In this document: piece by piece, positions 1 to 64,000 of the stretch | How positions within the stretch are numbered: the stretch's first letter is position 1 | How the letters are laid out: each line of letters opens with the position of its first letter | NCBI RefSeq assembly: GCF_019195395.1 | Contig: NZ_CP078067.1 | Span: 989,248 to 1,053,247, forward strand | Origin: Kaistella faecalis | Lineage (GTDB): Bacteria > Bacteroidota > Bacteroidia > Flavobacteriales > Weeksellaceae | DNA length: 64,000 nt | Direction of reading: 5' to 3' | The notes under the pieces: model-generated | What the model was told of the DNA's origin: nothing | The model's database searches: none | What the model saw: the letters and a program-made list of their open reading frames with translations, nothing else | Position numbers and translations under genes: made by a program

Positions 1-2189
1 AATCCTCCATAAAGAATAAAATCATACCCATTGTATTTAGCATCGCTCAAATATGCCCCTGCCGAGACGGTATTTTGAGTAAAATTCTTTCCTGATAACG
101 CAATTCCATTCTTGTCAAATTTCACCATAAGAAGATCCGGGTTAACAGGATTGCCTGGTATAATCACGTTGCCAAATTGATATTGCGTAGCAGGATTTGA
201 TCCCCAATCTATTGGTTCCATGAATGCATACATATTATCATCTTCATCAAACGAAATCAATATATGTTCGTACACGTCTATAAAAGGAAATGTTTTTACA
301 AATTCTACTACCCCAACGGCAGTAATCTTAATAATCACTACCGTATCAATCCAGGCGGTTACATCGTAATTAGCATTATCTATCGCAAATGAATTGTTTA
401 CAGTTCCGGCAATAAAATAATCACCTTTGTTTTGAAAAACAGAATATTTGGAAAACAGGGCGCTAATAGTTTTCATCCACTCCATTTCGCCATTTTCTGA
501 AAAAGCTGTAAGAATAACTTTTCCTTCAGTGCCGGGCATCACAACATATCCATCATTTTTATATTGTCTACAATTATTAAAAGTATCACAACGTGATACA
601 GATAAACTTTTTCCGACCCTTGTAAATACTGAGGATCTTGTAGGGTTGTATAAATTGGATCCTGAGACTTCAATACCTTCTACGCCTGACTTCCACTTTA
701 GGGTTCCATCCGCATTAACTTTCGAAATAATACGCAAATAAGTTTGATTTGACGGAGTAGCAATATTTTGCCCGAAAAAATTCAGTAGAGTTCCCTGCGT
801 AATTGCATCACTGTAGAAACCTCCATCTGGTTGAGTTTCTACTGCCTGAAGAATAATATTCCCCTTTTTACTGTGAGCTTGATGGGTGTAGTTTACCTGG
901 TAATTGTAAGCGTTAGAGGCCTCATATACACTTACAACATTTTCCGTAACCAATCCACTATAATTTGAACTGTTGATAATTTTTGAATCAAACCCTTTAG
1001 AAGTATTACCGATAAATACTGCATGGTCAAATGTTTCATATCCGTTTTCGTCGTAATTGATCATTATACTGCCGTTGTTGGGCACCACGTGGTTGGAATT
1101 AAAGAAGTTATAGTTATTCACCACACTACTTACGTTCTTGGGTGAGTAGTATAAACTGATCTTTCTATTTGGCAACTGAAAAAGCTGAACTACACCTTGA
1201 TTCGGAAATGATGAACTCACAGCGTTGCCACCAAACCATTTCATATCGGTGAAATCTGTCGAAATGCGGCCCATATACAAATTACTTTGCAATTCTGTAC
1301 TCATATTGTAGTCACATGTAGCTACGAGTCCGTTCTCTCCATATGCTTTGACCTTATTAGCGTTCATCCCAACAAAACTTAGGGTTTCATCAGTTAAAAA
1401 TTCAATATCCACTATATAATTAAAACTTGATTCGCTTCCATAAAACTGCAGTGCTGAAGTAACATTATAATCTAAGTCTGTTTTAATCACAACTGCTGCA
1501 TTTTTAGTCAGTAACTCAGTGCCAATGGACAAATCCGTCGTAGCCTTTCCTCCTAAAAAAAGAGCATCACTTCGCGATTTCAAGGTTGTCAAAACTAGAT
1601 TGGCATGGTAGAAAGAAGAAAGAAGTTCCCCAGTCACATCATCAATTCGAAATACATTATTGTTCATAAGTGCGAATATATTTTCATTATTCACACTTAT
1701 ATCAAAGTAATCTCTTTTTACCATCTGTGCTGTAGCGGTAGCCCAAAGAATATTACCATTTGTATCAAGCTTAACGACCATCCAGTTTTTCTCATTAGAA
1801 TCATAGGTTATACCTTTTACCGTCAGTAATCCTGTAAAATGAAAGCCTATATAGGTATAATTATTTTTCGAATAAAGTAGGTAAGGTATGATGCTTCCGT
1901 GGGAATCGGGTGAAATTTTTTTACTCCAAATTTTTTCGCCGGTTTGGCTGTTGGTCTTGTAAATAAAAAGGCTGTTAGTGTTAGAGGTGGAAAAATCTTC
2001 TGGTCCCAAAGTAAATGGCCCATTAGAGTAGCCAACCGTAATATTTTTGGCTTCGTCATCAAAAACTGTTTTAAAAATTGTCCCACCGTTAAATGTATTA
2101 ACCTGATAAAGTTTTTTTAAATCTAGGGGTGTCTGCGCAAAATACATTAATGCAAGACAACTAAGGAGCAAAATATAAATTTTCTTCAT
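1..2189 (-). CDS. Large secreted beta-propeller-like protein, N-terminal part (cut by window edge)
   Basis: The minus-strand frame is open from an ATG at 2187-2189 to the left edge without a stop, giving about 729 residues; the C-terminus is outside the window. The first 19 residues form a signal peptide (MKKIYILLLSCLALMYFAQ) typical of flavobacterial exported proteins. The body is beta-rich and repeats a loose pattern of a D/N-x-x-G turn followed by a short strand with Trp (DTNGNILW, SENGEMEW, NADGTLKW, QTGEKIW). That pattern resembles PQQ-like or SBBP beta-propeller blades. No catalytic motif is visible. A T9SS sorting tail would be expected at the missing C-terminus, but that is inference. 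A -7-like element TATATTTG lies at 2207-2214. Exact function is unknown. Confidence 0.8.
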   Translation of the reverse strand, partial: MKKIYILLLSCLALMYFAQTPLDLKKLYQVNTFNGGTIFKTVFDDEAKNITVGYSNGPFTLGPEDFSTSNTNSLFIYKTNSQTGEKIWSKKISPDSHGSIIPYLLYSKNNYTYIGFHFTGLLTVKGITYDSNEKNWMVVKLDTNGNILWATATAQMVKRDYFDISVNNENIFALMNNNVFRIDDVTGELLSSFYHANLVLTTLKSRSDALFLGGKATTDLSIGTELLTKNAAVVIKTDLDYNVTSALQFYGSESSFNYIVDIEFLTDETLSFVGMNANKVKAYGENGLVATCDYNMSTELQSNLYMGRISTDFTDMKWFGGNAVSSSFPNQGVVQLFQLPNRKISLYYSPKNVSSVVNNYNFFNSNHVVPNNGSIMINYDENGYETFDHAVFIGNTSKGFDSKIINSSNYSGLVTENVVSVYEASNAYNYQVNYTHQAHSKKGNIILQAVETQPDGGFYSDAITQGTLLNFFGQNIATPSNQTYLRIISKVNADGTLKWKSGVEGIEVSGSNLYNPTRSSVFTRVGKSLSVSRCDTFNNCRQYKNDGYVVMPGTEGKVILTAFSENGEMEWMKTISALFSKYSVFQNKGDYFIAGTVNNSFAIDNANYDVTAWIDTVVIIKITAVGVVEFVKTFPFIDVYEHILISFDEDDNMYAFMEPIDWGSNPATQYQFGNVIIPGNPVNPDLLMVKFDKNGIALSGKNFTQNTVSAGAYLSDAKYNGYDFILYGG

Positions 2190-2267
2190 ATAATTATTAA
2201 TTTCACCAAATATACCAAATCTCCTAAATAAATTTAAGAGATTTTGGAATTAAAAAATATTACATCA

Positions 2268-5200
2268 CTACATATTCCTTCTATACATTCCACCGACTTC
2301 AAACAAGGCATTTGTGATTTGTCCCAAAGAACAGTATTTCACCGCATCCATCATCAGTTCAAATAAATTATGCTGGTTGATGGCACCGTGTTGCAGTTGT
2401 TTTAAAGCATTTTCGGTGTTTGCTGAATTTGCATTCTGGTAGTTCTCCAGGTTTTTAATCTGCAGCCGTTTTTCGTCTTCGGTGGAACGGATGACTTCGC
2501 CGGGCAAAACCGTTGGTGAACCGTCTTTTCCAAGGAAAGTATTCACTCCGATGATCGGATATTCGCCGGTATGTTTCAGCCATTCATAGTGCATGGACTC
2601 TTCCTGAATTTTCGAACGCTGATACATGGTTTCCATGGCGCCGAGAACTCCGCCTCTTTCGGTGATTCTGTCAAATTCTGCATAAACGGCTTCTTCAACC
2701 AAATCCGTCAGTTCTTCAATAATAAATGAACCTTGCAAAGGATTCTCGTTTTTCGCTAATCCTAATTCTTTATTAATAATCAGCTGAATGGCCATCGCTC
2801 TTCTTACAGACTCTTCTGTCGGCGTAGTAATCGCTTCGTCATAGGCATTGGTGTGAAGCGAGTTGCAGTTATCATAGATCGCATACAAAGCCTGAAGCGA
2901 AGTTCTGATATCATTAAAATCGATTTCCTGAGCGTGAAGTGAACGGCCGGAAGTCTGAATGTGGTATTTCAGCATCTGGCTTCTTTCGTTGGCATTGTAT
3001 TTTTCACGCATTGCTTTTGCCCAGATTCTTCTCGCTACACGACCGATTACGGCATATTCGGGATCGATTCCGTTGGAGAAAAAGAAAGAAAGGTTTGGCG
3101 CAAATTCATTAATGTCCATTCCTCTCGACAGATAATATTCCACATACGTGAAACCATTTGCGAGCGTAAATGCCAGTTGGGAAATTGGGTTAGCACCGGC
3201 TTCAGCAATATGATATCCGGAAATAGAAACCGAATAGAAGTTTCTCACTTTTTCTTTGATGAAATATTCCTGAACGTCGCCCATCAGCCTCAAAGCAAAT
3301 TCTGTGGAGAAAATACAGGTGTTCTGCGCCTGGTCTTCTTTTAAAATATCTGCCTGAACGGTTCCGCGGACTGTCGCGATGGTTTCCGCTTTAATTTTTG
3401 CGTAAACATCAGCATCAAGAATTTCATCACCCGTTAAACCGAGCAATTTTAAACCTAAACCATTATTGGAAGGCGGAAGTTCGCCGCTGTAAGTTGGACG
3501 GTGAAGTCCTTTATCATCAAATTTCTGTTTTAAAGCAGCTTCTACTCTATCCCAAAGATTATTTTCCTGAATATATTTTTCGCAATTCTGATCGATGGCG
3601 GCATTCATGAAAAATGCAAGCAGCATTGGCGCCGGACCGTTAATCGTCATCGAAACTGAAGTCATCGCGTTGACCAAATCAAAACCTGAATACAGTTTTT
3701 TGGCATCATCCAAAGTCGCAATAGAAACTCCCGCATTACCGATTTTCCCGTAAATATCGGGTGGAAACGCTGGATCCTGACCGTAAAGCGTCACCGAATC
3801 GAAAGCAGTAGAAAGTCTTTTCGCGTCCATATCTGCCGAAACATAATGGAATCTGCGGTTGGTTCTTTCCGGTCCGCCTTCCCCAGCGAACATTCTTGTA
3901 GGATCTTCACCAGTTCTTTTGAACGGATAAATTCCGGCAGTGAAAGGAAATGCGCCCGGAACATTTTCCTGACCTTTCCATCTGATCAAATCGCCCCAAT
4001 CCTGGAATTTAGGCAAAGAAATTTTTGGAATCTGTAAATGGGAAAGTGTTTCCGATTTGGTCTGCACTTTTATTTCCTTTCCGCGAACGAGATACGTGTA
4101 TTCATCGGCTTCGTGTCTCAGTTTGAAACTGTGCCAACCGTTAAGGAATTCAAGATTTTCGTGACTGAGGTCTTTTTTAATGCTCTCGTATCTTTTTTCG
4201 ATGATTTGCTGTGAACTTGCATCGTCTTCAAGAATATTTTTTGCGCCCTGAAGCTGATATAATTTTTGTGCAGTCAAAGCCTGATCAACCACATCTTTAT
4301 CATAAGCGCGGTTGGTTTCCACGATTTCGGACAGATAACGGACTCTTTTGGGCGGAATAATCGTAGTTTCTTCGGATACATTCTGCTCGATATATCCGCT
4401 CAGATTTAATCCGTCGAACTTTTCATTTACTTTTTTAATTAATTCATTGTAAAGTTCAGTCGTTCCCCAATCGTTGAACTGGCTTGCTTTTGTCGAGTAA
4501 ACCGGCATTTCTTCCAAAGGCTGCTCGAACAGCAGATGATTTCTCTGAAACTGTTTTTTTACCGCCTGCAAAGCGTCCAAAGCACCGCGTTTGTCGGATT
4601 TATTTAATGCTACCAAATCTGCATAATCGAGCATATCGATTTTCTCAAGCTGCGTTGAAGCACCATATTCCGGTGTCATGACGTACATCGAAACATCAGC
4701 GATATCCGTAATTTCGGAACCTGACTGACCAATTCCGGAAGTTTCCAGAACGATGACATCAGGTTTTGCAATCTTTAAAATATTTAAAGCGGAATGAATG
4801 TGCGGAGAAACCGAAACATTATTCTCACGAGTTGCCATCGAACGCATATAAACGCGCGGATCGTTGATGGAATTCATACGGATTCTGTCGCCCAAAAGCG
4901 CACCGCCCGTTTTCTTTTTAGATGGATCGATTGAAATAATAGCAATTTTCTTCTCCGGATTGGAACGGATGAATCTGCGTACCAGTTCGTCAGTTAATGA
5001 AGATTTTCCTGCACCTCCGGTTCCGGTAATCCCGATGATCGGAATGGTGGAATCTTTTGCTCTTTCATCGATTTCTCTTACTAAATCTGGTTTCGATTCA
5101 GAAAAGTTTTCAACAGCAGAAATAACTTCTGCAATTGATTTTGAATCTTCGAAATTGATTTTGTCCAAATCTGTAACACTGATGTTTTCACCGGTTGCGT

Positions 5201-5630
5201 AATCTGATTTCTGTACGAGATCATCTATCATTCCCTGCAAGCCAAGTTCCCGGCCGTCATCAGGAGAATAAATTCTCGTTACGCCGTAATCCATTAAATC
5301 CTTAATTTCTTCGGGAAGGATTACACCGCCGCCACCGCCAAAAATTTTGATGTGTGACGCGTTCTTCTCTTTTAAAAGATCATAGATGTATTTAAAATAT
5401 TCGTTGTGACCGCCCTGATATGAAGTAAGTGCGATGGCATTGGCGTCTTCCTGTACTGCACAGTTCACCACTTCTTCCGCAGATTTGTCGTGACCGAGGT
5501 GAATGACCTCAACGCCGGTTCCCTGGATGACGCGTCGCATGATATTGATTGCAGCATCGTGTCCGTCGAACAATGCGGCGGCGGTAACGATACGGATTTT
5601 GTTTTTTGGGGAATATTTTTGGGTTTCCAT
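2268..5630 (-). CDS. icmF: Fused isobutyryl-CoA mutase (IcmF-type, B12-dependent acyl-CoA mutase with built-in G-protein chaperone)
   Basis: This adenosylcobalamin-dependent carbon-skeleton mutase interconverts branched and linear acyl-CoA esters. Domain order is the fused IcmF one. An N-terminal B12-binding domain carries DGHDAA near residue 22. A MeaI-like GTPase follows, with P-loop GTGGAGKSS near 203-211 and NKSD near 343. The acyl-CoA-binding TIM barrel begins near 560. Aligned by eye to methylmalonyl-CoA mutase, the pocket Tyr of RQYAG is Phe (RMFAG, about F581) and the pocket Arg of VRNT is Gln (AQNT, about Q769). This F/Q pair is the IcmF signature and favours isobutyryl-type over methylmalonyl-CoA substrates. 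The frame extends to a TTG at 5654, but that codon lies inside a TATCTTTG -7 box (5652-5659), so I take the ATG at 5630 (1120 aa). Confidence 0.93.
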
Positions 5631-5651
5631 AATTGATTTTTCGATAGTTTT

Positions 5652-5659
5652 CAAAGATA
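5652..5659 (-). promoter_or_regulatory. -7 promoter element of icmF
   Basis: TATCTTTG on the minus strand matches the Bacteroidetes TAnnTTTG -7 consensus and sits 21 nt before the ATG of icmF. No good TTG -33 box is visible 19 nt upstream. The element excludes the in-frame TTG at 5654 as a translation start, because transcription would begin downstream of it. Confidence 0.55.
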
Positions 5660-5803
5660 AACATTTATATAAAATTTAAAAATGGAAGCAACTTACTGAT
5701 TCAAAATATTTTGTATTTAAAAAACCGGATTTCAATTCACAGAAACATATTCAATTCTGTCTATTCATATAAAATTCAATATTTTTGCGGAAACCTATAT
5801 TAT

Positions 5804-6136
5804 ATGAAGCGCGCCCTAATTTATCTTCTAGCCGGAACATTAATCAGTTTTGTTCTGAATTATTTTCTTTTGGGAAGTGAGGGTTGGGCGCTGGATCTTT
5901 ATTATGGTTTTGCATTCGGTGCTGCGTGGGGAATGGCGTATTTTCTTGATGATGAAAAATTCACTTTACCTCAGAAGCTGGGAATTTCTTTTATCGGAAT
6001 GGCGGTTCTGGTTGTTATAGGAATTTTCCTGTTTGATCTGGAGAAAGCCGTTCCTTCTGTTATTAAATTTTCGATGGTTTTTGTGGCGTACTATATTTTT
6101 GCGAGTTTTAAAAGCTCTAAATCGCTGAGAAAATAG
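5804..6136 (+). CDS. Small four-helix integral membrane protein, unknown function
   Basis: The 110-residue protein starts with MKRALIYLLAG and has four hydrophobic segments, near residues 4-24, 32-48, 58-78 and 86-103, separated by short charged loops (DDEKFTLPQK between helices 2 and 3). It ends in a basic tail. I do not recognise a family. The frame could be read from a TTG at 5711, but a TATTTTTG -7 element at 5780-5787 lies inside that extension, and the ATG at 5804 gives a membrane protein with a normal basic N-terminus. It is divergent from icmF and upstream of rplM in the same direction, separated from rplM by that gene's own promoter. Confidence 0.75.
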   Translation: MKRALIYLLAGTLISFVLNYFLLGSEGWALDLYYGFAFGAAWGMAYFLDDEKFTLPQKLGISFIGMAVLVVIGIFLFDLEKAVPSVIKFSMVFVAYYIFASFKSSKSLRK

Positions 6137-6253
6137 TCTGAATTATTCTCTTAAAAAGACCATCACTTTGGTTCGACGAAAGAAATAACCACATCATTTT
6201 CAAATTCTTAGGATAATCTTTCCCAAAACATTTTCAGTTCCGAAAAAAATCTC

Positions 6254-6279
6254 TACCTTTGCACACCCTATTTAGGGAA
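6254..6279 (+). promoter_or_regulatory. Promoter -7 element and leader motif of the rplM operon
   Basis: TACCTTTG (6254-6261) matches TAnnTTTG. It runs into TTTGCACAC (6258-6266), then 3 nt, then ATTTAGGGAA (6270-6279). The same arrangement with the same 3-nt spacer precedes rplC at 55577-55602 on the other strand. The predicted start of transcription falls in or just after CACAC, so ATTTAGGGAA would lie at the 5' end of the leader. Confidence 0.6.
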
Positions 6280-6308
6280 AATTATGTTTAATCGTTAAAC
6301 GAAAAAGT

Positions 6309-6764
6309 GTGAATACATTAAGTTACAAAACAGTTTCAGCTAACAAAGCTACCGCTAATAAAGAATGGGTTGTGGTAGACGCTGAAGGACAACCGTTAGG
6401 AAGACTAGCTTCTAAGGTTGCAAAGATTTTGAGAGGAAAGCACAAAACGAATTTTACGCCTCACGCAGACTGCGGAGATAACGTAATCGTTTTGAATGCT
6501 GGGAAAGTAACCCTTTCCGGGAACAAGTGGGCTGACAAGACTTACATTTGGCATACTGGGTATCCAGGAGGTCAGAAGTCAATGACTGCTCTTGAACTTC
6601 AGAAAAAGGATTCTTTAAAAGTATTGGAAAAATCTGTAAAAGGTATGCTTCCAAAAAACAGATTAGGATCTCAGTTATTCAGCAACCTTTATTTATATGA
6701 AGGAACTGAACACAAACATGAAGCTCAACAGCCAAAAGTTATTAATATTAACGAATTCAAATAA
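6309..6764 (+). CDS. rplM: Large ribosomal subunit protein uL13
   Basis: This 151-residue L13 is an early-assembly protein that binds 23S rRNA in the 50S subunit. Family motifs visible are [17 protein letters not shown], the GDNV segment, WHTGYPGG and the KGMLPKN region. The start is a GTG at 6309 (GTG AAT ACA); the next in-frame residues match the usual flavobacterial N-terminus, and no in-frame ATG lies close by. rpsI follows after 5 nt, the conserved L13-S9 pair. A dedicated promoter and a leader motif shared with rplC lie upstream. Confidence 0.97.
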
Positions 6765-6769
6765 TTAAT

Positions 6770-7156
6770 ATGTCAATAGTTCATAAAATCGGAAGAAGAA
6801 AAACTTCTGTTGCAAGAGTTTATGTGAGACCAGGTTCTGGTGTTATCACTATTAACAAGAAAGATTCTAAGGAATATTTCGGAACTGATGTTTTGGTTTA
6901 CAAAGTTAATCAGCCATTTTTATTGACAGAAACTGCAGGTCAGTATGACGTGACAGTGAATGTTTTCGGAGGTGGAATTACTGGTCAGGCAGAAGCTATC
7001 AGATTAGGAGTTTCCAGAGCATTATGTGAAATCAACGCTGAATTCAGATTATTGCTTAAACCACACGGATTGCTTACAAGAGACGCAAGAATGGTGGAAA
7101 GAAAGAAACCAGGTCAGAAGAAAGCAAGAAAGAGATTCCAGTTCTCAAAACGTTAA
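6770..7156 (+). CDS. rpsI: Small ribosomal subunit protein uS9
   Basis: This 128-residue S9 sits in the 30S head, where its C-terminal tail reaches the P-site tRNA. The family signature [19 protein letters not shown] is present, and the protein ends in the expected basic SKR tail with a terminal Arg. It is co-transcribed with rplM, 5 nt upstream. A 199-nt gap with repeat-like sequence separates it from rpsB. Confidence 0.97.
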
Positions 7157-7355
7157 GATTGGCTTTTGGCGAATGGCTCTTTGCCGTTGGCTGCACCAAT
7201 TATTTAAAATTTCATTAACCGCCGTAAGCTGATTGCCAAAAGCAAGAAGCCAAAAGCAAAAATGCCCCGTTTAGTTTAGCACCCAAACTTTTCTCCCATC
7301 TAAAGAAAAGTTGATTGCGAAAAAGCGGAACGTAAACTAAAAACAAAAAAGCGAC
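7157..7355. repeat. rpsI-rpsB spacer with inverted GCTTTTGGC / GCCAAAAGC words
   Basis: The spacer holds TTGGCTTTTGGC near its left end (about 7162-7173) and GCCAAAAGC copies near its right end (about 7233-7257). These are inverted with respect to each other and could pair as a long interrupted hairpin. A related TGGCTTTTAGC-type palindrome lies in the rpsH-rpsN gap at about 49077-49128. No coding frame or clear TAnnTTTG promoter was found here. The spacer may be transcribed as part of an rplM-rpsI-rpsB unit. Confidence 0.45.
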
Positions 7356-8123
7356 ATGGCAAAAGCAAATGTTAAAGACCTTTTAGAGGCAGGTGTACAC
7401 TTCGGTCACATGACCAGAAAGTGGAATCCAAATATGGCTCCATACATTTTTATGGAGAAAAACGGTATTCACATTGTAGACTTACATAAAACAGCAGTAA
7501 AATTAGACGAGGCTTGTAACGCTTTGGAAAAAATTACTTCTGCAGGCAAAAAAGTTCTTTTCGTAGCTACAAAGAAACAAGCGAAAGAAGTAGTTGCTAA
7601 ATATGCAGCTGAACTTAATATGCCTTATATTACTGAAAGATGGCCAGGTGGAATGTTAACTAACTTTGTTACCATCCGTAAAGCTGTTAAGAAAATGAAC
7701 CACATTGATAAAATGAAGAAAGACGGAACTTTCGAAACTTTATCTAAAAAAGAAAGACTTCAGGTTGACCGTCAGCGTGCTAACCTTGAGAAAAACTTAG
7801 GTTCAATTTCTGACATGGTTCGTCTTCCTTCAGCAATTTTCGTTGTTGATATTATGAAAGAACACATCGCAGTAACCGAAGCTAAAAAATTGGGTATTCC
7901 TGTATTCGCTATCGTTGATACGAACTCAGATCCAAGAAAAGTAGATTTCGTTATTCCAGGAAATGATGATGCTTCTAAATCTATCGATATGATCCTTAGC
8001 GTAGTTTCAGGTTCTATCAAAGACGGATTGTCTCAAAGAAAAGCAGATAAAGAAAAATCTAAAGAAGAAGGAGAAAAAGTATCAGCTGAGGCTGATGCAG
8101 ATTTCGACACTGCTGCAGAATAA
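7356..8123 (+). CDS. rpsB: Small ribosomal subunit protein uS2
   Basis: This 255-residue S2 is a late-assembling protein on the solvent side of the 30S subunit. Diagnostic segments are GVHFGHMTRKWNP at the N-terminus, ERWPGGMLTN near residue 94 and VDTNSDPRKVDFVIPGNDDA near 190. A low-complexity Lys/Glu then Asp/Ala tail (about residues 228-255) extends beyond the core. A strong terminator follows 20 nt after the stop. tsf, the usual downstream partner, is not present here or elsewhere in the window. Confidence 0.97.
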   Translation: MAKANVKDLLEAGVHFGHMTRKWNPNMAPYIFMEKNGIHIVDLHKTAVKLDEACNALEKITSAGKKVLFVATKKQAKEVVAKYAAELNMPYITERWPGGMLTNFVTIRKAVKKMNHIDKMKKDGTFETLSKKERLQVDRQRANLEKNLGSISDMVRLPSAIFVVDIMKEHIAVTEAKKLGIPVFAIVDTNSDPRKVDFVIPGNDDASKSIDMILSVVSGSIKDGLSQRKADKEKSKEEGEKVSAEADADFDTAAE

Positions 8124-8143
8124 GATTTTATCTTCAGATATTG

Positions 8144-8178
8144 AAAAAGGTTCAGAAAATTTCTGAACCTTTTTTTTG
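8144..8178 (+). terminator. Rho-independent terminator of rpsB
   Basis: A near-perfect hairpin (AAAAAGGTTCAGAAA paired with its complement across an AT-rich loop) is followed by a run of eight or more T on the plus strand. It closes the rplM-rpsI-rpsB unit and explains the absence of a downstream co-transcribed gene. Confidence 0.85.
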
Positions 8179-8182
8179 TTTA

Positions 8183-8211
8183 GAAAAAATACCCGGCAAA
8201 AGCTCGGGTAC
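8183..8211 (-). terminator. Probable terminator of the secreted protein gene ending at 8234
   Basis: A short stem (TACCCG with CGGGTA) is flanked on its left by AAAAAA, giving a U-tract for minus-strand transcription. The stem is only about 6 bp, so it is weaker than the neighbouring rpsB terminator. Confidence 0.45.
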
Positions 8212-8233
8212 ATTTTCCTTTTAATCATAAAGT

Positions 8234-8866
8234 TTAGTTTCCTCCAGCGTTTTGTGCATATTTTCCGGAAGGTAAATTGCTTCCTGTGCTGCTTAACGTA
8301 ACAACTGTATTTTTGGCAATACTTTTTGAGGATGAATAATTTGCATTACAGGCATTGCCGCTCAGCTGATAATTCCCTTTCTTCAGCACGACAAAGTTTT
8401 CGCCGCCAGCACGGACAGGGAGATTGTATGATTCCTTTCCGTGTACCCTGATGATCATGTTACAGCCGGAATTATTCTGGATCAGCAGAATCGCTTCTTT
8501 GTTCGTCACATCATTATCAAAAAGCTGGTTCAGCAGTTTTACGGTTTTCTGCTCGTGCGCTCCGGGGTTTCCGGCGGTAAGCTTGCGGAATTCTTCATCT
8601 TCATTCTGAACGTCTGCAAACTTTGAATTTTGGGGAGTTACAGATTTCGCTGTCGCAAGTTGGACGGGAGTTTTTCCCTGATTGGACTTTTTAAGGGCTG
8701 CCAATTTAGTGTTGAGGGTGCCCCGCCGCGGATCATCGCGCTGGGCGGTCTTCAGAAACGCTTCAATTTCTTTTGCGTCTGTACTTTTCAGGATATTGCT
8801 GTTCTGTATTTGGGCAGCAAGAGACATGCAGCTGAACGCCGCAAGCATAAAAAATGTTTTCGTCAT
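8234..8866 (-). CDS. Secreted protein of unknown function, paralogue of the gene at 9631-10413
   Basis: The 210-residue protein has a signal peptide (MTKTFFMLAAFSCMSLAAQ). A first conserved block near residues 23-60 includes SNILKS, EIEAFL and DDPRRGTL. A linker follows, then a C-terminal beta-rich domain from about residue 88 with KTVKLLNQLFDND, IQNNSGCNMIIRV and KKGNYQLSGNACNANYSSSKS. Both blocks recur in the protein encoded at 9631-10413, with trmB between them. The two conserved Cys of the C-terminal domain suggest a disulfide. This looks like a Bacteroidetes-only domain of unknown function (possibly DUF6759, not certain). The gap to trmB upstream is 16 nt, so the two may be co-transcribed. 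Confidence 0.8.
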   Translation of the reverse strand: MTKTFFMLAAFSCMSLAAQIQNSNILKSTDAKEIEAFLKTAQRDDPRRGTLNTKLAALKKSNQGKTPVQLATAKSVTPQNSKFADVQNEDEEFRKLTAGNPGAHEQKTVKLLNQLFDNDVTNKEAILLIQNNSGCNMIIRVHGKESYNLPVRAGGENFVVLKKGNYQLSGNACNANYSSSKSIAKNTVVTLSSTGSNLPSGKYAQNAGGN

Positions 8867-8882
8867 TAAAGAGAAACAGGAA

Positions 8883-9560
8883 TTACTTGATTTTAAATTT
8901 AATGTAGGTAATCGTTTTGCCTTTCGCCGAAAATAAACCCTCGTAATAAGTTTTTATTTCCCTTAAAAGCGGAGTTCCCGGCTCGTATTCCGGCGCTCCG
9001 TAGATGTCATGATGGGCAGAAATAATCTCGTGGCCCTGCCCCTGCAGCAACCCAAGTGTATATCCGTGCAAAAATTCAGAATCTGTTTTCAGATGTACTG
9101 TGCCTTCTTTTTTAAGCATTTTTTTGTACCGATCCAGAAATTCCGGATTGGTCATGCGGTGCTTTGTTCTCTTGAATTTGATTTGAGGATCCGGAAAAGT
9201 AATCCATATTTCATCAACCTCATCCTGTGCGAAAAAACCTTCCAGAAGCTCAATCTGTGTTCTCAGGAATGCCACATTGGTCAGATTTTCTGCAATTGCT
9301 TCTTTGGCTCCAAACCAAAATCTGGCGCCTTTGATGTCTATTCCGATGAAGTTTTTTTCGGGAAATGCTTTTGCCAGTCCTACGGAATATTCTCCTTTTC
9401 CGCAACCAAGTTCCAAAACTATAGGATTGTCGTTTCTGAAGACTTCGCTTCGCCACTTTCCTTTCAAATGGTAGTTGTCTAGCGCCTCTTCTCTCGTTGG
9501 CTGAAATACATTCTTAAGTGTTCTGTTCTCGGCAAACCTTGCCAGTTTATTTTTACCCAT
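8883..9560 (-). CDS. trmB: tRNA (guanine(46)-N7)-methyltransferase
   Basis: TrmB uses S-adenosylmethionine to methylate N7 of G46 in the tRNA variable loop. The 225-residue protein has the SAM-binding motif LELGCGKGEYS near residue 50, the acidic IGIDIKG strand-end motif near 74, the family motif ITFPDPQIKFKRTKHRM near 120-135 (equivalent to the PDPWPKKRH motif), HLKTDS near 157 and the C-terminal TYYEGLF segment. The protein starts MGKNKLARF. A TATTTTTG -7 element lies at 9581-9588. It is flanked on both sides by paralogous secreted-protein genes on the same strand. Confidence 0.95.
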   Translation of the reverse strand: MGKNKLARFAENRTLKNVFQPTREEALDNYHLKGKWRSEVFRNDNPIVLELGCGKGEYSVGLAKAFPEKNFIGIDIKGARFWFGAKEAIAENLTNVAFLRTQIELLEGFFAQDEVDEIWITFPDPQIKFKRTKHRMTNPEFLDRYKKMLKKEGTVHLKTDSEFLHGYTLGLLQGQGHEIISAHHDIYGAPEYEPGTPLLREIKTYYEGLFSAKGKTITYIKFKIK

Positions 9561-9630
9561 TTTCTACATTCAAAAACGTGCAAAAATAAATAAAATTGTT
9601 CAGTACCCACTTTTTTTATGGGTTTAATAT

Positions 9631-10413
9631 TTATTTTGTTCCAAGAGCTACCATCACCGCTTTCTGCACGGTTTTCTGTGATGCATACTGTGCACCGCAA
9701 AGAAGGCTGCTGAATAGATAATCACCTTTTGCCACCACAATGGTATTATCGCTTTCTGCGGGTATTGCGAGCCTGTATTTTGTATTGCCAACGCCCTCAA
9801 TTCTCATGATAATATTGCACTTGGATTTGTTTTCGATCAGTACGATACTTTCTTTACTGTTGGGATCGTTATCAAAAAGGGAATTAAGGATTTTTACTGT
9901 ATTATTCTTATGTTCGATCGGATTTACAGACATCAGCATCTCGAATTCTGCTTCTTCGGGATTTACATATCCGGAGGACGCGCCGCCTGCTGAAGTGGCC
10001 GGTGCAGAGGTTCCCGCACTGCCATATGATTTCGTTACATAAGTGCCCGGTTTTTTCTGCGATTCCTCGCGGTATTTTGCGATCTGCTTTTGTTTGATGA
10101 TTTCATTCATCTCATCGAAACTTATTCTTGTGGAAGGTTTACGTTTCAGAATAGCAAGCTTCTCCTGAAAATCCTTCACTCTCTGATCTGCAGGATGTGC
10201 CGTCTTAATATAGTCGTTCAACAGTTTTACAAGTCGTGGTTTCAGTACAGAACGTTTCGGATCATCCGGGTGGGCGATACGCAGGTAAGAATCAATTTCG
10301 TAAATATTGTAGCTGCGAAGAATATTGCTGAAATCTTTGCCTTTGCGCTGGGCAGAGAGATTACAGAGTGACAACAACATTAAAAAACAAAATAAATTTT
10401 TAACAAAAGACAT
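9631..10413 (-). CDS. Secreted protein of unknown function, paralogue of the gene at 8234-8866
   Basis: The 260-residue protein has a signal peptide (MSFVKNLFCFLMLLSLCNLSAQ). It shares with its paralogue the N-terminal block (SNILRS, EIDSYL, DDPKRSVL) and the C-terminal domain (NTVKILNSLFDND, IENKSKCNIIMRI, AKGDYLFSSLLCGAQYASQK). The middle is longer and low in complexity, rich in Ala, Gly, Ser and Thr. The N-terminal motif occurs in a second degenerate form within the protein (TAHPADQRVKDF), hinting at internal duplication. The ORF is preceded by a TATATTTG -7 element at 10472-10479, so it probably has its own promoter. Confidence 0.8.
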   Translation of the reverse strand: MSFVKNLFCFLMLLSLCNLSAQRKGKDFSNILRSYNIYEIDSYLRIAHPDDPKRSVLKPRLVKLLNDYIKTAHPADQRVKDFQEKLAILKRKPSTRISFDEMNEIIKQKQIAKYREESQKKPGTYVTKSYGSAGTSAPATSAGGASSGYVNPEEAEFEMLMSVNPIEHKNNTVKILNSLFDNDPNSKESIVLIENKSKCNIIMRIEGVGNTKYRLAIPAESDNTIVVAKGDYLFSSLLCGAQYASQKTVQKAVMVALGTK

Positions 10414-10520
10414 TCAGTGAAATTTATGAGTTAATATAAAGCAGGACACTAAATCCTAAATAACGAGCCGCCAAATATAAAACTTTTAATTTAACATAAA
10501 AAATTAAAAATCGCGAAAAA

Positions 10521-11312
10521 TCACTTCGTAATCTCCATTAAGTGCGAATTCCGCAGTCTACGTTGGTAAATTGGCAGATATTTCTCAATGTAAACCGACA
10601 CTGCTTCGTAATTATTGCTTTGTACGTAAGGTAAGATATTATCTGAGGTATACACGAACTGCAGGAAATTATCGATGTAATTTGCAGGAATTTTAAGACT
10701 GGTAAAATATTCGGTGCCGAAGTAATTCCTGATCCCGGTTACCGCACTGTTCATTTTCTCGTACTGTTGTGCACGTTCTTTCTTCTTTCTTTCGCCAGAC
10801 AAGATATCGTATATACTTTCTATACTGAATGTAAGACCTCCGCCTGCAAGCCCTGCTACGGGGAGTTGTGGTGGCGTACCGTCGCCTTTCGGAGCCGGTA
10901 ATCCGATCATTTTCTGAAGTGCCAGCGCCTTTTCTCCAGTTTTCAGGGAGCTTACATCTTTTCGTAAGTTTCCGGTAGGTTTAAATTTACTGATCACCAC
11001 TTCCTCAATATCATAATAGGCGATCTTCAGTTCTACGAAATTGTTTAAATTCTGAAGGTTTTCTGCGCTGACCGTTACATCTTTTCTGTCGGTAACAATT
11101 GAGGTGAATCGAATGATGTCGCCAGGTTTCGCCGGGATCTTAAAAGCACCGAAATAATCTGTGTAAACCGTACTTTGGGAAGTAAGGTTGGTTACATAAA
11201 CCTGATTCAGGTAATACACCGAATTATCTCTGATGATAATTTCTCCGGAAAAAAACTGTGCCTGCATTTTCGAGATAAGCAGTAAAGTGAGGAGCAGAAA
11301 AAATTTCTTCAT
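10521..11312 (-). CDS. Secreted protein with carboxypeptidase-regulatory-like domain
   Basis: The 263-residue protein has a clear signal peptide (MKKFFLLLTLLLISKMQAQ). It is followed by a beta-sandwich near residues 22-100 resembling the carboxypeptidase D regulatory-like domain common at the N-terminus of Bacteroidetes outer-membrane proteins (G-x-I then VTNLTSQSTVYTDYFGAFKI, KPGDIIRFTSI). No TonB receptor barrel follows. The C-terminal half is helical and charged (SGERKKKERAQQYEKMN). This matches small stand-alone regulatory-like domain proteins of flavobacteria, whose role is unknown. A TATTTTTG -7 element at 11321-11328 lies just upstream. Confidence 0.75.
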   Translation of the reverse strand: MKKFFLLLTLLLISKMQAQFFSGEIIIRDNSVYYLNQVYVTNLTSQSTVYTDYFGAFKIPAKPGDIIRFTSIVTDRKDVTVSAENLQNLNNFVELKIAYYDIEEVVISKFKPTGNLRKDVSSLKTGEKALALQKMIGLPAPKGDGTPPQLPVAGLAGGGLTFSIESIYDILSGERKKKERAQQYEKMNSAVTGIRNYFGTEYFTSLKIPANYIDNFLQFVYTSDNILPYVQSNNYEAVSVYIEKYLPIYQRRLRNSHLMEITK

Positions 11313-11462
11313 ATAGAGGGCAAAAATAAGTGATTTATCACAGATTCATACAGCAGTAAGATGCAGTTTTGCGGTTAAAGTTAGGTTAAACTGAGGGTTA
11401 AATTGTTAAATAATCCCAAAGTCATAACGCTTTAAAGGAATGTAAAAAGGATGAACTGGCTC

Positions 11463-11493
11463 AAAAAAAATCCCCGGTGGTATTCCGGGGATT
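11463..11493 (-). terminator. Terminator of the T9SS metalloprotease gene
   Basis: A 9-bp GC-rich stem (AATCCCCGG with CCGGGGATT) has a 7-nt loop and a run of eight A on its left, which is a U-tract for minus-strand transcripts. It sits 20 nt after the stop codon at 11514. Confidence 0.85.
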
Positions 11494-11513
11494 CACAATA
11501 TAGATAATGAAAC

Positions 11514-14447
11514 TTATTTTTTGATAAACTTCACCTGGCTTACTTCACCACCGTTATCAACAGCAATCATGTAAACACCTTTCTCGAGCTGAGAAACCTG
11601 TACTTTATTGTTAGACACTTTACCTTTAGATACAGCCTGACCAGCCATATTGAAGATGGTATAGGTTGTCTTATCAGAAACTTTAGTGATATTCAGCAAA
11701 TCAATTGCAGGGTTTGGATATACCTGAACAGCATTTGCTTTCACATTGTCATTCACACCTAAGGTTGGTGAAATCAATACTGCATAATCTTCAACCTCGC
11801 CATAAGTATAAGTACCACAAGGACTAAGTTGAGGCGTACTGAATCTGAGCGCCACTCTCATTCCAACTGTTTTATCACCAGAATAAGCATCTGCTGGAAC
11901 CGAGAAGGTATCAGTAACCGGAGTCAATTTGTCCGCTGAAGAAGACATAATGATTTCATCGGCATCAAATGTTCCGCTTCTGTCGAAATCTAACCATACA
12001 GTAATTGCTTCGTTATAAATCGTACCTGTCCACGCTTTAGTTACAGAGATTGTATTATTACTTGTTCCCTTAGCCAAACGTACTAATCTAGCGGGATCTG
12101 TAGAATAGTTTGTGTACGTAGATGCACCAGAAGTACTGTTGACACCGGCAGCTCCTTCCGCAGTGATTGTAACATTAGAAATATACTCATCACTTGAGTT
12201 AGTAGAGGTAAGTGTACAATATGCAAGCATAAGCGTTGTAAAGTTGGATACTGCTGTATAAGTGCCGGTTGTACCTGTGCAAACAGAAGCTACCTGTACA
12301 TTATATGCCGTACCCTCATCAAGACCTGTTATGGTATAACTGTTGGTACTTACCGGAACTTCTGTCCATGTTGCGTCTGCTGCTTTCTTGTATCTTACGA
12401 TATAAGTTGCGCTTGCGATAGGATCCCATGCCACAAGAGCAGATACTGTTGTAACTGCAGTAACATTAAGCCCTGCAGGAGCAGTACCGTCACACGCAAC
12501 AATTGCTGAAACAGTAACAGGCGCAATGGCATAGAATACGTTACCGATTGCAGAGATTCTAACTTTCAGCGCAGTATCGGTTGGAAAAGATGCAAAGCTG
12601 AAATCTTCAGTACCGTCATTTGGTGTAGAAGCTGCAAGTACGGTCCACGTAGCACCGTTATCCGATGTATAATCAATCTTAACATTAGCTACGTTGAAAG
12701 GCGCGGCGTTAGTTCCTACAACATCCCAGGTCAATGGTCCCGGAGCATTGTTATACACCTTGGTAGAAGTGATCTTGAAAGGTCCGTTTGCATGTACTGT
12801 AACTTTCTGTAGAGCAGACTGGGTTTGCTTCTGTGCTACATCTGCGTTATTATCACGTACGGTAACGCGGAAATTAGTCGCTCTGGCTACTGTAGAAACC
12901 GCTTCCCAATCCGCATTATTTTTAAGATTTCCAGCTAAAACTGTAGAAAGTTTAGGGAAATAACGTGTCGGATTGGTTGTAGGAGTCCATGATCTGAATG
13001 TAGGTCCGTTGGTCAGTGTTCCCAAGTTTGCAATGGTTGTACCCGAAGACGCATTGTCAACCTGTTCCCATGTATAAGTCATCGGGTCGTTTTCCGGATC
13101 AGTTGCCTGAGCAGTTAAGACGAACGCGGTACCTTTCGGGATGGTGAGATCTGCCATTGCGGTAATCACCGGTGGATTATTGTTCACCGAAGTCTCAATA
13201 TCACACGTTTTGGAGATAAGATTATTTTGTACCTGAATGATGGAATTTACGTGGAAATAAGCATCCGAATGCTGCTGAACATTCTGGCTGGTAATACCTG
13301 CATATCCCATGATGGTAGAACCTGAGCCTGGCTCAACATTTTGTCCTGTACCTTCAAGACTCATTGAGAAGGTATGGTTTGCACCCAGTTGGTGACCAAT
13401 TTCGTGGGCTACATAATCGATATCGAAGTTGTCTCCCATTGGGATTCCGTCAGCCGGAGAAGTAATTCCCGAGCCTTTACCGTTAGCAGTAGGCACACCC
13501 GAACCGTTCAATGGCGGGCTGATACATACACAGCCGATACAGCCTGCGTTACCGCCACCTCCGGAAGCGCCGAACATGTGACCGATATCGTAATTGGCTT
13601 CACCAGCTACCGCAGTAATCGCTTTCTGCGCCGCAAGGTTCCAGCTTGATAAACTAGTGGAATATGGATCTGTGGCAGGATCAGGGTAGATAAGTGCCGG
13701 GAAATCCTGAAGAATTAAGTGAAGACCAAAATCCATTTCGAAAACACCGTTACATCTTGTAAGTGTTGCGTTAATCGCTGTCATAGCACCTGCAACACCA
13801 CCAAAATACTGGGTATATTCACCGTTTGTAGTCATCGCCAGACGCATGGTTCTGTATTTTTTATCAGAAGCCTTGCTGAAATCTGTAGGATTATTGGTAA
13901 AAGTCTTTCCGGACATGTAGAGTTTGTCCATTTGCGCCTTGGTTAAAGGTGTTTCACTTGTAGAACAAACAAATGCTTTATCTTCTTCTGTTTTATTGGT
14001 TTTCGGATGAACACCGTAAACAGATTTAGCTGTATTCTGAGGTTCAATAAATTCGTAATTACCGTTTCTTACAACCATCGACTGGAAATCGTTTGGCGCA
14101 ACACTGAATCTTACGATCGCATTTGGATCATCAATACCTACCCCAACATATGAACCTAACTGGTATCTTTCTGCAATAGATTTCACCACTACAGGAGAGC
14201 TGTAGACTGCAAATCTTTCGATTTTTCCGTTAAGGGTTGGGAGTTTAATTTCTACGGGAACAGCGTTGCTGCCGGTTTCCTGCGCATTGGCAAGTTTCGA
14301 TCTCATTGCATTAAGATCCAGGGAATAATAACTCTTGACGTTTGACGCCGTTCGAATTTTCTCACCCTGCATTGACGTGGGGCTCCATTGTGCAAAGGCA
14401 GCCGTTGTCATCAATCCGCAAAGTAAAGAAGTAAAAATTCTCTTCAT
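11514..14447 (-). CDS. Secreted zinc metalloprotease (reprolysin-like) with fibronectin III, GEVED and T9SS sorting domains
   Basis: The 977-residue extracellular protease has a signal peptide (MKRIFTSLLCGLMTTAAFAQ), a propeptide-like region, and a metzincin catalytic domain with zinc motif HEIGHQLGANH near residue 350 followed by a Met-turn candidate (STIMGYAG). A fibronectin type III domain lies near residues 650-735 (NVTAVTTVSALVAWD, YTITGLDEGTAYNVQV). A GEVED domain ends at GEVEDYAVLI. The C-terminal T9SS type A sorting tail starts VQVYPNPAIDLL and ends FIKK. The protein is thus expected to cross the outer membrane through T9SS, where the tail is removed. The gene stands alone with a consensus promoter at 14477-14506 and its own terminator. 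Confidence 0.93.
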   Translation of the reverse strand: MKRIFTSLLCGLMTTAAFAQWSPTSMQGEKIRTASNVKSYYSLDLNAMRSKLANAQETGSNAVPVEIKLPTLNGKIERFAVYSSPVVVKSIAERYQLGSYVGVGIDDPNAIVRFSVAPNDFQSMVVRNGNYEFIEPQNTAKSVYGVHPKTNKTEEDKAFVCSTSETPLTKAQMDKLYMSGKTFTNNPTDFSKASDKKYRTMRLAMTTNGEYTQYFGGVAGAMTAINATLTRCNGVFEMDFGLHLILQDFPALIYPDPATDPYSTSLSSWNLAAQKAITAVAGEANYDIGHMFGASGGGGNAGCIGCVCISPPLNGSGVPTANGKGSGITSPADGIPMGDNFDIDYVAHEIGHQLGANHTFSMSLEGTGQNVEPGSGSTIMGYAGITSQNVQQHSDAYFHVNSIIQVQNNLISKTCDIETSVNNNPPVITAMADLTIPKGTAFVLTAQATDPENDPMTYTWEQVDNASSGTTIANLGTLTNGPTFRSWTPTTNPTRYFPKLSTVLAGNLKNNADWEAVSTVARATNFRVTVRDNNADVAQKQTQSALQKVTVHANGPFKITSTKVYNNAPGPLTWDVVGTNAAPFNVANVKIDYTSDNGATWTVLAASTPNDGTEDFSFASFPTDTALKVRISAIGNVFYAIAPVTVSAIVACDGTAPAGLNVTAVTTVSALVAWDPIASATYIVRYKKAADATWTEVPVSTNSYTITGLDEGTAYNVQVASVCTGTTGTYTAVSNFTTLMLAYCTLTSTNSSDEYISNVTITAEGAAGVNSTSGASTYTNYSTDPARLVRLAKGTSNNTISVTKAWTGTIYNEAITVWLDFDRSGTFDADEIIMSSSADKLTPVTDTFSVPADAYSGDKTVGMRVALRFSTPQLSPCGTYTYGEVEDYAVLISPTLGVNDNVKANAVQVYPNPAIDLLNITKVSDKTTYTIFNMAGQAVSKGKVSNNKVQVSQLEKGVYMIAVDNGGEVSQVKFIKK

Positions 14448-14476
14448 AGATTAATTATTTTTTATTGAATTAATTC

Positions 14477-14506
14477 CAAAAGTAATTTTTTTTTTCAGAC
14501 TGTCAA
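14477..14506 (-). promoter_or_regulatory. Consensus promoter of the T9SS metalloprotease gene
   Basis: On the minus strand TTG (14506-14504), exactly 19 nt, then TACTTTTG (14484-14477) match the flavobacterial -33/-7 promoter TTG-N19-TAnnTTTG. The element ends 29 nt before the ATG at 14447. Confidence 0.75.
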
Positions 14507-14699
14507 AATAATAATAGCATTAATTTATTTAATTCGCAAAACTTTTGTCAGCTATTCCATTGATTAATTGTATAATTCGTACAAAATTATATAAATTAAT
14601 AAAACAAATCCAATCGTTATAAGATATTTAAGAAAACCGAGTTCAAAACCCGCATGAAAATTTACGAGTAAATTATTCATTACATAACAGTTGGCGCCC

Positions 14700-15359
14700 T
14701 TAAAAATGATAAGCGATATTCCATGCAAAGCCTACATTGAATTTTGCGGAACTTTTGCCGAAACCTGGAACAATCATCGGCTTGATATCCACCTGAGTAC
14801 TGGAAAAAAGCAAATATCTCGGCTGCATATTCACATCAATATAAAAAGGAGATTCGAAAAGCTGAACCCGGCCCCCAATCGTGGCTTCAATCCAGTAAGA
14901 ACTTTGAGAAGATGCTGGGAATGCTACCGAAGTCTCGCTTCCGCCGTAGCCCCGTACGGGAACAGCCCTGTATTCCTGATTATAAAATGAACCGGCAGCT
15001 TTTGCACCGGCATAAAAACCGTTCAGTTCATTTTCTTTGTCTTTTGCCAACATGTAAAAAGCGCCCAGTTTTAAAAAAGGACCATTTACGGAAGCGTCGT
15101 AACCGTTTTTCTGGTAAATATTCTTTTCAAAACCTGCTTCGGCAACAGCATGAATATTCTTTGAAATTTTGGAAGACACGAAACCCTGAAAAAGTTTTCT
15201 TTCTGCAAACACTCCGATTCCGGCATTCAACACATCAATTCCGACCATGAAATTGGGCTCATATTTCCATTTGGCTTTCAAACTGTCCTGCTCGTTCTGT
15301 GCAAACGACATTACAAAGACAAAACTAAAAAAGAAGGAAAAAATGAGTCTTGGATTCAT
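14700..15359 (-). CDS. DUF6048 family envelope protein
   Basis: From the ATG at 15359 the product is 219 residues with a signal peptide (MNPRLIFSFFFSFVFVMSFAQ). The mature part reads as an outer-membrane beta-barrel-like protein: alternating strands, FMVGIDVLNAGIGVFAERKLF near the start, a YIDVNMQPRYLLF strand and the terminal NVGFAWNIAYHF with final Phe. The frame extends upstream to 15467, but those residues lack a signal sequence and overlap the preceding gene, so I take the internal ATG. This still overlaps the lipoprotein gene by 35 nt, implying translational coupling. The pair with a DUF6452-like lipoprotein behind rlmD is a recurring flavobacterial arrangement. Function unknown. Confidence 0.82.
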   Translation of the reverse strand: MNPRLIFSFFFSFVFVMSFAQNEQDSLKAKWKYEPNFMVGIDVLNAGIGVFAERKLFQGFVSSKISKNIHAVAEAGFEKNIYQKNGYDASVNGPFLKLGAFYMLAKDKENELNGFYAGAKAAGSFYNQEYRAVPVRGYGGSETSVAFPASSQSSYWIEATIGGRVQLFESPFYIDVNMQPRYLLFSSTQVDIKPMIVPGFGKSSAKFNVGFAWNIAYHF

Positions 15360-15804
15360 CGGTAATTTGAGTTTGGTTTTGTTCAATATCAACAACAGGA
15401 TTGGGAACTTCCAGAACAGCACTGGCATTTTCGTATACTTTTTTAATCCCACATGCGGGCGAAACATACTCTGATTTGGTCGTGTAATTAATTTTCACCT
15501 CAGATGTAACCGCAGCCCGGGATAATCCCACGTAGATCTTAGTGAATGGCGCATCATCAACCCTCAACGGAATAAATACCGAATCGGTTCTTGTTTTGGT
15601 GGCAATCACAGGAATCTGACCGTTGCCGTAATCTACGTTGACAAAAAGAGAATCCAGAGTTTTTGCTTTTCCGGTGGCTTTGGTTTTAAATTTCAGCTTC
15701 AGCCGTGGAGTGGCTTCACCACTTATGCAGATATCATCATCGCTTCCGCAGGAAAAGAGCGTAAATAAAAATACTGAAAGGAGAAATATTTTCAGAAATT
15801 TCAT
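15325..15804 (-). CDS. DUF6452 family lipoprotein
   Basis: The 159-residue protein has a lipoprotein signal peptide with lipobox LFSC (MKFLKIFLLSVFLFTLFSCG), so Cys19 would be lipidated. The mature domain is beta-rich with conserved-looking Cys at CISGEATPRL and in SPACGIKKVYEN. It begins 13 nt after the rlmD stop and overlaps the next gene by 35 nt, so the three genes form one transcript. Genes of this family usually accompany DUF6048, which suggests the two products act together at the cell envelope. That is inference from context. Confidence 0.82.
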   Translation of the reverse strand: MKFLKIFLLSVFLFTLFSCGSDDDICISGEATPRLKLKFKTKATGKAKTLDSLFVNVDYGNGQIPVIATKTRTDSVFIPLRVDDAPFTKIYVGLSRAAVTSEVKINYTTKSEYVSPACGIKKVYENASAVLEVPNPVVDIEQNQTQITDESKTHFFLLF

Positions 15805-15817
15805 GATATAAATGTAC

Positions 15818-17227
15818 TTAAATCTTTACCAATAGCGCAATATTTTCCACATGATGCGTCTGGGGGAACATATCTACAGGAAGAATTTTCACCAATCGGT
15901 AATGCTCTTTCATCAGCGCCATATCCCTGGCCTGTGTCGCCGAATTACAGCTAACGTAAACAATTTTTTCAGGGGAAAGCTTAAGAATTTGCTCTACCAC
16001 TTTCTGGTGCATTCCGTCGCGAGGCGGATCAGTAATCAGGACATCAGCTTTCGGATGGTTGGCAAGAAAATCATCATTGAAAATGTCTTTCATATCGCCA
16101 CAGTAGAAAGTACAGTTAGAAAGTCCGTTGAGTTTGGCGTGTTCTTTCGCTGCATTAATCGCTTCCTGAACCGATTCGATGCCGATGACCTGTTTTGCAT
16201 TTCTGGCAACGTATTGTGCGATTGTTCCGGTTCCTGTATAAAGATCGTAAACCACCTCATCACCTTTCAGATCAGCAAATTCCAAAGTTTTTCTATAAAG
16301 TTCCAATGCCTGCTTATAATTCGTCTGGAAGAAAGATTTCGGTCCGATTTTAAAGTGCAGACCATCCATTTCCTCCATTAAAAATCCTTCCCCGAAATAG
16401 GTTACGACATGCTGATCGTAAATGGAATCGTTCTGCTTTGAATTGATGCAGTACACCAAAGTTTTAATCTGCGGAAATTCATTGAGTAAGAAATCGAATA
16501 ATTTTTCGCGGTTTTCTTTATCATCACGGAAAAGCTGGAAGAGAACCATCCACTCCCCTTTTGAGTTTTGGCGCAACATTAAAGTCCGTAAAAAACCGGT
16601 CTGTTCTTTCACATCGAAAAACTCAAGTCCGTTTGCTACGGCATACTCTTTTACAGCAAGTCTTATGAAATTTGAAGGATCTTCCTGAAGCCAGCATTCC
16701 TTTAAATCGAGAATTTTGCTCCACATCCCCGGAATATGAAATCCTAAAGCGTCGCGGTTTCCGAAATTCTCTTCGGAAGAGATTTCATACTGAGTTAACC
16801 AACGTGCATTTGAAAAGGAAAACTCCATTTTATTGCGGTAGAAATACTCTTCGGTGCTTCCTAAAATCGGCTGCGTTTCGAAATCCTCAAATCCGCCGAT
16901 TCTTTTGATGTGGTTGAAAACTTCGTCCTGTTTGAAATCGAGCTGTTTTTCGTAGGCTAGATTCTGCCATTTGCAGCCGCCACAAACCCCGAAGTGGATA
17001 CATTTCGGCTCAACTCTGAAAGGTGATTTTTCAATAATTTCGGCAACCTCAGCTTCAAAATACTTTGATTTTGATTTTTTTACGCGGGCATTTACCACAT
17101 CACCCGGAACAGCGCCCGTAACCAGAACGGTTTTACCTTCTTCGGTTCTGCCTACTGCAACGCCTTTTGCTCCTGCTGAAACCAGTTTTATATTTTCTAA
17201 AACAATGTTTTTACTTTTCCTTCTCAT
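15818..17227 (-). CDS. rlmD: 23S rRNA (uracil(1939)-C5)-methyltransferase
   Basis: This SAM-dependent RNA methyltransferase of the RumA/TrmA type has 469 residues. It has an N-terminal TRAM domain (residues about 5-60), the iron-sulfur cluster cysteines in CIHFGVCGGCKWQ near 76-86, the SAM motif DLYTGTGTIAQYV near 325, the TDPPRDGMH motif, and the catalytic Cys in YVSCNSATQARD near 425. The open frame begins at a TTG (17233), but the in-frame ATG at 17227 with a TATTTTTG -7 element at 17246-17253 is the better start. It leads an operon with two envelope-protein genes. Confidence 0.94.
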   Translation of the reverse strand: MRRKSKNIVLENIKLVSAGAKGVAVGRTEEGKTVLVTGAVPGDVVNARVKKSKSKYFEAEVAEIIEKSPFRVEPKCIHFGVCGGCKWQNLAYEKQLDFKQDEVFNHIKRIGGFEDFETQPILGSTEEYFYRNKMEFSFSNARWLTQYEISSEENFGNRDALGFHIPGMWSKILDLKECWLQEDPSNFIRLAVKEYAVANGLEFFDVKEQTGFLRTLMLRQNSKGEWMVLFQLFRDDKENREKLFDFLLNEFPQIKTLVYCINSKQNDSIYDQHVVTYFGEGFLMEEMDGLHFKIGPKSFFQTNYKQALELYRKTLEFADLKGDEVVYDLYTGTGTIAQYVARNAKQVIGIESVQEAINAAKEHAKLNGLSNCTFYCGDMKDIFNDDFLANHPKADVLITDPPRDGMHQKVVEQILKLSPEKIVYVSCNSATQARDMALMKEHYRLVKILPVDMFPQTHHVENIALLVKI

Positions 17228-17345
17228 CTTCAATTATAATGAGCACAAAAATAAGGTTTTGAAAATAAAAAGAGGCGATAATTCGATTTAAGGTAAAGTC
17301 AATTATAATTTGACCGGCAAAACGCATGAAAGACTATATATATTT

Positions 17346-17378
17346 AAAAAAAAATCCCGCCAGAAAAACTGACGGGAT
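17346..17378 (-). terminator. Terminator of the thioredoxin-fold lipoprotein gene
   Basis: A 9-bp stem (TCCCGCCAG with CTGACGGGA, one wobble) with a five-A loop has a run of nine A on the left, a U-tract for the minus strand. It follows the stop at 17402. Confidence 0.8.
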
Positions 17379-17401
17379 AATATTAGATCTTTGTGCCTAA
17401 A

Positions 17402-18919
17402 TTATTTTGTTGGAGCAGCTTCCGGTTGTGGAACCGCCTGCGGAGCCAGCAAATCATTCTGTAAAGTAACTTCCGGCTGAACAGTTGGTGCTTTCAACCC
17501 GGAAAGTTTGTCCAGTACCGTTACAATTTCAGGATCACCCAAATTATAGAAGAAACGGCTAGCAATTTTTCCGTCTTTATCCAAAACCACGAAAGAAGGA
17601 AGTTTGAAACCGTAAATTCCAAGATCTTTTGCAATCTGCGAAGTAAGCCCGCCTTCACCGTAAACATTGTTTCCGGGAATTCCTTTTAACATTGCGTTGC
17701 TGGTTTTAATAAACTGTTCTTTGGTATCATCTAAATTCACAAAAGTGAAATCCATTTTAGATTTATAGAAATTTACCACTTCTTTCAGCACAGGAACTGT
17801 ACCTTCGGAAATGTAAGGATTCCATGATGCGTAAAACATTACTAAAGTCGGTTTTCCTTTTGCATCTGCTAATTTGAAAGCACTACCATCCTGCTTAATT
17901 AATTTCGCTGCAGGCGCTGCTTCGCCGGCTTTTGGACCCGCAATAACGAACTGAATTCGCTGCATATCTTTTTTGATCCCCGCATCCTTAATTTTCTCAT
18001 TAATGATCTTGTTGATTTTGTTGGTGTTTTCGGTAGTCATTCCCGGGGCAATATCGCCGCTTGAAAGTACGAAAGCCAACAGATAATCTTTGGTCAGCTG
18101 AGAAAGGTCCTTTTTAGTATCAAGAAATTCAGCAAATAATTCAGAAGAAAGCGCTGTACCTGTTGTATTTTTATTGGTAGCAAAAGTCTGGAATTCCGGG
18201 CTGAGTTTTCCCAAAAGATAATTTCTGTAGATCGGCTGGGTTTTCAAAAGTCTGTCGCTGTCGGTATCCAACTTCGCTACAGCATCTGTAAAGTTTTTTG
18301 AAGCTTTGTAGGCAGGATTTTGTGTAGCCTGCGGATGGTTTGCCTCATATTGGCTCATCAATCCAAGAATACTTGCATTAAGCTCGTCTTTCTTAAACTC
18401 TACAACTTCGTTATCGGCAGAAGTTTTCTTAGCTGCTGCATCGATACTTTTACCGATATCGGTACGGATTTTTTCAGCTTCTTTAAGGAAATCGGCTTCT
18501 TTTTTCATTACCAGTTCACCAACATTGATCTTGCCGGCATAACCCTGAATAAATTTCGTTACCTCTAAAAGGAAATCGTTGTTGTTCTTTGCATCACCTG
18601 TAATGGTAAACTGATTCGGGAACATTGCAGCCTGGCCGGAGATATTGAGTTCCTGGCCACCTTTAAGATAAATCATTGCTGTTTTACCGGCGTAAGACAT
18701 GATATACATTCCGTTTTTAGGTGCTTCGAAACTTCCGGAGAAGCTCCCTTTGCTGTCTACTCCTAAGTTAACCAATGGAAGCGTTGCAACGCCAGAAGCT
18801 TCTACAAACTCGATTCTTTCGAGGGGTGAACCACCGGCAAAGTTACCTTTTACCTCTACTTTTTTTGAACACGACATCGCTACGAAAGCGAACATCAATA
18901 AGAAAAAATATTTACTCAT
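17402..18919 (-). CDS. TlpA/ResA-like thioredoxin-fold lipoprotein lacking the CxxC motif
   Basis: From the ATG at 18919 the product is 505 residues with a lipoprotein signal (MSKYFFLLMFAFVAMSC). An N-terminal beta domain like DUF4369 (about 20-115) is followed by a helical middle and a C-terminal AhpC/TSA-like thioredoxin fold (about 330-480: KLADAKGKPTLVMFYASWNPY, LPSFVVLDKDGKIASRFF with the cis-Pro loop LPSF). Where disulfide reductases have WCxxC, this protein has WNPYI, so both redox cysteines are missing and a disulfide exchange role is unlikely. It may serve as a binding or scaffold protein. An earlier ATG at 18949 would precede the signal peptide and is less likely. A TATTTTTG -7 element lies at 18986-18993. 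Confidence 0.87.
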   Translation of the reverse strand: MSKYFFLLMFAFVAMSCSKKVEVKGNFAGGSPLERIEFVEASGVATLPLVNLGVDSKGSFSGSFEAPKNGMYIMSYAGKTAMIYLKGGQELNISGQAAMFPNQFTITGDAKNNNDFLLEVTKFIQGYAGKINVGELVMKKEADFLKEAEKIRTDIGKSIDAAAKKTSADNEVVEFKKDELNASILGLMSQYEANHPQATQNPAYKASKNFTDAVAKLDTDSDRLLKTQPIYRNYLLGKLSPEFQTFATNKNTTGTALSSELFAEFLDTKKDLSQLTKDYLLAFVLSSGDIAPGMTTENTNKINKIINEKIKDAGIKKDMQRIQFVIAGPKAGEAAPAAKLIKQDGSAFKLADAKGKPTLVMFYASWNPYISEGTVPVLKEVVNFYKSKMDFTFVNLDDTKEQFIKTSNAMLKGIPGNNVYGEGGLTSQIAKDLGIYGFKLPSFVVLDKDGKIASRFFYNLGDPEIVTVLDKLSGLKAPTVQPEVTLQNDLLAPQAVPQPEAAPTK

Positions 18920-19050
18920 GTTTTTTTGATTGTATATAAATTTTTGCATTTTTAATTTCTCGGGCGATCTTATTTAAATTTCGAGCAAAAATAAGTTATA
19001 TAAAGAGTTATAGAAAATTAAAATCAGATAATTGTGAAAATTTAACAAAG

Positions 19051-19083
19051 AAAAATCCGCTTTCGGTATGGAAAGCGGATTTT
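19051..19083 (-). terminator. Terminator of the sdhCAB operon
   Basis: A 13-bp near-perfect stem (AAAATCCGCTTTC with GAAAGCGGATTTT) follows the sdhB stop by 18 nt. It is symmetrical in A/T flanks, so it could stop transcription in both directions. Confidence 0.8.
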
Positions 19084-19100
19084 CTGTATTTGTAAGGGTT

Positions 19101-19868
19101 TTATCCTCTGTCGATATTGGCAGTAATGTATTCTCTGTTCATTCTTGCAATTACTTCAAGAGAAATTCCTTTCGGACATTCCACTTCACAGGCTCCGGTA
19201 TTCGAGCAGTTTCCGAAACCTTCTTCGTCCATTGCTTTCACCATATTCAACACTCTTCGTTTTGCTTCAACACGTCCCTGCGGAAGCAAAGCATACTGAG
19301 AAACCTTTGCTCCAACGAACAGCATTGCTGAACCGTTTTTACAGGTCGCTACACAGGCACCGCAGCCGATACACGCCGCAGCATCCATCGCTTTGTCTGC
19401 ATCTTCTTTTGGAACCGGAATCGCGTTGGCATCCAGTGTGTTTCCTGAAGTATTCACGGAAACAAATCCTCCTGCTGCCATCACTCTGTCGAAAGCACTT
19501 CTGTCTACCACCAAATCTTTAATTACCGGAAAAGCAGCACTTCTCCAAGGTTCGATGTGGATGGTTTCGCCATCTTTAAACATTCTCATGTGAAGTTGGC
19601 AAGTGGTAATTCCCGTATCCGGGCCGTGAGATCTGCCGTTGATGTACAGGGAGCACATTCCGCAGATTCCCTCGCGACAGTCATGGTCGAAAGCAACTGG
19701 TTCTTTACCTTCGTTCACCAGATTTTCATTAAGCATATCCAGCATCTCCAGGAAAGAAGATTCTGTGGAAACGTCGGAAATCTTATAGGTTTCGAACTGT
19801 CCTTTTGATTTATTGTTTTTCTGTCTCCAAATTTTCAGAGTCAGGTTTAATCCTTTTTTTGCACTCAT
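19101..19868 (-). CDS. sdhB: Succinate dehydrogenase / fumarate reductase iron-sulfur subunit
   Basis: SdhB passes electrons from the flavoprotein to the membrane anchor in TCA-cycle complex II. The 255-residue protein carries the plant-type 2Fe-2S motif ([16 protein letters not shown] near 65-80) and two C-terminal ferredoxin-like motifs ([15 protein letters not shown] near 150 and [15 protein letters not shown] near 205-220). In both the later motifs the spacing fits the 4Fe-4S and 3Fe-4S centres of the family. It is the last gene of sdhCAB, 22 nt after sdhA, and is followed by a strong terminator. Confidence 0.96.
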
Positions 19869-19890
19869 TTCTCTATAACTTTTTTGGAGA

Positions 19891-21903
19891 TTATTTATAA
19901 CTTCTTGTTTTCACTTCGATGTTCTCGTAAATGAGTTCTTCTTTGTGCATCACTTCCTGGTTGATGTCTTCTCCCTGATATTCCCATGCAGCAACATATT
20001 TGAAGTTCTGGTCATCTCTTTCTGCCTCACCTTCCGGTGTTGCGTGATCCCAACGGAAATGTCCGCCGCAGGATTCCTCTCTCTTCAAAGCATCGAGGGC
20101 CATCAGCTGTCCTAATTCAAGGAAATCTGCAACTCTAAGTGCTTTTTCAAGCTCCATATTCATCTCTTCGTTGGTACCAGGTACTTTTACATTTTTCCAG
20201 AAATCATTTCTTACTTCTTCGATTTCTTTGATGGCTTCTTTTAATCCTTCCGGAGTTCTTCCCATTCCCACCTTATTCCACATAATGTGTCCTAATTTCT
20301 TGTGGAAATAATCTACCGTATGTGTTCCTTTATTGTTGATGAAGAAATCAATCTTATCCTGAACTTCTTTCTCAGCGGCATCGAAATCTGCAGTATTGGT
20401 AGGAATTGAGCCTGTTCTGATATCTGCTGAAAGATAATCTGCAATCGTATATGGAAGAACGAAATAACCGTCCGCCAGACCCTGCATCAGTGCAGAAGCA
20501 CCCAATCTGTTCGCTCCGTGATCCGAGAAATTAGCTTCACCTAGAACAAAACATCCCGGAATGGAAGACTGCAGGTTATAATCAACCCAAACACCACCCA
20601 TGGTATAGTGAACCGCAGGATAAATCTTCATTGGAGTTACATATGGATTCTCGCCGGTGATTTTTTCGTACATCACGAAAAGGTTACCGTACTTTTCTTC
20701 GATCCAGGCTTTCCCTAAATCATAAATCTGCTGATCTGTAGGATTATGAATATTTTTCTCAAGGGCTGCCTCGCGGCCTTTTTTAGTAATTTCTGTAGAG
20801 AAATCTAAATAAACACCTTCTTTAGTATCATTATTTTCAATACCGAAACCGGCATCACATCTTTCCTTTGCTGCTCTTGAAGCCACATCACGCGGAACCA
20901 GGTTTCCGAAAGCTGGATATCTTCTTTCCAGATAATAATCGCGGTTTTTTTCAGGAATACTTTCTGCCCTGAGCTTTCCTTCACGAATTGCCACAGCATC
21001 TTCTATATTTTTAGGAACCCAGATTCTTCCCGAGTTTCTTAAGGATTCAGACATCAAAGTCAGTTTCGACTGTTGTGTCCCGTGAACCGGAATACAAGTC
21101 GGGTGAATTTGCACATAACAAGGATTTGCGAAATACGCTCCTTTTTTGTGAATCTTCCACGCTGCTGAAACATTGGAACCCATTGCATTTGTTGAAAGGA
21201 AATATACGTTTCCGTAGCCTCCCGAAGCAATTACTACAGCATGTGCAGAATGTCTTTCGATTTCTCCGGTTACAAGATTTCTTGCGATAATCCCTCTTGC
21301 TTTTCCGTCAACAATTACGAGCTCAAGCATTTCGTGACGGTTGTACATTTTGATTCTTCCTTTCCCAATCTGGCGGCTCATGGCAGAATAAGCTCCCAAA
21401 AGCAGTTGCTGCCCAGTTTGCCCTTTTGCATAGAAAGTTCTTTTTACCTGAACACCACCGAAAGAACGGTTATCAAGCTGCCCACCATATTCTCTTCCAA
21501 ACGGTACGCCCTGTGCTACACACTGGTCGATAATGTTTGCAGAAACTTCTGCTAAACGGTAAACATTAGCCTCTCTTGCGCGGTAATCTCCACCTTTAAT
21601 AGTATCATAAAACAGACGGTAAGTTGAATCTCCGTCGCCCTGATAGTTTTTTGCAGCATTAATACCACCCTGCGCAGCAATGGAGTGCGCTCTTCTAGGT
21701 GAATCCTGATAACAGAATGCCTTTACATTATAGCCCTGCTCTGCAAGTGTTGCAGCCGCAGAACCACCTGCCAAACCTGTCCCCACAACGATAATATCTA
21801 TTTTATCACGGTTGTTCGGCGCAACCAGGTTCATGTGATTTTTATGATTAGTCCACTTTTCCGCTAAGGGACCGTGTGGGATTTTTGAATCTAATTTGCT
21901 CAT
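19891..21903 (-). CDS. sdhA: Succinate dehydrogenase / fumarate reductase flavoprotein subunit
   Basis: The 670-residue catalytic subunit of complex II oxidises succinate to fumarate with covalently bound FAD. Visible features are the FAD dinucleotide fold ([21 protein letters not shown] near 38-58), the flavinylation segment [17 protein letters not shown] with the attachment His near residue 72, HPTCIP in the substrate region, and the conserved [10 protein letters not shown] and [20 protein letters not shown] segments. Length fits the larger FrdA-like type used with cytochrome b558 anchors. Gene order is sdhC-sdhA-sdhB on the minus strand. Confidence 0.97.
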
Positions 21904-21961
21904 TTTTAAGAATTTTAAAATATAAACTTTAAGGAATTAATGCTGAATTAAAACTTAAAAT

Positions 21962-22624
21962 TTACTGAGTTAAGAAATGATACACTGCAATTAAAATAAA
22001 TCCTGCAGGAATCAATATGGAATACCAAGTTCCAAGAGCTTTGATTACCGGAGTATATTTCGGATGTCTAGCGCCTACAGACTGAAAAGACGACTGGAAA
22101 CCATGCGCCAAGTGCAATCCCAAAAGAACGAATGCGATGATATAAAATATCACCCGCCAAGCATCAGCAAATTTCGCGTGCAGTTCGTGCCAGAATCTTT
22201 CATTGTCGGGAGTGTTTGCTTCAATGTACTTGAAATTGATCTCGTGCCACCAGAAATCATACATGTGAAGGCCTAAAAAAGCCAAAACCACCAAACCAGA
22301 AATGATCATGTTTCGCGACGTCCATGTAGAATTGGCGGAACCGTTGTTTACTGCGTACTGTATCGGTCTTGCGCTTCTGTTCTTAAGTTCCAGAACAAAG
22401 CCCATTACGAAGTGAAAAATCACCGCAAATCCAAGAACTGGCTGCATCAGAAACTGAATCAAAGGATTGTATCCCATAAATTCCGAAGCTGAGTTGAATG
22501 CTTCTGGACTGAAAACTGAGATTAAATTCACCGAAAGGTGCATGATAAGGAATATGAGCAAAAACATTGCAGACAATGCCATTGCGTACTTTCTACCAAT
22601 AGTAGAACTTGTTAATCCTGCCAT
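21962..22624 (-). CDS. sdhC: Succinate dehydrogenase cytochrome b558 membrane subunit
   Basis: The 220-residue anchor subunit has five hydrophobic helices (near residues 12-34, 56-77, 101-121, 150-171 and 195-216) and several helix-embedded His residues (MHLSVNL, FHFVMGF, LHMYDFW, LHLAHGF). These fit a di-haem, single-polypeptide anchor that passes electrons to menaquinone. The open frame begins at a TTG (22651) that lies inside a TAACTTTG -7 element (22649-22656). The ATG at 22624, giving MAGLTSSTIGRKY, is therefore the start. This gene leads the sdhCAB operon, 58 nt ahead of sdhA. Confidence 0.95.
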   Translation of the reverse strand: MAGLTSSTIGRKYAMALSAMFLLIFLIMHLSVNLISVFSPEAFNSASEFMGYNPLIQFLMQPVLGFAVIFHFVMGFVLELKNRSARPIQYAVNNGSANSTWTSRNMIISGLVVLAFLGLHMYDFWWHEINFKYIEANTPDNERFWHELHAKFADAWRVIFYIIAFVLLGLHLAHGFQSSFQSVGARHPKYTPVIKALGTWYSILIPAGFILIAVYHFLTQ

Positions 22625-22648
22625 AATATTGTTTAAATTGAATTTCCA

Positions 22649-22656
22649 CAAAGTTA
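22649..22656 (-). promoter_or_regulatory. -7 promoter element of sdhCAB
   Basis: TAACTTTG on the minus strand matches TAnnTTTG and ends 24 nt before the sdhC ATG. No TTG -33 box is seen at the usual 19-nt distance. The element overlaps the in-frame TTG at 22651 and rules it out as start codon. Confidence 0.55.
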
Positions 22657-22773
22657 AAAAAATGTTAAGGTATGCGAAGGTGAGAAATGTCAGAAAATTT
22701 CAGTTTGTAATCTTTCTAAATAAGAAAATATGACTTAGTAGACTCATTTACAAAGACATTGCGACTATTATTT

Positions 22774-24570
22774 TTACTTAAAATCAAAATTTTCACCATT
22801 AATCACGATTTTTTCGACCTCATCAGAGATGATAATGATCTCGAAATTCTGGGCCCTGCGGGAAGTAAGATAAGGCTCAATGACAAACTTTTCGATTTTA
22901 GGATAATTAGCATTTATCTTCATAACAAACTGTACCTTATCTCTCTTTTTTACTGAAATTATCTTTTCCTTATAATAGGAATGCTCAAGAACTTCATTCG
23001 TGTGCAACGCTTTGTAGTTTATTAAAAATCTAAGTACTATAAATATAAGTAAAAAGTAAGAAATACGCAGAACATTTTTCAATGTAAAATTATTTATGGC
23101 AAATCTTAAAAACCAGACAACTAAAAATGATACAAAAACTTCAGGCAGTGTCATCGGAATCATTTTAAAAAATGCAACATCAATATCTGCGAAAAAGTGA
23201 ATGGTTTTTAAAGTACCTGTAACTGCAGCATCATAAATTTGATCCAGCCATTCAAGGTGTAAAGAAAATTCGATCAAGACAGTCATTAACAGCGAAAACA
23301 CGATCATAATTTCCGAAAACGGAATCACAATAAGATTGGCTATAATTGAAATTCCCGAATATTGATGGAAATAATAAATTACCAGCGGAAGCGTCGCAAT
23401 CTGTGCCGCGAAACTTATCGACACTACGTTCACCATAAAATTCTGGAAGTTGTTTTTAGGTTTCGGCAAGTACTTGAGAATCGGCTGATTCAGCCAGAAA
23501 ATTCCGAAAACCGCCACAAAACTTAACTGAAAACCCACATCGAAAAACTGATTCGTATCTAAAATCAATATAGAAAAAGCCGCAACCGCCATTGCGTGCA
23601 GCAAATCAGGTTTACGCTGCAGCACAACCGAAATATAATACGCTGAGATCATTATACAGCTGCGTACCACAGAGCTCCCGTAATCGATAAATACAGCAAA
23701 TGCCCAGATGAGAATAAGCGAAATAATAATTTTGTGATTTCTGTATCCTGGCGGGAATAAAGATTTTAGAATTAACAGAATCAGCCAGAAGATAATTGCC
23801 ATATGCGATCCGGAAATTGCCAGGACGTGCATCAAACCGGATTTGGTAAAATCCTGAACCGTCTCGGCATCCATTTCGGTGCGGTCTGCGAGGATGATTC
23901 CTTTTGTAAACTCGCGGGCGCGCTTGCTGAAATTAGCCCGATCTATTTTAGCCAGACTTTCGAGTCTTTTCTGCCTGATTTTCTCAGAAAAACTTAAATC
24001 ATTTCTTAAACCGCTGCGAAAAGAATTTGGGAGATAAGCCTGAAAATAAATATCCTTGCGGGAAAGGTATTTAGCGTAATCAAACTGAAAATCACTGTAA
24101 GATTTCTGCAGCGGATTAATGTAGGCTTCGGCTTTGTAATAGTGAAGGAAATTCAGGTCAGCTTCCGATTTCGGGACAGAAAGAACGCTTAAAAAAGGTT
24201 GCTTTTCCTTCCACGCAACGATTTCATAGCGGCGGTTCTTTTCGTTGGAATTCAGTTTCTTAGTGATTTTGAAAACAATATTTTCTTTACTCTTCAAATC
24301 CGGAAGCGGAGGTTTTTTTGAATTCAGAAAATGAGCGATAATTCCTAAAGAAAAGAAGAGAATAAACAGCGAAATATGCCGGAATCTGTGCAGATAAAAA
24401 TTTTTAATTACATAAAAACCAAGCATGACAAAACTGAAACCCAGCAGCATATAAATATACCGCAGTTTCAGCGAAACAAAATCCTGCAGAAGAATTCCAA
24501 GAATAAAACAGATGCAGAGAATAAGTAAAGGTTGTTTATGCAAGGTGATTTTTATACGTAAAAGTATCAA
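22774..24570 (-). CDS. comEC: ComEC/Rec2-family DNA-uptake channel, short form
   Basis: This is the inner-membrane channel of natural transformation, thought to pass single-stranded DNA into the cytoplasm. The 598-residue protein has N-terminal helices followed by a DUF4131-like soluble domain (about 85-190). A competence domain with many membrane helices follows from about 220, with HVLAISGSHMAIIF near 250, an SVVRSCIM motif near 303 and QLSFVAVFGIFWL near 348. The C-terminus is a roughly 90-residue tail with no metallo-beta-lactamase domain. No ATG is near the start: the frame opens with a TTG at 24570, and another TTG at 24543 would give M-HKQPLLILCICF, also plausible. It lies 27 nt behind lpxB and is probably co-transcribed. 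Confidence 0.9.
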   Translation of the reverse strand: MILLRIKITLHKQPLLILCICFILGILLQDFVSLKLRYIYMLLGFSFVMLGFYVIKNFYLHRFRHISLFILFFSLGIIAHFLNSKKPPLPDLKSKENIVFKITKKLNSNEKNRRYEIVAWKEKQPFLSVLSVPKSEADLNFLHYYKAEAYINPLQKSYSDFQFDYAKYLSRKDIYFQAYLPNSFRSGLRNDLSFSEKIRQKRLESLAKIDRANFSKRAREFTKGIILADRTEMDAETVQDFTKSGLMHVLAISGSHMAIIFWLILLILKSLFPPGYRNHKIIISLILIWAFAVFIDYGSSVVRSCIMISAYYISVVLQRKPDLLHAMAVAAFSILILDTNQFFDVGFQLSFVAVFGIFWLNQPILKYLPKPKNNFQNFMVNVVSISFAAQIATLPLVIYYFHQYSGISIIANLIVIPFSEIMIVFSLLMTVLIEFSLHLEWLDQIYDAAVTGTLKTIHFFADIDVAFFKMIPMTLPEVFVSFLVVWFLRFAINNFTLKNVLRISYFLLIFIVLRFLINYKALHTNEVLEHSYYKEKIISVKKRDKVQFVMKINANYPKIEKFVIEPYLTSRRAQNFEIIIISDEVEKIVINGENFDFK

Positions 24571-24597
24571 TCTTTACGTATAAAATCCACCGTAAAA

Positions 24598-25704
24598 TCA
24601 CCCTTTCACAATTATATCGGCGGCCTGGTCGCTTGCTCCTCTCCCACCCAGTTTCTGGCGCAGCAATTCAAATTCATCCAACATTTTCTGTCTCCCATGG
24701 CCTTCTATCAAAAGCTTAAGTTCCCGTACCAGATTGTCGGTATTCAGTTGCTGCTGTATCAGCTCTGTTACAATTTCGCGGTCCATAATCAGGTTTACCA
24801 GCGATATATATTTAATGTTCTTTACGACTCTTTTACCGATTTCGTAAGAAATTCTGCTGCTTCGGTAGCAAACCACTTCGGGAATATTGAGCAAAGCGGT
24901 TTCCAATGTTGCCGTACCGGAGGTGACCAAAGCGGCCTTCGAACACCTCAGCAGATCATAGGTTTTGTTCGACACAAAATGAACATTATCGTCAACATAT
25001 TTCTGATAGAATTCTTTAGGCAAACTTGGCGCACCTGCGATCACAAACTGATAATCCTTAAAAAACGGCCTAACCGAAAGCATCAGCTCCAGCATCTTGG
25101 TGACTTCCTGTTCGCGGGATCCTGGCAGTAAGGCGATAATTTCCTTCCCGTTTAAGTGATGTTCTTCTTTGAATTTCTGAACATCAATTGCTGGTAAATC
25201 CGAAATAGCATCAAGCAAAGGATGACCCACAAAATGTGCATCAACCTGATGTTTCCTGTAAAATTCCTTTTCGAAGGGAAGAATCACAAGCATCTCATCT
25301 ACATAATTCTTAATCTTTTCTACACGCCCTTCCTTCCACGCCCAAAGCTGCGGAGAAATATAATAAACCACTTTTATTCCGAGTGTTTTCGCAAACTCCG
25401 CAATTCTTAAATTAAAACCGGGATAATCTACCAAAATCAGCACATCTGGCTGGTAAAGCTCGATGTCGTTTTTGCAGATTTTAATATTCTTTAAAATCGT
25501 TCTCAGGTTTTTAGCTACTTCCAGAAAACCCATGAAAGCCAGATCCCGATAATGTTTTACCGGTTCCGTACCAGCAACACTGGTCATTAAATCTCCGCCC
25601 CAAAAACGGAATTCCGCCTCGGGATCTTTCCGAAGAATCGATTTCATGAGATTAGATGCGTGAAGGTCTCCGGAGGCTTCGCCGGCAATGATATAGTATT
25701 TCAC
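24598..25704 (-). CDS. lpxB: Lipid-A-disaccharide synthase
   Basis: LpxB (368 aa) is a peripheral inner-membrane glycosyltransferase of the GT19 family. It joins UDP-2,3-diacylglucosamine and lipid X to form the lipid A disaccharide. Motifs seen are the N-terminal YYIIAGEASGDLHASNLM, VLILVDYPGFNLRIA near 90, YYISPQLWAWKEGRVEKI near 115, HFVGHPLLD near 158, ALLPGSREQEV near 193 and the TSGTATLET donor-binding loop near 262. Its promoter region faces and overlaps that of the divergent DUF2480 gene; the likely -7 box TATCTTTG is at 25730-25737. comEC follows after 27 nt. Confidence 0.96.
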   Translation of the reverse strand: MKYYIIAGEASGDLHASNLMKSILRKDPEAEFRFWGGDLMTSVAGTEPVKHYRDLAFMGFLEVAKNLRTILKNIKICKNDIELYQPDVLILVDYPGFNLRIAEFAKTLGIKVVYYISPQLWAWKEGRVEKIKNYVDEMLVILPFEKEFYRKHQVDAHFVGHPLLDAISDLPAIDVQKFKEEHHLNGKEIIALLPGSREQEVTKMLELMLSVRPFFKDYQFVIAGAPSLPKEFYQKYVDDNVHFVSNKTYDLLRCSKAALVTSGTATLETALLNIPEVVCYRSSRISYEIGKRVVKNIKYISLVNLIMDREIVTELIQQQLNTDNLVRELKLLIEGHGRQKMLDEFELLRQKLGGRGASDQAADIIVKG

Positions 25705-25719
25705 TTGGTTTTAAAATTG

Positions 25720-25737
25720 TAATTTTGCTCAAAGATA
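25720..25737. promoter_or_regulatory. Overlapping face-to-face -7 elements of lpxB and the DUF2480 gene
   Basis: TAATTTTG (25720-25727, plus strand) fits the -7 box of the DUF2480 gene starting at 25749. TATCTTTG (25730-25737, minus strand) fits that of lpxB starting at 25704. The two elements lie only 2 nt apart and point towards each other, so predicted transcripts would overlap by about 10 nt at their 5' ends. A polymerase on one should exclude the other. Both start codons lie beyond the opposite promoter. Confidence 0.5.
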
Positions 25738-25748
25738 AAGATAAAAAA

Positions 25749-26258
25749 ATGTCAGAAGATTTTGAAATTAAAAATAAAATATCCGAAAGTGGGCTGGTGA
25801 ATTTTGACCTTTCCCAATTGGTGCCAAAAGGCAGAAGAATCGGTGTTGACCTGAAGGATTTTCTCTTCGAAGGAATGATTCTTAAAGAAAAAGATTTCCG
25901 CGAAAAAGTTGCCGCCATCAATCCTCTGGATTTCACAGGTGCATATGTCTACATTTACAATTCAGCTGATGCTATCGTGCCGCTTTGGGCTTATTTTCTC
26001 CTTACCGCAAAAATAACCGATGAGGCTAAAAAAATTATTTTCGGAAACCGCGAAGATTTAGAAGTATTGATCATGCACAGTGCTGTGCAGACTTATGATT
26101 TTACAGATTTAACGGACAAACGGGTTCTGGTAAAAGGCTGCTCGGACATCAACATTCCGGAAAACGCGTACATCGAGCTTGTAGAACAACTTAAACCAAT
26201 CGTAAAATCGCTGATGTTTGGCGAAGCCTGTTCTAATGTTCCGATTTTTAAAAACTAA
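25749..26258 (+). CDS. DUF2480 family protein
   Basis: The 169-residue cytosolic-looking protein has no signal peptide or membrane helix. The family is recognised from the N-terminal block NKISESGLVNFDL, RIGVDLKDFLFEGMILKEKDFRE near 35-57, the middle AIVPLWAYFLL and the C-terminal KGCSDINIPENAYIELVEQLKPIVKSLMFGEACSNVPI. The clustered Cys (KGCSD and EACSN) could bind a metal, but this is speculative. The frame opens at a TTG (25725) inside a TAATTTTG -7 element, so the ATG at 25749 (MSEDFE) is chosen. It is divergent from lpxB. The family is largely restricted to Bacteroidetes and has no assigned function. Confidence 0.88.
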   Translation: MSEDFEIKNKISESGLVNFDLSQLVPKGRRIGVDLKDFLFEGMILKEKDFREKVAAINPLDFTGAYVYIYNSADAIVPLWAYFLLTAKITDEAKKIIFGNREDLEVLIMHSAVQTYDFTDLTDKRVLVKGCSDINIPENAYIELVEQLKPIVKSLMFGEACSNVPIFKN

Positions 26259-26310
26259 ATTTTAACAGTTTTTTATCATTGTTGAAAACTGATGTAGGAA
26301 CAGATTTTGG

Positions 26311-26318
26311 TAACTTTG
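26311..26318 (+). promoter_or_regulatory. -7 element of the DUF937 gene
   Basis: TAACTTTG matches TAnnTTTG and ends 35 nt before the ATG at 26354. TTG triplets occur upstream near 26279-26284, but the spacing (26 nt) is longer than the usual 19. Confidence 0.4.
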
Positions 26319-26353
26319 AGAATCAACATTCAAAAACACCAAAACAATAAAAT

Positions 26354-27019
26354 ATGAACTTAATTGATTTAATCACCGGAAATGCCGGAAATCAGGTAGC
26401 CTCGCAAGCCGAAAACAAATTCGGTATCAATAAAAATCAGATTATTGCACTTCTCGCGGTAGCTGCACCGCTGGTAATTTCTTACCTGAGAAAAAAATCC
26501 CAGGAAGATCCCAATGAAGCCGAAGCGCTAAACAACGCACTCGAGAAAGATCACGACGGAAGCATTCTAGATAATCCAGCGCAGGTTGAAGCAAGACAGC
26601 AGGAAGGCGGCTCGATTCTGGACCATATTTTTGGCGGTCAGAAATCGCAGGTTGAAAACCAACTTTCGCAGAATACAGGAATTTCAATGGATAAGATAGG
26701 GCCGGTTCTTGCAATGCTTGCACCCCTGATCATGGGCTACATTGGTAAAGAAAAACAGTCAAGCGGCGTAAATTCCGGTGGTGGACTGGGAGATTTACTG
26801 GGTGGAATTTTGGGCGGTGCACAAAATCAGGCGCAGGCTGAGCCTTCAAACCCTTTGAACGATATTTTAGGAAGCGTACTTGGAGGCGGCTCTCAGCAGT
26901 CTTCAGGAAATCCACTTAATGACATTCTGGGCAGTGTTTTGGGTGGTGGTAACAACCAGCAACAACAGCAAGGAGGTTTGGGCGGACTTTTAGGAAGCAT
27001 CTTGGGAGGCGGAAAATAG
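26354..27019 (+). CDS. DUF937 domain protein with glycine-rich C-terminal repeats
   Basis: The 221-residue protein has two copies of a helical DUF937/YidB-like unit, near residues 1-75 (MNLIDLITGNAGNQVASQAENKFGI, then the helix IALLAVAAPLVISYLRKK) and 95-135 (QNTGISMDKIGPVLAMLAPLIMGYIGKEK). A low-complexity tail from about 140 has tandem units built on the pattern D(L/I)LG-x-(I/V)LGGG, including two exact NPLNDILGSVLGGG copies, and Gln runs. There is no signal peptide. The family is widespread but of unknown function. It stands alone between its own -7 element and a bidirectional terminator shared with the THX gene. Confidence 0.87.
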   Translation: MNLIDLITGNAGNQVASQAENKFGINKNQIIALLAVAAPLVISYLRKKSQEDPNEAEALNNALEKDHDGSILDNPAQVEARQQEGGSILDHIFGGQKSQVENQLSQNTGISMDKIGPVLAMLAPLIMGYIGKEKQSSGVNSGGGLGDLLGGILGGAQNQAQAEPSNPLNDILGSVLGGGSQQSSGNPLNDILGSVLGGGNNQQQQQGGLGGLLGSILGGGK

Positions 27020-27040
27020 CAAGTCCACTTCACACTAAAT

Positions 27041-27074
27041 AAAAAAACCGAAGATTATTCTTCGGTTTTTTTTG
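27041..27074. terminator. Bidirectional terminator between the DUF937 and THX genes
   Basis: A hairpin AAAACCGAAG / CTTCGGTTTT has A-run and T-run flanks on both sides. It serves the plus-strand DUF937 gene (stop at 27019). Its right arm overlaps the last codons of the minus-strand THX gene (stop at 27055). Confidence 0.85.
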
Positions 27075-27351
27075 TTTTTGCTGCTTTAGGCTTTGCGTCC
27101 TTATCGGATTTCTCAGCTTTAGGTTTCGCTGCTGTTTTGGGTTTGGTTTCGGAAGGCATTTCCGCATTTTCAGATTTATCATTCGGATAGCCCACTTCTT
27201 TTCTGACTTTCACTTTAGATGCTTTTTTATCGTCTTCATCTAAAACCTTCACCGGAATATTTTTCACGGAGTTCGATTTTCTTGGTCTTTTCTTTCCATA
27301 ACTTCCTGCAGTCACTTTTCCGCGTCTTGATTTCTGATCACCTTTTCCCAT
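27055..27351 (-). CDS. 30S ribosomal protein THX (bTHX) with long charged tail
   Basis: THX is a very small basic protein found in the 30S head of Thermus and in Bacteroidetes. The N-terminal segment MGKGDQKSRRGKVTAGSYGKKRPRK is the family signature. Here the protein is 98 residues, much longer than the core of roughly 30-40, because of a low-complexity Lys/Ala/Glu/Pro tail (about residues 45-98, with KPK and KAAK repeats). Similar tails occur on S2 and L17 in this window. The gene is monocistronic, and its 3' end is part of the terminator hairpin. Confidence 0.85.
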   Translation of the reverse strand: MGKGDQKSRRGKVTAGSYGKKRPRKSNSVKNIPVKVLDEDDKKASKVKVRKEVGYPNDKSENAEMPSETKPKTAAKPKAEKSDKDAKPKAAKTKKTEE

Positions 27352-27415
27352 AATTAATACTGTTTTTTTGTTATTGATTTACACAAAGTTAAGCAAAAAA
27401 CACACTCGTTGGGTT

Positions 27416-27907
27416 CTAAATTCTTACAATTTCAAACTTTCTTTTTTTGAACTTCCGCCATTCCCACGGAGCGATAGGTTCTTTTTCCTGCCAAAGTCCG
27501 CGTTTCTTTTTTCGTGCTTCCATTTCCAGATCTGCATAATTTTCACTTTTTGAATACCGCTTGAAATGCCATGCTAAGCCGTTCCTCACTAACTCTTTTC
27601 CTAAATTCTGGTTCTTATAGAAAATTTCACCGATCCACCTTCCGTTTCTGTCCCTTTTGCCGTTTCCAATCACTACAACAGTCTTTCCAAAACAAAAATC
27701 TGAAGCGAACATTTTTGCCTTAGCCCCATATGGCTGATTTTTCTCCGGCGCATCAATATGTTCAAGTCTAACAACGATCTCTCTATGTTCATTCAGCACT
27801 ACAAACGTATCACCGTCCTTCACGCCCACCACTTTTCCCGAAATTTTCTGTGAAAAGCCAAATCCGTAAAAACACACACAGAACAATAAAAACAGTAATC
27901 TCCTCAT
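27416..27907 (-). CDS. Secreted thermonuclease-like (SNase fold) nuclease
   Basis: From the ATG at 27907 the product is 163 residues with a signal peptide ([20 protein letters not shown]). A staphylococcal-nuclease OB fold follows: [13 protein letters not shown] near 27, the metal/active-site segment [16 protein letters not shown] near 45-60 (Arg and Asp expected in catalysis), the second active-site Arg region [11 protein letters not shown] near 87-97, and [19 protein letters not shown] near 110. The frame extends further upstream to 28000, but that would put the signal peptide internally and run into the aspS promoter. It is likely a calcium-dependent extracellular or periplasmic nuclease that degrades DNA and RNA. 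Confidence 0.9.
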
Positions 27908-27965
27908 ATTTTTTAGCCAAGGCGTAAATCTAAGCATATTAGGGCAGGATTCAAACCAGAGTGAA

Positions 27966-27995
27966 TTGATTTCCCGTACAAAAAACTTATCTTTG
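27966..27995 (+). promoter_or_regulatory. Consensus promoter of aspS
   Basis: TTG (27966-27968), exactly 19 nt, then TATCTTTG (27988-27995), continuing into GCACAC, matches the flavobacterial TTG-N19-TAnnTTTG consensus. The -33 TTG is also in frame with aspS, so it can be mistaken for a start codon. Confidence 0.8.
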
Positions 27996-28031
27996 CACAC
28001 GATAAAATCTCAACTTTCAAACATCAAATTT

Positions 28032-29786
28032 ATGTTCCGTACGCATACCAACGGCGAGCTTTCGCTTCAAAATCTTAATGAAAATGTTACGCTTTCAGGC
28101 TGGGTTCAAACAATCCGTGATAAAGGATTTATGATTTGGATCGACCTTCGGGACCGTTACGGAATTACACAGCTGGTCTTCGATCAGGACCGTTCCTCTG
28201 CAGAATTAATGGAAGAAGCTAAAAAGCTCGGACGTGAATTCGTGATTCAGGTTGAAGGAAAAGTCATTGAAAGAGTTTCAAAAAACCCGAATATTCCTAC
28301 AGGCGAAATTGAAATTTTAGTTGAAAAGCTTACTGTTCTAAATGAATCCCAGCTTCCGCCATTCACCATCGAAGATCAAACCGATGGTGGTGAAGAACTG
28401 AGAATGAAATACAGATATTTGGATATCCGCAGAAATCCGGTAAAAGACAAACTGATTTTCCGTCACAAAATGGCGCAGAAAGTAAGGAACTATCTTTCTG
28501 ATCAGAATTTTATCGAAGTTGAAACGCCGGTTCTTATTAAATCCACTCCCGAAGGTGCAAGAGATTTCGTGGTTCCAAGCAGAATGAATCCTGGCCAGTT
28601 TTATGCACTTCCGCAATCGCCACAAACTTTCAAACAGTTGTTGATGATCGGCGGAATGGACCGTTATTTCCAGATTGTAAAATGTTTCCGTGACGAGGAT
28701 TTAAGAGCAGACAGACAGCCTGAGTTTACCCAAATCGATTGCGAAATGGCTTTTGTGGAGCAGGAAGATGTTTTGGAAATCTTCGAAGGAATGACGGCGA
28801 CTTTATTGAAAGATATTGCCGGAAAAGAATTCGGAAAATTCCCGAGAATGACTTTCGCTGACGCGATGAAAAATTATGGTAATGACAAACCTGATATCCG
28901 TTTCGGGATGAAATTCGTGGAAGTAAATGAGTTGGTTAAAGGAAAGGATTTCAAAATATTTGATGACGCCGAATTGGTTGTCGGAATCAATGTTGAAGGC
29001 TGCGCAGATTATACGAGAAAACAAATCGACGAACTCATTGATTGGGTAAAACGTCCGCAAATTGGTGCCAACGGAATGATTTGGATTAAATTCCAGAATG
29101 ACGGCGTTGTAACTTCTTCCGTAAATAAATTTTACAGCGAAGAAGATTTAAAGAAAATTACAGAAAAATTCGGAGCAAAAGAAGGAGATTTAATTTTCCT
29201 GATGTCCGGAAATGAAAATAAGGTAAGAAACCAACTTTCCGCATTGAGAATGGAACTTGGGAACCGTTTGGGTTTAAGAAAAGGAAACGAATTTGCACCA
29301 CTTTGGGTAATCGATTTCCCGCTGTTGGAATGGGACGAAGAAACCGGAAGATACCATGCAATGCACCATCCGTTCACGTCACCAAAACCTGAAGATGTGC
29401 ACTTACTGGAAACCGATCCGGGAATAGCGAGAGCAAATGCTTACGATTTAATTCTGAACGGAAATGAAATCGGCGGCGGATCTGTAAGGATTTTCGATAA
29501 AGATTTACAGGCAAAAATGTTTAACCTATTAGGTTTCACCAAAGAAGACGCCGAAGCACAGTTTGGATTTTTGATGAACGCTTTCCAGTACGGAGCACCG
29601 CCTCACGCAGGTCTGGCTCTAGGTTTCGACCGTTTGGTTGCAATTTTGGACGGAAACGAAGTCATCCGCGATTATATTGCTTTTCCGAAAAACAATTCCG
29701 GACGGGATGTAATGATCGACGCACCGAGTAAGATTGCTGATGAGCAGCTTGAAGAACTTTTCCTGAAAGTAGAAACGAAAGAATAA
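28032..29786 (+). CDS. aspS: Aspartyl-tRNA synthetase
   Basis: AspS (584 aa) charges tRNA-Asp with aspartate. It is a bacterial-type class IIb synthetase. The N-terminal OB-fold anticodon-binding domain has [23 protein letters not shown] near 25. Class II motif 1 lies near 155-175, motif 2 [20 protein letters not shown] near 220-239 and motif 3 [13 protein letters not shown] near 530. The bacterial GAD insertion lies between motifs 2 and 3 (about 290-420). The start is the ATG at 28032 ([10 protein letters not shown]); the frame is open further upstream only across the promoter. It has a strong upstream promoter and a downstream terminator, so it is monocistronic. Confidence 0.97.
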
Positions 29787-29808
29787 ACTTTTTATACTTA
29801 CCAATTAT

Positions 29809-29843
29809 AATCCCGGCAATTCGTCGGGATTTCTTATTTTTAT
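29809..29843 (+). terminator. Terminator of aspS
   Basis: The stem AATCCCG with CGGGATT is followed by a T-rich stretch on the plus strand, 22 nt after the aspS stop and just before the GH92 gene. Confidence 0.75.
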
Positions 29844-29857
29844 TCAAATATTCAGCA

Positions 29858-32131
29858 ATGAAAAAATCACTTTCTCTTTTTTCTTTTTCCTTTTTCCTTA
29901 TGATTACTGCTCAAAATCTTACTTCTTATGTCAATCCGTTTGTCGGCACAAAAAATATGGGACATACTTTTCCAGGTGCTACTTCGCCGTTCGGTATGGT
30001 GCAGCTTTCGCCGGAAACCAATCAAGTTCCGTACGCGGTTGACGGCAAATACAATCCCGAAACGTATCGCTACTGTTCGGGTTATCAGTTTGAAGACCAA
30101 ACCATTTTTGGTTTTTCGCATACCCATTTCAGCGGTGTTGGACATTCTGATCTCGGAGATTTTCTTGTGATGCCTACGACAGGTAAACTCAATTTAGAAC
30201 CCGGAAAAATTAGTGAACCGAAAAGCGGTTACCATTCTCAGTTTTCAAAAAGCACAGAAAAAGCGGAACCTGGATTTTATGAAGTCTTTCTTGATGATTA
30301 TGGAATTAAAGCAGAACTCACCACCTCGGACCGGGTGGGTTTTCACCGTTACACATTCCCCAAATCAGGCGAATCGCATATTATTCTGGATTTAATGTCG
30401 AATATTTACAACTACGATTCTAAAAATGTGTGGACTTTTGTTCGGGCTGAAGACAATCAGACCGTTGTCGGTTACCGCGAGACAACCGGCTGGGCGCGAA
30501 CCAAAAAGGTGTTCTTTGCGATGAAATTTTCGAAACCGTTTAAAAGTTATGGCAGAAAACGCTACGAAAAAGTAGAATACAACGGCTTCTACAGAAAATT
30601 CAATGAAAACGAGAACTTCCCGGAATTTGCTGGAAGACAAATCAGGGCGTATTTCGATTTTGACACTGAAAAAGACGAGCAGATTCTGATCAAATTCGCA
30701 CTTTCAAATACTTCTACCAACGGAGCACTAAAAAATCTGGACGCAGAAATTCCGCACTGGGATTTCAATCAGGTGAAAAATGAGACTTCCGAAAAGTGGG
30801 AGAAAGAACTTTCGAAAATTGAGGTGGAAACTTTAAACGAAAACGATAAAAAAACTTTCTACACCGCACTTTATCACACCATGATGTCGCCGATTCTTTA
30901 CGAAGATGTTGATGGAAAATACCTCGGACTTGATCAAAATATTCATGAATCGGAAGGATTTACCAACTACTCCATTTTTTCGCTTTGGGACACCTATCGT
31001 GCGCTGCATCCGCTTTACAATATTATTCAGCCTAAAAGAAACAACGATTTTGTGCATTCAATGATGGCACATTACGACCAAAGCGTCCATAAAGCTTTGC
31101 CCATCTGGAGTCATTACGCCAACGAAAACTGGTGTATGATCGGTTATCACTCTGTTTCCGTAATTGCAGATGCAATCGTGAAAGGAACTACCGATATCGA
31201 TGTAAGCCGGGCTTTAACAGCAGCAAGGAATTCATCAAACCTAAAGTACTATGACGGAATTGAAGACTATCTGAAATACGGCTATGTTCCCGAGGACAAA
31301 AGCAGTTCCTCAGTTTCAAAAACGTTGGAATATGCCTATGATGACTGGGCTATCGCGCAAATTGCAAAAAGAGCCGGCGACAAAAATTCCGAAACCGAAT
31401 ATCTGACAAGAAGCCAGTCTTACCGCAATGTTTACAATCCCAAAACCGGATTTATGCATCCAAAACTTTCAGACGGAAATTTCAAGAAAGAATTTGATCC
31501 GATGGATACGCACGGCCAGGGTTTTATCGAAGGAAATGCTTTTAATTACGGACTTTATGTCCCTCAAAACGTTCCCGAAATGATCAAAATGATGGGCGGA
31601 AAAACTAAATTCTCCAAACATTTAGATGAAATTTTCACCACGGAAATCGCTGACAAATACATCGAAAAAAACGAAGACATCACCCGAGACGGCATCATCG
31701 GAAACTACGTTCACGGAAACGAACCGGGGCATCATATTCCGTATCTATACAACTGGACGGGCGATGCGTGGAAAACCCAGGAACGCGTGCGGATGATTAT
31801 GCGGAAAATGTATTCAGCCGAAGAAGACGGACTTTGCGGAAATGATGATGCAGGACAAATGTCGGCGTGGTATGTTTTCTCGGCGCTTGGTTTTTATCCT
31901 GTTTTGCCGGGTTCCGATGAATATCAGATTGGTTCGCCTTTGGTAAAATCTGCGAAAATTAATCTGGAAAACGGGAAAACGTTATCTATTAAAACCGAAA
32001 ATCAATCAGAGAAAAATGTTTATGTAAAGCGAATTTTGGTAAACGGAAAAGAAATTAAAAACCATGTTCTTAAGCACAGCGACATTGCAAACGGAGGAAA
32101 AGTTATTTTCGTAATGAGTGATAAACACTGA
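29858..32131 (+). CDS. Secreted GH92 family alpha-mannosidase
   Basis: GH92 enzymes are calcium-dependent exo-alpha-mannosidases that trim mannose from glycoproteins and yeast mannans. The 757-residue protein has a signal peptide (MKKSLSLFSFSFFLMITAQ) and then the family's N-terminal segment (YVNPFVGTKNMGHTFPGATSPFGMVQLSPET). The catalytic domain shows FSLWDTYRALHPL near 370, GYHSVSVIADA near 430, the VHGNEPGHHIPYLYNW segment near 620 and CGNDDAGQMSAWYVFSALGFYPV near 660. The last segments hold the acidic residues expected to act in catalysis and calcium binding. No T9SS tail is present, so a periplasmic location is likely. No SusCD partner lies beside it. Its stop lies 1 nt from the stop of the convergent dehydrogenase gene. 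Confidence 0.94.
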   Translation: MKKSLSLFSFSFFLMITAQNLTSYVNPFVGTKNMGHTFPGATSPFGMVQLSPETNQVPYAVDGKYNPETYRYCSGYQFEDQTIFGFSHTHFSGVGHSDLGDFLVMPTTGKLNLEPGKISEPKSGYHSQFSKSTEKAEPGFYEVFLDDYGIKAELTTSDRVGFHRYTFPKSGESHIILDLMSNIYNYDSKNVWTFVRAEDNQTVVGYRETTGWARTKKVFFAMKFSKPFKSYGRKRYEKVEYNGFYRKFNENENFPEFAGRQIRAYFDFDTEKDEQILIKFALSNTSTNGALKNLDAEIPHWDFNQVKNETSEKWEKELSKIEVETLNENDKKTFYTALYHTMMSPILYEDVDGKYLGLDQNIHESEGFTNYSIFSLWDTYRALHPLYNIIQPKRNNDFVHSMMAHYDQSVHKALPIWSHYANENWCMIGYHSVSVIADAIVKGTTDIDVSRALTAARNSSNLKYYDGIEDYLKYGYVPEDKSSSSVSKTLEYAYDDWAIAQIAKRAGDKNSETEYLTRSQSYRNVYNPKTGFMHPKLSDGNFKKEFDPMDTHGQGFIEGNAFNYGLYVPQNVPEMIKMMGGKTKFSKHLDEIFTTEIADKYIEKNEDITRDGIIGNYVHGNEPGHHIPYLYNWTGDAWKTQERVRMIMRKMYSAEEDGLCGNDDAGQMSAWYVFSALGFYPVLPGSDEYQIGSPLVKSAKINLENGKTLSIKTENQSEKNVYVKRILVNGKEIKNHVLKHSDIANGGKVIFVMSDKH

Positions 32132-32132
32132 T

Positions 32133-32858
32133 TTACGGTAATTTCGCCACCAAAAATTCAGGGGATATTTTTAAAATCCAGTAAATGATTTTCCATTTCC
32201 AGTTGGGAACAATGGTGAAGGAATCCCCCGCGTTCACGATGTGTTTCGCGACATAATCCGGTTCCATGATTAAAGATTCATTTAGGTTTAAACCTACATT
32301 TATTTTGGTTCTGATGTAACCGCTGATCAAAACATTTACGGTAATATTCCGTGAACTTAAATCCTGCCTCAAACCCGAAAGATAAGTCGTGAAAGCTGCT
32401 TTTGTACTACCATAAATATAATTGCTTTTTCTGCCTCTAACTCCTGAAAGAGAGGACAGACCGATGATTCGTTCAAGATTTGTATTTGAAAGATCGTTCG
32501 CAATTATATTTAAAACTGAAACTGCGCCGGCGTAATTCACCTTCATCATTTCGAAAGCATCATTGAAATTTTTGCACGCTTGCTCATTCTGTCTTAAAAA
32601 TCCTGCTGCGTAAATCACAATGTGAGGTTTCGCGGGCAATTCCTCATAAAATTTCTGATGAGACAAAAAATCAGCCGCATCAAAAAACATCACCTGAACC
32701 GAATTTTTCAGGTGATTTTTTGTGATAAAATTTTCCAGTGAAATTAAATCCCGCGAAGCTGCAAAAACGGTATAACCTTTTGCTGTATATTGCAAAATAC
32801 ACTGTTTAGCGACATCGGAATTGGCGCCTAAAATGAGAACTGTTTTCTCCTTGTTCAT
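32133..32858 (-). CDS. Short-chain dehydrogenase/reductase (SDR) family protein
   Basis: The 241-residue NAD(P)-dependent oxidoreductase has a Rossmann N-terminus (VLILGANSDVAKQCI near 7-21, a variant of the TGxxxGxG motif), an IVIYAAG segment equivalent to NNAG near 80, the catalytic Ser region GLSSLSGVRG near 137, and the catalytic YxxxK in YIYGSTKAAF near 150. The C-terminal LISGYIRTKIN is typical of the classical family. Substrate is not predictable. It follows the enoyl-CoA hydratase gene by 11 nt, which suggests a shared role in acyl-CoA or related metabolism. Confidence 0.9.
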   Translation of the reverse strand: MNKEKTVLILGANSDVAKQCILQYTAKGYTVFAASRDLISLENFITKNHLKNSVQVMFFDAADFLSHQKFYEELPAKPHIVIYAAGFLRQNEQACKNFNDAFEMMKVNYAGAVSVLNIIANDLSNTNLERIIGLSSLSGVRGRKSNYIYGSTKAAFTTYLSGLRQDLSSRNITVNVLISGYIRTKINVGLNLNESLIMEPDYVAKHIVNAGDSFTIVPNWKWKIIYWILKISPEFLVAKLP

Positions 32859-32869
32859 TTGAAATTAAA

Positions 32870-33634
32870 CTATTTCGCTCTCAGCCTTTCTTTGATCAGT
32901 TCAATATTTTTCTTAGCCGAATCTTCCAGGATTAAACTTGCGCTCATGTGAATTCTCTCCGGCATTAAACTTTCAAAATGTTCGGTTCCTTCCCAGGAAA
33001 CTTTTTTAATCAAAGCCAAAGCATCGGAACTTCTGTGCGAAAGTTTCTCCACGAAATTCTGAAGCTCTGCATCCATTTCCACAATAGTTGAGGAAACAGA
33101 ATGATAAACATCGTGCTTTTCACACCATTCTGCGCTGCGGAAATCCGCGTCAATTGACATTGCAGCGTAAGCTGATTTCCCTATTTTTCTTTCAACGTAT
33201 GGTCCGATAACGAAAGGTCCGATTCCCAAATTCAATTCAGTTAAAGCCATCGCAGCATCTTTCGTCGCAAAACAGTAATCTGCCGCACAGGCAATTCCTA
33301 CACCGCCACCAGTTGTTTTTCCCTGAACGCGAACGATAACAAGTTTTCCGCAATTGCGCATTGCATTTAAAACTTTTGCGAAACCGCCAAAAAATCTTTT
33401 AGAAGTCTCCAGTTCTTCAATTGAAAGTAGCTCATCGAAACTTGCGCCTGCACAGAAAGCTTTTTCACCCTCAGATTTCAACAAAATGGCTTTCACATTT
33501 TCATTTTTTCCGGCATCTAAAATTGTTTGAGCGAGCAATTCCAGAATTTCACCGGGTAAAGAATTGCTTTTTTCGGTTCCGAAGGTTATGTGACAAATAT
33601 TATTATGTAGATTGGAATGTACAGAGTCAGTCAT
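32870..33634 (-). CDS. Enoyl-CoA hydratase/isomerase family protein
   Basis: The 254-residue crotonase-fold protein has the oxyanion-hole segments KAFCAGASFDELLS near 58-72 and RVQGKTTGGGVGIACAADYCFATKDA near 102-127, and ALTELNLGIGPFVIGPYV near 130-148. One acid residue (Glu in TELNLG) is placed like a catalytic Glu of hydratases, while the region of the second Glu is hydrophobic, so the exact reaction is open (hydratase, isomerase or thioesterase-like). It begins an operon with the downstream SDR gene and lies near paaZ, consistent with aromatic or branched acyl-CoA breakdown. A TATTTTTG -7 element lies at 33657-33664. Confidence 0.88.
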   Translation of the reverse strand: MTDSVHSNLHNNICHITFGTEKSNSLPGEILELLAQTILDAGKNENVKAILLKSEGEKAFCAGASFDELLSIEELETSKRFFGGFAKVLNAMRNCGKLVIVRVQGKTTGGGVGIACAADYCFATKDAAMALTELNLGIGPFVIGPYVERKIGKSAYAAMSIDADFRSAEWCEKHDVYHSVSSTIVEMDAELQNFVEKLSHRSSDALALIKKVSWEGTEHFESLMPERIHMSASLILEDSAKKNIELIKERLRAK

Positions 33635-33796
33635 TTTAGATTTTTTTTAATAAAAACAAAAATAGTAAATGAATTATTTATCGGGTTAGATTTAATTGCT
33701 TTTTATTTGAATTATTAATTTTCAGAACGACAACAAAGATCAGCTATAATCCATTCGCTATCAGATAAATAACTCAATCCTGCTGTTTCATATGCA

Positions 33797-33856
33797 TTTG
33801 TCCACCATTTGTCCACCCCTATTTTTATATTTTTTACTGTATTCATTTTAGATTTG
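33797..33856 (+). promoter_or_regulatory. Promoter with tandem TTTGTCCACC boxes (operator candidate)
   Basis: Two identical TTTGTCCACC boxes (33797-33806 and 33808-33817) repeat at an 11-nt period, about one helical turn. Exactly 31 nt later comes the -7 element TAGATTTG (33849-33856), followed 28 nt later by the ATG of the T9SS protein. No TTG is present at the -33 position, so activator dependence is plausible. The same box pair, 31-nt distance and TAGnTTTG element precede the T9SS metalloprotease at 62209-62269. Confidence 0.7.
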
Positions 33857-33884
33857 CATCCGAAAATATAAAAAATAAAAAATT

Positions 33885-34709
33885 ATGAAAAAATCTTTCT
33901 TCCTCGGTCTTTTAGGTATTATCTTCTCCACAATGGGGTATGGACAAACCAGTACTGAAACTTTTGAAACCGAATCTCACGGCAGTAAGAGTTTCACAGA
34001 CAATGGTGTAATTTTTACAATTATTACCCACACCGGTGGGTTTGATATTCAGGGAAACTACCCTGGTACAGGCTGGAGTGGAACGTCAAATGACAACAGA
34101 TATATCGACAATTCCGGCGCCGGCAATGTAGTTACAAATGCATCATTCAGTATTAAAACAACTTCCAATTTGTTTAAAGTAAACAGATTTTGGATATTTC
34201 TTTCCGATACCAGTCTCAATCAAACGGTAGCGGGTACTCTTACGGTCACCGGCAAAATAAATGGTGTCACCAAATTTACACAAACTAAAACTACAGGTTT
34301 TGCCACTTCTTTGGGTTCCACTAATGGACACACTTTAATTGACCTCACTAATCTTAACGGACAAAACTATAGTAATATAGTTATAGATCAACTTCAAATT
34401 ACTCTAGGTGGAGCATATGTCTACGCAGGATTAGATGCTTTTACCTGGGTGAAAGATTCCGGAATTGTATTGGCCACAGAAGACACACAAATTTCTGGCA
34501 AACTGAAAGTTTATCCCAATCCTACCCATGGAGAATTGAATATTGATATTAACGGGAAAAACGCAGCGCAGATATACAGTTCCGAAGGTAAGCTTGTAAA
34601 AACAACCTACTTGAAAGATGGCCATAATAGAACCAATATAGATGAACTTCCAAATGGAGTATACCTGATCAAAGTGGGCACAGAAACGAAAAAAATAATT
34701 AAAAAATAA
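33885..34709 (+). CDS. Small secreted protein with T9SS type A sorting domain
   Basis: The 274-residue protein has a signal peptide (MKKSFFLGLLGIIFSTMGYGQ). A central all-beta domain follows (about residues 25-195), rich in Thr, Ser, Asn and Gly with Trp/Phe-containing strands, resembling a lectin-like or carbohydrate-binding sandwich. A T9SS type A sorting tail from about residue 205 begins LKVYPNPTHGELNI and ends GVYLIKVG then IIKK. No catalytic motif is visible, so adhesion or binding is the likelier role. It is monocistronic, with the tandem-box promoter described above and a bidirectional terminator. Confidence 0.87.
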   Translation: MKKSFFLGLLGIIFSTMGYGQTSTETFETESHGSKSFTDNGVIFTIITHTGGFDIQGNYPGTGWSGTSNDNRYIDNSGAGNVVTNASFSIKTTSNLFKVNRFWIFLSDTSLNQTVAGTLTVTGKINGVTKFTQTKTTGFATSLGSTNGHTLIDLTNLNGQNYSNIVIDQLQITLGGAYVYAGLDAFTWVKDSGIVLATEDTQISGKLKVYPNPTHGELNIDINGKNAAQIYSSEGKLVKTTYLKDGHNRTNIDELPNGVYLIKVGTETKKIIKK

Positions 34710-34735
34710 ACTCCAGGAAAACTCATTATTAAAAC

Positions 34736-34770
34736 AATAAAGTTCCCCAAAGGGAGCTTTATTTGTTTTT
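34736..34770. terminator. Bidirectional terminator between the T9SS protein and SMUG2-like genes
   Basis: The stem AATAAAGTTCCC / GGGAGCTTTATT with a CAAA loop is followed by a T-rich run on the plus strand, and A-rich sequence lies on its left. It lies between two convergent genes. Confidence 0.8.
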
Positions 34771-34830
34771 ATCGATTACTAAATGGTGAGTTATTATTTT
34801 TAAGTTCCTGATTTACAAATCCGTTGTTCA

Positions 34831-35517
34831 TTATGCTTTATTTAGTGCGATTAAATATTTGTCGATGTATAATTGTTTCTCTTTGCTTTTATACTGCTGA
34901 ATATATCTGGGATGTTCTAAAACAGTGATTTTATCGAAAAATTTTTCCTGTTGGTTTATTTTTTCAATAAAAACCGCGTTCTTTTTTCCTAAAATAAAGA
35001 CCTCAGAAATATCCAAACCCAAGCTGATATGATCTTTTAAACTTTGAATCATAAAAGGTTTCAACGTCTGAAAAAGATCTTTGTCATCATAATAGTTGGC
35101 GTTTAAACCGCCTCTCGCCGTCTTCCTAATGATGGCTAAGGGAAACGGCGAATTGATATAGAAATCGCTGTAAAACTGTTCTGCGCCGCCGAAAGCTTCA
35201 ATCATGTCATACATAAAAACGGAAGAAACTTCGTGTGTTCTCGCCGATTCCATCCTGATTCCGCAGGCGCTTTCCAGTCTTTTGGTATCGGTAAACGGAA
35301 CACCTGTAACTCCCGCTCCGTGGCGGCTTGGATTGATTCCGATGATGAATTTCCGCTGATGATGATCATTGTAAAACTTCTGGTAAAACGTTGCCATCAC
35401 CGTTAACGTTTCGGCGTTATCAAAAAATGGATTAAGCAGGTCGAAGCCATCAGGAAGTTTCCCTGAATATTTTAATTCTTTATTAAACGCGACAACTTTT
35501 TCCCCAAAGGTTTTCAT
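34831..35517 (-). CDS. SMUG2-like uracil-DNA glycosylase family protein
   Basis: The 228-residue protein belongs to the uracil-DNA glycosylase superfamily. The segment FIIGINPSRHGAGVTGVPFTDTKRL near 57-80 matches the SMUG motif 1 (GxNPxxxGxxxTGVPF), and LEHPRYIQQY near 200 corresponds to the HP-containing DNA-intercalation motif. It resembles the SMUG2 branch described in Pedobacter, which removes deaminated bases. Its start is 1 nt after the paaZ stop, so the two are translationally coupled. A functional link between a DNA repair glycosylase and phenylacetate degradation is not obvious. Confidence 0.85.
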   Translation of the reverse strand: MKTFGEKVVAFNKELKYSGKLPDGFDLLNPFFDNAETLTVMATFYQKFYNDHHQRKFIIGINPSRHGAGVTGVPFTDTKRLESACGIRMESARTHEVSSVFMYDMIEAFGGAEQFYSDFYINSPFPLAIIRKTARGGLNANYYDDKDLFQTLKPFMIQSLKDHISLGLDISEVFILGKKNAVFIEKINQQEKFFDKITVLEHPRYIQQYKSKEKQLYIDKYLIALNKA

Positions 35518-35518
35518 A

Positions 35519-38011
35519 CTAGATCAATCCAAACTGCTCAAAATGGTGAGTAAAATGTTTTCTGTGGAACAATTCCATCATTTCCTTGGTCAGCATTCCG
35601 AAACGCGGATGGAAATTCTCGGCTTGTGGATTTTCGCGGTAATAAATCAGAAATTCTTTTAAAGTTTCCAGAAGCTTCTCTTTTGCTTCCGTAAGATTCT
35701 TAAATCGCAATACAAGCTCTTCACCTTCTTTAAGGAGCGGATATTGCGCACCAGGTCTGATTTTCTGATCTGTATAAATCCAGTCCTGAAGCAGCTCGAT
35801 TTTATCGGCCGGAATTTCAGGAAAGTCAGAAGGCTCCAAAGAACCGAAACCATTACGCAAAACCTCCTCCAGATGTTCTACCATCAGTTGCGGAGACATC
35901 ATTCCGAATTTTCTTTCGGAATTTTCGGTCAAGCCGTTTAATATTTTTTGGATACTTTTTGTCTGTAACTGAATAAAAGGTGATTTTTTGGCAACAAGTG
36001 TAAGAATTGTAGCAACACAAACGATCTCGTCGCGCTGATTTACAACTTCCACCAGCCATTTTATTACTCCGGAAGGTATGTTTCTGCCTTTTACGCCTTT
36101 ATTGATTTTTTCTTTTGCTGTCAAATAAACGGTGATGGTGTCGCCGGCATAAACAGGTTTAAAGAAACTTGCATTTTCGAGTCCGTAATTCGCGATAACA
36201 GGACCTTTTTTACCGGAGACAAACAGACCGGCCGCAGCTGAAAGAATAAAATATCCGTGCGCAACTGTCTTATCAAAAATGGTTCCGTTTAAACTTGTAG
36301 CATCCGTGTGCGCGTAGAAATGATCCCATGAAACATTCGAAAAATTTACAATATCGGCTTCAGTTACTGTCCTGCCGGCAGTTTCCAGAGAGTCACCGAT
36401 TTCAACTTCTTCAAAATACTTATTGAACGGATGTTTATCCGCATATTTTTTATCGGCTCCCTGCTGATAAATTTTTGTAATGGCTGTCAAAATATCCGGA
36501 GAACCCTGAATTGCGGTTTTCTGAAGAAAGAAATGAAGTCCGTTCAAACCGCCCATTTCCTCACCACCCCCTGCTCTTCCGGGACCGCCGTGCATCAATG
36601 TGGGTAACGGCGAACCGTGACCTGTAGATTCCTTTGCGTTATCGCGGTTCAATACAAAAATACGCCCGTGTGACGAAGCCATTTTCCAGGAAGTTTCAGC
36701 AACAAATTTTTCGTCATGTGAAATGATAGAGCCCACCAAACTTCCCTTACCTCTTTTAGCCAAAGCCGCAGCTTCCTCGGCATCTTTATAGGGCATTATG
36801 GTTGAAACGGGCCCGAAAGCTTCCACATCATGAGAAACATTTTTCTCGAAAGGTTTATCATTATAAAAAACTTTTGGTGACATAAAGGCGCCACTTTCGT
36901 AATCAGCGTCTACCAGTTCGTGTTTACCGTCGTAGATAAGTTCTGTTTCGGCTTTTAGAAGTTGAATTTTGCTTTCTAGAACTTCCATTTCTTTTTTACC
37001 GACGATGGAGCCCATTCTGGTTTCACGGTTCAGCGGGTTTCCGATTTTTGTCTGGTCTAAAGCTTTGCTTAAAGCATTCTGAACATCACCAACGAGATTT
37101 TCAGGAACAATAATTCTGCGGATTGCTGTACATTTTTGGCCGGCTTTGGTCGTCATTTCGTTGCGGACTTCCTTGATGAAAAGGTCGAATTCCGGTGTGC
37201 CAGGTTTTGCATCTAACCCAAGAATCGAAGCATTCAGAGAATCAGCTTCCATATTGAATCTTACCGCATTGGTAGAAACGGAGGGCAAAGATTTTAATTT
37301 TTTTCCTGTGGAAGCGGAACCTGTAAAAAGCACGGAATCTCCGTCCTGAACGTAATCCAAAATATTTCCCGGTTCGCCACAAACCAACTGAATCGCACCT
37401 TCTGGAAGAATGCCACTTTCAATCATATCCTGAAAAACCGCGTTGGTCAGATAAGAACCGGGGGTTGCAGGTTTCACCACACTTGGAACTCCGGCAAGCA
37501 AAGAAGTAGAAAGTTTTTCCATCATTCCCCAAACCGGAAAGTTGTAGGCGTTGATCTGTACAGAAACGCCTTCGCTCGGCGTTAAAATATGAGTTCCGAT
37601 GAAAGTTCCGTTGGCGGAAAGTTTCTGGGTGTCGCCATCGACCCAAAAAGGCGTGTTCGGCAACATTCTTTTAGCCAAACCGGAATAAGCGAAGAATGTT
37701 CCGAAGCCTCCTTCAATATCGACCCAGGAATCAGCGTGCGTCGCTCCTGTTTTATAGGACAGATCGTAATATTTCTTTTTTCTTTCTAATAAATACAACG
37801 CCACTTTTTTCAACATTTCGCCGCGATCATAGAAAGTCATGGAAGAAAGGTTTTTATAACCAAGAGTTCTTCCATAGTCCAATGCCTGTTGAAAATCCAG
37901 ACCTTCAGTATCAGAAACAGCTACGAGTTCTCCGTTTACTGCGTTATAAAGAGGGATTTCATTTCCTGTGCCTTCAATCCAGTGTCCGGCGATATAGTTT
38001 TTGAGTTTCAT
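35519..38011 (-). CDS. paaZ: PaaZ-like bifunctional aldehyde dehydrogenase/enoyl-CoA hydratase with extra DinB-like C-terminal domain
   Basis: PaaZ hydrolytically opens the oxepin-CoA ring in phenylacetate catabolism and oxidises the resulting aldehyde. The 830-residue protein has an N-terminal aldehyde dehydrogenase domain (LFTGSASTGKKL near 227, NMEADSLNASIL near 253, catalytic Cys in GQKCTAIRR near 294). A MaoC/hot-dog hydratase domain follows (about 525-680, SNVSWDHFYAHTD and the following AHGYF motif). A further region of about 145 residues (685-830) is absent from the roughly 680-residue E. coli enzyme. It contains MSPQLMVEHLEEV and ends HPRFGMLTKEM then RKHFTHHFEQFGL, a DUF1569/DinB-like pattern. 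The ring-epoxidase genes paaABCDE are not in the window. The SMUG2-like gene follows after 1 nt. Confidence 0.92.
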   Translation of the reverse strand: MKLKNYIAGHWIEGTGNEIPLYNAVNGELVAVSDTEGLDFQQALDYGRTLGYKNLSSMTFYDRGEMLKKVALYLLERKKKYYDLSYKTGATHADSWVDIEGGFGTFFAYSGLAKRMLPNTPFWVDGDTQKLSANGTFIGTHILTPSEGVSVQINAYNFPVWGMMEKLSTSLLAGVPSVVKPATPGSYLTNAVFQDMIESGILPEGAIQLVCGEPGNILDYVQDGDSVLFTGSASTGKKLKSLPSVSTNAVRFNMEADSLNASILGLDAKPGTPEFDLFIKEVRNEMTTKAGQKCTAIRRIIVPENLVGDVQNALSKALDQTKIGNPLNRETRMGSIVGKKEMEVLESKIQLLKAETELIYDGKHELVDADYESGAFMSPKVFYNDKPFEKNVSHDVEAFGPVSTIMPYKDAEEAAALAKRGKGSLVGSIISHDEKFVAETSWKMASSHGRIFVLNRDNAKESTGHGSPLPTLMHGGPGRAGGGEEMGGLNGLHFFLQKTAIQGSPDILTAITKIYQQGADKKYADKHPFNKYFEEVEIGDSLETAGRTVTEADIVNFSNVSWDHFYAHTDATSLNGTIFDKTVAHGYFILSAAAGLFVSGKKGPVIANYGLENASFFKPVYAGDTITVYLTAKEKINKGVKGRNIPSGVIKWLVEVVNQRDEIVCVATILTLVAKKSPFIQLQTKSIQKILNGLTENSERKFGMMSPQLMVEHLEEVLRNGFGSLEPSDFPEIPADKIELLQDWIYTDQKIRPGAQYPLLKEGEELVLRFKNLTEAKEKLLETLKEFLIYYRENPQAENFHPRFGMLTKEMMELFHRKHFTHHFEQFGLI

Positions 38012-38093
38012 TCTAAAGTTTTAAAATACCTGAAAATTTAAAGGTGTTAAGATACAGAATTTTTCAATTTTTGCGAAGTTGTGTTTGGTAAGC

Positions 38094-38213
38094 AGCGTTG
38101 CGCCCCGGATGGAACGGCATGTTTGAGCTCTTTCTTTGGTAGTTTCCGCGCGGCTTCGCCGCGCGGAAACTACCAAAGAAAAGCGAGTAGTGACAGCCGG
38201 AAAAGGCGTCCAT
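38094..38213. repeat. Intergenic palindromic repeat with 23-bp perfect stem
   Basis: A perfect inverted repeat has 23-bp arms (38131-38153 and 38159-38181) around the loop CTTCG and runs from TTTCTTTGG to CCAAAGAAA. It is GC-rich at the tip in an otherwise AT-rich genome. It is flanked by GCGTTGCGCCCCGGATGG on the left and AGCCGGAAAAGGCGTCC on the right. From memory these flanks resemble a dispersed REP-like family in Flavobacteriia whose central hairpin varies. No other copy is in this window and no transposase lies beside it. It separates the paaZ start from the gltA terminator. Confidence 0.75.
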
Positions 38214-38244
38214 AAAAAATCCCCTTCGGTAAACCGAAAGGGAT
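38214..38244 (-). terminator. Terminator of gltA
   Basis: A hairpin ATCCCCTTCGGT / ACCGAAAGGGAT with a one-base bulge has a run of A on its left, a U-tract for minus-strand transcription. It lies 20 nt after the gltA stop. Confidence 0.75.
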
Positions 38245-38263
38245 TGTATAAGAATTTGCAAAA

Positions 38264-39550
38264 TTATCTTGCGCTTAAGTCAACATAATCGCGTTTTTGT
38301 GCGCCCTGGTATACCTGTCTTGGTCTTCCGATTGGGTCGTTGTGTAAACGCATTTCTTTCCACTGAGAAATCCAGCCTGGAAGTCTTCCTAATGCGAACA
38401 TTACGGTAAACATTTCTGTTGGGATTCCTAAAGCTCTGTAAATGATTCCTGAATAGAAATCTACGTTTGGATACAGTTTTCTGCTTACGAAATATTCGTC
38501 TTCTAGTGCCACTCTTTCCAACTGCATTGCGATATCTAAAGCTTTATCTTCAATACCTAAGGAATTAAGGATATCATCAGCAGCTTTTTTGATGATGGTT
38601 GCGCGCGGATCGAAGTTTTTGTAAACTCTGTGTCCGAAGCCCATCAAACGGAAGTTATCGTCTTTATTTTTAGCTTTTTCTACATATTTAGCCACGTCGC
38701 CTCCATCCTGCTCAATCATTTCAAGCATTTCGATTACTGCCTGGTTTGCTCCACCGTGAAGCGGGCCCCAAAGTGCAGAAATACCTGCCGATACGGAAGC
38801 GAATAAACCTGTATGTGCTGAGCCAACCATTCTTACTGTTGATGTAGAACAGTTTTGCTCGTGGTCAGCATGAAGGATCAATAATTTATCCAGAGCTCCT
38901 ACAACAACCGGATCCAGTTCGAATTCGATATTCGGACGACGGAAACACATTTTGTAGAAATTCTCTACATAATTTAAACTGTTATCACCGTGGTTGATGG
39001 ACAAACCAAGTTTTTTACGGTAAGTCCACGCGCAAAGGTGAGAGAATTTAGCGATCAACATTTCAGCAGCGTGATCAAGATCTTCTTTCGAAGTAACATC
39101 AACAGCTTTAGGATTAAAGGCTGTAAGTGCTGAAGTAAGAGAAGATAGAACTCCCATAGGATGCGCTGAACGCGGGAATACATCTAGAATCTTCTTCATT
39201 TCATCCGCCACGAAATTGTATTTTTTAATTCCGCTTTCGAATTTGGAAAACTGGTCTTTATTAGGAAGTTCACCATGAAGAAGTAAGTACATTACCTCAC
39301 TGAAATTGGATTTCTCGGCAATCTGCTCGATAGGATAACCTCTGTAATATAACTCACCATTATCACCATCCAAATAAGTGATATCACTTAATGTGGCTCC
39401 GGTATTTTTGTATCCCAGATCCAGAGTGATTAACCCAGTCTGGTCCCGAAGTTTAGAAATATCGATTCCGCGGTCACCGATAGTGCTTTCTACGATAGGG
39501 TAATCAAAGGATTTACCATCATAGTTCAGTACAACTTTATTATCTGACAT
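38264..39550 (-). CDS. gltA: Citrate synthase
   Basis: Citrate synthase (428 aa) condenses oxaloacetate and acetyl-CoA at the entry of the TCA cycle. Type II (hexameric) features are present: the N-terminal beta domain (VVLNYDGKSFDYPIVEST), then LHADHEQNCSTSTVRMVGSAHTGLFASVSAGISALWGPLHGGANQ near 230-275 with two of the catalytic His, GFGHRVYKNFDPRA near 305 with the third, and a later Asp in YPNVDFYSG near 362. The gene is 82 nt downstream of eno and in the same direction. Confidence 0.97.
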   Translation of the reverse strand: MSDNKVVLNYDGKSFDYPIVESTIGDRGIDISKLRDQTGLITLDLGYKNTGATLSDITYLDGDNGELYYRGYPIEQIAEKSNFSEVMYLLLHGELPNKDQFSKFESGIKKYNFVADEMKKILDVFPRSAHPMGVLSSLTSALTAFNPKAVDVTSKEDLDHAAEMLIAKFSHLCAWTYRKKLGLSINHGDNSLNYVENFYKMCFRRPNIEFELDPVVVGALDKLLILHADHEQNCSTSTVRMVGSAHTGLFASVSAGISALWGPLHGGANQAVIEMLEMIEQDGGDVAKYVEKAKNKDDNFRLMGFGHRVYKNFDPRATIIKKAADDILNSLGIEDKALDIAMQLERVALEDEYFVSRKLYPNVDFYSGIIYRALGIPTEMFTVMFALGRLPGWISQWKEMRLHNDPIGRPRQVYQGAQKRDYVDLSAR

Positions 39551-39632
39551 TATTATTAAATTTTTTTACTAATTTATGAATATTGATAGAGAACAGCAAA
39601 TGATATCTACGTTCTGTAATATATTTTATCTA

Positions 39633-40943
<1,311 letters not shown>

Positions 40944-40956
40944 TTAATTTGAATTA

Positions 40957-40964
40957 CAAATTTA
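40957..40964 (-). promoter_or_regulatory. -7 element of eno
   Basis: TAAATTTG on the minus strand matches TAnnTTTG, 31 nt before the enolase ATG. No TTG -33 box is seen at the usual distance. Confidence 0.4.
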
Positions 40965-41099
40965 ACGAAAATTGAACTATTTTAAGAGTTTCGAAACATG
41001 ATTTTAATGAGGATGGCGTTAAACTTTCGTTAATAATTACCAATTTTTTATTTTGTAAAAAGTAATCGTAAATTTGATGTACTAAAAACAAAATTTGTT

Positions 41100-41528
41100 A
41101 TGAAAAACATAGTTTTATATGCTTCGGGGGCAGCGCTTTTTATCAGCCTGAGTTGCAGTAAATCAACAGAAGGAAATAAAAATATTGTAATGCAGGATTC
41201 TGCCGTTGAAAGGAGCACTGAAGAACCGGTAAAAACTGACAGTGCAGCGATACTCACTGAGAACGGAAATACTATAAAGGCCGGCGAATATACGGAACGT
41301 TATGTCGCTGAAGATGGTTCTTCTGCGTTGGTGACGTTTAGGAATACCGATAAGGAAAATACGATCAGCATTCGGAGTAATAATAAAACGATTTCTGCTC
41401 CGAAGAAGGCCGATGCCGGACCGGGAGTTTACGGAAATTATGATTTCGAAATCATTTCAAAAAACGACAGCGTCATCATCACCCAAGGAAATAATATCAT
41501 CGGCCTGAAAAAGGCAAGAGGACAATAG
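41100..41528 (+). CDS. Small lipoprotein, unknown function
   Basis: The 142-residue protein has a lipoprotein signal peptide with lipobox SLSC (MKNIVLYASGAALFISLSC). A disordered Ser/Thr/Glu-rich stretch (about 22-58) is followed by a compact beta-rich domain (AGEYTERYVAEDGSSALVTFRNTDKENTISIRS, then GNYDFEIISKNDSVIITQG) with alternating polar and hydrophobic strands, like the lysozyme-inhibitor or copper-resistance NlpE-type beta domains. That likeness is weak. It is isolated on the plus strand between eno and the ribosomal operon, with a TAAATTTG -7 element at 41069-41076. Confidence 0.72.
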   Translation: MKNIVLYASGAALFISLSCSKSTEGNKNIVMQDSAVERSTEEPVKTDSAAILTENGNTIKAGEYTERYVAEDGSSALVTFRNTDKENTISIRSNNKTISAPKKADAGPGVYGNYDFEIISKNDSVIITQGNNIIGLKKARGQ

Positions 41529-41562
41529 TAAAGATTTTAGAAAAGTAAAAACTTCGTAAAAT

Positions 41563-41593
41563 AAAAAGCCGCTCAAAAATTGAACGGCTTTTT
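41563..41593. terminator. Bidirectional terminator of the ribosomal operon and the small lipoprotein gene
   Basis: The stem AAAAAGCCG...TCA with TGA...CGGCTTTTT has A-rich and T-rich flanks on both sides. It lies between the convergent stops at 41528 (plus) and 41614 (minus). Confidence 0.85.
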
Positions 41594-41613
41594 TTATGTA
41601 AAATCTGTGAGTA

Positions 41614-42147
41614 TTACTCAGCAGCTTTTTCTTCTGTAGAGTCTGCAGCTTCTGCAGTTGGTTCTTCAGTTTTAGCTTCAGCTTTTGGAGCTTCTTTAAC
41701 TTCAGCAGCAACTGCTTCAGTTTTAGGAGCTGCAGTTCTTCTGCTTCTTCTTGTTGTTTTCTTTTCTTCAGCGTTCGGGTTGTAAAGTTCGTTGAAATCT
41801 ACAAGTTCGATCATTGCAGTATCTGCAGCATCGCCCGGTCTGAATCCAGTTTTGATGATTCTTGTATAACCACCGTTTCTTTCTGCAATTTTAGGAGCAA
41901 CTGTTCTGAATAATTCAGTAACTGCTTCTTTGCTTTGCAGGTAAGAGAAAACTGTTCTTCTGTTGTGAGTTGTATCTTCTTTCGCTTTAGTTAAGATAGG
42001 TTCAACATACACTCTCAAAGCTTTCGCCTTAGCAACAGTAGTGTTGATTCTTTTATGCTCAATAAGAGAACAAGCCATATTAGAAAGCAACGCACTTCTG
42101 TGAGAAGCTGTTCTAGATAAGTGATTGAATTTTTTACCGTGTCTCAT
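41614..42147 (-). CDS. rplQ: Large ribosomal subunit protein bL17
   Basis: L17 lies near the exit of the 50S peptide tunnel. The core (residues 1-115) shows [24 protein letters not shown] and the end-of-core [13 protein letters not shown] low-complexity Ala/Glu/Lys tail of about 50 residues (128-177) extends the protein to 177, longer than the roughly 127 residues of E. coli. It is the last gene of the operon, 6 nt after rpoA, and is followed by a terminator. In several flavobacteria I recall carA following here; it is absent. Confidence 0.96.
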
Positions 42148-42153
42148 TGTTTG

Positions 42154-43149
42154 TTATTTATCAGCGTCTAATTTATATTTAGCAACGTCGAAACCGAAGT
42201 TAAGACCTTTTGCATGCACTAATTCTTCTAATTCTGTTAAAGATTTTTTACCGAAATTTCTGAATTTCATCAAATCAGACTTTGTATAAGAAACCAGTTC
42301 TCCTAAAGTTTCCACTTCAGCAGCTTTCAAGCAGTTTAGTGCTCTTACAGAAAGATCCATATCTGTTAATTTAGATTTAAGGAGCTGTCTTGTATGTAAA
42401 GTTTCTTCGTCGTATTGGATGGATGCTTTCACGGCTTCAGTTTCAAGCGTAATTCTCTCGTCGGAGAACAACATGAAATGATAAATTAATATCTTAGAAG
42501 CTTCAGTTAAAGCATTCTGAGGGCTGATGGAACCGTCAGTTTCAATATCCAAAACAAGTTTTTCGTAGTCTGTTTTTTGCTCTACACGATAGTTTTCAAC
42601 ACTGTACTGAACTTTCTTGATCGGGGTAAAGATGGAATCGATAGCAATGGTTCCGATAGGAGCGTTGCTTGATTTGTTTTGCTCTGAAGGAACATAACCT
42701 CTACCTTTTTCAATATTGAAAGTCAATTCAAATTTAACATCTTTATTAAGATTGCAGATTACCAAATCCGGGTTCAGAATATCGAAACCCTGAATTGATT
42801 TTCCTAAATCTCCTGCTGTTACAGTAGTTTGTCCGGAAACTTTAGCGGTTACTGTTTCTGCTGTTGCAGTTTCAGATTTTGCTTTAAGTCTTAACTGTTT
42901 CAGGTTCAGAATAATTTCTGTAACGTCTTCAATTACACCGGGAATTGTTGAAAATTCGTGCTCTACGCCTTCTATTTTGATAGATGAGATAGCATATCCT
43001 TCTAGAGAAGAAAGCAAAACTCTTCTCAAAGCATTACCGATTGTTAATCCGAAGCCTGGTTCCAATGGTCTGAATTCAAATTTACCTTTGAAATCATCGG
43101 AACTAAGAAGGATTACTTTATCGGGTTTAATAAATGTTAAAATTGCCAT
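42154..43149 (-). CDS. rpoA: RNA polymerase alpha subunit
   Basis: The 331-residue alpha subunit nucleates RNA polymerase assembly and contacts activators through its C-terminal domain. The N-terminal domain shows [28 protein letters not shown] near 25-52. The C-terminal domain (about 255-320) has two helix-hairpin-helix-like motifs ([39 protein letters not shown]). The frame extends to a TTG at 43167, but [12 protein letters not shown] from the ATG at 43149 is the normal N-terminus. It lies within the rpsM-rpsK-rpsD-rpoA-rplQ stretch of the operon. Confidence 0.97.
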
Positions 43150-43180
43150 ATAATTTGGGTTGAGCAAAAATTTGAAAAAA

Positions 43181-43789
43181 TTATTTAGAGTAAAGTTCGA
43201 CGATCAACTGTTCTTTGATATCCTCCGGAATCTGGATTCTCTCCGGTGCGGAAATAAAAGTACCTTGTTTAGTCTCGTCGTTGAACTGTAACCACTCATA
43301 GTTTGCTTTAGAAGCCAAAGAATCTGCAATTACCTCAAGAGATTTAGATTTCTCTCTAACAGCAACTACATCTCCTGCTTTTAGCAAGTAAGATGGAATG
43401 TTCACTAATTCTCCGTTTACAGTGATGTGTCTGTGAGAAACCAGCTGTCTTGCTCCTGCTCTTGTTTTACCAAAACCAAGTCTGTAAACAACGTTGTCTA
43501 GTCTAGATTCACATAACTGCAACAGAACTTCACCTGTTACGCCTTTTGCTCTTTGCGCTTTTTCGTATAGATTAGCAAATTGTCTCTCCAAAATACCGTA
43601 AGTGTATTTTGCTTTCTGCTTTTCCATTAACTGGACAGCATATTCAGATTTCTTTGATCCTCTTCTTTTGTTAACACCGTGTTGTCCCGGTGGTTGGTTT
43701 TTTCTTTTCTCGAAGCTCTTGTCGTCTCCGTAGATTGCAGCACCAAATTTTCTTGCAATCTTAGTTTTAGGTCCAATATATCTTGCCAT
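43181..43789 (-). CDS. rpsD: Small ribosomal subunit protein uS4
   Basis: S4 (202 aa) binds 16S rRNA early in 30S assembly and takes part in decoding accuracy. It has the N-terminal [16 protein letters not shown] and the S4 RNA-binding domain ([32 protein letters not shown] near 90-120). No Cys cluster is present near the N-terminus, so it is the zinc-free type. It is 31 nt upstream of rpoA. Confidence 0.97.
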
Positions 43790-43807
43790 AATGGTAGTTT
43801 CTAAAAA

Positions 43808-44197
43808 TTATACTCTTCTTCTTTTCGGTGGTCTACAACCGTTGTGTGGCATTGGAGTCACATCTACGATTTCACTAACTTCAATACCTGAATTGTGAAT
43901 GGTTCTGATAGCAGATTCTCTACCTGCACCTGGACCTTTTACAAACACCTTTACTCTTCTAAGACCTGCATCGTGTGCAACTTGTGAGCAATTTTCTGCA
44001 GCCATTTGCGCTGCGAAAGGAGTATTCTTTTTAGAACCTCTGAATCCCATTTTTCCGGCAGATGCCCAAGAGATTACTTCTCCGTTCTTATTCGTTAAAG
44101 AAATGATAATATTGTTGAAAGATGCCTGGATGTGTGCTTCCCCGATCGCTTCAACTTTTACTTTTCTTTTTTTAACAACTTTAGTCTGTTTTGCCAT
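43808..44197 (-). CDS. rpsK: Small ribosomal subunit protein uS11
   Basis: S11 (129 aa) lines the mRNA exit platform of the 30S subunit. Family segments are [21 protein letters not shown] near 18, [18 protein letters not shown] near 50, [15 protein letters not shown] near 85 and the basic end [18 protein letters not shown]. It is 18 nt ahead of rpsD in the operon. Confidence 0.97.
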
Positions 44198-44209
44198 AAT
44201 TCTTACCGA

Positions 44210-44587
44210 TTATTTACTTGCTTTTTTCTTGTTAGCAACAGTTTTTCTCTTTCCTTTTCGGGTTCTAGAATTGTTTTTTGTTCTTTGGCCTCTTAAAGGT
44301 AATCCCAGTCTGTGACGTATTCCTCGTTGGCAACCAATATCCATCAATCGTTTGATGTTTAATTGTGTTTCAGAACGTAATTCACCTTCTACTTTGATGT
44401 TTTCAGTGATGTAGTTTCTGATTAGTGCCAATTCATCGTCATTCCATTCGTTGACTTTCTTGTCTTCGCTGATGCCGGCTGCTTTCAGGATTTCGGATGA
44501 AGTGCTTCTTCCGATTCCGTAGATGTAAGTTAAGCCGATAACGCCTCTTTTGTTTTTTGGTAAATCAATACCGGAAATTCTCGCCAT
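44210..44587 (-). CDS. rpsM: Small ribosomal subunit protein uS13
   Basis: S13 (125 aa) in the 30S head bridges to the 50S subunit and contacts P-site tRNA. Visible are [13 protein letters not shown] at the start, the helix-two-turn-helix [17 protein letters not shown] near 23-40, and [25 protein letters not shown] near the basic C-terminus. It lies between rpmJ (9 nt upstream) and rpsK (12 nt downstream). Confidence 0.97.
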
Positions 44588-44596
44588 AATTTAATT

Positions 44597-44713
44597 TTAG
44601 CCTTGTCTTTGTTTAAATTTTGGGTTCTTCTTGTTGATCACAAACAGAACGCCTTTTCTGCGAACAATTTTGCAATCAGCACTTCTTTTTTTGATAGATG
44701 CTCTAACTTTCAT
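44597..44713 (-). CDS. rpmJ: Large ribosomal subunit protein bL36, zinc-free form
   Basis: The minus-strand frame gives a 38-residue L36 beginning [21 protein letters not shown] and ending [11 protein letters not shown]. This is the complete family length. Only one of the usual zinc ligands remains (the Cys in ADCK); the others are replaced, as in other Bacteroidetes, so it should not bind zinc. It lies in the normal infA-rpmJ-rpsM order. Confidence 0.95.
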
Positions 44714-44850
44714 TTGTTTTGGTTTAATTTTCCAACGGTTAGATGAACTCTTTTTGTTTCACCCCCTTTTGTTTAAATATTTAAATGACTAATAAAACCG
44801 TGATGATTTTATACGTTTTCTATTATATTAATTCGCAGATCGCTCTGTAA

Positions 44851-45066
44851 TTAGTATCTAAATGTGATTCTTCCTTTCGATAAATCGTAAGGAGAAAGTT
44901 CTAATTTTACCTTATCACCAGGTAAAAGCTTAATGTAGTGCATTCGCATTTTACCAGAGATGTGCGCGATTAATACGTGCCCATTCTCAAGTTCAACGCG
45001 AAACTGCGCATTCGAAAGAGCTTCCGTAATGACGCCGTCTTGTTCAATATGTTTCTGTTTTGCCAT
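44851..45066 (-). CDS. infA: Translation initiation factor IF-1
   Basis: IF-1 (71 aa) binds the A site of the 30S subunit during initiation. The single OB fold shows [39 protein letters not shown] then [24 protein letters not shown], fully typical of the family. A 137-nt gap to rpmJ holds no recognised feature beyond AT-rich sequence. Confidence 0.97.
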
Positions 45067-45073
45067 TTATTAA

Positions 45074-46453
45074 TTACGGGTTTGTTGTTCTGGATAATTT
45101 TGACTGCATCAACCCGTCATAATGGTGGTTCAGCAAATACGTATTGATTTGTTGAACTGTATCGAGGATTACCCCAACCATAATTAACAGCGATGTACCC
45201 CCGAAAAACAGGGCAAATCTATCCGTCTGAACAAACGCTCCGTGCACAATTGCAGGAAGGATTGCAAAGATAGCTAAAAATATTGAGCCGGGCAAAGTAA
45301 TTTTTGAGAGAATATCATCCAGATAATCAGCGGTATCTTTACCGGGTCTTACTTTAGGAATCAAACCTCCGTTTCTCTTCAGATCATCCGCCATCTGATT
45401 CACCGGAATGGTGATTGCAGTATAGAAGAATGAGAAGATAATAATTAACAGTGCAAACAATACATTGTACTGCCAGCTGAATACGTTTTTAAAACCTGCC
45501 AGGAAAGTGTTGGACTCATCAACTTTAGTTAAAAGTCCCGGAACAAACATTAAAGCCTGGGCAAAAATGATCGGCATTACTCCCGACGCATTTACTTTAA
45601 GTGGAATCCACTGTCTTGCACCCTGCATTAAATTTCTATTTGATCCCCCTCTAGCCTGAGCACGGCTTACATACTGAATTGGGATTTTTCTTACAGCTAC
45701 GGAAAGAATGATTGCTAAAAGCACAACCAACATCCAGAATAAAACTTCAATTAAAATCATGATTGTTCCTAAACCGCCTTTGCCGGTTTGTGTAGCAACT
45801 TCCTGGATAAATGCTCCCGGAAGATCTGCCAAGATCCCTACCATAATTAAGATCGAGATACCGTTTCCGATTCCTTTATCTGTAATCTTTTCACCTAACC
45901 ACATTGCGAATACAGAACCAGCTACCAAAATTACGATGCTTGGTAACCAGAACATAATGGACTCCGGATGCACATAATATGCTGAGGCGAACTGTGCGTG
46001 TGGCAAGAACATCTGTGTAATTGAAGTAAGGTAAGACGGTGCCTGTACCAAACAAACTGCAATCGTTAACCATCTTGTAATTTGGTTCAGTGTATTTCTG
46101 CCGCTTTCACCATCTTTCTGTAATTTCTGAAGGTAAGGTATTGCCATACCCATCAGCTGAACGATAATTGATGCAGAAATATAAGGCATAATACCGAGTG
46201 CCATAATTGACGCCCGGCTGAATGCACCTCCAGTAAACGAAGAAAGCAACCCAAGAAGACCTGCTCCCTGCTTGTTGCCACCCTGGTTCTGGTAATGTTC
46301 CAAAAGATTCCCCACCTCGGCCATATTAATGGCAGGTAGGGAAATATAAGATGCGAATCTATACACTAGGATTAACCCAAGAGTGAAAAGTATTTTCTCT
46401 CTAAGTTCCTTAAGGCTCCAAATGTTTTTTAGTGTTTGTATAAATTCTTTCAT
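45074..46453 (-). CDS. secY: Preprotein translocase subunit SecY
   Basis: SecY (459 aa) forms the protein-conducting channel of the inner membrane. It has ten predicted helices. Signatures are ELREKILFTLGLILVYRFAS at the start, GGAFSRASIMALGIMPYISASIIVQL near 73-98 (the SecY signature around the plug and helix 2), LITVxx-type gating helices, and the cytosolic loop NPVNQMADDLKRNGGLIPKVRPGK near 355. It sits in the conserved spc order between rplO and infA. The window shows no secE or secG. Confidence 0.97.
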   Translation of the reverse strand: MKEFIQTLKNIWSLKELREKILFTLGLILVYRFASYISLPAINMAEVGNLLEHYQNQGGNKQGAGLLGLLSSFTGGAFSRASIMALGIMPYISASIIVQLMGMAIPYLQKLQKDGESGRNTLNQITRWLTIAVCLVQAPSYLTSITQMFLPHAQFASAYYVHPESIMFWLPSIVILVAGSVFAMWLGEKITDKGIGNGISILIMVGILADLPGAFIQEVATQTGKGGLGTIMILIEVLFWMLVVLLAIILSVAVRKIPIQYVSRAQARGGSNRNLMQGARQWIPLKVNASGVMPIIFAQALMFVPGLLTKVDESNTFLAGFKNVFSWQYNVLFALLIIIFSFFYTAITIPVNQMADDLKRNGGLIPKVRPGKDTADYLDDILSKITLPGSIFLAIFAILPAIVHGAFVQTDRFALFFGGTSLLIMVGVILDTVQQINTYLLNHHYDGLMQSKLSRTTNP

Positions 46454-46462
46454 TCGTAATAA

Positions 46463-46909
46463 TTATAGAGTAATTGCTTTACCTCCTGCTTTAGCGATTG
46501 CTTCTTCAGCAGATTTTGTGAATTTGTGTGCAGAAATTGAAACACCTGATTTCAATTCACCTCTACCCATAATTTTCACGATTTCGCTCTTTTTAGCCAA
46601 TCCGTTTTCTACTAAAATGTCTTTAGTAATTTCGGTGATGTTTTTCGCATCAGCCAAAAGTTGGATGGTATCAAGATTGATTGCTCTGTACTCTTTTCTG
46701 TTTACGTTGTTGAAACCGAATTTAGGAAGTCTTCTTTGTAAAGGCATCTGTCCACCTTCGAAACCGATTTTCTGAGAATATCCGGCTCTGGCTTTCTGAC
46801 CTTTATGACCTTTTGCTGAAGTACCACCTTTTCCGCTTCCCTGTCCTCTACCAAGTCTTTTAGAATTGTGAGTTGCACCCGATGCCGGTCTTATATTATT
46901 TAAATTCAT
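46463..46909 (-). CDS. rplO: Large ribosomal subunit protein uL15
   Basis: L15 (148 aa) is a late-assembling 50S protein. It shows RPASGATHNSKRLGRGQGSGKGGTSAKGHKGQKARAGY near 7-44, a long Gly/Lys-rich extension into rRNA, and the C-terminal GELKSGVSISAHKFTKSAEEAI. It precedes secY by 9 nt. The 77-nt gap before it carries repeated TTTAGATTTTAGATT words (about 46915-46932). Confidence 0.97.
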   Translation of the reverse strand: MNLNNIRPASGATHNSKRLGRGQGSGKGGTSAKGHKGQKARAGYSQKIGFEGGQMPLQRRLPKFGFNNVNRKEYRAINLDTIQLLADAKNITEITKDILVENGLAKKSEIVKIMGRGELKSGVSISAHKFTKSAEEAIAKAGGKAITL

Positions 46910-46986
46910 TATTTTTTAGATTTTAGATTTAAAGATTAGAGAGTGGAGACTGAATTTCTAGAGCCTCCGATCTCTTTTCTATTGTC

Positions 46987-47163
46987 TTATTTTTGAACTT
47001 CTACTAAATGACTTACCGCTGCTACCATACCTAAGATAGATGGTGTAGCTTCGTGTTCAACAACTTGGTGAAGTTTTTTCAATCCTAATGCTTCAAGCGT
47101 TCTTTTTTGGGTTTTAGTTCTACCAATAGCGCTTTTTACTTGCTTTACTGAAATTTTTGCCAT
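46987..47163 (-). CDS. rpmD: Large ribosomal subunit protein uL30
   Basis: The minus-strand frame encodes a 58-residue L30 starting MAKISVKQVKSAIGRTKTQKR and containing LEALGLKKLHQVVEHE, then SILGMVAAVSHLVEVQK. Length and sequence are typical for bacteria. It lies 10 nt after rpsE and before rplO, the normal spc order. Confidence 0.95.
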   Translation of the reverse strand: MAKISVKQVKSAIGRTKTQKRTLEALGLKKLHQVVEHEATPSILGMVAAVSHLVEVQK

Positions 47164-47173
47164 TGTTTTAATA

Positions 47174-47695
47174 TTAACCGTTAAACACTTTACTTAATGA
47201 AACACCTCTTAATTTTGCGATGTCCTCTGGTCTTCTGATGTCCAACAATGCTTTGAAAGTAGCTTTCACTACATTGTGCGGGTTAGAAGATCCTTTAGAT
47301 TTCGACAAGATATCGTGTACTCCTGCAGACTCCAATACCGCTCTTACTGCACCACCGGCGATTAGCCCGGTACCGTGAGAAGCTGGTCTTAAGAAGATAT
47401 CAGCTCCACCGTATCTTGCAGAAGTCTGGTGAGGGATTGTGTGGTTGATTACAGGAACTTTAACTAAGTTTTTCTTTGCATCTTCCACTGCTTTTGCAAT
47501 AGCTGAAGCAACTTCTTTAGATTTTCCCAAACCGAAACCTACAGTACCAGCCTCATCTCCTACAACCACGATTGCAGAAAATCCGAAAGCACGACCACCT
47601 TTGGTTACTTTGGTTACTCTGTTTACAGCAACGAGACGATCTTTAAGTTCTAATCCTCCCGGTTTTACTTTTTCTATATTATCTAGTCCTAACAT
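47174..47695 (-). CDS. rpsE: Small ribosomal subunit protein uS5
   Basis: S5 (173 aa) contributes to 30S accuracy and mRNA entry. The N-terminal double-stranded-RNA-binding-like domain has [46 protein letters not shown] near 17-63. The C-terminal domain has [28 protein letters not shown] near 103-130. It is flanked by rplR (18 nt upstream) and rpmD. Confidence 0.97.
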
Positions 47696-47713
47696 ATTTC
47701 CGAAATTTAATGA

Positions 47714-48061
47714 TTAGAATTTTAGTCCGCCTTCTCTCGCCCCGTCAGCAAGAGCTTTCACTCTACCGTGGTAAACGAATCCGTTTCTGTCGAACACTAT
47801 ATTTTCAATACCTGCAGCTTTAGCTTTTTCAGCGATTGCTTTACCTACTTCTGCAGAGATTTCTACTTTAGTACCTTTTGCGTTCAGGTTTCTTGAAGAA
47901 GCTGAAGCAAGAGTTTTACCGTCTTTATCGTCGATTAATTGCGCGTAAATTTCTTTATTACTTTTGTAAACAGATAATCTTGGCAATTCTGAAGAACCGG
48001 AGATTTTCCCTCTCACTCTTCTTTTAATTCTATTTCTTTTTTCTAATTTGCTTAGTGCCAT
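47714..48061 (-). CDS. rplR: Large ribosomal subunit protein uL18
   Basis: L18 (115 aa) binds 5S rRNA. It has a basic N-terminus ([20 protein letters not shown]), then [20 protein letters not shown] near 27 and the terminal [25 protein letters not shown]. It lies between rplF and rpsE in the operon. Confidence 0.97.
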
Positions 48062-48078
48062 TTTCTTAAGTTTTAAAA

Positions 48079-48624
48079 TTAAGCAGATTTACCAGCTTTA
48101 CGTCTAACAATTTCTCCAACGAATCTAACTCCTTTTCCTTTGTATGGTTCAGGTTTTCTGAAAGATCTGATCTTAGCAGCAACCATCCCAAGAAGTTGTT
48201 TGTCGTGTGAAGACAAAGTAATAATAGGGTTTTTACCTTTTTCAGATAAAGTATCTAAAGTAATTTCTTTTGGAAGATCCATCACGATACCGTGGGAGAA
48301 TCCTAAAGCCATATCCAGTCTGTTACCTTGGTGTGAAGCTCTGTATCCTACCCCTACCAATTCAAGTTTTTTTGTAAAACCTTCGGCAGTTCCCACAATC
48401 ATGTTATTGATTAACGCTCTGTAAAGACCGTGTAATGCTTTGTGTTGTTTTGAATCCGACGGTCTTTCTAAAGTAAGTATTCCGTCTTCCTGTTTTAGAG
48501 TGATTCCTTCGCCAATTTGCTGTGTAAGTTCGCCTTTCGGGCCTTTCACTGTTACCATACCGTCTTTTTCGGTTACTGTAACGTTAGCGGGAATTTCTAT
48601 AATTGATTTACCAATTCTTGACAT
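48079..48624 (-). CDS. rplF: Large ribosomal subunit protein uL6
   Basis: L6 (181 aa) lies near the factor-binding site of the 50S subunit. Two alpha/beta repeats are visible: [19 protein letters not shown] with VKGPKGEL near 28, and a second half with [37 protein letters not shown] near 133-168, the L6 signature. It is 17 nt after rpsH in the operon. Confidence 0.97.
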
Positions 48625-48641
48625 TTTCCTTTGATTAAAAA

Positions 48642-49040
48642 TTAATAAACATAGCAGATTACTTCTCCACCAACTTTTTCTTGTCTGGCTTTTTTATCAG
48701 TCATAACTCCTTTTGAAGTTGAGATAATAGCCACGCCCAAACCGTTCAATACTCTTGGCAGTTCCTCAGAACCTTTGTATTGTCTTAAACCTGGTCTTGA
48801 AGCTCTTTGGATGCTTTTGATTGCAGGTTTGTTGGTTTGTTTGTCGTACTTTAAAGCGATTTTGATATTTCCCTGAACAGCGCTATCCTCGAACTTATAG
48901 TTCAGGATATAACCCTGGTCAAACAAAATTTTCGTAATCTCCTTTTTGATTTTCGATGCAGGAATGTCCACCACTTTATGGCCTGCGCTTTGTGCGTTCC
49001 TTACTCTGGTTAGGAAATCTGAAATTGGATCTGTTACCAT
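48642..49040 (-). CDS. rpsH: Small ribosomal subunit protein uS8
   Basis: S8 (132 aa) is a primary 16S rRNA-binding protein of the 30S body, and in E. coli its homologue represses the spc operon. It shows [14 protein letters not shown] at the start and the C-terminal signature [34 protein letters not shown] 117-nt spacer before it contains a palindrome (see 49041-49157). Confidence 0.97.
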
Positions 49041-49157
49041 TTTTCTATTTTAAATTATTGGTTTATGACAGTTAGTTTTGTTTCTGGCGACTGGCTTTTA
49101 GCTGGGCTGGTCGCGGATCGCCAAAAACAACTTTACTGTCTCGATTATTCTAAATTG
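49041..49157. repeat. rpsN-rpsH spacer with imperfect palindrome
   Basis: GTTTCTGGCGA (about 49079-49089) can pair with TCGCCAAAAAC (about 49118-49128) with one G-U pair. Between them CTGGCTTTTAGC echoes the TTGGCTTTTGGC words of the rpsI-rpsB spacer. The spacer is unusually long for this operon. Nothing coding was seen. Confidence 0.45.
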
Positions 49158-49427
49158 TTACCAACTAGCTTTTTTAACACCTGGGATAAGACCTTTGTTG
49201 GCCATTTCTCTGAAGGTTACTCTCGAAAGTCCGAAAGTTCTCATGTATCCTCTTGGTCTTCCTGTTAATTTACATCTGTTGTGTAATCTCACAGGTGAAG
49301 CGTCTTTCGGCAATAATTGCAATGCTGCGTAATCTCCGGCTTCTTTCAAAGCTTTTCTTTTCTCAGCATATTTTGCTACTGTAGCTTCTCTTTTGCGCTC
49401 ACGCGCTTTCATTGATTCTTTAGCCAT
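49158..49427 (-). CDS. rpsN: Small ribosomal subunit protein uS14, zinc-free form
   Basis: S14 (89 aa) lies in the 30S head. It is the long zinc-independent form: the region that would carry the CxxC...CxxC zinc finger reads [36 protein letters not shown] with a single Cys. It starts [14 protein letters not shown] and is 3 nt after rplE. Confidence 0.97.
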
Positions 49428-49430
49428 CTT

Positions 49431-49982
49431 TTAATTCTTTTTAAAAGGCATACCAAAATGCGTTAATAATGCTTTTGCTTCTTTGTCGGTTTTCGCTGTA
49501 GTAACGAAAGTAATGTCCATCCCCTGGATTTTCTTTACTTTATCGATTACGATCTCAGGGAAAATGATTTGCTCAGTGATTCCTAAGTTGTAATTTCCTC
49601 TACCGTCGAAACCTTCAGCTTTGATACCAGAGAAGTCTCTGATTCGTGGTAACGCTGAAGAAGTAAGTCTGTCTAAGAACTCATACATTTTATCAGCTCT
49701 TAAAGTTACTCTTGCTCCTACTGGCATTCCTTTTCTCAATTTGAAGGCAGCCTCATCTTTCTTAGAGATTGTACCAACTGCTTTTTGACCGGTGATTGCT
49801 GTAAGTTCTTCTACTGCGTAATCTACAATTTTCTTGTCAGCAGTAGCTGCACCTAAACCTTGTGAAATAACGATTTTTTCTAATTTAGGTACCTGCATAA
49901 CAGATTTGTACCCAAATTCTTCCATCATCGCAGGAACAATCTTTTCTTTATATATTTTCCTTGGTCTTACTATATATTCCAT
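49431..49982 (-). CDS. rplE: Large ribosomal subunit protein uL5
   Basis: L5 (183 aa) binds 5S rRNA in the central protuberance and contacts P-site tRNA. It shows [38 protein letters not shown] near 7-45, then [32 protein letters not shown] near 90-120 and [33 protein letters not shown] towards the end. Confidence 0.97.
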
Positions 49983-49994
49983 CGTCTTTTATAA

Positions 49995-50321
49995 TTATAA
50001 AGTTTCACCGGTTGTTTTAGCAACTCTTACTTTTTTATCACCTTCCACCTTGGATCCTGTTTTGGTTGCTTTACCGTTTTTGTCGATAAGCATAACGTTG
50101 GAAATATGGATTGATGCTTCTTTCTCTACAATTCCGCCTTGTGGGTTACCTGCTGATGGTTTGGTATGTTTTTTAACGATATTTAAACCTGCAACGATTA
50201 CTCTTGCGTCTTTGCCTTCTTTTCTGATCACTTCAATAACCTCACCTGTTTTACCTTTAATTTCTTTCTTACCGGTAGTGATGATTACGTTATCTCCTCT
50301 TTTGATTTTTAACTTTGTCAT
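49995..50321 (-). CDS. rplX: Large ribosomal subunit protein uL24
   Basis: L24 (108 aa) initiates 50S assembly by binding the 5' end of 23S rRNA. The KOW motif is near residues 5-35 (KIKRGDNVIITTGKKEIKGKTGEVIEV), followed by VIVAGLNIVKKHTKPSAGNPQGGIVEKEASIHISNVMLID. It lies 18 nt after rplN. Confidence 0.97.
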   Translation of the reverse strand: MTKLKIKRGDNVIITTGKKEIKGKTGEVIEVIRKEGKDARVIVAGLNIVKKHTKPSAGNPQGGIVEKEASIHISNVMLIDKNGKATKTGSKVEGDKKVRVAKTTGETL

Positions 50322-50339
50322 TTTCTGTAAATTTTAAAA

Positions 50340-50708
50340 TTAAAGTACTTCAGGAGCTAATGAAATGACTTTCATATATTCTTTATCTCTCAGTTCACGG
50401 GCAACAGGTCCGAATACACGGGTACCTCTCATTTCGCCGGCTGCGTTTAAAAGAACACAAGCGTTATCGTCGAATTTGATGTATGAACCATCTTTTCTAC
50501 GAACTGCTTTTTTAGTTCTTACTACAACTGCTTTAGAAACAGTTCCTTTTTTTGCGTTACCCTGTGGTGTAGAATCTTTGATAGTAACTACGATTTTATC
50601 ACCAACTGAAGCATATCTTCTTCTGGTTCCTCCCAGAACTCTGATTACAAGTACTTCTTTTGCACCTGTGTTATCAGCAACTTTTAATCTTGATTCGGTT
50701 TGTAACAT
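50340..50708 (-). CDS. rplN: Large ribosomal subunit protein uL14
   Basis: L14 (122 aa) is at the subunit interface of the 50S. It has [27 protein letters not shown] at the start, then [28 protein letters not shown] and the terminal [28 protein letters not shown]. Its first base coincides with the last base of the rpsQ stop codon, indicating tight translational coupling. Confidence 0.97.
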
Positions 50709-50962
50709 TACTTAGCTTTTTCAATGATTCTTACTAATCTCCATCTCTTACTTTTACTTAAAGGTCTTGTTTCAGTAATTAATACTGTATCGCCTTCAGT
50801 ACACTCGTTGTTCTCATCATGAGCGGTATATTTTTTCGTTTTTAGAACGAATTTACCGTACATCGGGTGTTTTACTCTCGTCGTTTCACTTACAACAATG
50901 GTCTTTTCCATTTTATTGCTAGAAACGATTCCGATTCTTTCTTTTCTTAAATTTCTATCCAT
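50708..50962 (-). CDS. rpsQ: Small ribosomal subunit protein uS17
   Basis: S17 (84 aa) binds 16S rRNA in the 30S body. The OB-fold protein shows [72 protein letters not shown], typical throughout. The stop overlaps the start of rplN by 1 nt. Confidence 0.97.
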
Positions 50963-50975
50963 GATAAAAGGAAAA

Positions 50976-51167
50976 TTATGATTGTTGTTTTAGTGTTAAT
51001 TCAGTTTCCAGACGAGCGATTGTTCTTCTCATGTCTCTAATCTGAATAGGATTTTCAATCGGGCTGATGCTGTGCGATAATTTCATTTTATTGAAATCTG
51101 CTTTTACTTCAGTCAACTTGTTTTGAATATCTCCTGCGCTTAGATTTTTGATGTCAGCTTTTTTCAT
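50976..51167 (-). CDS. rpmC: Large ribosomal subunit protein uL29
   Basis: L29 (63 aa) is a two-helix protein near the 50S tunnel exit, where trigger factor and SRP dock in bacteria. It has [60 protein letters not shown]. It lies between rplP and rpsQ with spacers of 9 and 13 nt. Confidence 0.96.
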
Positions 51168-51176
51168 TTTAATAAA

Positions 51177-51602
51177 TTATTGAGGTTGAACAAAATCGTT
51201 AGCAACTACAAATCTTGTAGTAACAGGAAGTTTCTGAGCCGCTAAACGAAGTGCTTCTTTGGCAACTTCATAAGGTACTCCACCTACTTCAAACATAATC
51301 TTACCAGGTTTCACTACCGATACCCAATATTCCACAGCACCTTTACCTTTCCCCATCCTTACTTCGGCTGGTTTTTTAGTAATCGGTTTGTCCGGAAATA
51401 TTTTGATCCATAACTGACCTTCTCTTTTCATATATCTTGTTGCAGCAATACGCGCTGCTTCAATTTGTCTTGCAGTGATCCAAGCTCCTTCGTTAGCTTT
51501 GATCCCGAAAGTTCCGTAAGCGAGTTGATTCCCTCTTTGGGCAACTCCCTTCATCTTCATCTTGTGAACTTTACGGAATTTGGTTCTTCTTGGTTGTAAC
51601 AT
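51177..51602 (-). CDS. rplP: Large ribosomal subunit protein uL16
   Basis: L16 (141 aa) organises the A-site region of the 50S subunit. It shows [36 protein letters not shown] at the start, [64 protein letters not shown] in the centre. The 82-nt gap upstream contains TTTTAGATTTTAGATTTTAG (about 51615-51634), unusual for this compact operon. Confidence 0.97.
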
Positions 51603-51684
51603 AATTTCTAGGAATTTTAGATTTTAGATTTTAGCTTTTAAAAAAGTAACGGTCATTTAAAACTGTCCTCTAAAATTTCATTAA

Positions 51685-52428
51685 TTATTTTCTATCTCTT
51701 GGTCTTCTGTCTCCTCTTTCACCACGGTCGCCGCGCTCGTTTCTGTCGCCTCTACCTGCAGGTGCTTTTTTCTGTTGTCCTACTAATGGGGAAAGATCTC
51801 TTTTACCGTAAACCTCACCTTTCATAATCCAAACCTTTACACCAAGTTTTCCGTATTGTGTAAGTGCTTCACCGATGTGATAATCGATATCTGCACGGAA
51901 GGTTGACAATGGGATTCTTCCTTCTTTGAAAGATTCGCTTCTTGCCATCTCAGCTCCGTTCAATCTACCTGAGATCTGAACTTTGATTCCTTCAGCTCCC
52001 ATTCTCATGGTGCTTTGAATTGCCATTTTCACAGCTCTTCTGTAAGAAATTCTATTTTCAATCTGTTTTGCGATACTGTCAGCAACTAATACTGCATCAA
52101 GTTCAGGTCTTTTGATTTCGAAGATATTGATCTGGATGTCCTTATCGGTAATCTTTTTTAATTCTTCTTTTAGTTTATCAACTTCCTGACCTCCTTTACC
52201 GATGATAAGTCCCGGTCTTGCAGTGGTGATTGTTACTGTTACTAATTTCAGGGTTCTTTCAATATAAATTTTTGAAATTCCACCTTTAGATAATCTAGCT
52301 TCAAGGTATCTTCTGATTTTGTAGTCTTCAGCGATTCTGTCGCCGTAGTTTTTACCACCAAACCAGTTCGAATCCCATCCTCTGATGATACCTAATCTGT
52401 TACCAATTGGATTTGTCTTCTGTCCCAT
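51685..52428 (-). CDS. rpsC: Small ribosomal subunit protein uS3
   Basis: S3 (247 aa) forms part of the mRNA entry helicase of the 30S subunit. It has [25 protein letters not shown] at the start, the KH domain ([26 protein letters not shown] near 74-99) and the C-terminal domain ([48 protein letters not shown] near 153-200). A low-complexity RGDR/RGER-rich tail covers about the last 22 residues. Confidence 0.97.
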
Positions 52429-52435
52429 ACCTTGA

Positions 52436-52837
52436 TTATTTGTTGTCTTTAGTGCCTAAAATTAACGTAATGTGGTTAGATCTTTTTCTGATTCTGTGTC
52501 CTCTACCTTGTGGTGCAGGTCTCAGTCTCTTCAATTGTCTAGCACTATCAACCATAATTTCTTTTACGATTAAGTTTGCCTCCTCGATATCAGCTCCTTC
52601 ATTTTTTGTCTGCCAGTTAGCCATTGCAGAAAGAAGAACTTTCTCCAATTTGTTAGAAGCTTCCTTTTTTGAAAATTTAAGGATAGCTAAAGCTTTGTCA
52701 ACTTCAACTCCTCTGATGATATCAGCAACCAATCTCATCTTTCTTGGAGAAGACGGGCAATCATTATGTAACGATTTTGCCACATCCTGGTTTGCTATTT
52801 TACGTGCTAATGCACTTTCTCTTTTTCTTGATCCCAT
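52436..52837 (-). CDS. rplV: Large ribosomal subunit protein uL22
   Basis: L22 (133 aa) lines the peptide exit tunnel with its long beta hairpin. It shows [46 protein letters not shown] near 30-75, then the hairpin region [24 protein letters not shown]. It is 2 nt after rpsS and 7 nt ahead of rpsC. Confidence 0.97.
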
Positions 52838-52839
52838 GA

Positions 52840-53118
52840 TTATCTACCTCCTTTATTTTTGTTACCACCGTGACCTCTGAAAGATCTTGTCGGAGAAAAT
52901 TCGCCTAACTTGTGACCTACCATGTTTTCAGTTACATAAACCGGGATAAAAGATTTCCCGTTGTGTACTGCGATGGTTTGTCCTACGAAGTCCGGAGAGA
53001 TCATTGACGCTCGAGACCAAGTTTTAATTACTGTCTTTTTATTAGACTCTATATTTGCCTGAACCTTCTTATCTAAAGTATGATGAATGAAAGGTCCTTT
53101 CTTAAGTGATCTTGCCAT
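52840..53118 (-). CDS. rpsS: Small ribosomal subunit protein uS19
   Basis: S19 (92 aa) is in the 30S head near the A-site tRNA. It shows [73 protein letters not shown], fully typical. It is 2 nt after rplB. Confidence 0.97.
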
Positions 53119-53120
53119 AA

Positions 53121-53942
53121 TTATTTTCTTTTAGATACGATAAATCGGTTAGACGCTTTGTTTTTCTTTCTTGTTTTGTAACCTTTAGCCGGCATACCGT
53201 TTCTAGATCTTGGGTGACCTCCTGATGAACGTCCTTCACCACCTCCCATTGGGTGATCAACTGGGTTCATTACAACTGGTCTTGTTCTAGGTCTTCTTCC
53301 TAACCATCTGCTTCTACCTGCTTTACCGGAAACGGTAAGCTGGTGGTCGCCGTTAGAAACAGATCCGATCATTGCCATACATTCAGTAAGGATCATTCTG
53401 GATTCTCCTGAAGGTAATTTCACGATCGCGTATTTACCGTCTCTTGAAGTTAACTGTGCTGAAGATCCTGCACTTCTTGCCATAACTGCTCCCTGACCAG
53501 GTCTCAATTCGATACAAGAAACAACAGTTCCCAAAGGAATGTTCTTCAATTTCATTGCATTACCTACATTAGGTTCTGCAGTATCCGCTGAGATTACTTT
53601 CTGGTCTACTTTGATACCGTTTGGAGCGATGATATATCTCTTCTCTCCGTCTGCGTACTCAACTAGCGCGATGAAAGCTGTTCTGTTTGGATCGTACTCT
53701 ACAGTTTTTACCGTTCCTTCAACATCAAACTTGTTTCTTTTGAAGTCGATAATTCTGTATTTTTGTTTGTGTCCACCTCCGGTGTAACGCATGGTCATTT
53801 TACCAGTATTGTTACGACCACCTGACTTTTTAATACCAACGGTTAGAGACTTCTCTGGTTTGTTGGTAGTAATTTCCTCAAAGTTGTTAACAACTCTGAA
53901 TCTCTGTCCCGGGGTGATAGGTTTTAATTTTCTAACAGACAT
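53121..53942 (-). CDS. rplB: Large ribosomal subunit protein uL2
   Basis: L2 (273 aa) supports the peptidyl transferase centre and intersubunit bridge B7b. It shows [28 protein letters not shown] at the start, [28 protein letters not shown] near 40, the SH3-like domain ([32 protein letters not shown] near 150-180) and the signature [37 protein letters not shown] near 222-258. It is the fourth gene of the operon. Confidence 0.98.
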
Positions 53943-53959
53943 TACTATTGATTATTTAA

Positions 53960-54250
53960 TTAATTCGTTGCAAAAATATCAATCACTTCACCTTCTGCAA
54001 GGGAAACAACTGCTTTCTTCATTTTGTTGGTTTTCCCAACCTGTAGTCCTTTTTTGGTGTGTTTCGATGAAACTTTAGGAGCGTAAATCATTGTTCTTAC
54101 GTCTGCTACTTTTACACCATAAGCCTCTTCTATCGCTTTTTTGATCTGGATTTTATTCGCTTTCGTATTCACGAAAAAAGAATAAGCTCCTCTCAAATCT
54201 GTAAGATAGTTTGCTTTTTCTGAAATGATAGGTTTAATAATAATAGACAT
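53960..54250 (-). CDS. rplW: Large ribosomal subunit protein uL23
   Basis: L23 (96 aa) is at the peptide tunnel exit and docks trigger factor. It shows MSIIIKPIISEKANYLTDLRGAYSFFVNTKANKIQIKKAIEEAYGVKVADVRTMIY, then a shortened C-terminal half. It lies 3 nt after rplD and 17 nt before rplB. Confidence 0.97.
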   Translation of the reverse strand: MSIIIKPIISEKANYLTDLRGAYSFFVNTKANKIQIKKAIEEAYGVKVADVRTMIYAPKVSSKHTKKGLQVGKTNKMKKAVVSLAEGEVIDIFATN

Positions 54251-54253
54251 GAT

Positions 54254-54883
54254 TTATTTTCTTAAGTTTTCCTGAAATTTTTCGATAGCACCTTCTAAAA
54301 ATACAATCTCGCCAGCGTGTACCAAATCGTAAGAACTGATCTCGTTATAAGTCAATACTGTAGTTTTAGGTAAGTTTCTTGATGACAGATATACATTTTT
54401 GTTAGCTTCCGGTAAAATATACAGTGATTTTTTACCTTCAAATCCTAATGCGTTGTTCAGTGTGATAAATTCTTTAGTTTTAGGAGCATCAAAGTTGAAT
54501 GCTTCAAGAACTTTAATAGAATTGTCTCTCATTTTCTGAGAAAGCACAGATTTTTTTGCCAATCTCTTCAAAGCTTTGTTCAGTTTGAATCTGTAGTCTC
54601 TTGGTTTTGGACCAAAAACTCTACCTCCACCTCTGAAAGTTGGCGACTTGATATCACCGTATCTTGCAGAACCAGAACCTTTTTGCTTTTTAAGTTTCTT
54701 GGTAGAAGCTGTAATTTCGCTTCTTTCTTTTGATTTATGTGTTCCTTGTCTTTGTGCAGCAAGGTATTGTTTCACTTCTAAGTAAACCGCGTGCTGGTTA
54801 GGCTCAATTCCGAAGATCGCTTCGTCTAACTGAACAGTTCTTCCGGTTTCTTTTCCTGATGTATTAAATACTACTAGTTCCAT
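54254..54883 (-). CDS. rplD: Large ribosomal subunit protein uL4
   Basis: L4 (209 aa) lines the constriction of the peptide tunnel and in E. coli regulates the S10 operon by attenuation in the leader. It shows [96 protein letters not shown] near 2-97, the tunnel loop. Its start overlaps the rplC end by 10 nt. Confidence 0.97.
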
Positions 54884-55500
54884 TTTCTGATAATTACATA
54901 AGAATTTTTTGCTCCCGGAACAGCACCTTTTACTACTAAAAGATTTTGCTCTTCATCTACTCTTAACACCTGAAGGTTTTGTACGGTAACTTGCTTACCA
55001 CCCATTCTACCAGCCATACGCATTCCTTTGAATACTCTTGACGGGTCGGAACCTGCACCAATAGAACCTGGGGCTCTAAGTCTGTTGTGCTGTCCGTGAG
55101 TTGCCTGCATTACACCACCAAAGTTGTGTCTTTTAACAACCCCCTGGAAACCTTTACCTTTTGAAGTTCCTGTTACGTCAACAAATTCGCCTTGCGCGAA
55201 AAGGTTAACTTTCACTTCATCTCCTACGCTTAAAGTGTCTACAAATTCGTTGTAGAATTCTACCAATTTAGCTTTTGGAGCAGAACCAGCCTTTTTGAAG
55301 TGGCCGGCTAACGCTTTACCAACGTTCTTTTCACTCTTGTCATCGAAACCTAGCTGAGCAGCTTTGTACCCATCTTTTTCTACGGTTCTGACCTGTAAAA
55401 CCGAGCAAGGACCAGCCTGAATAACTGTACACGGCATGTTTTTGCCGTTTTCGTCAAACAAGGAAGTCATCCCGATTTTTTTACCAATAATACCTGACAT
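54874..55500 (-). CDS. rplC: Large ribosomal subunit protein uL3
   Basis: L3 (208 aa) is a primary binder of 23S rRNA near the peptidyl transferase centre. It shows [31 protein letters not shown] at the start, the signature [17 protein letters not shown] near 133-149, and [32 protein letters not shown] near 157-188. It is the first gene of the 28-gene operon here. rpsJ, which usually precedes it, is not in the window. Confidence 0.97.
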
Positions 55501-55552
55501 TATTTATATATTATATTAAGTTCACGTTTGCCAATCGAGGTTTAGGTGATTT

Positions 55553-55624
55553 CTATTTCTGAAATAGGCATACTTCTTCCCTAAATTGAGTGTGCAAATG
55601 TATGAAGTTTTTTTGAATTGACAA
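55553..55624 (-). promoter_or_regulatory. Consensus promoter and leader of the rplC operon
   Basis: On the minus strand TTG (55624-55622), exactly 19 nt, then TACATTTG (55602-55595) form a consensus flavobacterial promoter. It continues as TTTGCACAC (55598-55590), 3 nt, ATTTAGGGAA (55586-55577), the same motif as in the rplM leader. Further into the leader CTATTTC and GAAATAG (55553-55567) form a small hairpin. The leader of about 85 nt is long for this genome and could carry autoregulation. Confidence 0.75.
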
Positions 55625-55656
55625 ACAGCGAGTTAAAAATATTTTACGAAAAATGC

Positions 55657-55682
55657 AAAAAACTTCAGCCGTAACTGAAGTT
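55657..55682 (-). terminator. Terminator of the iron-permease-family gene
   Basis: The hairpin AACTTCAG / CTGAAGTT with a short loop has an A-run on its left (U-tract on the minus strand). It insulates the rplC promoter from the upstream gene ending at 55762. Confidence 0.7.
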
Positions 55683-55761
55683 CTGAAGTCGTTGATTACT
55701 AAAGCAAAAGGATTTCGCTGATTTTTCGTGCTAATCTTCTTTTTCCAATGTCAAGAAAAGC

Positions 55762-56244
55762 TTATTTATCTTCCTCTTCAATCTGCTGCTGAATGATCTT
55801 ATTACGCATTTTATGCTCGTGGTTATCTTCGGCGGCATCAATCGAATGCGATTGGTGAATATCCGTATCCTCTTCCGCCAAATCGGAAAGTTTCTGATAA
55901 TAGCGGTGGAGTTTATCGAGTTCCTTTTCTGTAAGGTCTTCAATATCCACAATTCTGTTGCTCGCTTTTTCGTGGGCGGCGATAAGTTCATTCAGTTTAA
56001 TCTGTATGGCTTTAGAGTCTTTATTCTGTGCTTTCTGAATGAGGAAAACCATGAGAAACGTAACAATTGTTGTCCCGGTATTAATCACCAGCTGCCATGT
56101 TTCGGAAAATTTAAAAATCGGACCTGTTCCTGCCCAAATAATTATTAAAGCCAATGCAATTAAAAAAGCAGACGGACTGCCTGCGGCCGCAGTTGACCAA
56201 TCGGAAAAGCGATCGAAAAAACTTTTATTTTCACTTGTCTCCAT
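55762..56244 (-). CDS. Low-affinity iron permease family protein
   Basis: The 160-residue protein has two hydrophobic helices, near residues 23-43 (AFLIALALIIIWAGTGPIF) and 52-70 (LVINTGTTIVTFLMVFLIQ). The segment QKAQNKDSKAIQIKLNELIAAHEKASN that follows is the hallmark of this family (Fet4-related in sequence, though most bacterial members are short and untested). The C-terminal half is an acidic coiled coil (EDLTEKELDKLHRYYQKLSDLAEED). Actual iron transport is not established for such short proteins. It precedes the rplC operon in the same direction but has its own terminator. Confidence 0.85.
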   Translation of the reverse strand: METSENKSFFDRFSDWSTAAAGSPSAFLIALALIIIWAGTGPIFKFSETWQLVINTGTTIVTFLMVFLIQKAQNKDSKAIQIKLNELIAAHEKASNRIVDIEDLTEKELDKLHRYYQKLSDLAEEDTDIHQSHSIDAAEDNHEHKMRNKIIQQQIEEEDK

Positions 56245-56556
56245 TTCTTATTTATTTTTCTTAATCGGATAAATTAAAGCGTTATTAATCTGAATAGGAT
56301 TTCTTCCTGCGGTGCATCTCCTAAAAGATTTCGCTAAGTTCATCAAACTGTCTAACACTTTTACCTGCATTCCCATTACCATAAATGTGCCGTAACCGTT
56401 ATTGTTTTTATGGGACGTTTGCTGCACTGTATTTACTAAAATAGTAATATCAGAAGTTCGTAAAAAAGAGCATTAATAATCTAAAACCATCAATAATTAT
56501 TTTTTAATGTATTTTTACGTTCGAAATTTCACCTGTCTAATTAAATTTTTATCCAT
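56245..56556. other. 312-nt gap between the iron-permease-family gene and the TPR/HTH regulator
   Basis: The divergent intergenic region is AT-rich. A minus-strand frame at 56248-56382 could encode 44 residues (MVMGMQVKVLDSLMNLAKSF and so on), ending 3 nt before the permease ATG. It matches nothing I recognise and has no clear promoter. No TTTGTCCACC box occurs here. No TAnnTTTG element with a good -33 box was found for either gene. Confidence 0.4.
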
Positions 56557-58281
56557 TTGAATTTAGCTTTACCAGTAAGAAACTTAAAGATGCTTTTTTT
56601 AGGTTTTGTATTCTTCAGCCTTCACTCTCATGCTCAGACAAAAAATGAGATAGAAAAGATAAATTCCATACTTGGGGGCATAGAAACCTCTTACGACAAA
56701 ATACCGGATATTGTCTCGTTTATAAATCAAGAGGCGAAAAAACACGGATTAAAAGATAAATCGATCCAACAAATTATCGTATATAATCTTGAGGCTCAAA
56801 AAACTGCAGATCTTTCTAAAGGTATAAACACAAAAAGTACAACACAATTTCTCAAAGCCATCAATCTGGCGGAAAAGAAAAAATTACAGCATCTGCAAAC
56901 CTGGTCGGAGATCTCGTATGCTTTTTATCTCTATACCTACAGAGAGATAAAAGACGCTTATCCGTATTTTCTGAAAAATATAAAACGCGTAGAGATGAAT
57001 GATTACGAGTTTAAAATTTCACCTGCTGTATCTTATAAAAAAGTTGGCTATTTTCTCAATAATATTAATGAGTTTCAAAAATCCAACGTTTATCTTCTGC
57101 GGGCAGAAAAAATATCTGCAAACCCGACCTCAATCAAATCTGCTCTGCACGATAATATCGCTATAAATTACTGGCATCAGAAAAAGTATGACAGTGCAGG
57201 ATACCATTATAATATTGCTGAAGAAATTGCTTTAAAAACCAACGATAAACTACGTTATGCAAAAATTTTGGGCAACCGTGCCCTGATCTCTATTGATCTG
57301 AAAAAATATGACGAAGCCGAGAATTTCTTATTGAAGGATATTAATATCACCGAAAAGATACAGGATGAGAAAAATATGATGTTTGCCAAGGCTTTATTAG
57401 CCAGACTATATCTGAAAATAAAACGATACAATGATTGCCAAAAGTATGCAGATGAAGCGTTAAAAATAGCTGACTCCAGCCCCTATTACAAAAGCGAAAA
57501 GCTCGAAATACTTGATCTGAGATTTCAGCTGGCGAAAATTAAAGAAGATGCTCAAGAGGAACTTTTTTTACGAAGAGAAATGGATCGCACCTCCGAAGAC
57601 CTCAAAAAAATGGATGGGCAGGAAAATATCAATCAAATCAACTGGAAAAGCCGGCAAGAGATTTTTGAGTTAAAAATTGATGCGGAAAAATCAAAAGCCG
57701 AAAAAGCATCTATTCAAAAGACTTTAGCCATTATACTTTCGGGCTGTCTGCTGCTTACTGTGTTTTTTTTCAGGCATCGTATCAAAGACAAATATAAAAT
57801 CGACAAGTCTGAATATGATAAAAAAATACTCGCATTAATGCTTGAAAAAGCAAACTCCGAAAACAGACTCAATACTTCCCGAAAAACCATTGATACCTTC
57901 AAAACTTATCTCAGAGAAAAAAACAAACAAATTGAAGAACTAGAAAGTACAGTTTCTAACATCAATAATTTTTCCAAGTCTTACATGGAAGAGAAAACAA
58001 CCGTGTTGCAAAGCCTCCTGCAATCTCACCTGATGACAGCGGAAAACTGGGATCTTTTCAAAACCAATTTCATGCAGGAGTATCCGGAATTTTATAAAAA
58101 CATCACTGATAATTTTGATGATCTTACCGAAGCCAACCTTCGGATGATCTTTCTTACCAAGCTGGACCTTAAAAATACCGAAATTGCAAGAATTCTAGGT
58201 GTTACCTTGGAAGCGGTAAAAAAATCCAAACAACGTTTGCGGAAAAAATATTCCGGTATGTTCGACGAGCTTTATCAATAA
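56557..58281 (+). CDS. Transmembrane TPR sensor with C-terminal LuxR-like HTH domain
   Basis: The 574-residue protein looks like a one-component membrane regulator. An N-terminal export signal or anchor (about residues 1-27, FLGFVFFSLHSHAQ) precedes a helical TPR array (about 40-350) expected outside the inner membrane. One transmembrane helix (KTLAIILSGCLLLTVFFFRHR, about 387-407) leads to a coiled coil with Lys/Glu repeats (about 415-470) and a C-terminal helix-turn-helix (about 525-567: LTEANLRMIFLTKLDLKNTEIARILGVTLEAVKKSKQRLRKKY). This architecture is common in Flavobacteriia. The start is uncertain: a TTG at 56557 gives a better basic N-region than the ATG at 56590. It converges on the T9SS metalloprotease gene across a shared terminator. 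Confidence 0.83.
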   Translation: MNLALPVRNLKMLFLGFVFFSLHSHAQTKNEIEKINSILGGIETSYDKIPDIVSFINQEAKKHGLKDKSIQQIIVYNLEAQKTADLSKGINTKSTTQFLKAINLAEKKKLQHLQTWSEISYAFYLYTYREIKDAYPYFLKNIKRVEMNDYEFKISPAVSYKKVGYFLNNINEFQKSNVYLLRAEKISANPTSIKSALHDNIAINYWHQKKYDSAGYHYNIAEEIALKTNDKLRYAKILGNRALISIDLKKYDEAENFLLKDINITEKIQDEKNMMFAKALLARLYLKIKRYNDCQKYADEALKIADSSPYYKSEKLEILDLRFQLAKIKEDAQEELFLRREMDRTSEDLKKMDGQENINQINWKSRQEIFELKIDAEKSKAEKASIQKTLAIILSGCLLLTVFFFRHRIKDKYKIDKSEYDKKILALMLEKANSENRLNTSRKTIDTFKTYLREKNKQIEELESTVSNINNFSKSYMEEKTTVLQSLLQSHLMTAENWDLFKTNFMQEYPEFYKNITDNFDDLTEANLRMIFLTKLDLKNTEIARILGVTLEAVKKSKQRLRKKYSGMFDELYQ

Positions 58282-58291
58282 TCATCTCTGC

Positions 58292-58337
58292 AAAAAATAA
58301 CAAGTCCGCTTCAGTTTGAAGCGGACTTGTCGTTATC
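58292..58337. terminator. Bidirectional terminator between the regulator and T9SS metalloprotease genes
   Basis: A perfect 13-bp stem (CAAGTCCGCTTCA with TGAAGCGGACTTG) and a 3-nt loop lie between the convergent stops at 58281 and 58362, with A-rich sequence on the left and T-rich on the right. Confidence 0.88.
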
Positions 58338-58361
58338 TTAAAAATGTGGATTTTTCAGTAA

Positions 58362-61300
58362 TTACTTTTTAATCACTTTCTTAATGACTTCCCGGTTTTC
58401 GGAAGTGAGTTTTACCGTATACACACCTGTCGGAAACTGCTGTGTATTGATGCTGGATTCTTTAGCATTTAGGTTTTTATTAAAAATTAAACTGCCCGTG
58501 GCCGAATAAATTTTAATATTGGTAATCATTGCATCATTCTTTACATAAAGCACATCTCTGAAAGGGCTTGGATAGATCGCCGCTGCTTTATTAACATCCT
58601 GGGATGTGCCTAAAACCGCCTCTATGGTAATATTAAACTCTGCTCCCATCGTTCTGCAGTTACCGTTGGATGAAACCGGATAGTATTTTCCTGTCACCAA
58701 AATATGATTATTTGCCAGCGGATTTATATTAGCATTAGCATCACTTTGGGTTGCATACCAAGTTACGTTACTAGGGTTTGAGATCTCAATATCTGATACT
58801 TTACTGCCATAAGGCAATGTTTGGTTGGTATTTCCCGTAGGTGCATCAGGATAAGCCTTTATGTTCAGTGCCACAAAAGATGTTCTTACAGACTCGCAGT
58901 TATTGGTTCTTCTGCTTACGTAATAGGTAACACCTTCTTTCACAATGGTAGAGGATTCCAGTTGATTACCGGCAACAGCTGCGTCGTACCATCTTACCTC
59001 TCCCGTACCCGAAACAACAACATTACTTAAGCTTAAAGCGCCTTCGCAAGCGGCGGCTGGCTGTGTTACGGTTGGTGCAGCGGGTATCTCATAAATGCTG
59101 GTCGCGGTAAACGAAGTTCTTGCCGATTCGCAGCCATTTGGATTTTGAGTGACGTAGTAAGTTTCATTAGGTTCGATAACTGTAGTTGCGGGTAATATAT
59201 TTCCACCCGTCGCACTGTTGTACCATTTAAGATTGCCACCTGTAACGCTAAGCTGACCCAATGTGAACTGACCAGCACAAGTTGCAGCTGGTTGTGTTAC
59301 TAAAGGTGCGGCAGGTAGATCATAGAATTGAGTCGCGGAAAAAGCAGCTCTTGCCGATTCGCAACCGTTAGGGTTTTGAGTAACGTAATAGGTCTTGTTA
59401 CGTTCAATAACTGTGGTTGCAGGTAAAACATTTCCACCTGTTGCGGCACTATACCATTTATGATTGGTACCCGCGACACTTAGCTGACCCAGAGTGACCT
59501 GACCCGCGCAGATTACTGCAGGCTGTGTAACCGCTGGTGCGGCAGGAACAGCAACAATACTGACTTTTACAGGAACTAAACTACTGGTACAACCACCGGT
59601 ATCGACTTTAGTAATGTAATAAGTCTGACCATTGGTAAGAGTTGCGGTGGAGGCCAAAGGATCATAAGCTGTAGTGCTTGCATACACCAATATCGTGGGT
59701 GAGTTTATTTTAGATATTAAATCACTTACTTTATTTACACCACAGAGCACGATCGTCTGGTTCGCCGTAACCGGCGCGGATATTGTGCATTGTCTTTCCG
59801 ATGCGCCCAAATCGATAGTGCTATTTACGATTCTCGTTTTAGCTTCAACATCCTTTGGGGATTTTACAATATTGGCAGACACATTTATGTAAAGTTCATT
59901 TTTACCTTTGTTTATCGCCGGGCTTGAACTTGACAATCTATAGGTATTCTCCAGTTGCGGATTTTGATTGTAAGTATCGGCTCCTTTTGTATAGTATTGG
60001 AAAATATTAGACTTAATGTTGCCGCTGTTTCTGGTAGAGAAATCACTTTCAGAAAAATTGAAAGAAAACTCACTGTTTAATGTTCCGCTATTATTGGTGC
60101 TCGTATTATTGTAAAAAATATTATTCGAGAACTTCACCGTAATATTATGATTAAAACGGATCGCACCACCATCGCTGGCTTTATTATTAGCAATTGTACA
60201 GTTGATCAATGTAAGAAAGCCTCTGTTATTATTCGTATCCGTATATATTGCTCCACCATCGCCATTACTACCGGCTTCATTCAGGGTGAAGACTACATTC
60301 TGAAAAACAGGTTTTGAGTCATTAAGCATGTACACCGCACCTCCCCGGTTTACAGAATAGTTATTTTTGAAAATACTGTTGGTAATAGCTGGAGATGAAT
60401 TGTTCATCAGTATTCCGCCGCCATACCGGTGATCGATTGTTTGACCGTTGATGCTAAAACTGTTATCGTTTACAGCATTACCATTCATTATTGTAAATCC
60501 GTCAAGCAAAGCTGCTCCAACATCTCCTGCGCTTACTACTACATGCGCGCTTACTTTTCCGCCATCTAAAATCGTTTCATTTTGACCGGTTTTTCTTTGT
60601 TCCAGTCTTGTTTCATCACCATTGAAACCACCATATAACTGTACATCCTTCACGAGTACAAAAGCTCTGTCTCTGGTCGCTCCGCCGCCATATTGATGGG
60701 TAGGGACGTGAGTTCCTTTTTGCACCCAAACCTGAACAGGTATAGTAGCATTAAAATTGCTTACCGACTGGTTATTGTGCAAATATTTTAATACATCGGT
60801 TAGATTACCGGCATTGGTCCAGGAAGTTCCGTCTCCGGTAGCTCCTGGTTTCACATAATAAATCCTTGAACTGGTGAAGCAAGTTCCAGCAGCTACATTG
60901 TTTCTGATTACATTTCCCGGCTGCGTGCCAAATCCCAATGACAGATTAATGCCCACGGAAGGCTGTGTGTGACAGTAACTCATAATGGTTCCGCCATTAG
61001 CCGCAGGCATAGGACCATTAGGACACGTAATAGAAGTGTTCCACGGATTGGCTTCCGATGGCACACACCCGTCAATTGCGGTATTATTACCATTCCAAAA
61101 GCAACTTTGTGTATGAGGCGAACCCAGATTATGACCAATCTCGTGAGTGATCACTTCCACAGTCCAGGAATAAGTCGGAACATTACTATAAGAATCGAAT
61201 AGGCCTGAAAACGCGTGTTTGTTACTGCTAGTACAAGAACTATAATAAGCACGGCCTCCAAACTGAGATTTCAAGTTGACGAAGTGTGCCAGATCTCCGT

Positions 61301-62186
61301 CAAAGCTTGCTCGGTTTTGTCGGAATTTCGGCAATAAGTTAGCTGAACTAGTTTCGTTTGCATACGGATCTACAGTTGTCCATACGTAGACCTTGTGCAA
61401 ATCTACCCGCAATCCTTCGTTATAATATAGCGTACTTACATTATTGTGAATAGCATTAATCCAGTTCACGGTTTGTTCCACGGAACTTCCTTTGGCTCTA
61501 TAAATATCATTGGCGACTTCATAATAAATTCTAACCCGTTTATTAGTATGCAAAGCTTTGTCGGCACTAATATTTTGTGTTGGATACACAGGCATAATTT
61601 CCTGGTCCTCGGGTGTGCCGCAAACAAAACCAAAGTTATCCTTCAATGAAGCGGATGAATAAAAAACATATTCATCAGAGTTTTTAGCTTTGGCTAAAAC
61701 GATATTACCCAGACTTGGCGAAGAAATAATGCCTGCTACATTATCGTCAAAAATACTGAGCGTTACAGTAGAATGATGATCACCATCTATAATACCACGG
61801 TAATAAATCCCCGTTGAATATTTTTGAGTAGCGGAAACATTCGTTTCTACCAGGATATCATTTTGAACAACCTTCAAAAGTTCTACATTAATGTTTCCTT
61901 TGTTAAATGGAAGAGTCAAACTCAAGGCTTCATCTTTAGTATGAATGAGGGAAGATAAGCTGGCTTTATTGAGTTCTAACACGACACCTTCGGAAAAAGA
62001 AGTCTGATATTTCTGCTGCTTGTTAGCAACGGCCTGTGTAAATAAGGAGACCGTTTTAAACGCATTCGATTTCCCCGCCTGCGATTTGTACGCGGAAATA
62101 TCCTTAGCAATCGGAGGTAGGTCATGTTGAGCCCAGATATATCCAAAGCTCAGGTGTATTACAATTAGTAACAAAATTTTTCTCAT
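58362..62186 (-). CDS. Large secreted zinc metalloprotease with parallel beta-helix, repeated Ig-like modules and T9SS sorting tail
   Basis: The 1274-residue exported protein has a signal peptide (MRKILLLIVIHLSFGYIWAQ) and a metzincin catalytic domain with zinc motif HEIGHNLGSPH near residue 350 and Met-turn candidate GTIMSYCH near 400. A right-handed parallel beta-helix region follows (about 450-790: repeated GGAVYMLND, GGAIYTDTN, GGAIRFNHN units). Next come Ig-like modules of about 78 residues (about 880-1110), two of them nearly identical (GQLSV, KWY, ATGG, LPATTVIE, TYYVTQNPNGCESAR), with a more divergent third. The C-terminal T9SS type A tail starts IYPSPFRDVLYV and ends VIKKVIKK. Its promoter carries the tandem TTTGTCCACC boxes at 62248-62269. 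Confidence 0.92.
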   Translation of the reverse strand: MRKILLLIVIHLSFGYIWAQHDLPPIAKDISAYKSQAGKSNAFKTVSLFTQAVANKQQKYQTSFSEGVVLELNKASLSSLIHTKDEALSLTLPFNKGNINVELLKVVQNDILVETNVSATQKYSTGIYYRGIIDGDHHSTVTLSIFDDNVAGIISSPSLGNIVLAKAKNSDEYVFYSSASLKDNFGFVCGTPEDQEIMPVYPTQNISADKALHTNKRVRIYYEVANDIYRAKGSSVEQTVNWINAIHNNVSTLYYNEGLRVDLHKVYVWTTVDPYANETSSANLLPKFRQNRASFDGDLAHFVNLKSQFGGRAYYSSCTSSNKHAFSGLFDSYSNVPTYSWTVEVITHEIGHNLGSPHTQSCFWNGNNTAIDGCVPSEANPWNTSITCPNGPMPAANGGTIMSYCHTQPSVGINLSLGFGTQPGNVIRNNVAAGTCFTSSRIYYVKPGATGDGTSWTNAGNLTDVLKYLHNNQSVSNFNATIPVQVWVQKGTHVPTHQYGGGATRDRAFVLVKDVQLYGGFNGDETRLEQRKTGQNETILDGGKVSAHVVVSAGDVGAALLDGFTIMNGNAVNDNSFSINGQTIDHRYGGGILMNNSSPAITNSIFKNNYSVNRGGAVYMLNDSKPVFQNVVFTLNEAGSNGDGGAIYTDTNNNRGFLTLINCTIANNKASDGGAIRFNHNITVKFSNNIFYNNTSTNNSGTLNSEFSFNFSESDFSTRNSGNIKSNIFQYYTKGADTYNQNPQLENTYRLSSSSPAINKGKNELYINVSANIVKSPKDVEAKTRIVNSTIDLGASERQCTISAPVTANQTIVLCGVNKVSDLISKINSPTILVYASTTAYDPLASTATLTNGQTYYITKVDTGGCTSSLVPVKVSIVAVPAAPAVTQPAVICAGQVTLGQLSVAGTNHKWYSAATGGNVLPATTVIERNKTYYVTQNPNGCESARAAFSATQFYDLPAAPLVTQPAATCAGQFTLGQLSVTGGNLKWYNSATGGNILPATTVIEPNETYYVTQNPNGCESARTSFTATSIYEIPAAPTVTQPAAACEGALSLSNVVVSGTGEVRWYDAAVAGNQLESSTIVKEGVTYYVSRRTNNCESVRTSFVALNIKAYPDAPTGNTNQTLPYGSKVSDIEISNPSNVTWYATQSDANANINPLANNHILVTGKYYPVSSNGNCRTMGAEFNITIEAVLGTSQDVNKAAAIYPSPFRDVLYVKNDAMITNIKIYSATGSLIFNKNLNAKESSINTQQFPTGVYTVKLTSENREVIKKVIKK

Positions 62187-62208
62187 AATAGTTTTTTTTA
62201 ATTGCTAA

Positions 62209-62269
62209 CAAAACTAAAGTTACTAAGAAAAAATACCTAAAAAGGGCGGTGGACAAAGGGGTGGACAAA
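62209..62269 (-). promoter_or_regulatory. Promoter with tandem TTTGTCCACC boxes (operator candidate)
   Basis: On the minus strand two identical TTTGTCCACC boxes (62269-62260 and 62257-62248) repeat at a 12-nt period. Exactly 31 nt later comes the -7 element TAGTTTTG (62216-62209), 22 nt before the ATG at 62186. No TTG lies at the -33 position. The arrangement duplicates that at 33797-33856, 28 kb away. Confidence 0.7.
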
Positions 62270-62357
62270 TTTTACATGTTTAATATACAGGCAATTATAG
62301 CAGAGTTGTTTCGGTGCTTAAAGCCGGCAATTGGTGTATTAAGATCCTTTTTTCGAC

Positions 62358-62389
62358 AAAAAAAATCCCTTTTCTTTTGAAAAAGGGAT
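62358..62389 (-). terminator. Probable terminator of the TonB-dependent receptor gene
   Basis: The stem ATCCCTTTTC / GAAAAAGGGAT with a TTTT loop and one bulge has a run of A on its left (U-tract on the minus strand). It is 254 nt beyond the receptor stop, an unusually long trailer. Confidence 0.7.
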
Positions 62390-62419
62390 ATGATTAAAAT
62401 TAATTATTTGTCAGGCAAA

Positions 62420-62566
62420 TCAACCTTCAGCCTCAATTCCAAAGGTTACCAAATAATTCGTAATTCTGTTTTTAGCCCCGAATTTCTAATCGTTGTCACT
62501 CAGTGTTGGATCTTCGATGATATGATTCGGGGTCGCTTTCTGGAACTTTATGTTGCGCAACATCAT
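62420..62566 (-). pseudogene. Possible gene remnant in the receptor trailer
   Basis: A minus-strand frame starting ATGATG at 62566 reads 26 residues (ending EDPTLSDND) to a TAG at 62486. It continues in the same frame for 21 more codons (KFGAKNRITNYLVTFGIEAEG) to a TGA at 62420. Amino acid composition looks protein-like on both sides of the TAG, which suggests a degraded or interrupted gene. I do not recognise the family, and chance cannot be excluded at this length. Confidence 0.3.
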
Positions 62567-62642
62567 TCATTGCCCAATGCCTGATATTTTTTTTAAGCGG
62601 ATATTTTAATGCTTATCAAGCTCACTAGGCTTTTAGATATTG

Positions 62643-64000
62643 TTAAAATTTATAGTTTAACTGGACTGAGAAGTTGCGGGGCTGAATCTGATCCAAATAA
62701 CCTCCTCTGAAGTACGAGTTATAGCCCAACGCATCGAAAATGTTATTGAAGAACACACGCACACCAATATTATTCTGGCTGTAACCTATCTGCGCGTCCA
62801 CAGTTGTATAAGAATTCATTAAGAAAGGCTTCAGTCCCGGCGTTACAGAATTGGCATGACCTGTGACAATTGTTGTCTGGGTGAATTCATCTACCGGTCT
62901 TTCACCAACATAATAAATACCTGCGCCAATATCGAATCTGTTCAGTAATCCTGAATCAAATCTGTAATTCAGCCATCCGTTTGCGGTGTGTTTAGGCGCG
63001 TTCATCGGTGCAGAACCTTCAACGTATGCGGGGCTGTTGTGATATTGCGCATCGAGATATGCCCAACCCGTCATCACCTGAAGATTCGGTAAGATTTTTC
63101 CAATTAATTCTACTTCAACTCCTTTTCTGCGCAGCTGGCCTGCTAAACCGTAAAAACCGGTCGCGGTGCCATCTGCATTAAGGATGCTGTAGGAAAGGTT
63201 ATCATTTTTAATGTCGAAAATAGTCAGATTGAATCTTAATCTTTCGTCCAACCAATCAGATTTAATTCCCGCTTCAAACTGCAATGCATCGGCGGCGCCT
63301 ACTGTTCCTCCATCGAGTAATCGGTTGTTGGCGCTTCGGAGACTGGTAGTAGTGGTGTAGGATCCGAAAAGATTCACATTTTCCAGTGGAGAAATAATTA
63401 ATCCCAGAGACGGATTCCATGTTGCGCTTTCATGACCTTCAGGGTTATCGTTCAATTTGCTGTAACGGATCCCAAGGTGGGTTTTAATGTACTTGTTCCA
63501 GGTTATTAGATCTTGCGCCATCAATCCGATTGAAGGAGTCTTCGCATTAACATCAGTACCCGTTCCGAAATTAACGGCATTAGGTAATGTATTGTTGATA
63601 TTCTGCAAAACATTAATTTGATCTACAGCTAAGGCACCGTATGAAGTTGTGGTCACATTAGACTCCTTCCAATCAAAACCAATCTGGAAAGTGTGCTTCA
63701 GAAAACCGGTTTTTACATCCTCCCCAATAAAGTCGGCCTGAAAAACCTGGTTGCGGTCGTCTCTTTGGGAACGGGATAATGAACGTCTTCGGATTTCCCA
63801 TGGCTGGTTCCGGACTGTAGCGAGCGACGCGCCAATATTGTCCTGCTGATAAGAAGAGTTCATATAAGCAGCTCTCAGCTTCAGCTGATCTGTTAGTTTT
63901 CTAATGACTGTTGAGGAGAAGTTGAATGTTTTTGAATTATTGTTATCCGTGTGGAAACCTAAGAATTTACCGTCAGGCATTTCATAGATCGCGTTTAAAT
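62643..64000 (-). CDS. TonB-dependent siderophore receptor, C-terminal part (cut by window edge)
   Basis: The frame is open through the right edge (codons before the Met at 63980 read LNAIYE), so the N-terminus and plug domain are missing; about 452 residues are seen. The visible part is a beta-barrel of the FhuA/FepA-like siderophore receptor family: alternating amphipathic strands, WNPSLGLIISPLENVNLFGSYTTTTSLRS in mid-barrel, the QFEAGIKSDWLDERLRFNLTIFDIKNDN strand pair, RRKGVEVELIGKILPNL, and the terminal strand FSVQLNYKF with its final aromatic residue for barrel assembly. Such proteins import ferric chelates across the outer membrane with energy from TonB. The substrate cannot be told from the barrel alone. 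Confidence 0.92.
   Translation of the reverse strand, partial: LNAIYEMPDGKFLGFHTDNNNSKTFNFSSTVIRKLTDQLKLRAAYMNSSYQQDNIGASLATVRNQPWEIRRRSLSRSQRDDRNQVFQADFIGEDVKTGFLKHTFQIGFDWKESNVTTTSYGALAVDQINVLQNINNTLPNAVNFGTGTDVNAKTPSIGLMAQDLITWNKYIKTHLGIRYSKLNDNPEGHESATWNPSLGLIISPLENVNLFGSYTTTTSLRSANNRLLDGGTVGAADALQFEAGIKSDWLDERLRFNLTIFDIKNDNLSYSILNADGTATGFYGLAGQLRRKGVEVELIGKILPNLQVMTGWAYLDAQYHNSPAYVEGSAPMNAPKHTANGWLNYRFDSGLLNRFDIGAGIYYVGERPVDEFTQTTIVTGHANSVTPGLKPFLMNSYTTVDAQIGYSQNNIGVRVFFNNIFDALGYNSYFRGGYLDQIQPRNFSVQLNYKF

Follow-up and report, generated by a model that had tools for sequence, protein, structure and literature searches.

A tandem pair of ten-nucleotide boxes was found upstream of two genes for T9SS secreted proteins in the window, the whole stretch of 64,000 nucleotides from Kaistella faecalis that was analysed. 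With a probability of roughly 0.83, this pair serves as operator for a family of TPR-HTH proteins, which would activate genes for T9SS cargo and a conserved small RNA. The operator word, its geometry, its targets and its genomic linkage to the regulator gene were observed directly in the genomes compared.

Tandem operators and promoter geometry

The first operator (33797..33817, + strand) consists of two TTTGTCCACC boxes at 33797-33806 and 33808-33817, separated by a single A and repeated with a period of 11. The -7 element TAGATTTG (33849..33856, +) follows 31 nt past the operator, with a predicted transcription start at about 33861. The gene downstream (33885..34709, +) encodes a 274-aa secreted protein with a T9SS type A sorting domain (TIGR04183, 45.2 bits, cut-off 23). 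The second operator (62248..62269, - strand) has the same two TTTGTCCACC boxes, at 62269-62260 and 62257-62248, here with the spacer CC and a period of 12. Its -7 element TAGTTTTG (62209..62216, -) is also 31 nt past the operator, the predicted transcription start is at about 62204, and the gene (58362..62186, -) encodes a 1274-aa M12B-like metalloprotease with a T9SS type A sorting domain (PF13688, 1.3e-16; TIGR04183, 42.1 bits). The preliminary description of this DNA had given identical 10-nt boxes with an 11-nt period at the first site and the same boxes at the second. The identity of the boxes holds, and the period of 11 is restricted to the first site. The reported distance of 31 nt from the second box to a TAGnTTTG -7 element was read from the sequence at both sites. 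A -33 TTG had been described as missing, which is correct for the two window sites and wrong as a general feature, since TTG is present in nearly half of all sites.

A sequence-only promoter model, R1, was constructed from 28 aligned sites. R1 matched the first operator with an E value of 8e-13 and the second with 1.7e-11, both sites being themselves part of the model. A -7 element with at most one mismatch was located 30-32 nt past the second box in 31 of 31 Kaistella sites and in 34 of 37 other sites, compared to 1.4 and 2.0, respectively, in mononucleotide shuffles. Thirteen of the 37 other sites were found by R1, which includes the -7 box; the box itself identified the remaining 24 as well as the Kaistella sites. 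L296 was omitted from this count, being the same place as L225. In PMC9723704 the flavobacterial sigma-A box TAnnTTTG is placed at -12 to -5. On that basis the operator spans about -64 to -44, immediately upstream of the -33 element.

The geometry had earlier been thought to fit a dimeric activator. The fixed spacing is indeed activator-like, and activation itself is what we infer from it. TTG was present 7-9 nt past the second box in 13/31 Kaistella sites and 17/37 other sites; such promoters could fire unaided, as they would if the operator were correctly assigned and the regulator acted as a repressor from -64 to -44 until a signal comes. Repression is nevertheless unlikely, because the operator is entirely upstream of the -33/-7 region at a near-constant distance, the usual place of an activator, and because TTG is absent in over half of the sites.

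Targets of the operator

Five R1 sites at E<1e-7 were found in the K. faecalis genome, the next best match having an E value of 0.018. They precede the genes for a 571-aa protein and a 338-aa protein, the 33885 gene, the 62186 metalloprotease gene and one short transcript. All four protein targets (274, 1274, 571 and 338 aa) carry T9SS type A tails (TIGR04183, 42-58 bits, cut-off 23), of which 53 are present in the genome. The chance of four out of four is about 2e-7, calculated with an estimated total of about 2,400 genes. The regulon of T9SS secreted proteins proposed in the preliminary description was thereby supported, with four of five promoters before T9SS-tail genes and one before a short transcript, and scans across genera agree.

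An orthologue of the candidate regulator described below (E<=1e-100) was present in 16 of the 36 Kaistella genomes. Weaker matches in G005, G017, G021, G025 and G032 seem to represent other TPR or HTH proteins. R1 at E<1e-7 gave 31 matches in the 36 genomes, all within the 16 with the regulator; no such site was found in the 20 regulator-less genomes, where the best E value was 0.008. Since 28 of the 31 sites were used to build R1, the clean result of the 20 genomes is the informative half of this comparison. By manual reading, a short transcript follows 17 of the 31 sites, and a protein gene the other 14. T9SS tails were assigned to 12 of the 14 protein targets (five by profile scan, seven by likeness), and the other two, identified by reading, are a 103-aa ORF in G028 and a 217-aa secreted protein in G011. 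In 9 of the 16 genomes no kind of target other than the short transcript was found, and the small RNA is the commonest target in the genus. In K. jeonii and K. chaponensis the small RNA promoter is the one promoter found.

Targets with their own box were also found in other genera. A 276-aa T9SS protein of G151, a genome of another genus, shares 63% identity with the 33885 protein along the whole length of the latter, and the gene of this homologue has a perfect box pair with TACATTTG at 31 nt. The 33885 protein also shares 56% identity, across 260 residues, with the beginning of a 1479-aa T9SS protein from Myroides odoratimimus, whose gene is preceded by a box of its own and, 32 nt past it, by TACTTTTA. 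Several loci of Flavobacterium and Myroides, and one with the label Pedobacter, have a large T9SS-type gene as target. Type A tails scored over the cut-off in L182, L188, L239 and L241 and type B tails below the cut-off in L181, L184, L190 and L244. Not all targets are T9SS cargo: no tail was found in the Flavobacterium protein of L199, the one scanned from a set of 290-296-aa proteins, or in a 622-aa protein of G152. In L222 an MCE protein is the next gene past the short transcript, and no ORF of 90 aa was found within 900 nt downstream in L185, L187 and L189. Separately, two small ORFs that follow the operator (103 aa, L015:4683-4994; 106 aa, L207:7087-7407) both contain the motif EFVxWMRK.

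The candidate regulator

The candidate regulator is encoded by a gene of 574 aa outside the window (G000:C1:2198860-2200581), near the small RNA promoter. It has an apparent signal peptide, a TPR superhelix, a membrane helix and a C-terminal helix-turn-helix (HTH). An AlphaFold model of the protein had a mean pLDDT of 82 and a pTM of 0.59, and residues 478-571 contained helices only in one AlphaFold model, made from 14 rows. An OmpR/PhoB-type operator, an idea derived from the 11-bp period, was rejected because a winged helix needs beta strands and the HTH model is all helical. Towards PF08281, the sigma-70 region 4 type HTH, the regulator scored 20.7 bits with a gathering score of 25.7. It had no match to PF00196 (GerE), towards which three distant relatives scored 18.9-21.7 bits, below the gathering score of 23.5. 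A search of PDB sequences with the HTH returned mostly designed repeat proteins first, followed by a sigma factor (0.04) and response regulators (0.45 and 0.66). Residues 168-561 aligned with NF053779, the BT3442 family, at 50.9 bits, far from the cut-off of 940 for membership.

The genome encodes two TPR-HTH paralogues. The second, a 574-aa protein with a TTG start as listed (56557..58281, +), is 30% identical to the candidate regulator and lies tail to tail with the metalloprotease gene. This paralogue may use the same operator. In G027 the metalloprotease promoter is present with only one regulator. The counterpart of the window paralogue in G035 (G035:C11:76052-77611) has one in-frame stop and may be decaying. 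No description of the regulator, the operator or the small RNA was found in the open-licence literature.

Linkage of the operator to the regulator

Relatives of the regulator were collected from 77 named loci in Kaistella, Chryseobacterium, Epilithonimonas, Empedobacter, Flavobacterium, Myroides, Pedobacter, Sphingobacterium and others. The linkage scan covered 63 of the 77 loci, the 14 Kaistella or near-Kaistella loci being excluded. In 22 of the 63 loci the Kaistella word, with at most two mismatches, was located on the divergent strand, no more than 700 bp upstream of the regulator. Elsewhere in the 968 kb the same word occurred twice (L239 and L241), both times before T9SS genes, and the reversed word gave no matches. 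With a wider word, [TAG][TA]TGTCC[AC]CC, which was partly learnt from these loci, a box was found within 1 kb in 33 of 63 loci, and all 33 had a -7 element at 30-32 nt. The remaining 30 loci had no box within 1 kb upstream (wider word, at most two mismatches); two of them, L239 and L241, carry a box in another part of the locus. At three or more mismatches reversed-word matches appear, five near and three elsewhere in the wider-word scan; for the Kaistella word at four mismatches, two were near and three elsewhere. One Flavobacterium clade has a weaker variant of the box with TAnnTTCG at 31 nt. In a midpoint-rooted tree of the regulators (74 of the 77 loci, three being too short) box-bearing loci numbered 47 of 74 and were found on both sides of the root, and the box label changed 10 times compared to 22.3 in shuffles. 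This suggests that the association of box and regulator is old, with losses or changes.

An order-wide sample of 296 genomes contained the regulator at E<=1e-40 in 13. R1 at E<=1e-6 matched 7 of these 13 and 1 of the 283 others (G165); three of the seven are Kaistella genomes used for R1, and outside the genus the count is 4 of 10. At E<=1e-3, with stricter search filters, the numbers were 10/13 and 17/283, leaving three of the 13 regulator genomes without a match. In a distant family (f7) the box adjoins more distant TPR-HTH genes. Here it precedes two T9SS proteins in G270, and in G152 the 622-aa protein without a T9SS tail and a 514-aa protein with one; G217 resembles these two by appearance. 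In G250 (L293:5401-9289) a TPR histidine kinase and its partner response regulator lie behind the box. This response regulator shares the C-terminal HTH region of the candidate regulator (28% over 139 residues, E 6e-18), and the HTH domain has apparently been swapped between proteins of the one-component and the two-component type. Eight C-terminal HTH ends of this kind were aligned. That the HTH region is found on a different sensor while the box is retained provides good evidence, albeit from a single case, that the HTH reads the box.

G165 has two strong promoters, L286 and L287, one of them before a 1241-aa T9SS protein. No regulator orthologue was found in this genome, in which other TPR or HTH proteins gave no more than partial matches (best E value 4e-13). 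Such a genome would be expected if another, unlinked transcription factor bound the box, with the TPR-HTH gene as a mere target or neighbour. That explanation is quite unlikely given the linkage of box and regulator in 22 of 63 loci from many genera, against two matches elsewhere in 968 kb, the split of the Kaistella genomes into 16 and 20, and the box before a response regulator with the same HTH region in G250. A likeness of the gene that neighbours the regulator in G151 is present in G165, where no regulator gene lies beside it.

Box pair compared to chance

It is the pair, and not the single box, that exceeds chance. The exact pair with a spacer of N0-3 was found twice in the K. faecalis genome (one contig of 2,658,401 bases) and in 8 of 60 genomes (K. 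faecalis included), all eight belonging to Kaistella. The reversed-word control gave no pair in K. faecalis or in any of the 60 genomes, and the earlier view that a box pair with common geometry would be unlikely by chance was confirmed by these counts. Single boxes with one mismatch numbered nine in the window against a shuffled mean of 4.05, and 2 of 100 shuffles reached nine. When up to three mismatches were accepted, the word broadened to TTTGTCC[AC]CC, and across several families the degenerate word is [TAG][TA]TGTCC[AC]CC. A functionless coincidence, by chance or from repeats, would agree with the just twofold excess of single boxes in the window and is extremely improbable in view of the absence of the reversed-word pair from all 60 genomes and the retention of the word, the spacing and the distance to the -7 element in several families.

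The recurrent matches TTTGTTCACGTTTTGTCCACC and TTTGTCCTAAnGCTTTGTCC and an array in G022 were set aside, as they deviate from the word and are not listed by R1; they were omitted without assigning each to a gene. The array (G022:C1:352794-358622) holds nine TTTGTCCnnnnnnTTTGTCC-type matches, mostly TTTGTCCCGYCCTTTTGTCC, on one strand within 6 kb, a different word and perhaps a repetitive gene. A match in G003 (C31:6824) was discarded, being located behind a tRNA and having neither CC ends nor a -7 element.

The small RNA

The fifth R1 target in K. faecalis, probably a small RNA, is a short transcript (C1:2196043-2196105) with a terminator-like hairpin at its end and a predicted start at about G000:C1:2196041 (-). 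The element A-N-CACAAA-N-G is common to 15 copies from 13 genomes, an alignment which omits G016 and G028, where the transcripts end in other terminators. In the consensus fold, made up of a 5' stem and the terminator and based on 6 of the 15 copies, this element is unpaired. Seven of 22 pairs were changed on both sides, other pairs were broken in some copies, and net covariation was nil (+0.06). Most copies contain an ATG, and its loss in K. faecalis and G035 speaks against a coding role of the short transcript. Versions of AACTAATAACCA and ATGATGAAAA with a terminal hairpin were found in Chryseobacterium, Amniculibacterium and one MAG. The small RNA had no Rfam match at gathering scores; the only two matches were Flavo-1 RNAs (RF01705) elsewhere, at L097:347-442 (-) and L195:12767-12867, within 10 kb of two regulator genes.

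An antisense target was considered and rejected, the reverse complement of the conserved part matching only itself exactly in the K. faecalis genome. With three mismatches it matched eight places, compared to two for the reversed control. On the opposite strand, three of these eight places read ACACAAATGATGAAAAAAA, resembling translation starts.

Proposed mode of action

The candidate regulator would be a membrane-anchored one-component protein, with a signal peptide, a periplasmic TPR superhelix, one membrane helix, a coiled coil and a cytoplasmic all-helical HTH. The cytoplasmic part would span approximately residues 466-574. The HTH is probably of the sigma-region-4/LuxR sort, with Pfam scores below the cut-offs. 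We infer that the protein binds the operator directly and as a dimer, with the topology given here and in response to a periplasmic signal. The TPR domain would read the periplasmic state, and the two HTH heads of the dimer would occupy the region from about -64 to -44, next to each other and on the same face of the helix. The bound dimer would recruit sigma-A RNA polymerase to the TAnnTTTG promoter, often with a weak -33 element. The predicted outputs are T9SS cargo genes, for adhesin-like proteins and the metalloprotease, and in Weeksellaceae also the structured small RNA, which in most cases is oriented divergently to the regulator gene.

A doubtful extension of this mechanism is a self-monitoring T9SS loop. 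The periplasmic TPR domain might read cargo peptides or tails, the HTH might switch the cargo genes via the tandem box, and the divergent small RNA, with its unpaired start-like part (ACACAAATGATGA), might serve as a decoy that tunes translation of secreted proteins.

Relation to known systems

In Porphyromonas gingivalis, PorY/PorX-SigP, a two-component system with an ECF sigma factor, acts on T9SS machinery genes according to PMC8050853 and PMC7712824. It resembles the system described here in that regulation is tied to T9SS, and the CTD-bearing surface protein PorA signals to PorY/PorX-SigP. The PorX site reported in PMC8050853, ATT-N8-AAT, differs from the tandem TGTCC[AC]CC operator, and by inspection it is absent from TTTGTCCACC-N-TTTGTCCACC. 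The BT3442 family resembles the regulator as a TPR protein, with a score far under the cut-off. BT_3442 is a multi-domain TPR protein, for which no regulatory role is given in the accessible section of PMC2954219. Activators of the LuxR/GerE and sigma-region-4 type share the C-terminal all-helical HTH and an operator upstream of the -33/-35 element. They differ in that the present regulator has an apparently periplasmic TPR sensor behind a membrane helix, and its Pfam scores are below the cut-offs. The likeness to the Rap/NprR peptide-binding TPR sensors is one of fold similarity only. Rfp18 of Flavobacterium psychrophilum is a small RNA affecting metalloproteases (PMC9723704), comparable with the present small RNA in being flavobacterial and connected with secreted proteases.

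The choice of T9SS cargo in Bacteroidota is little understood, and the PorXY-SigP route, as described, acts on the machinery. The present analysis provides an operator, a candidate regulator family, its targets and a new small-RNA family, in genera that include Kaistella, Chryseobacterium, Flavobacterium, Empedobacter and Myroides. This opens cargo regulation to direct tests and gives many unnamed TPR-HTH proteins a role that can be tested.
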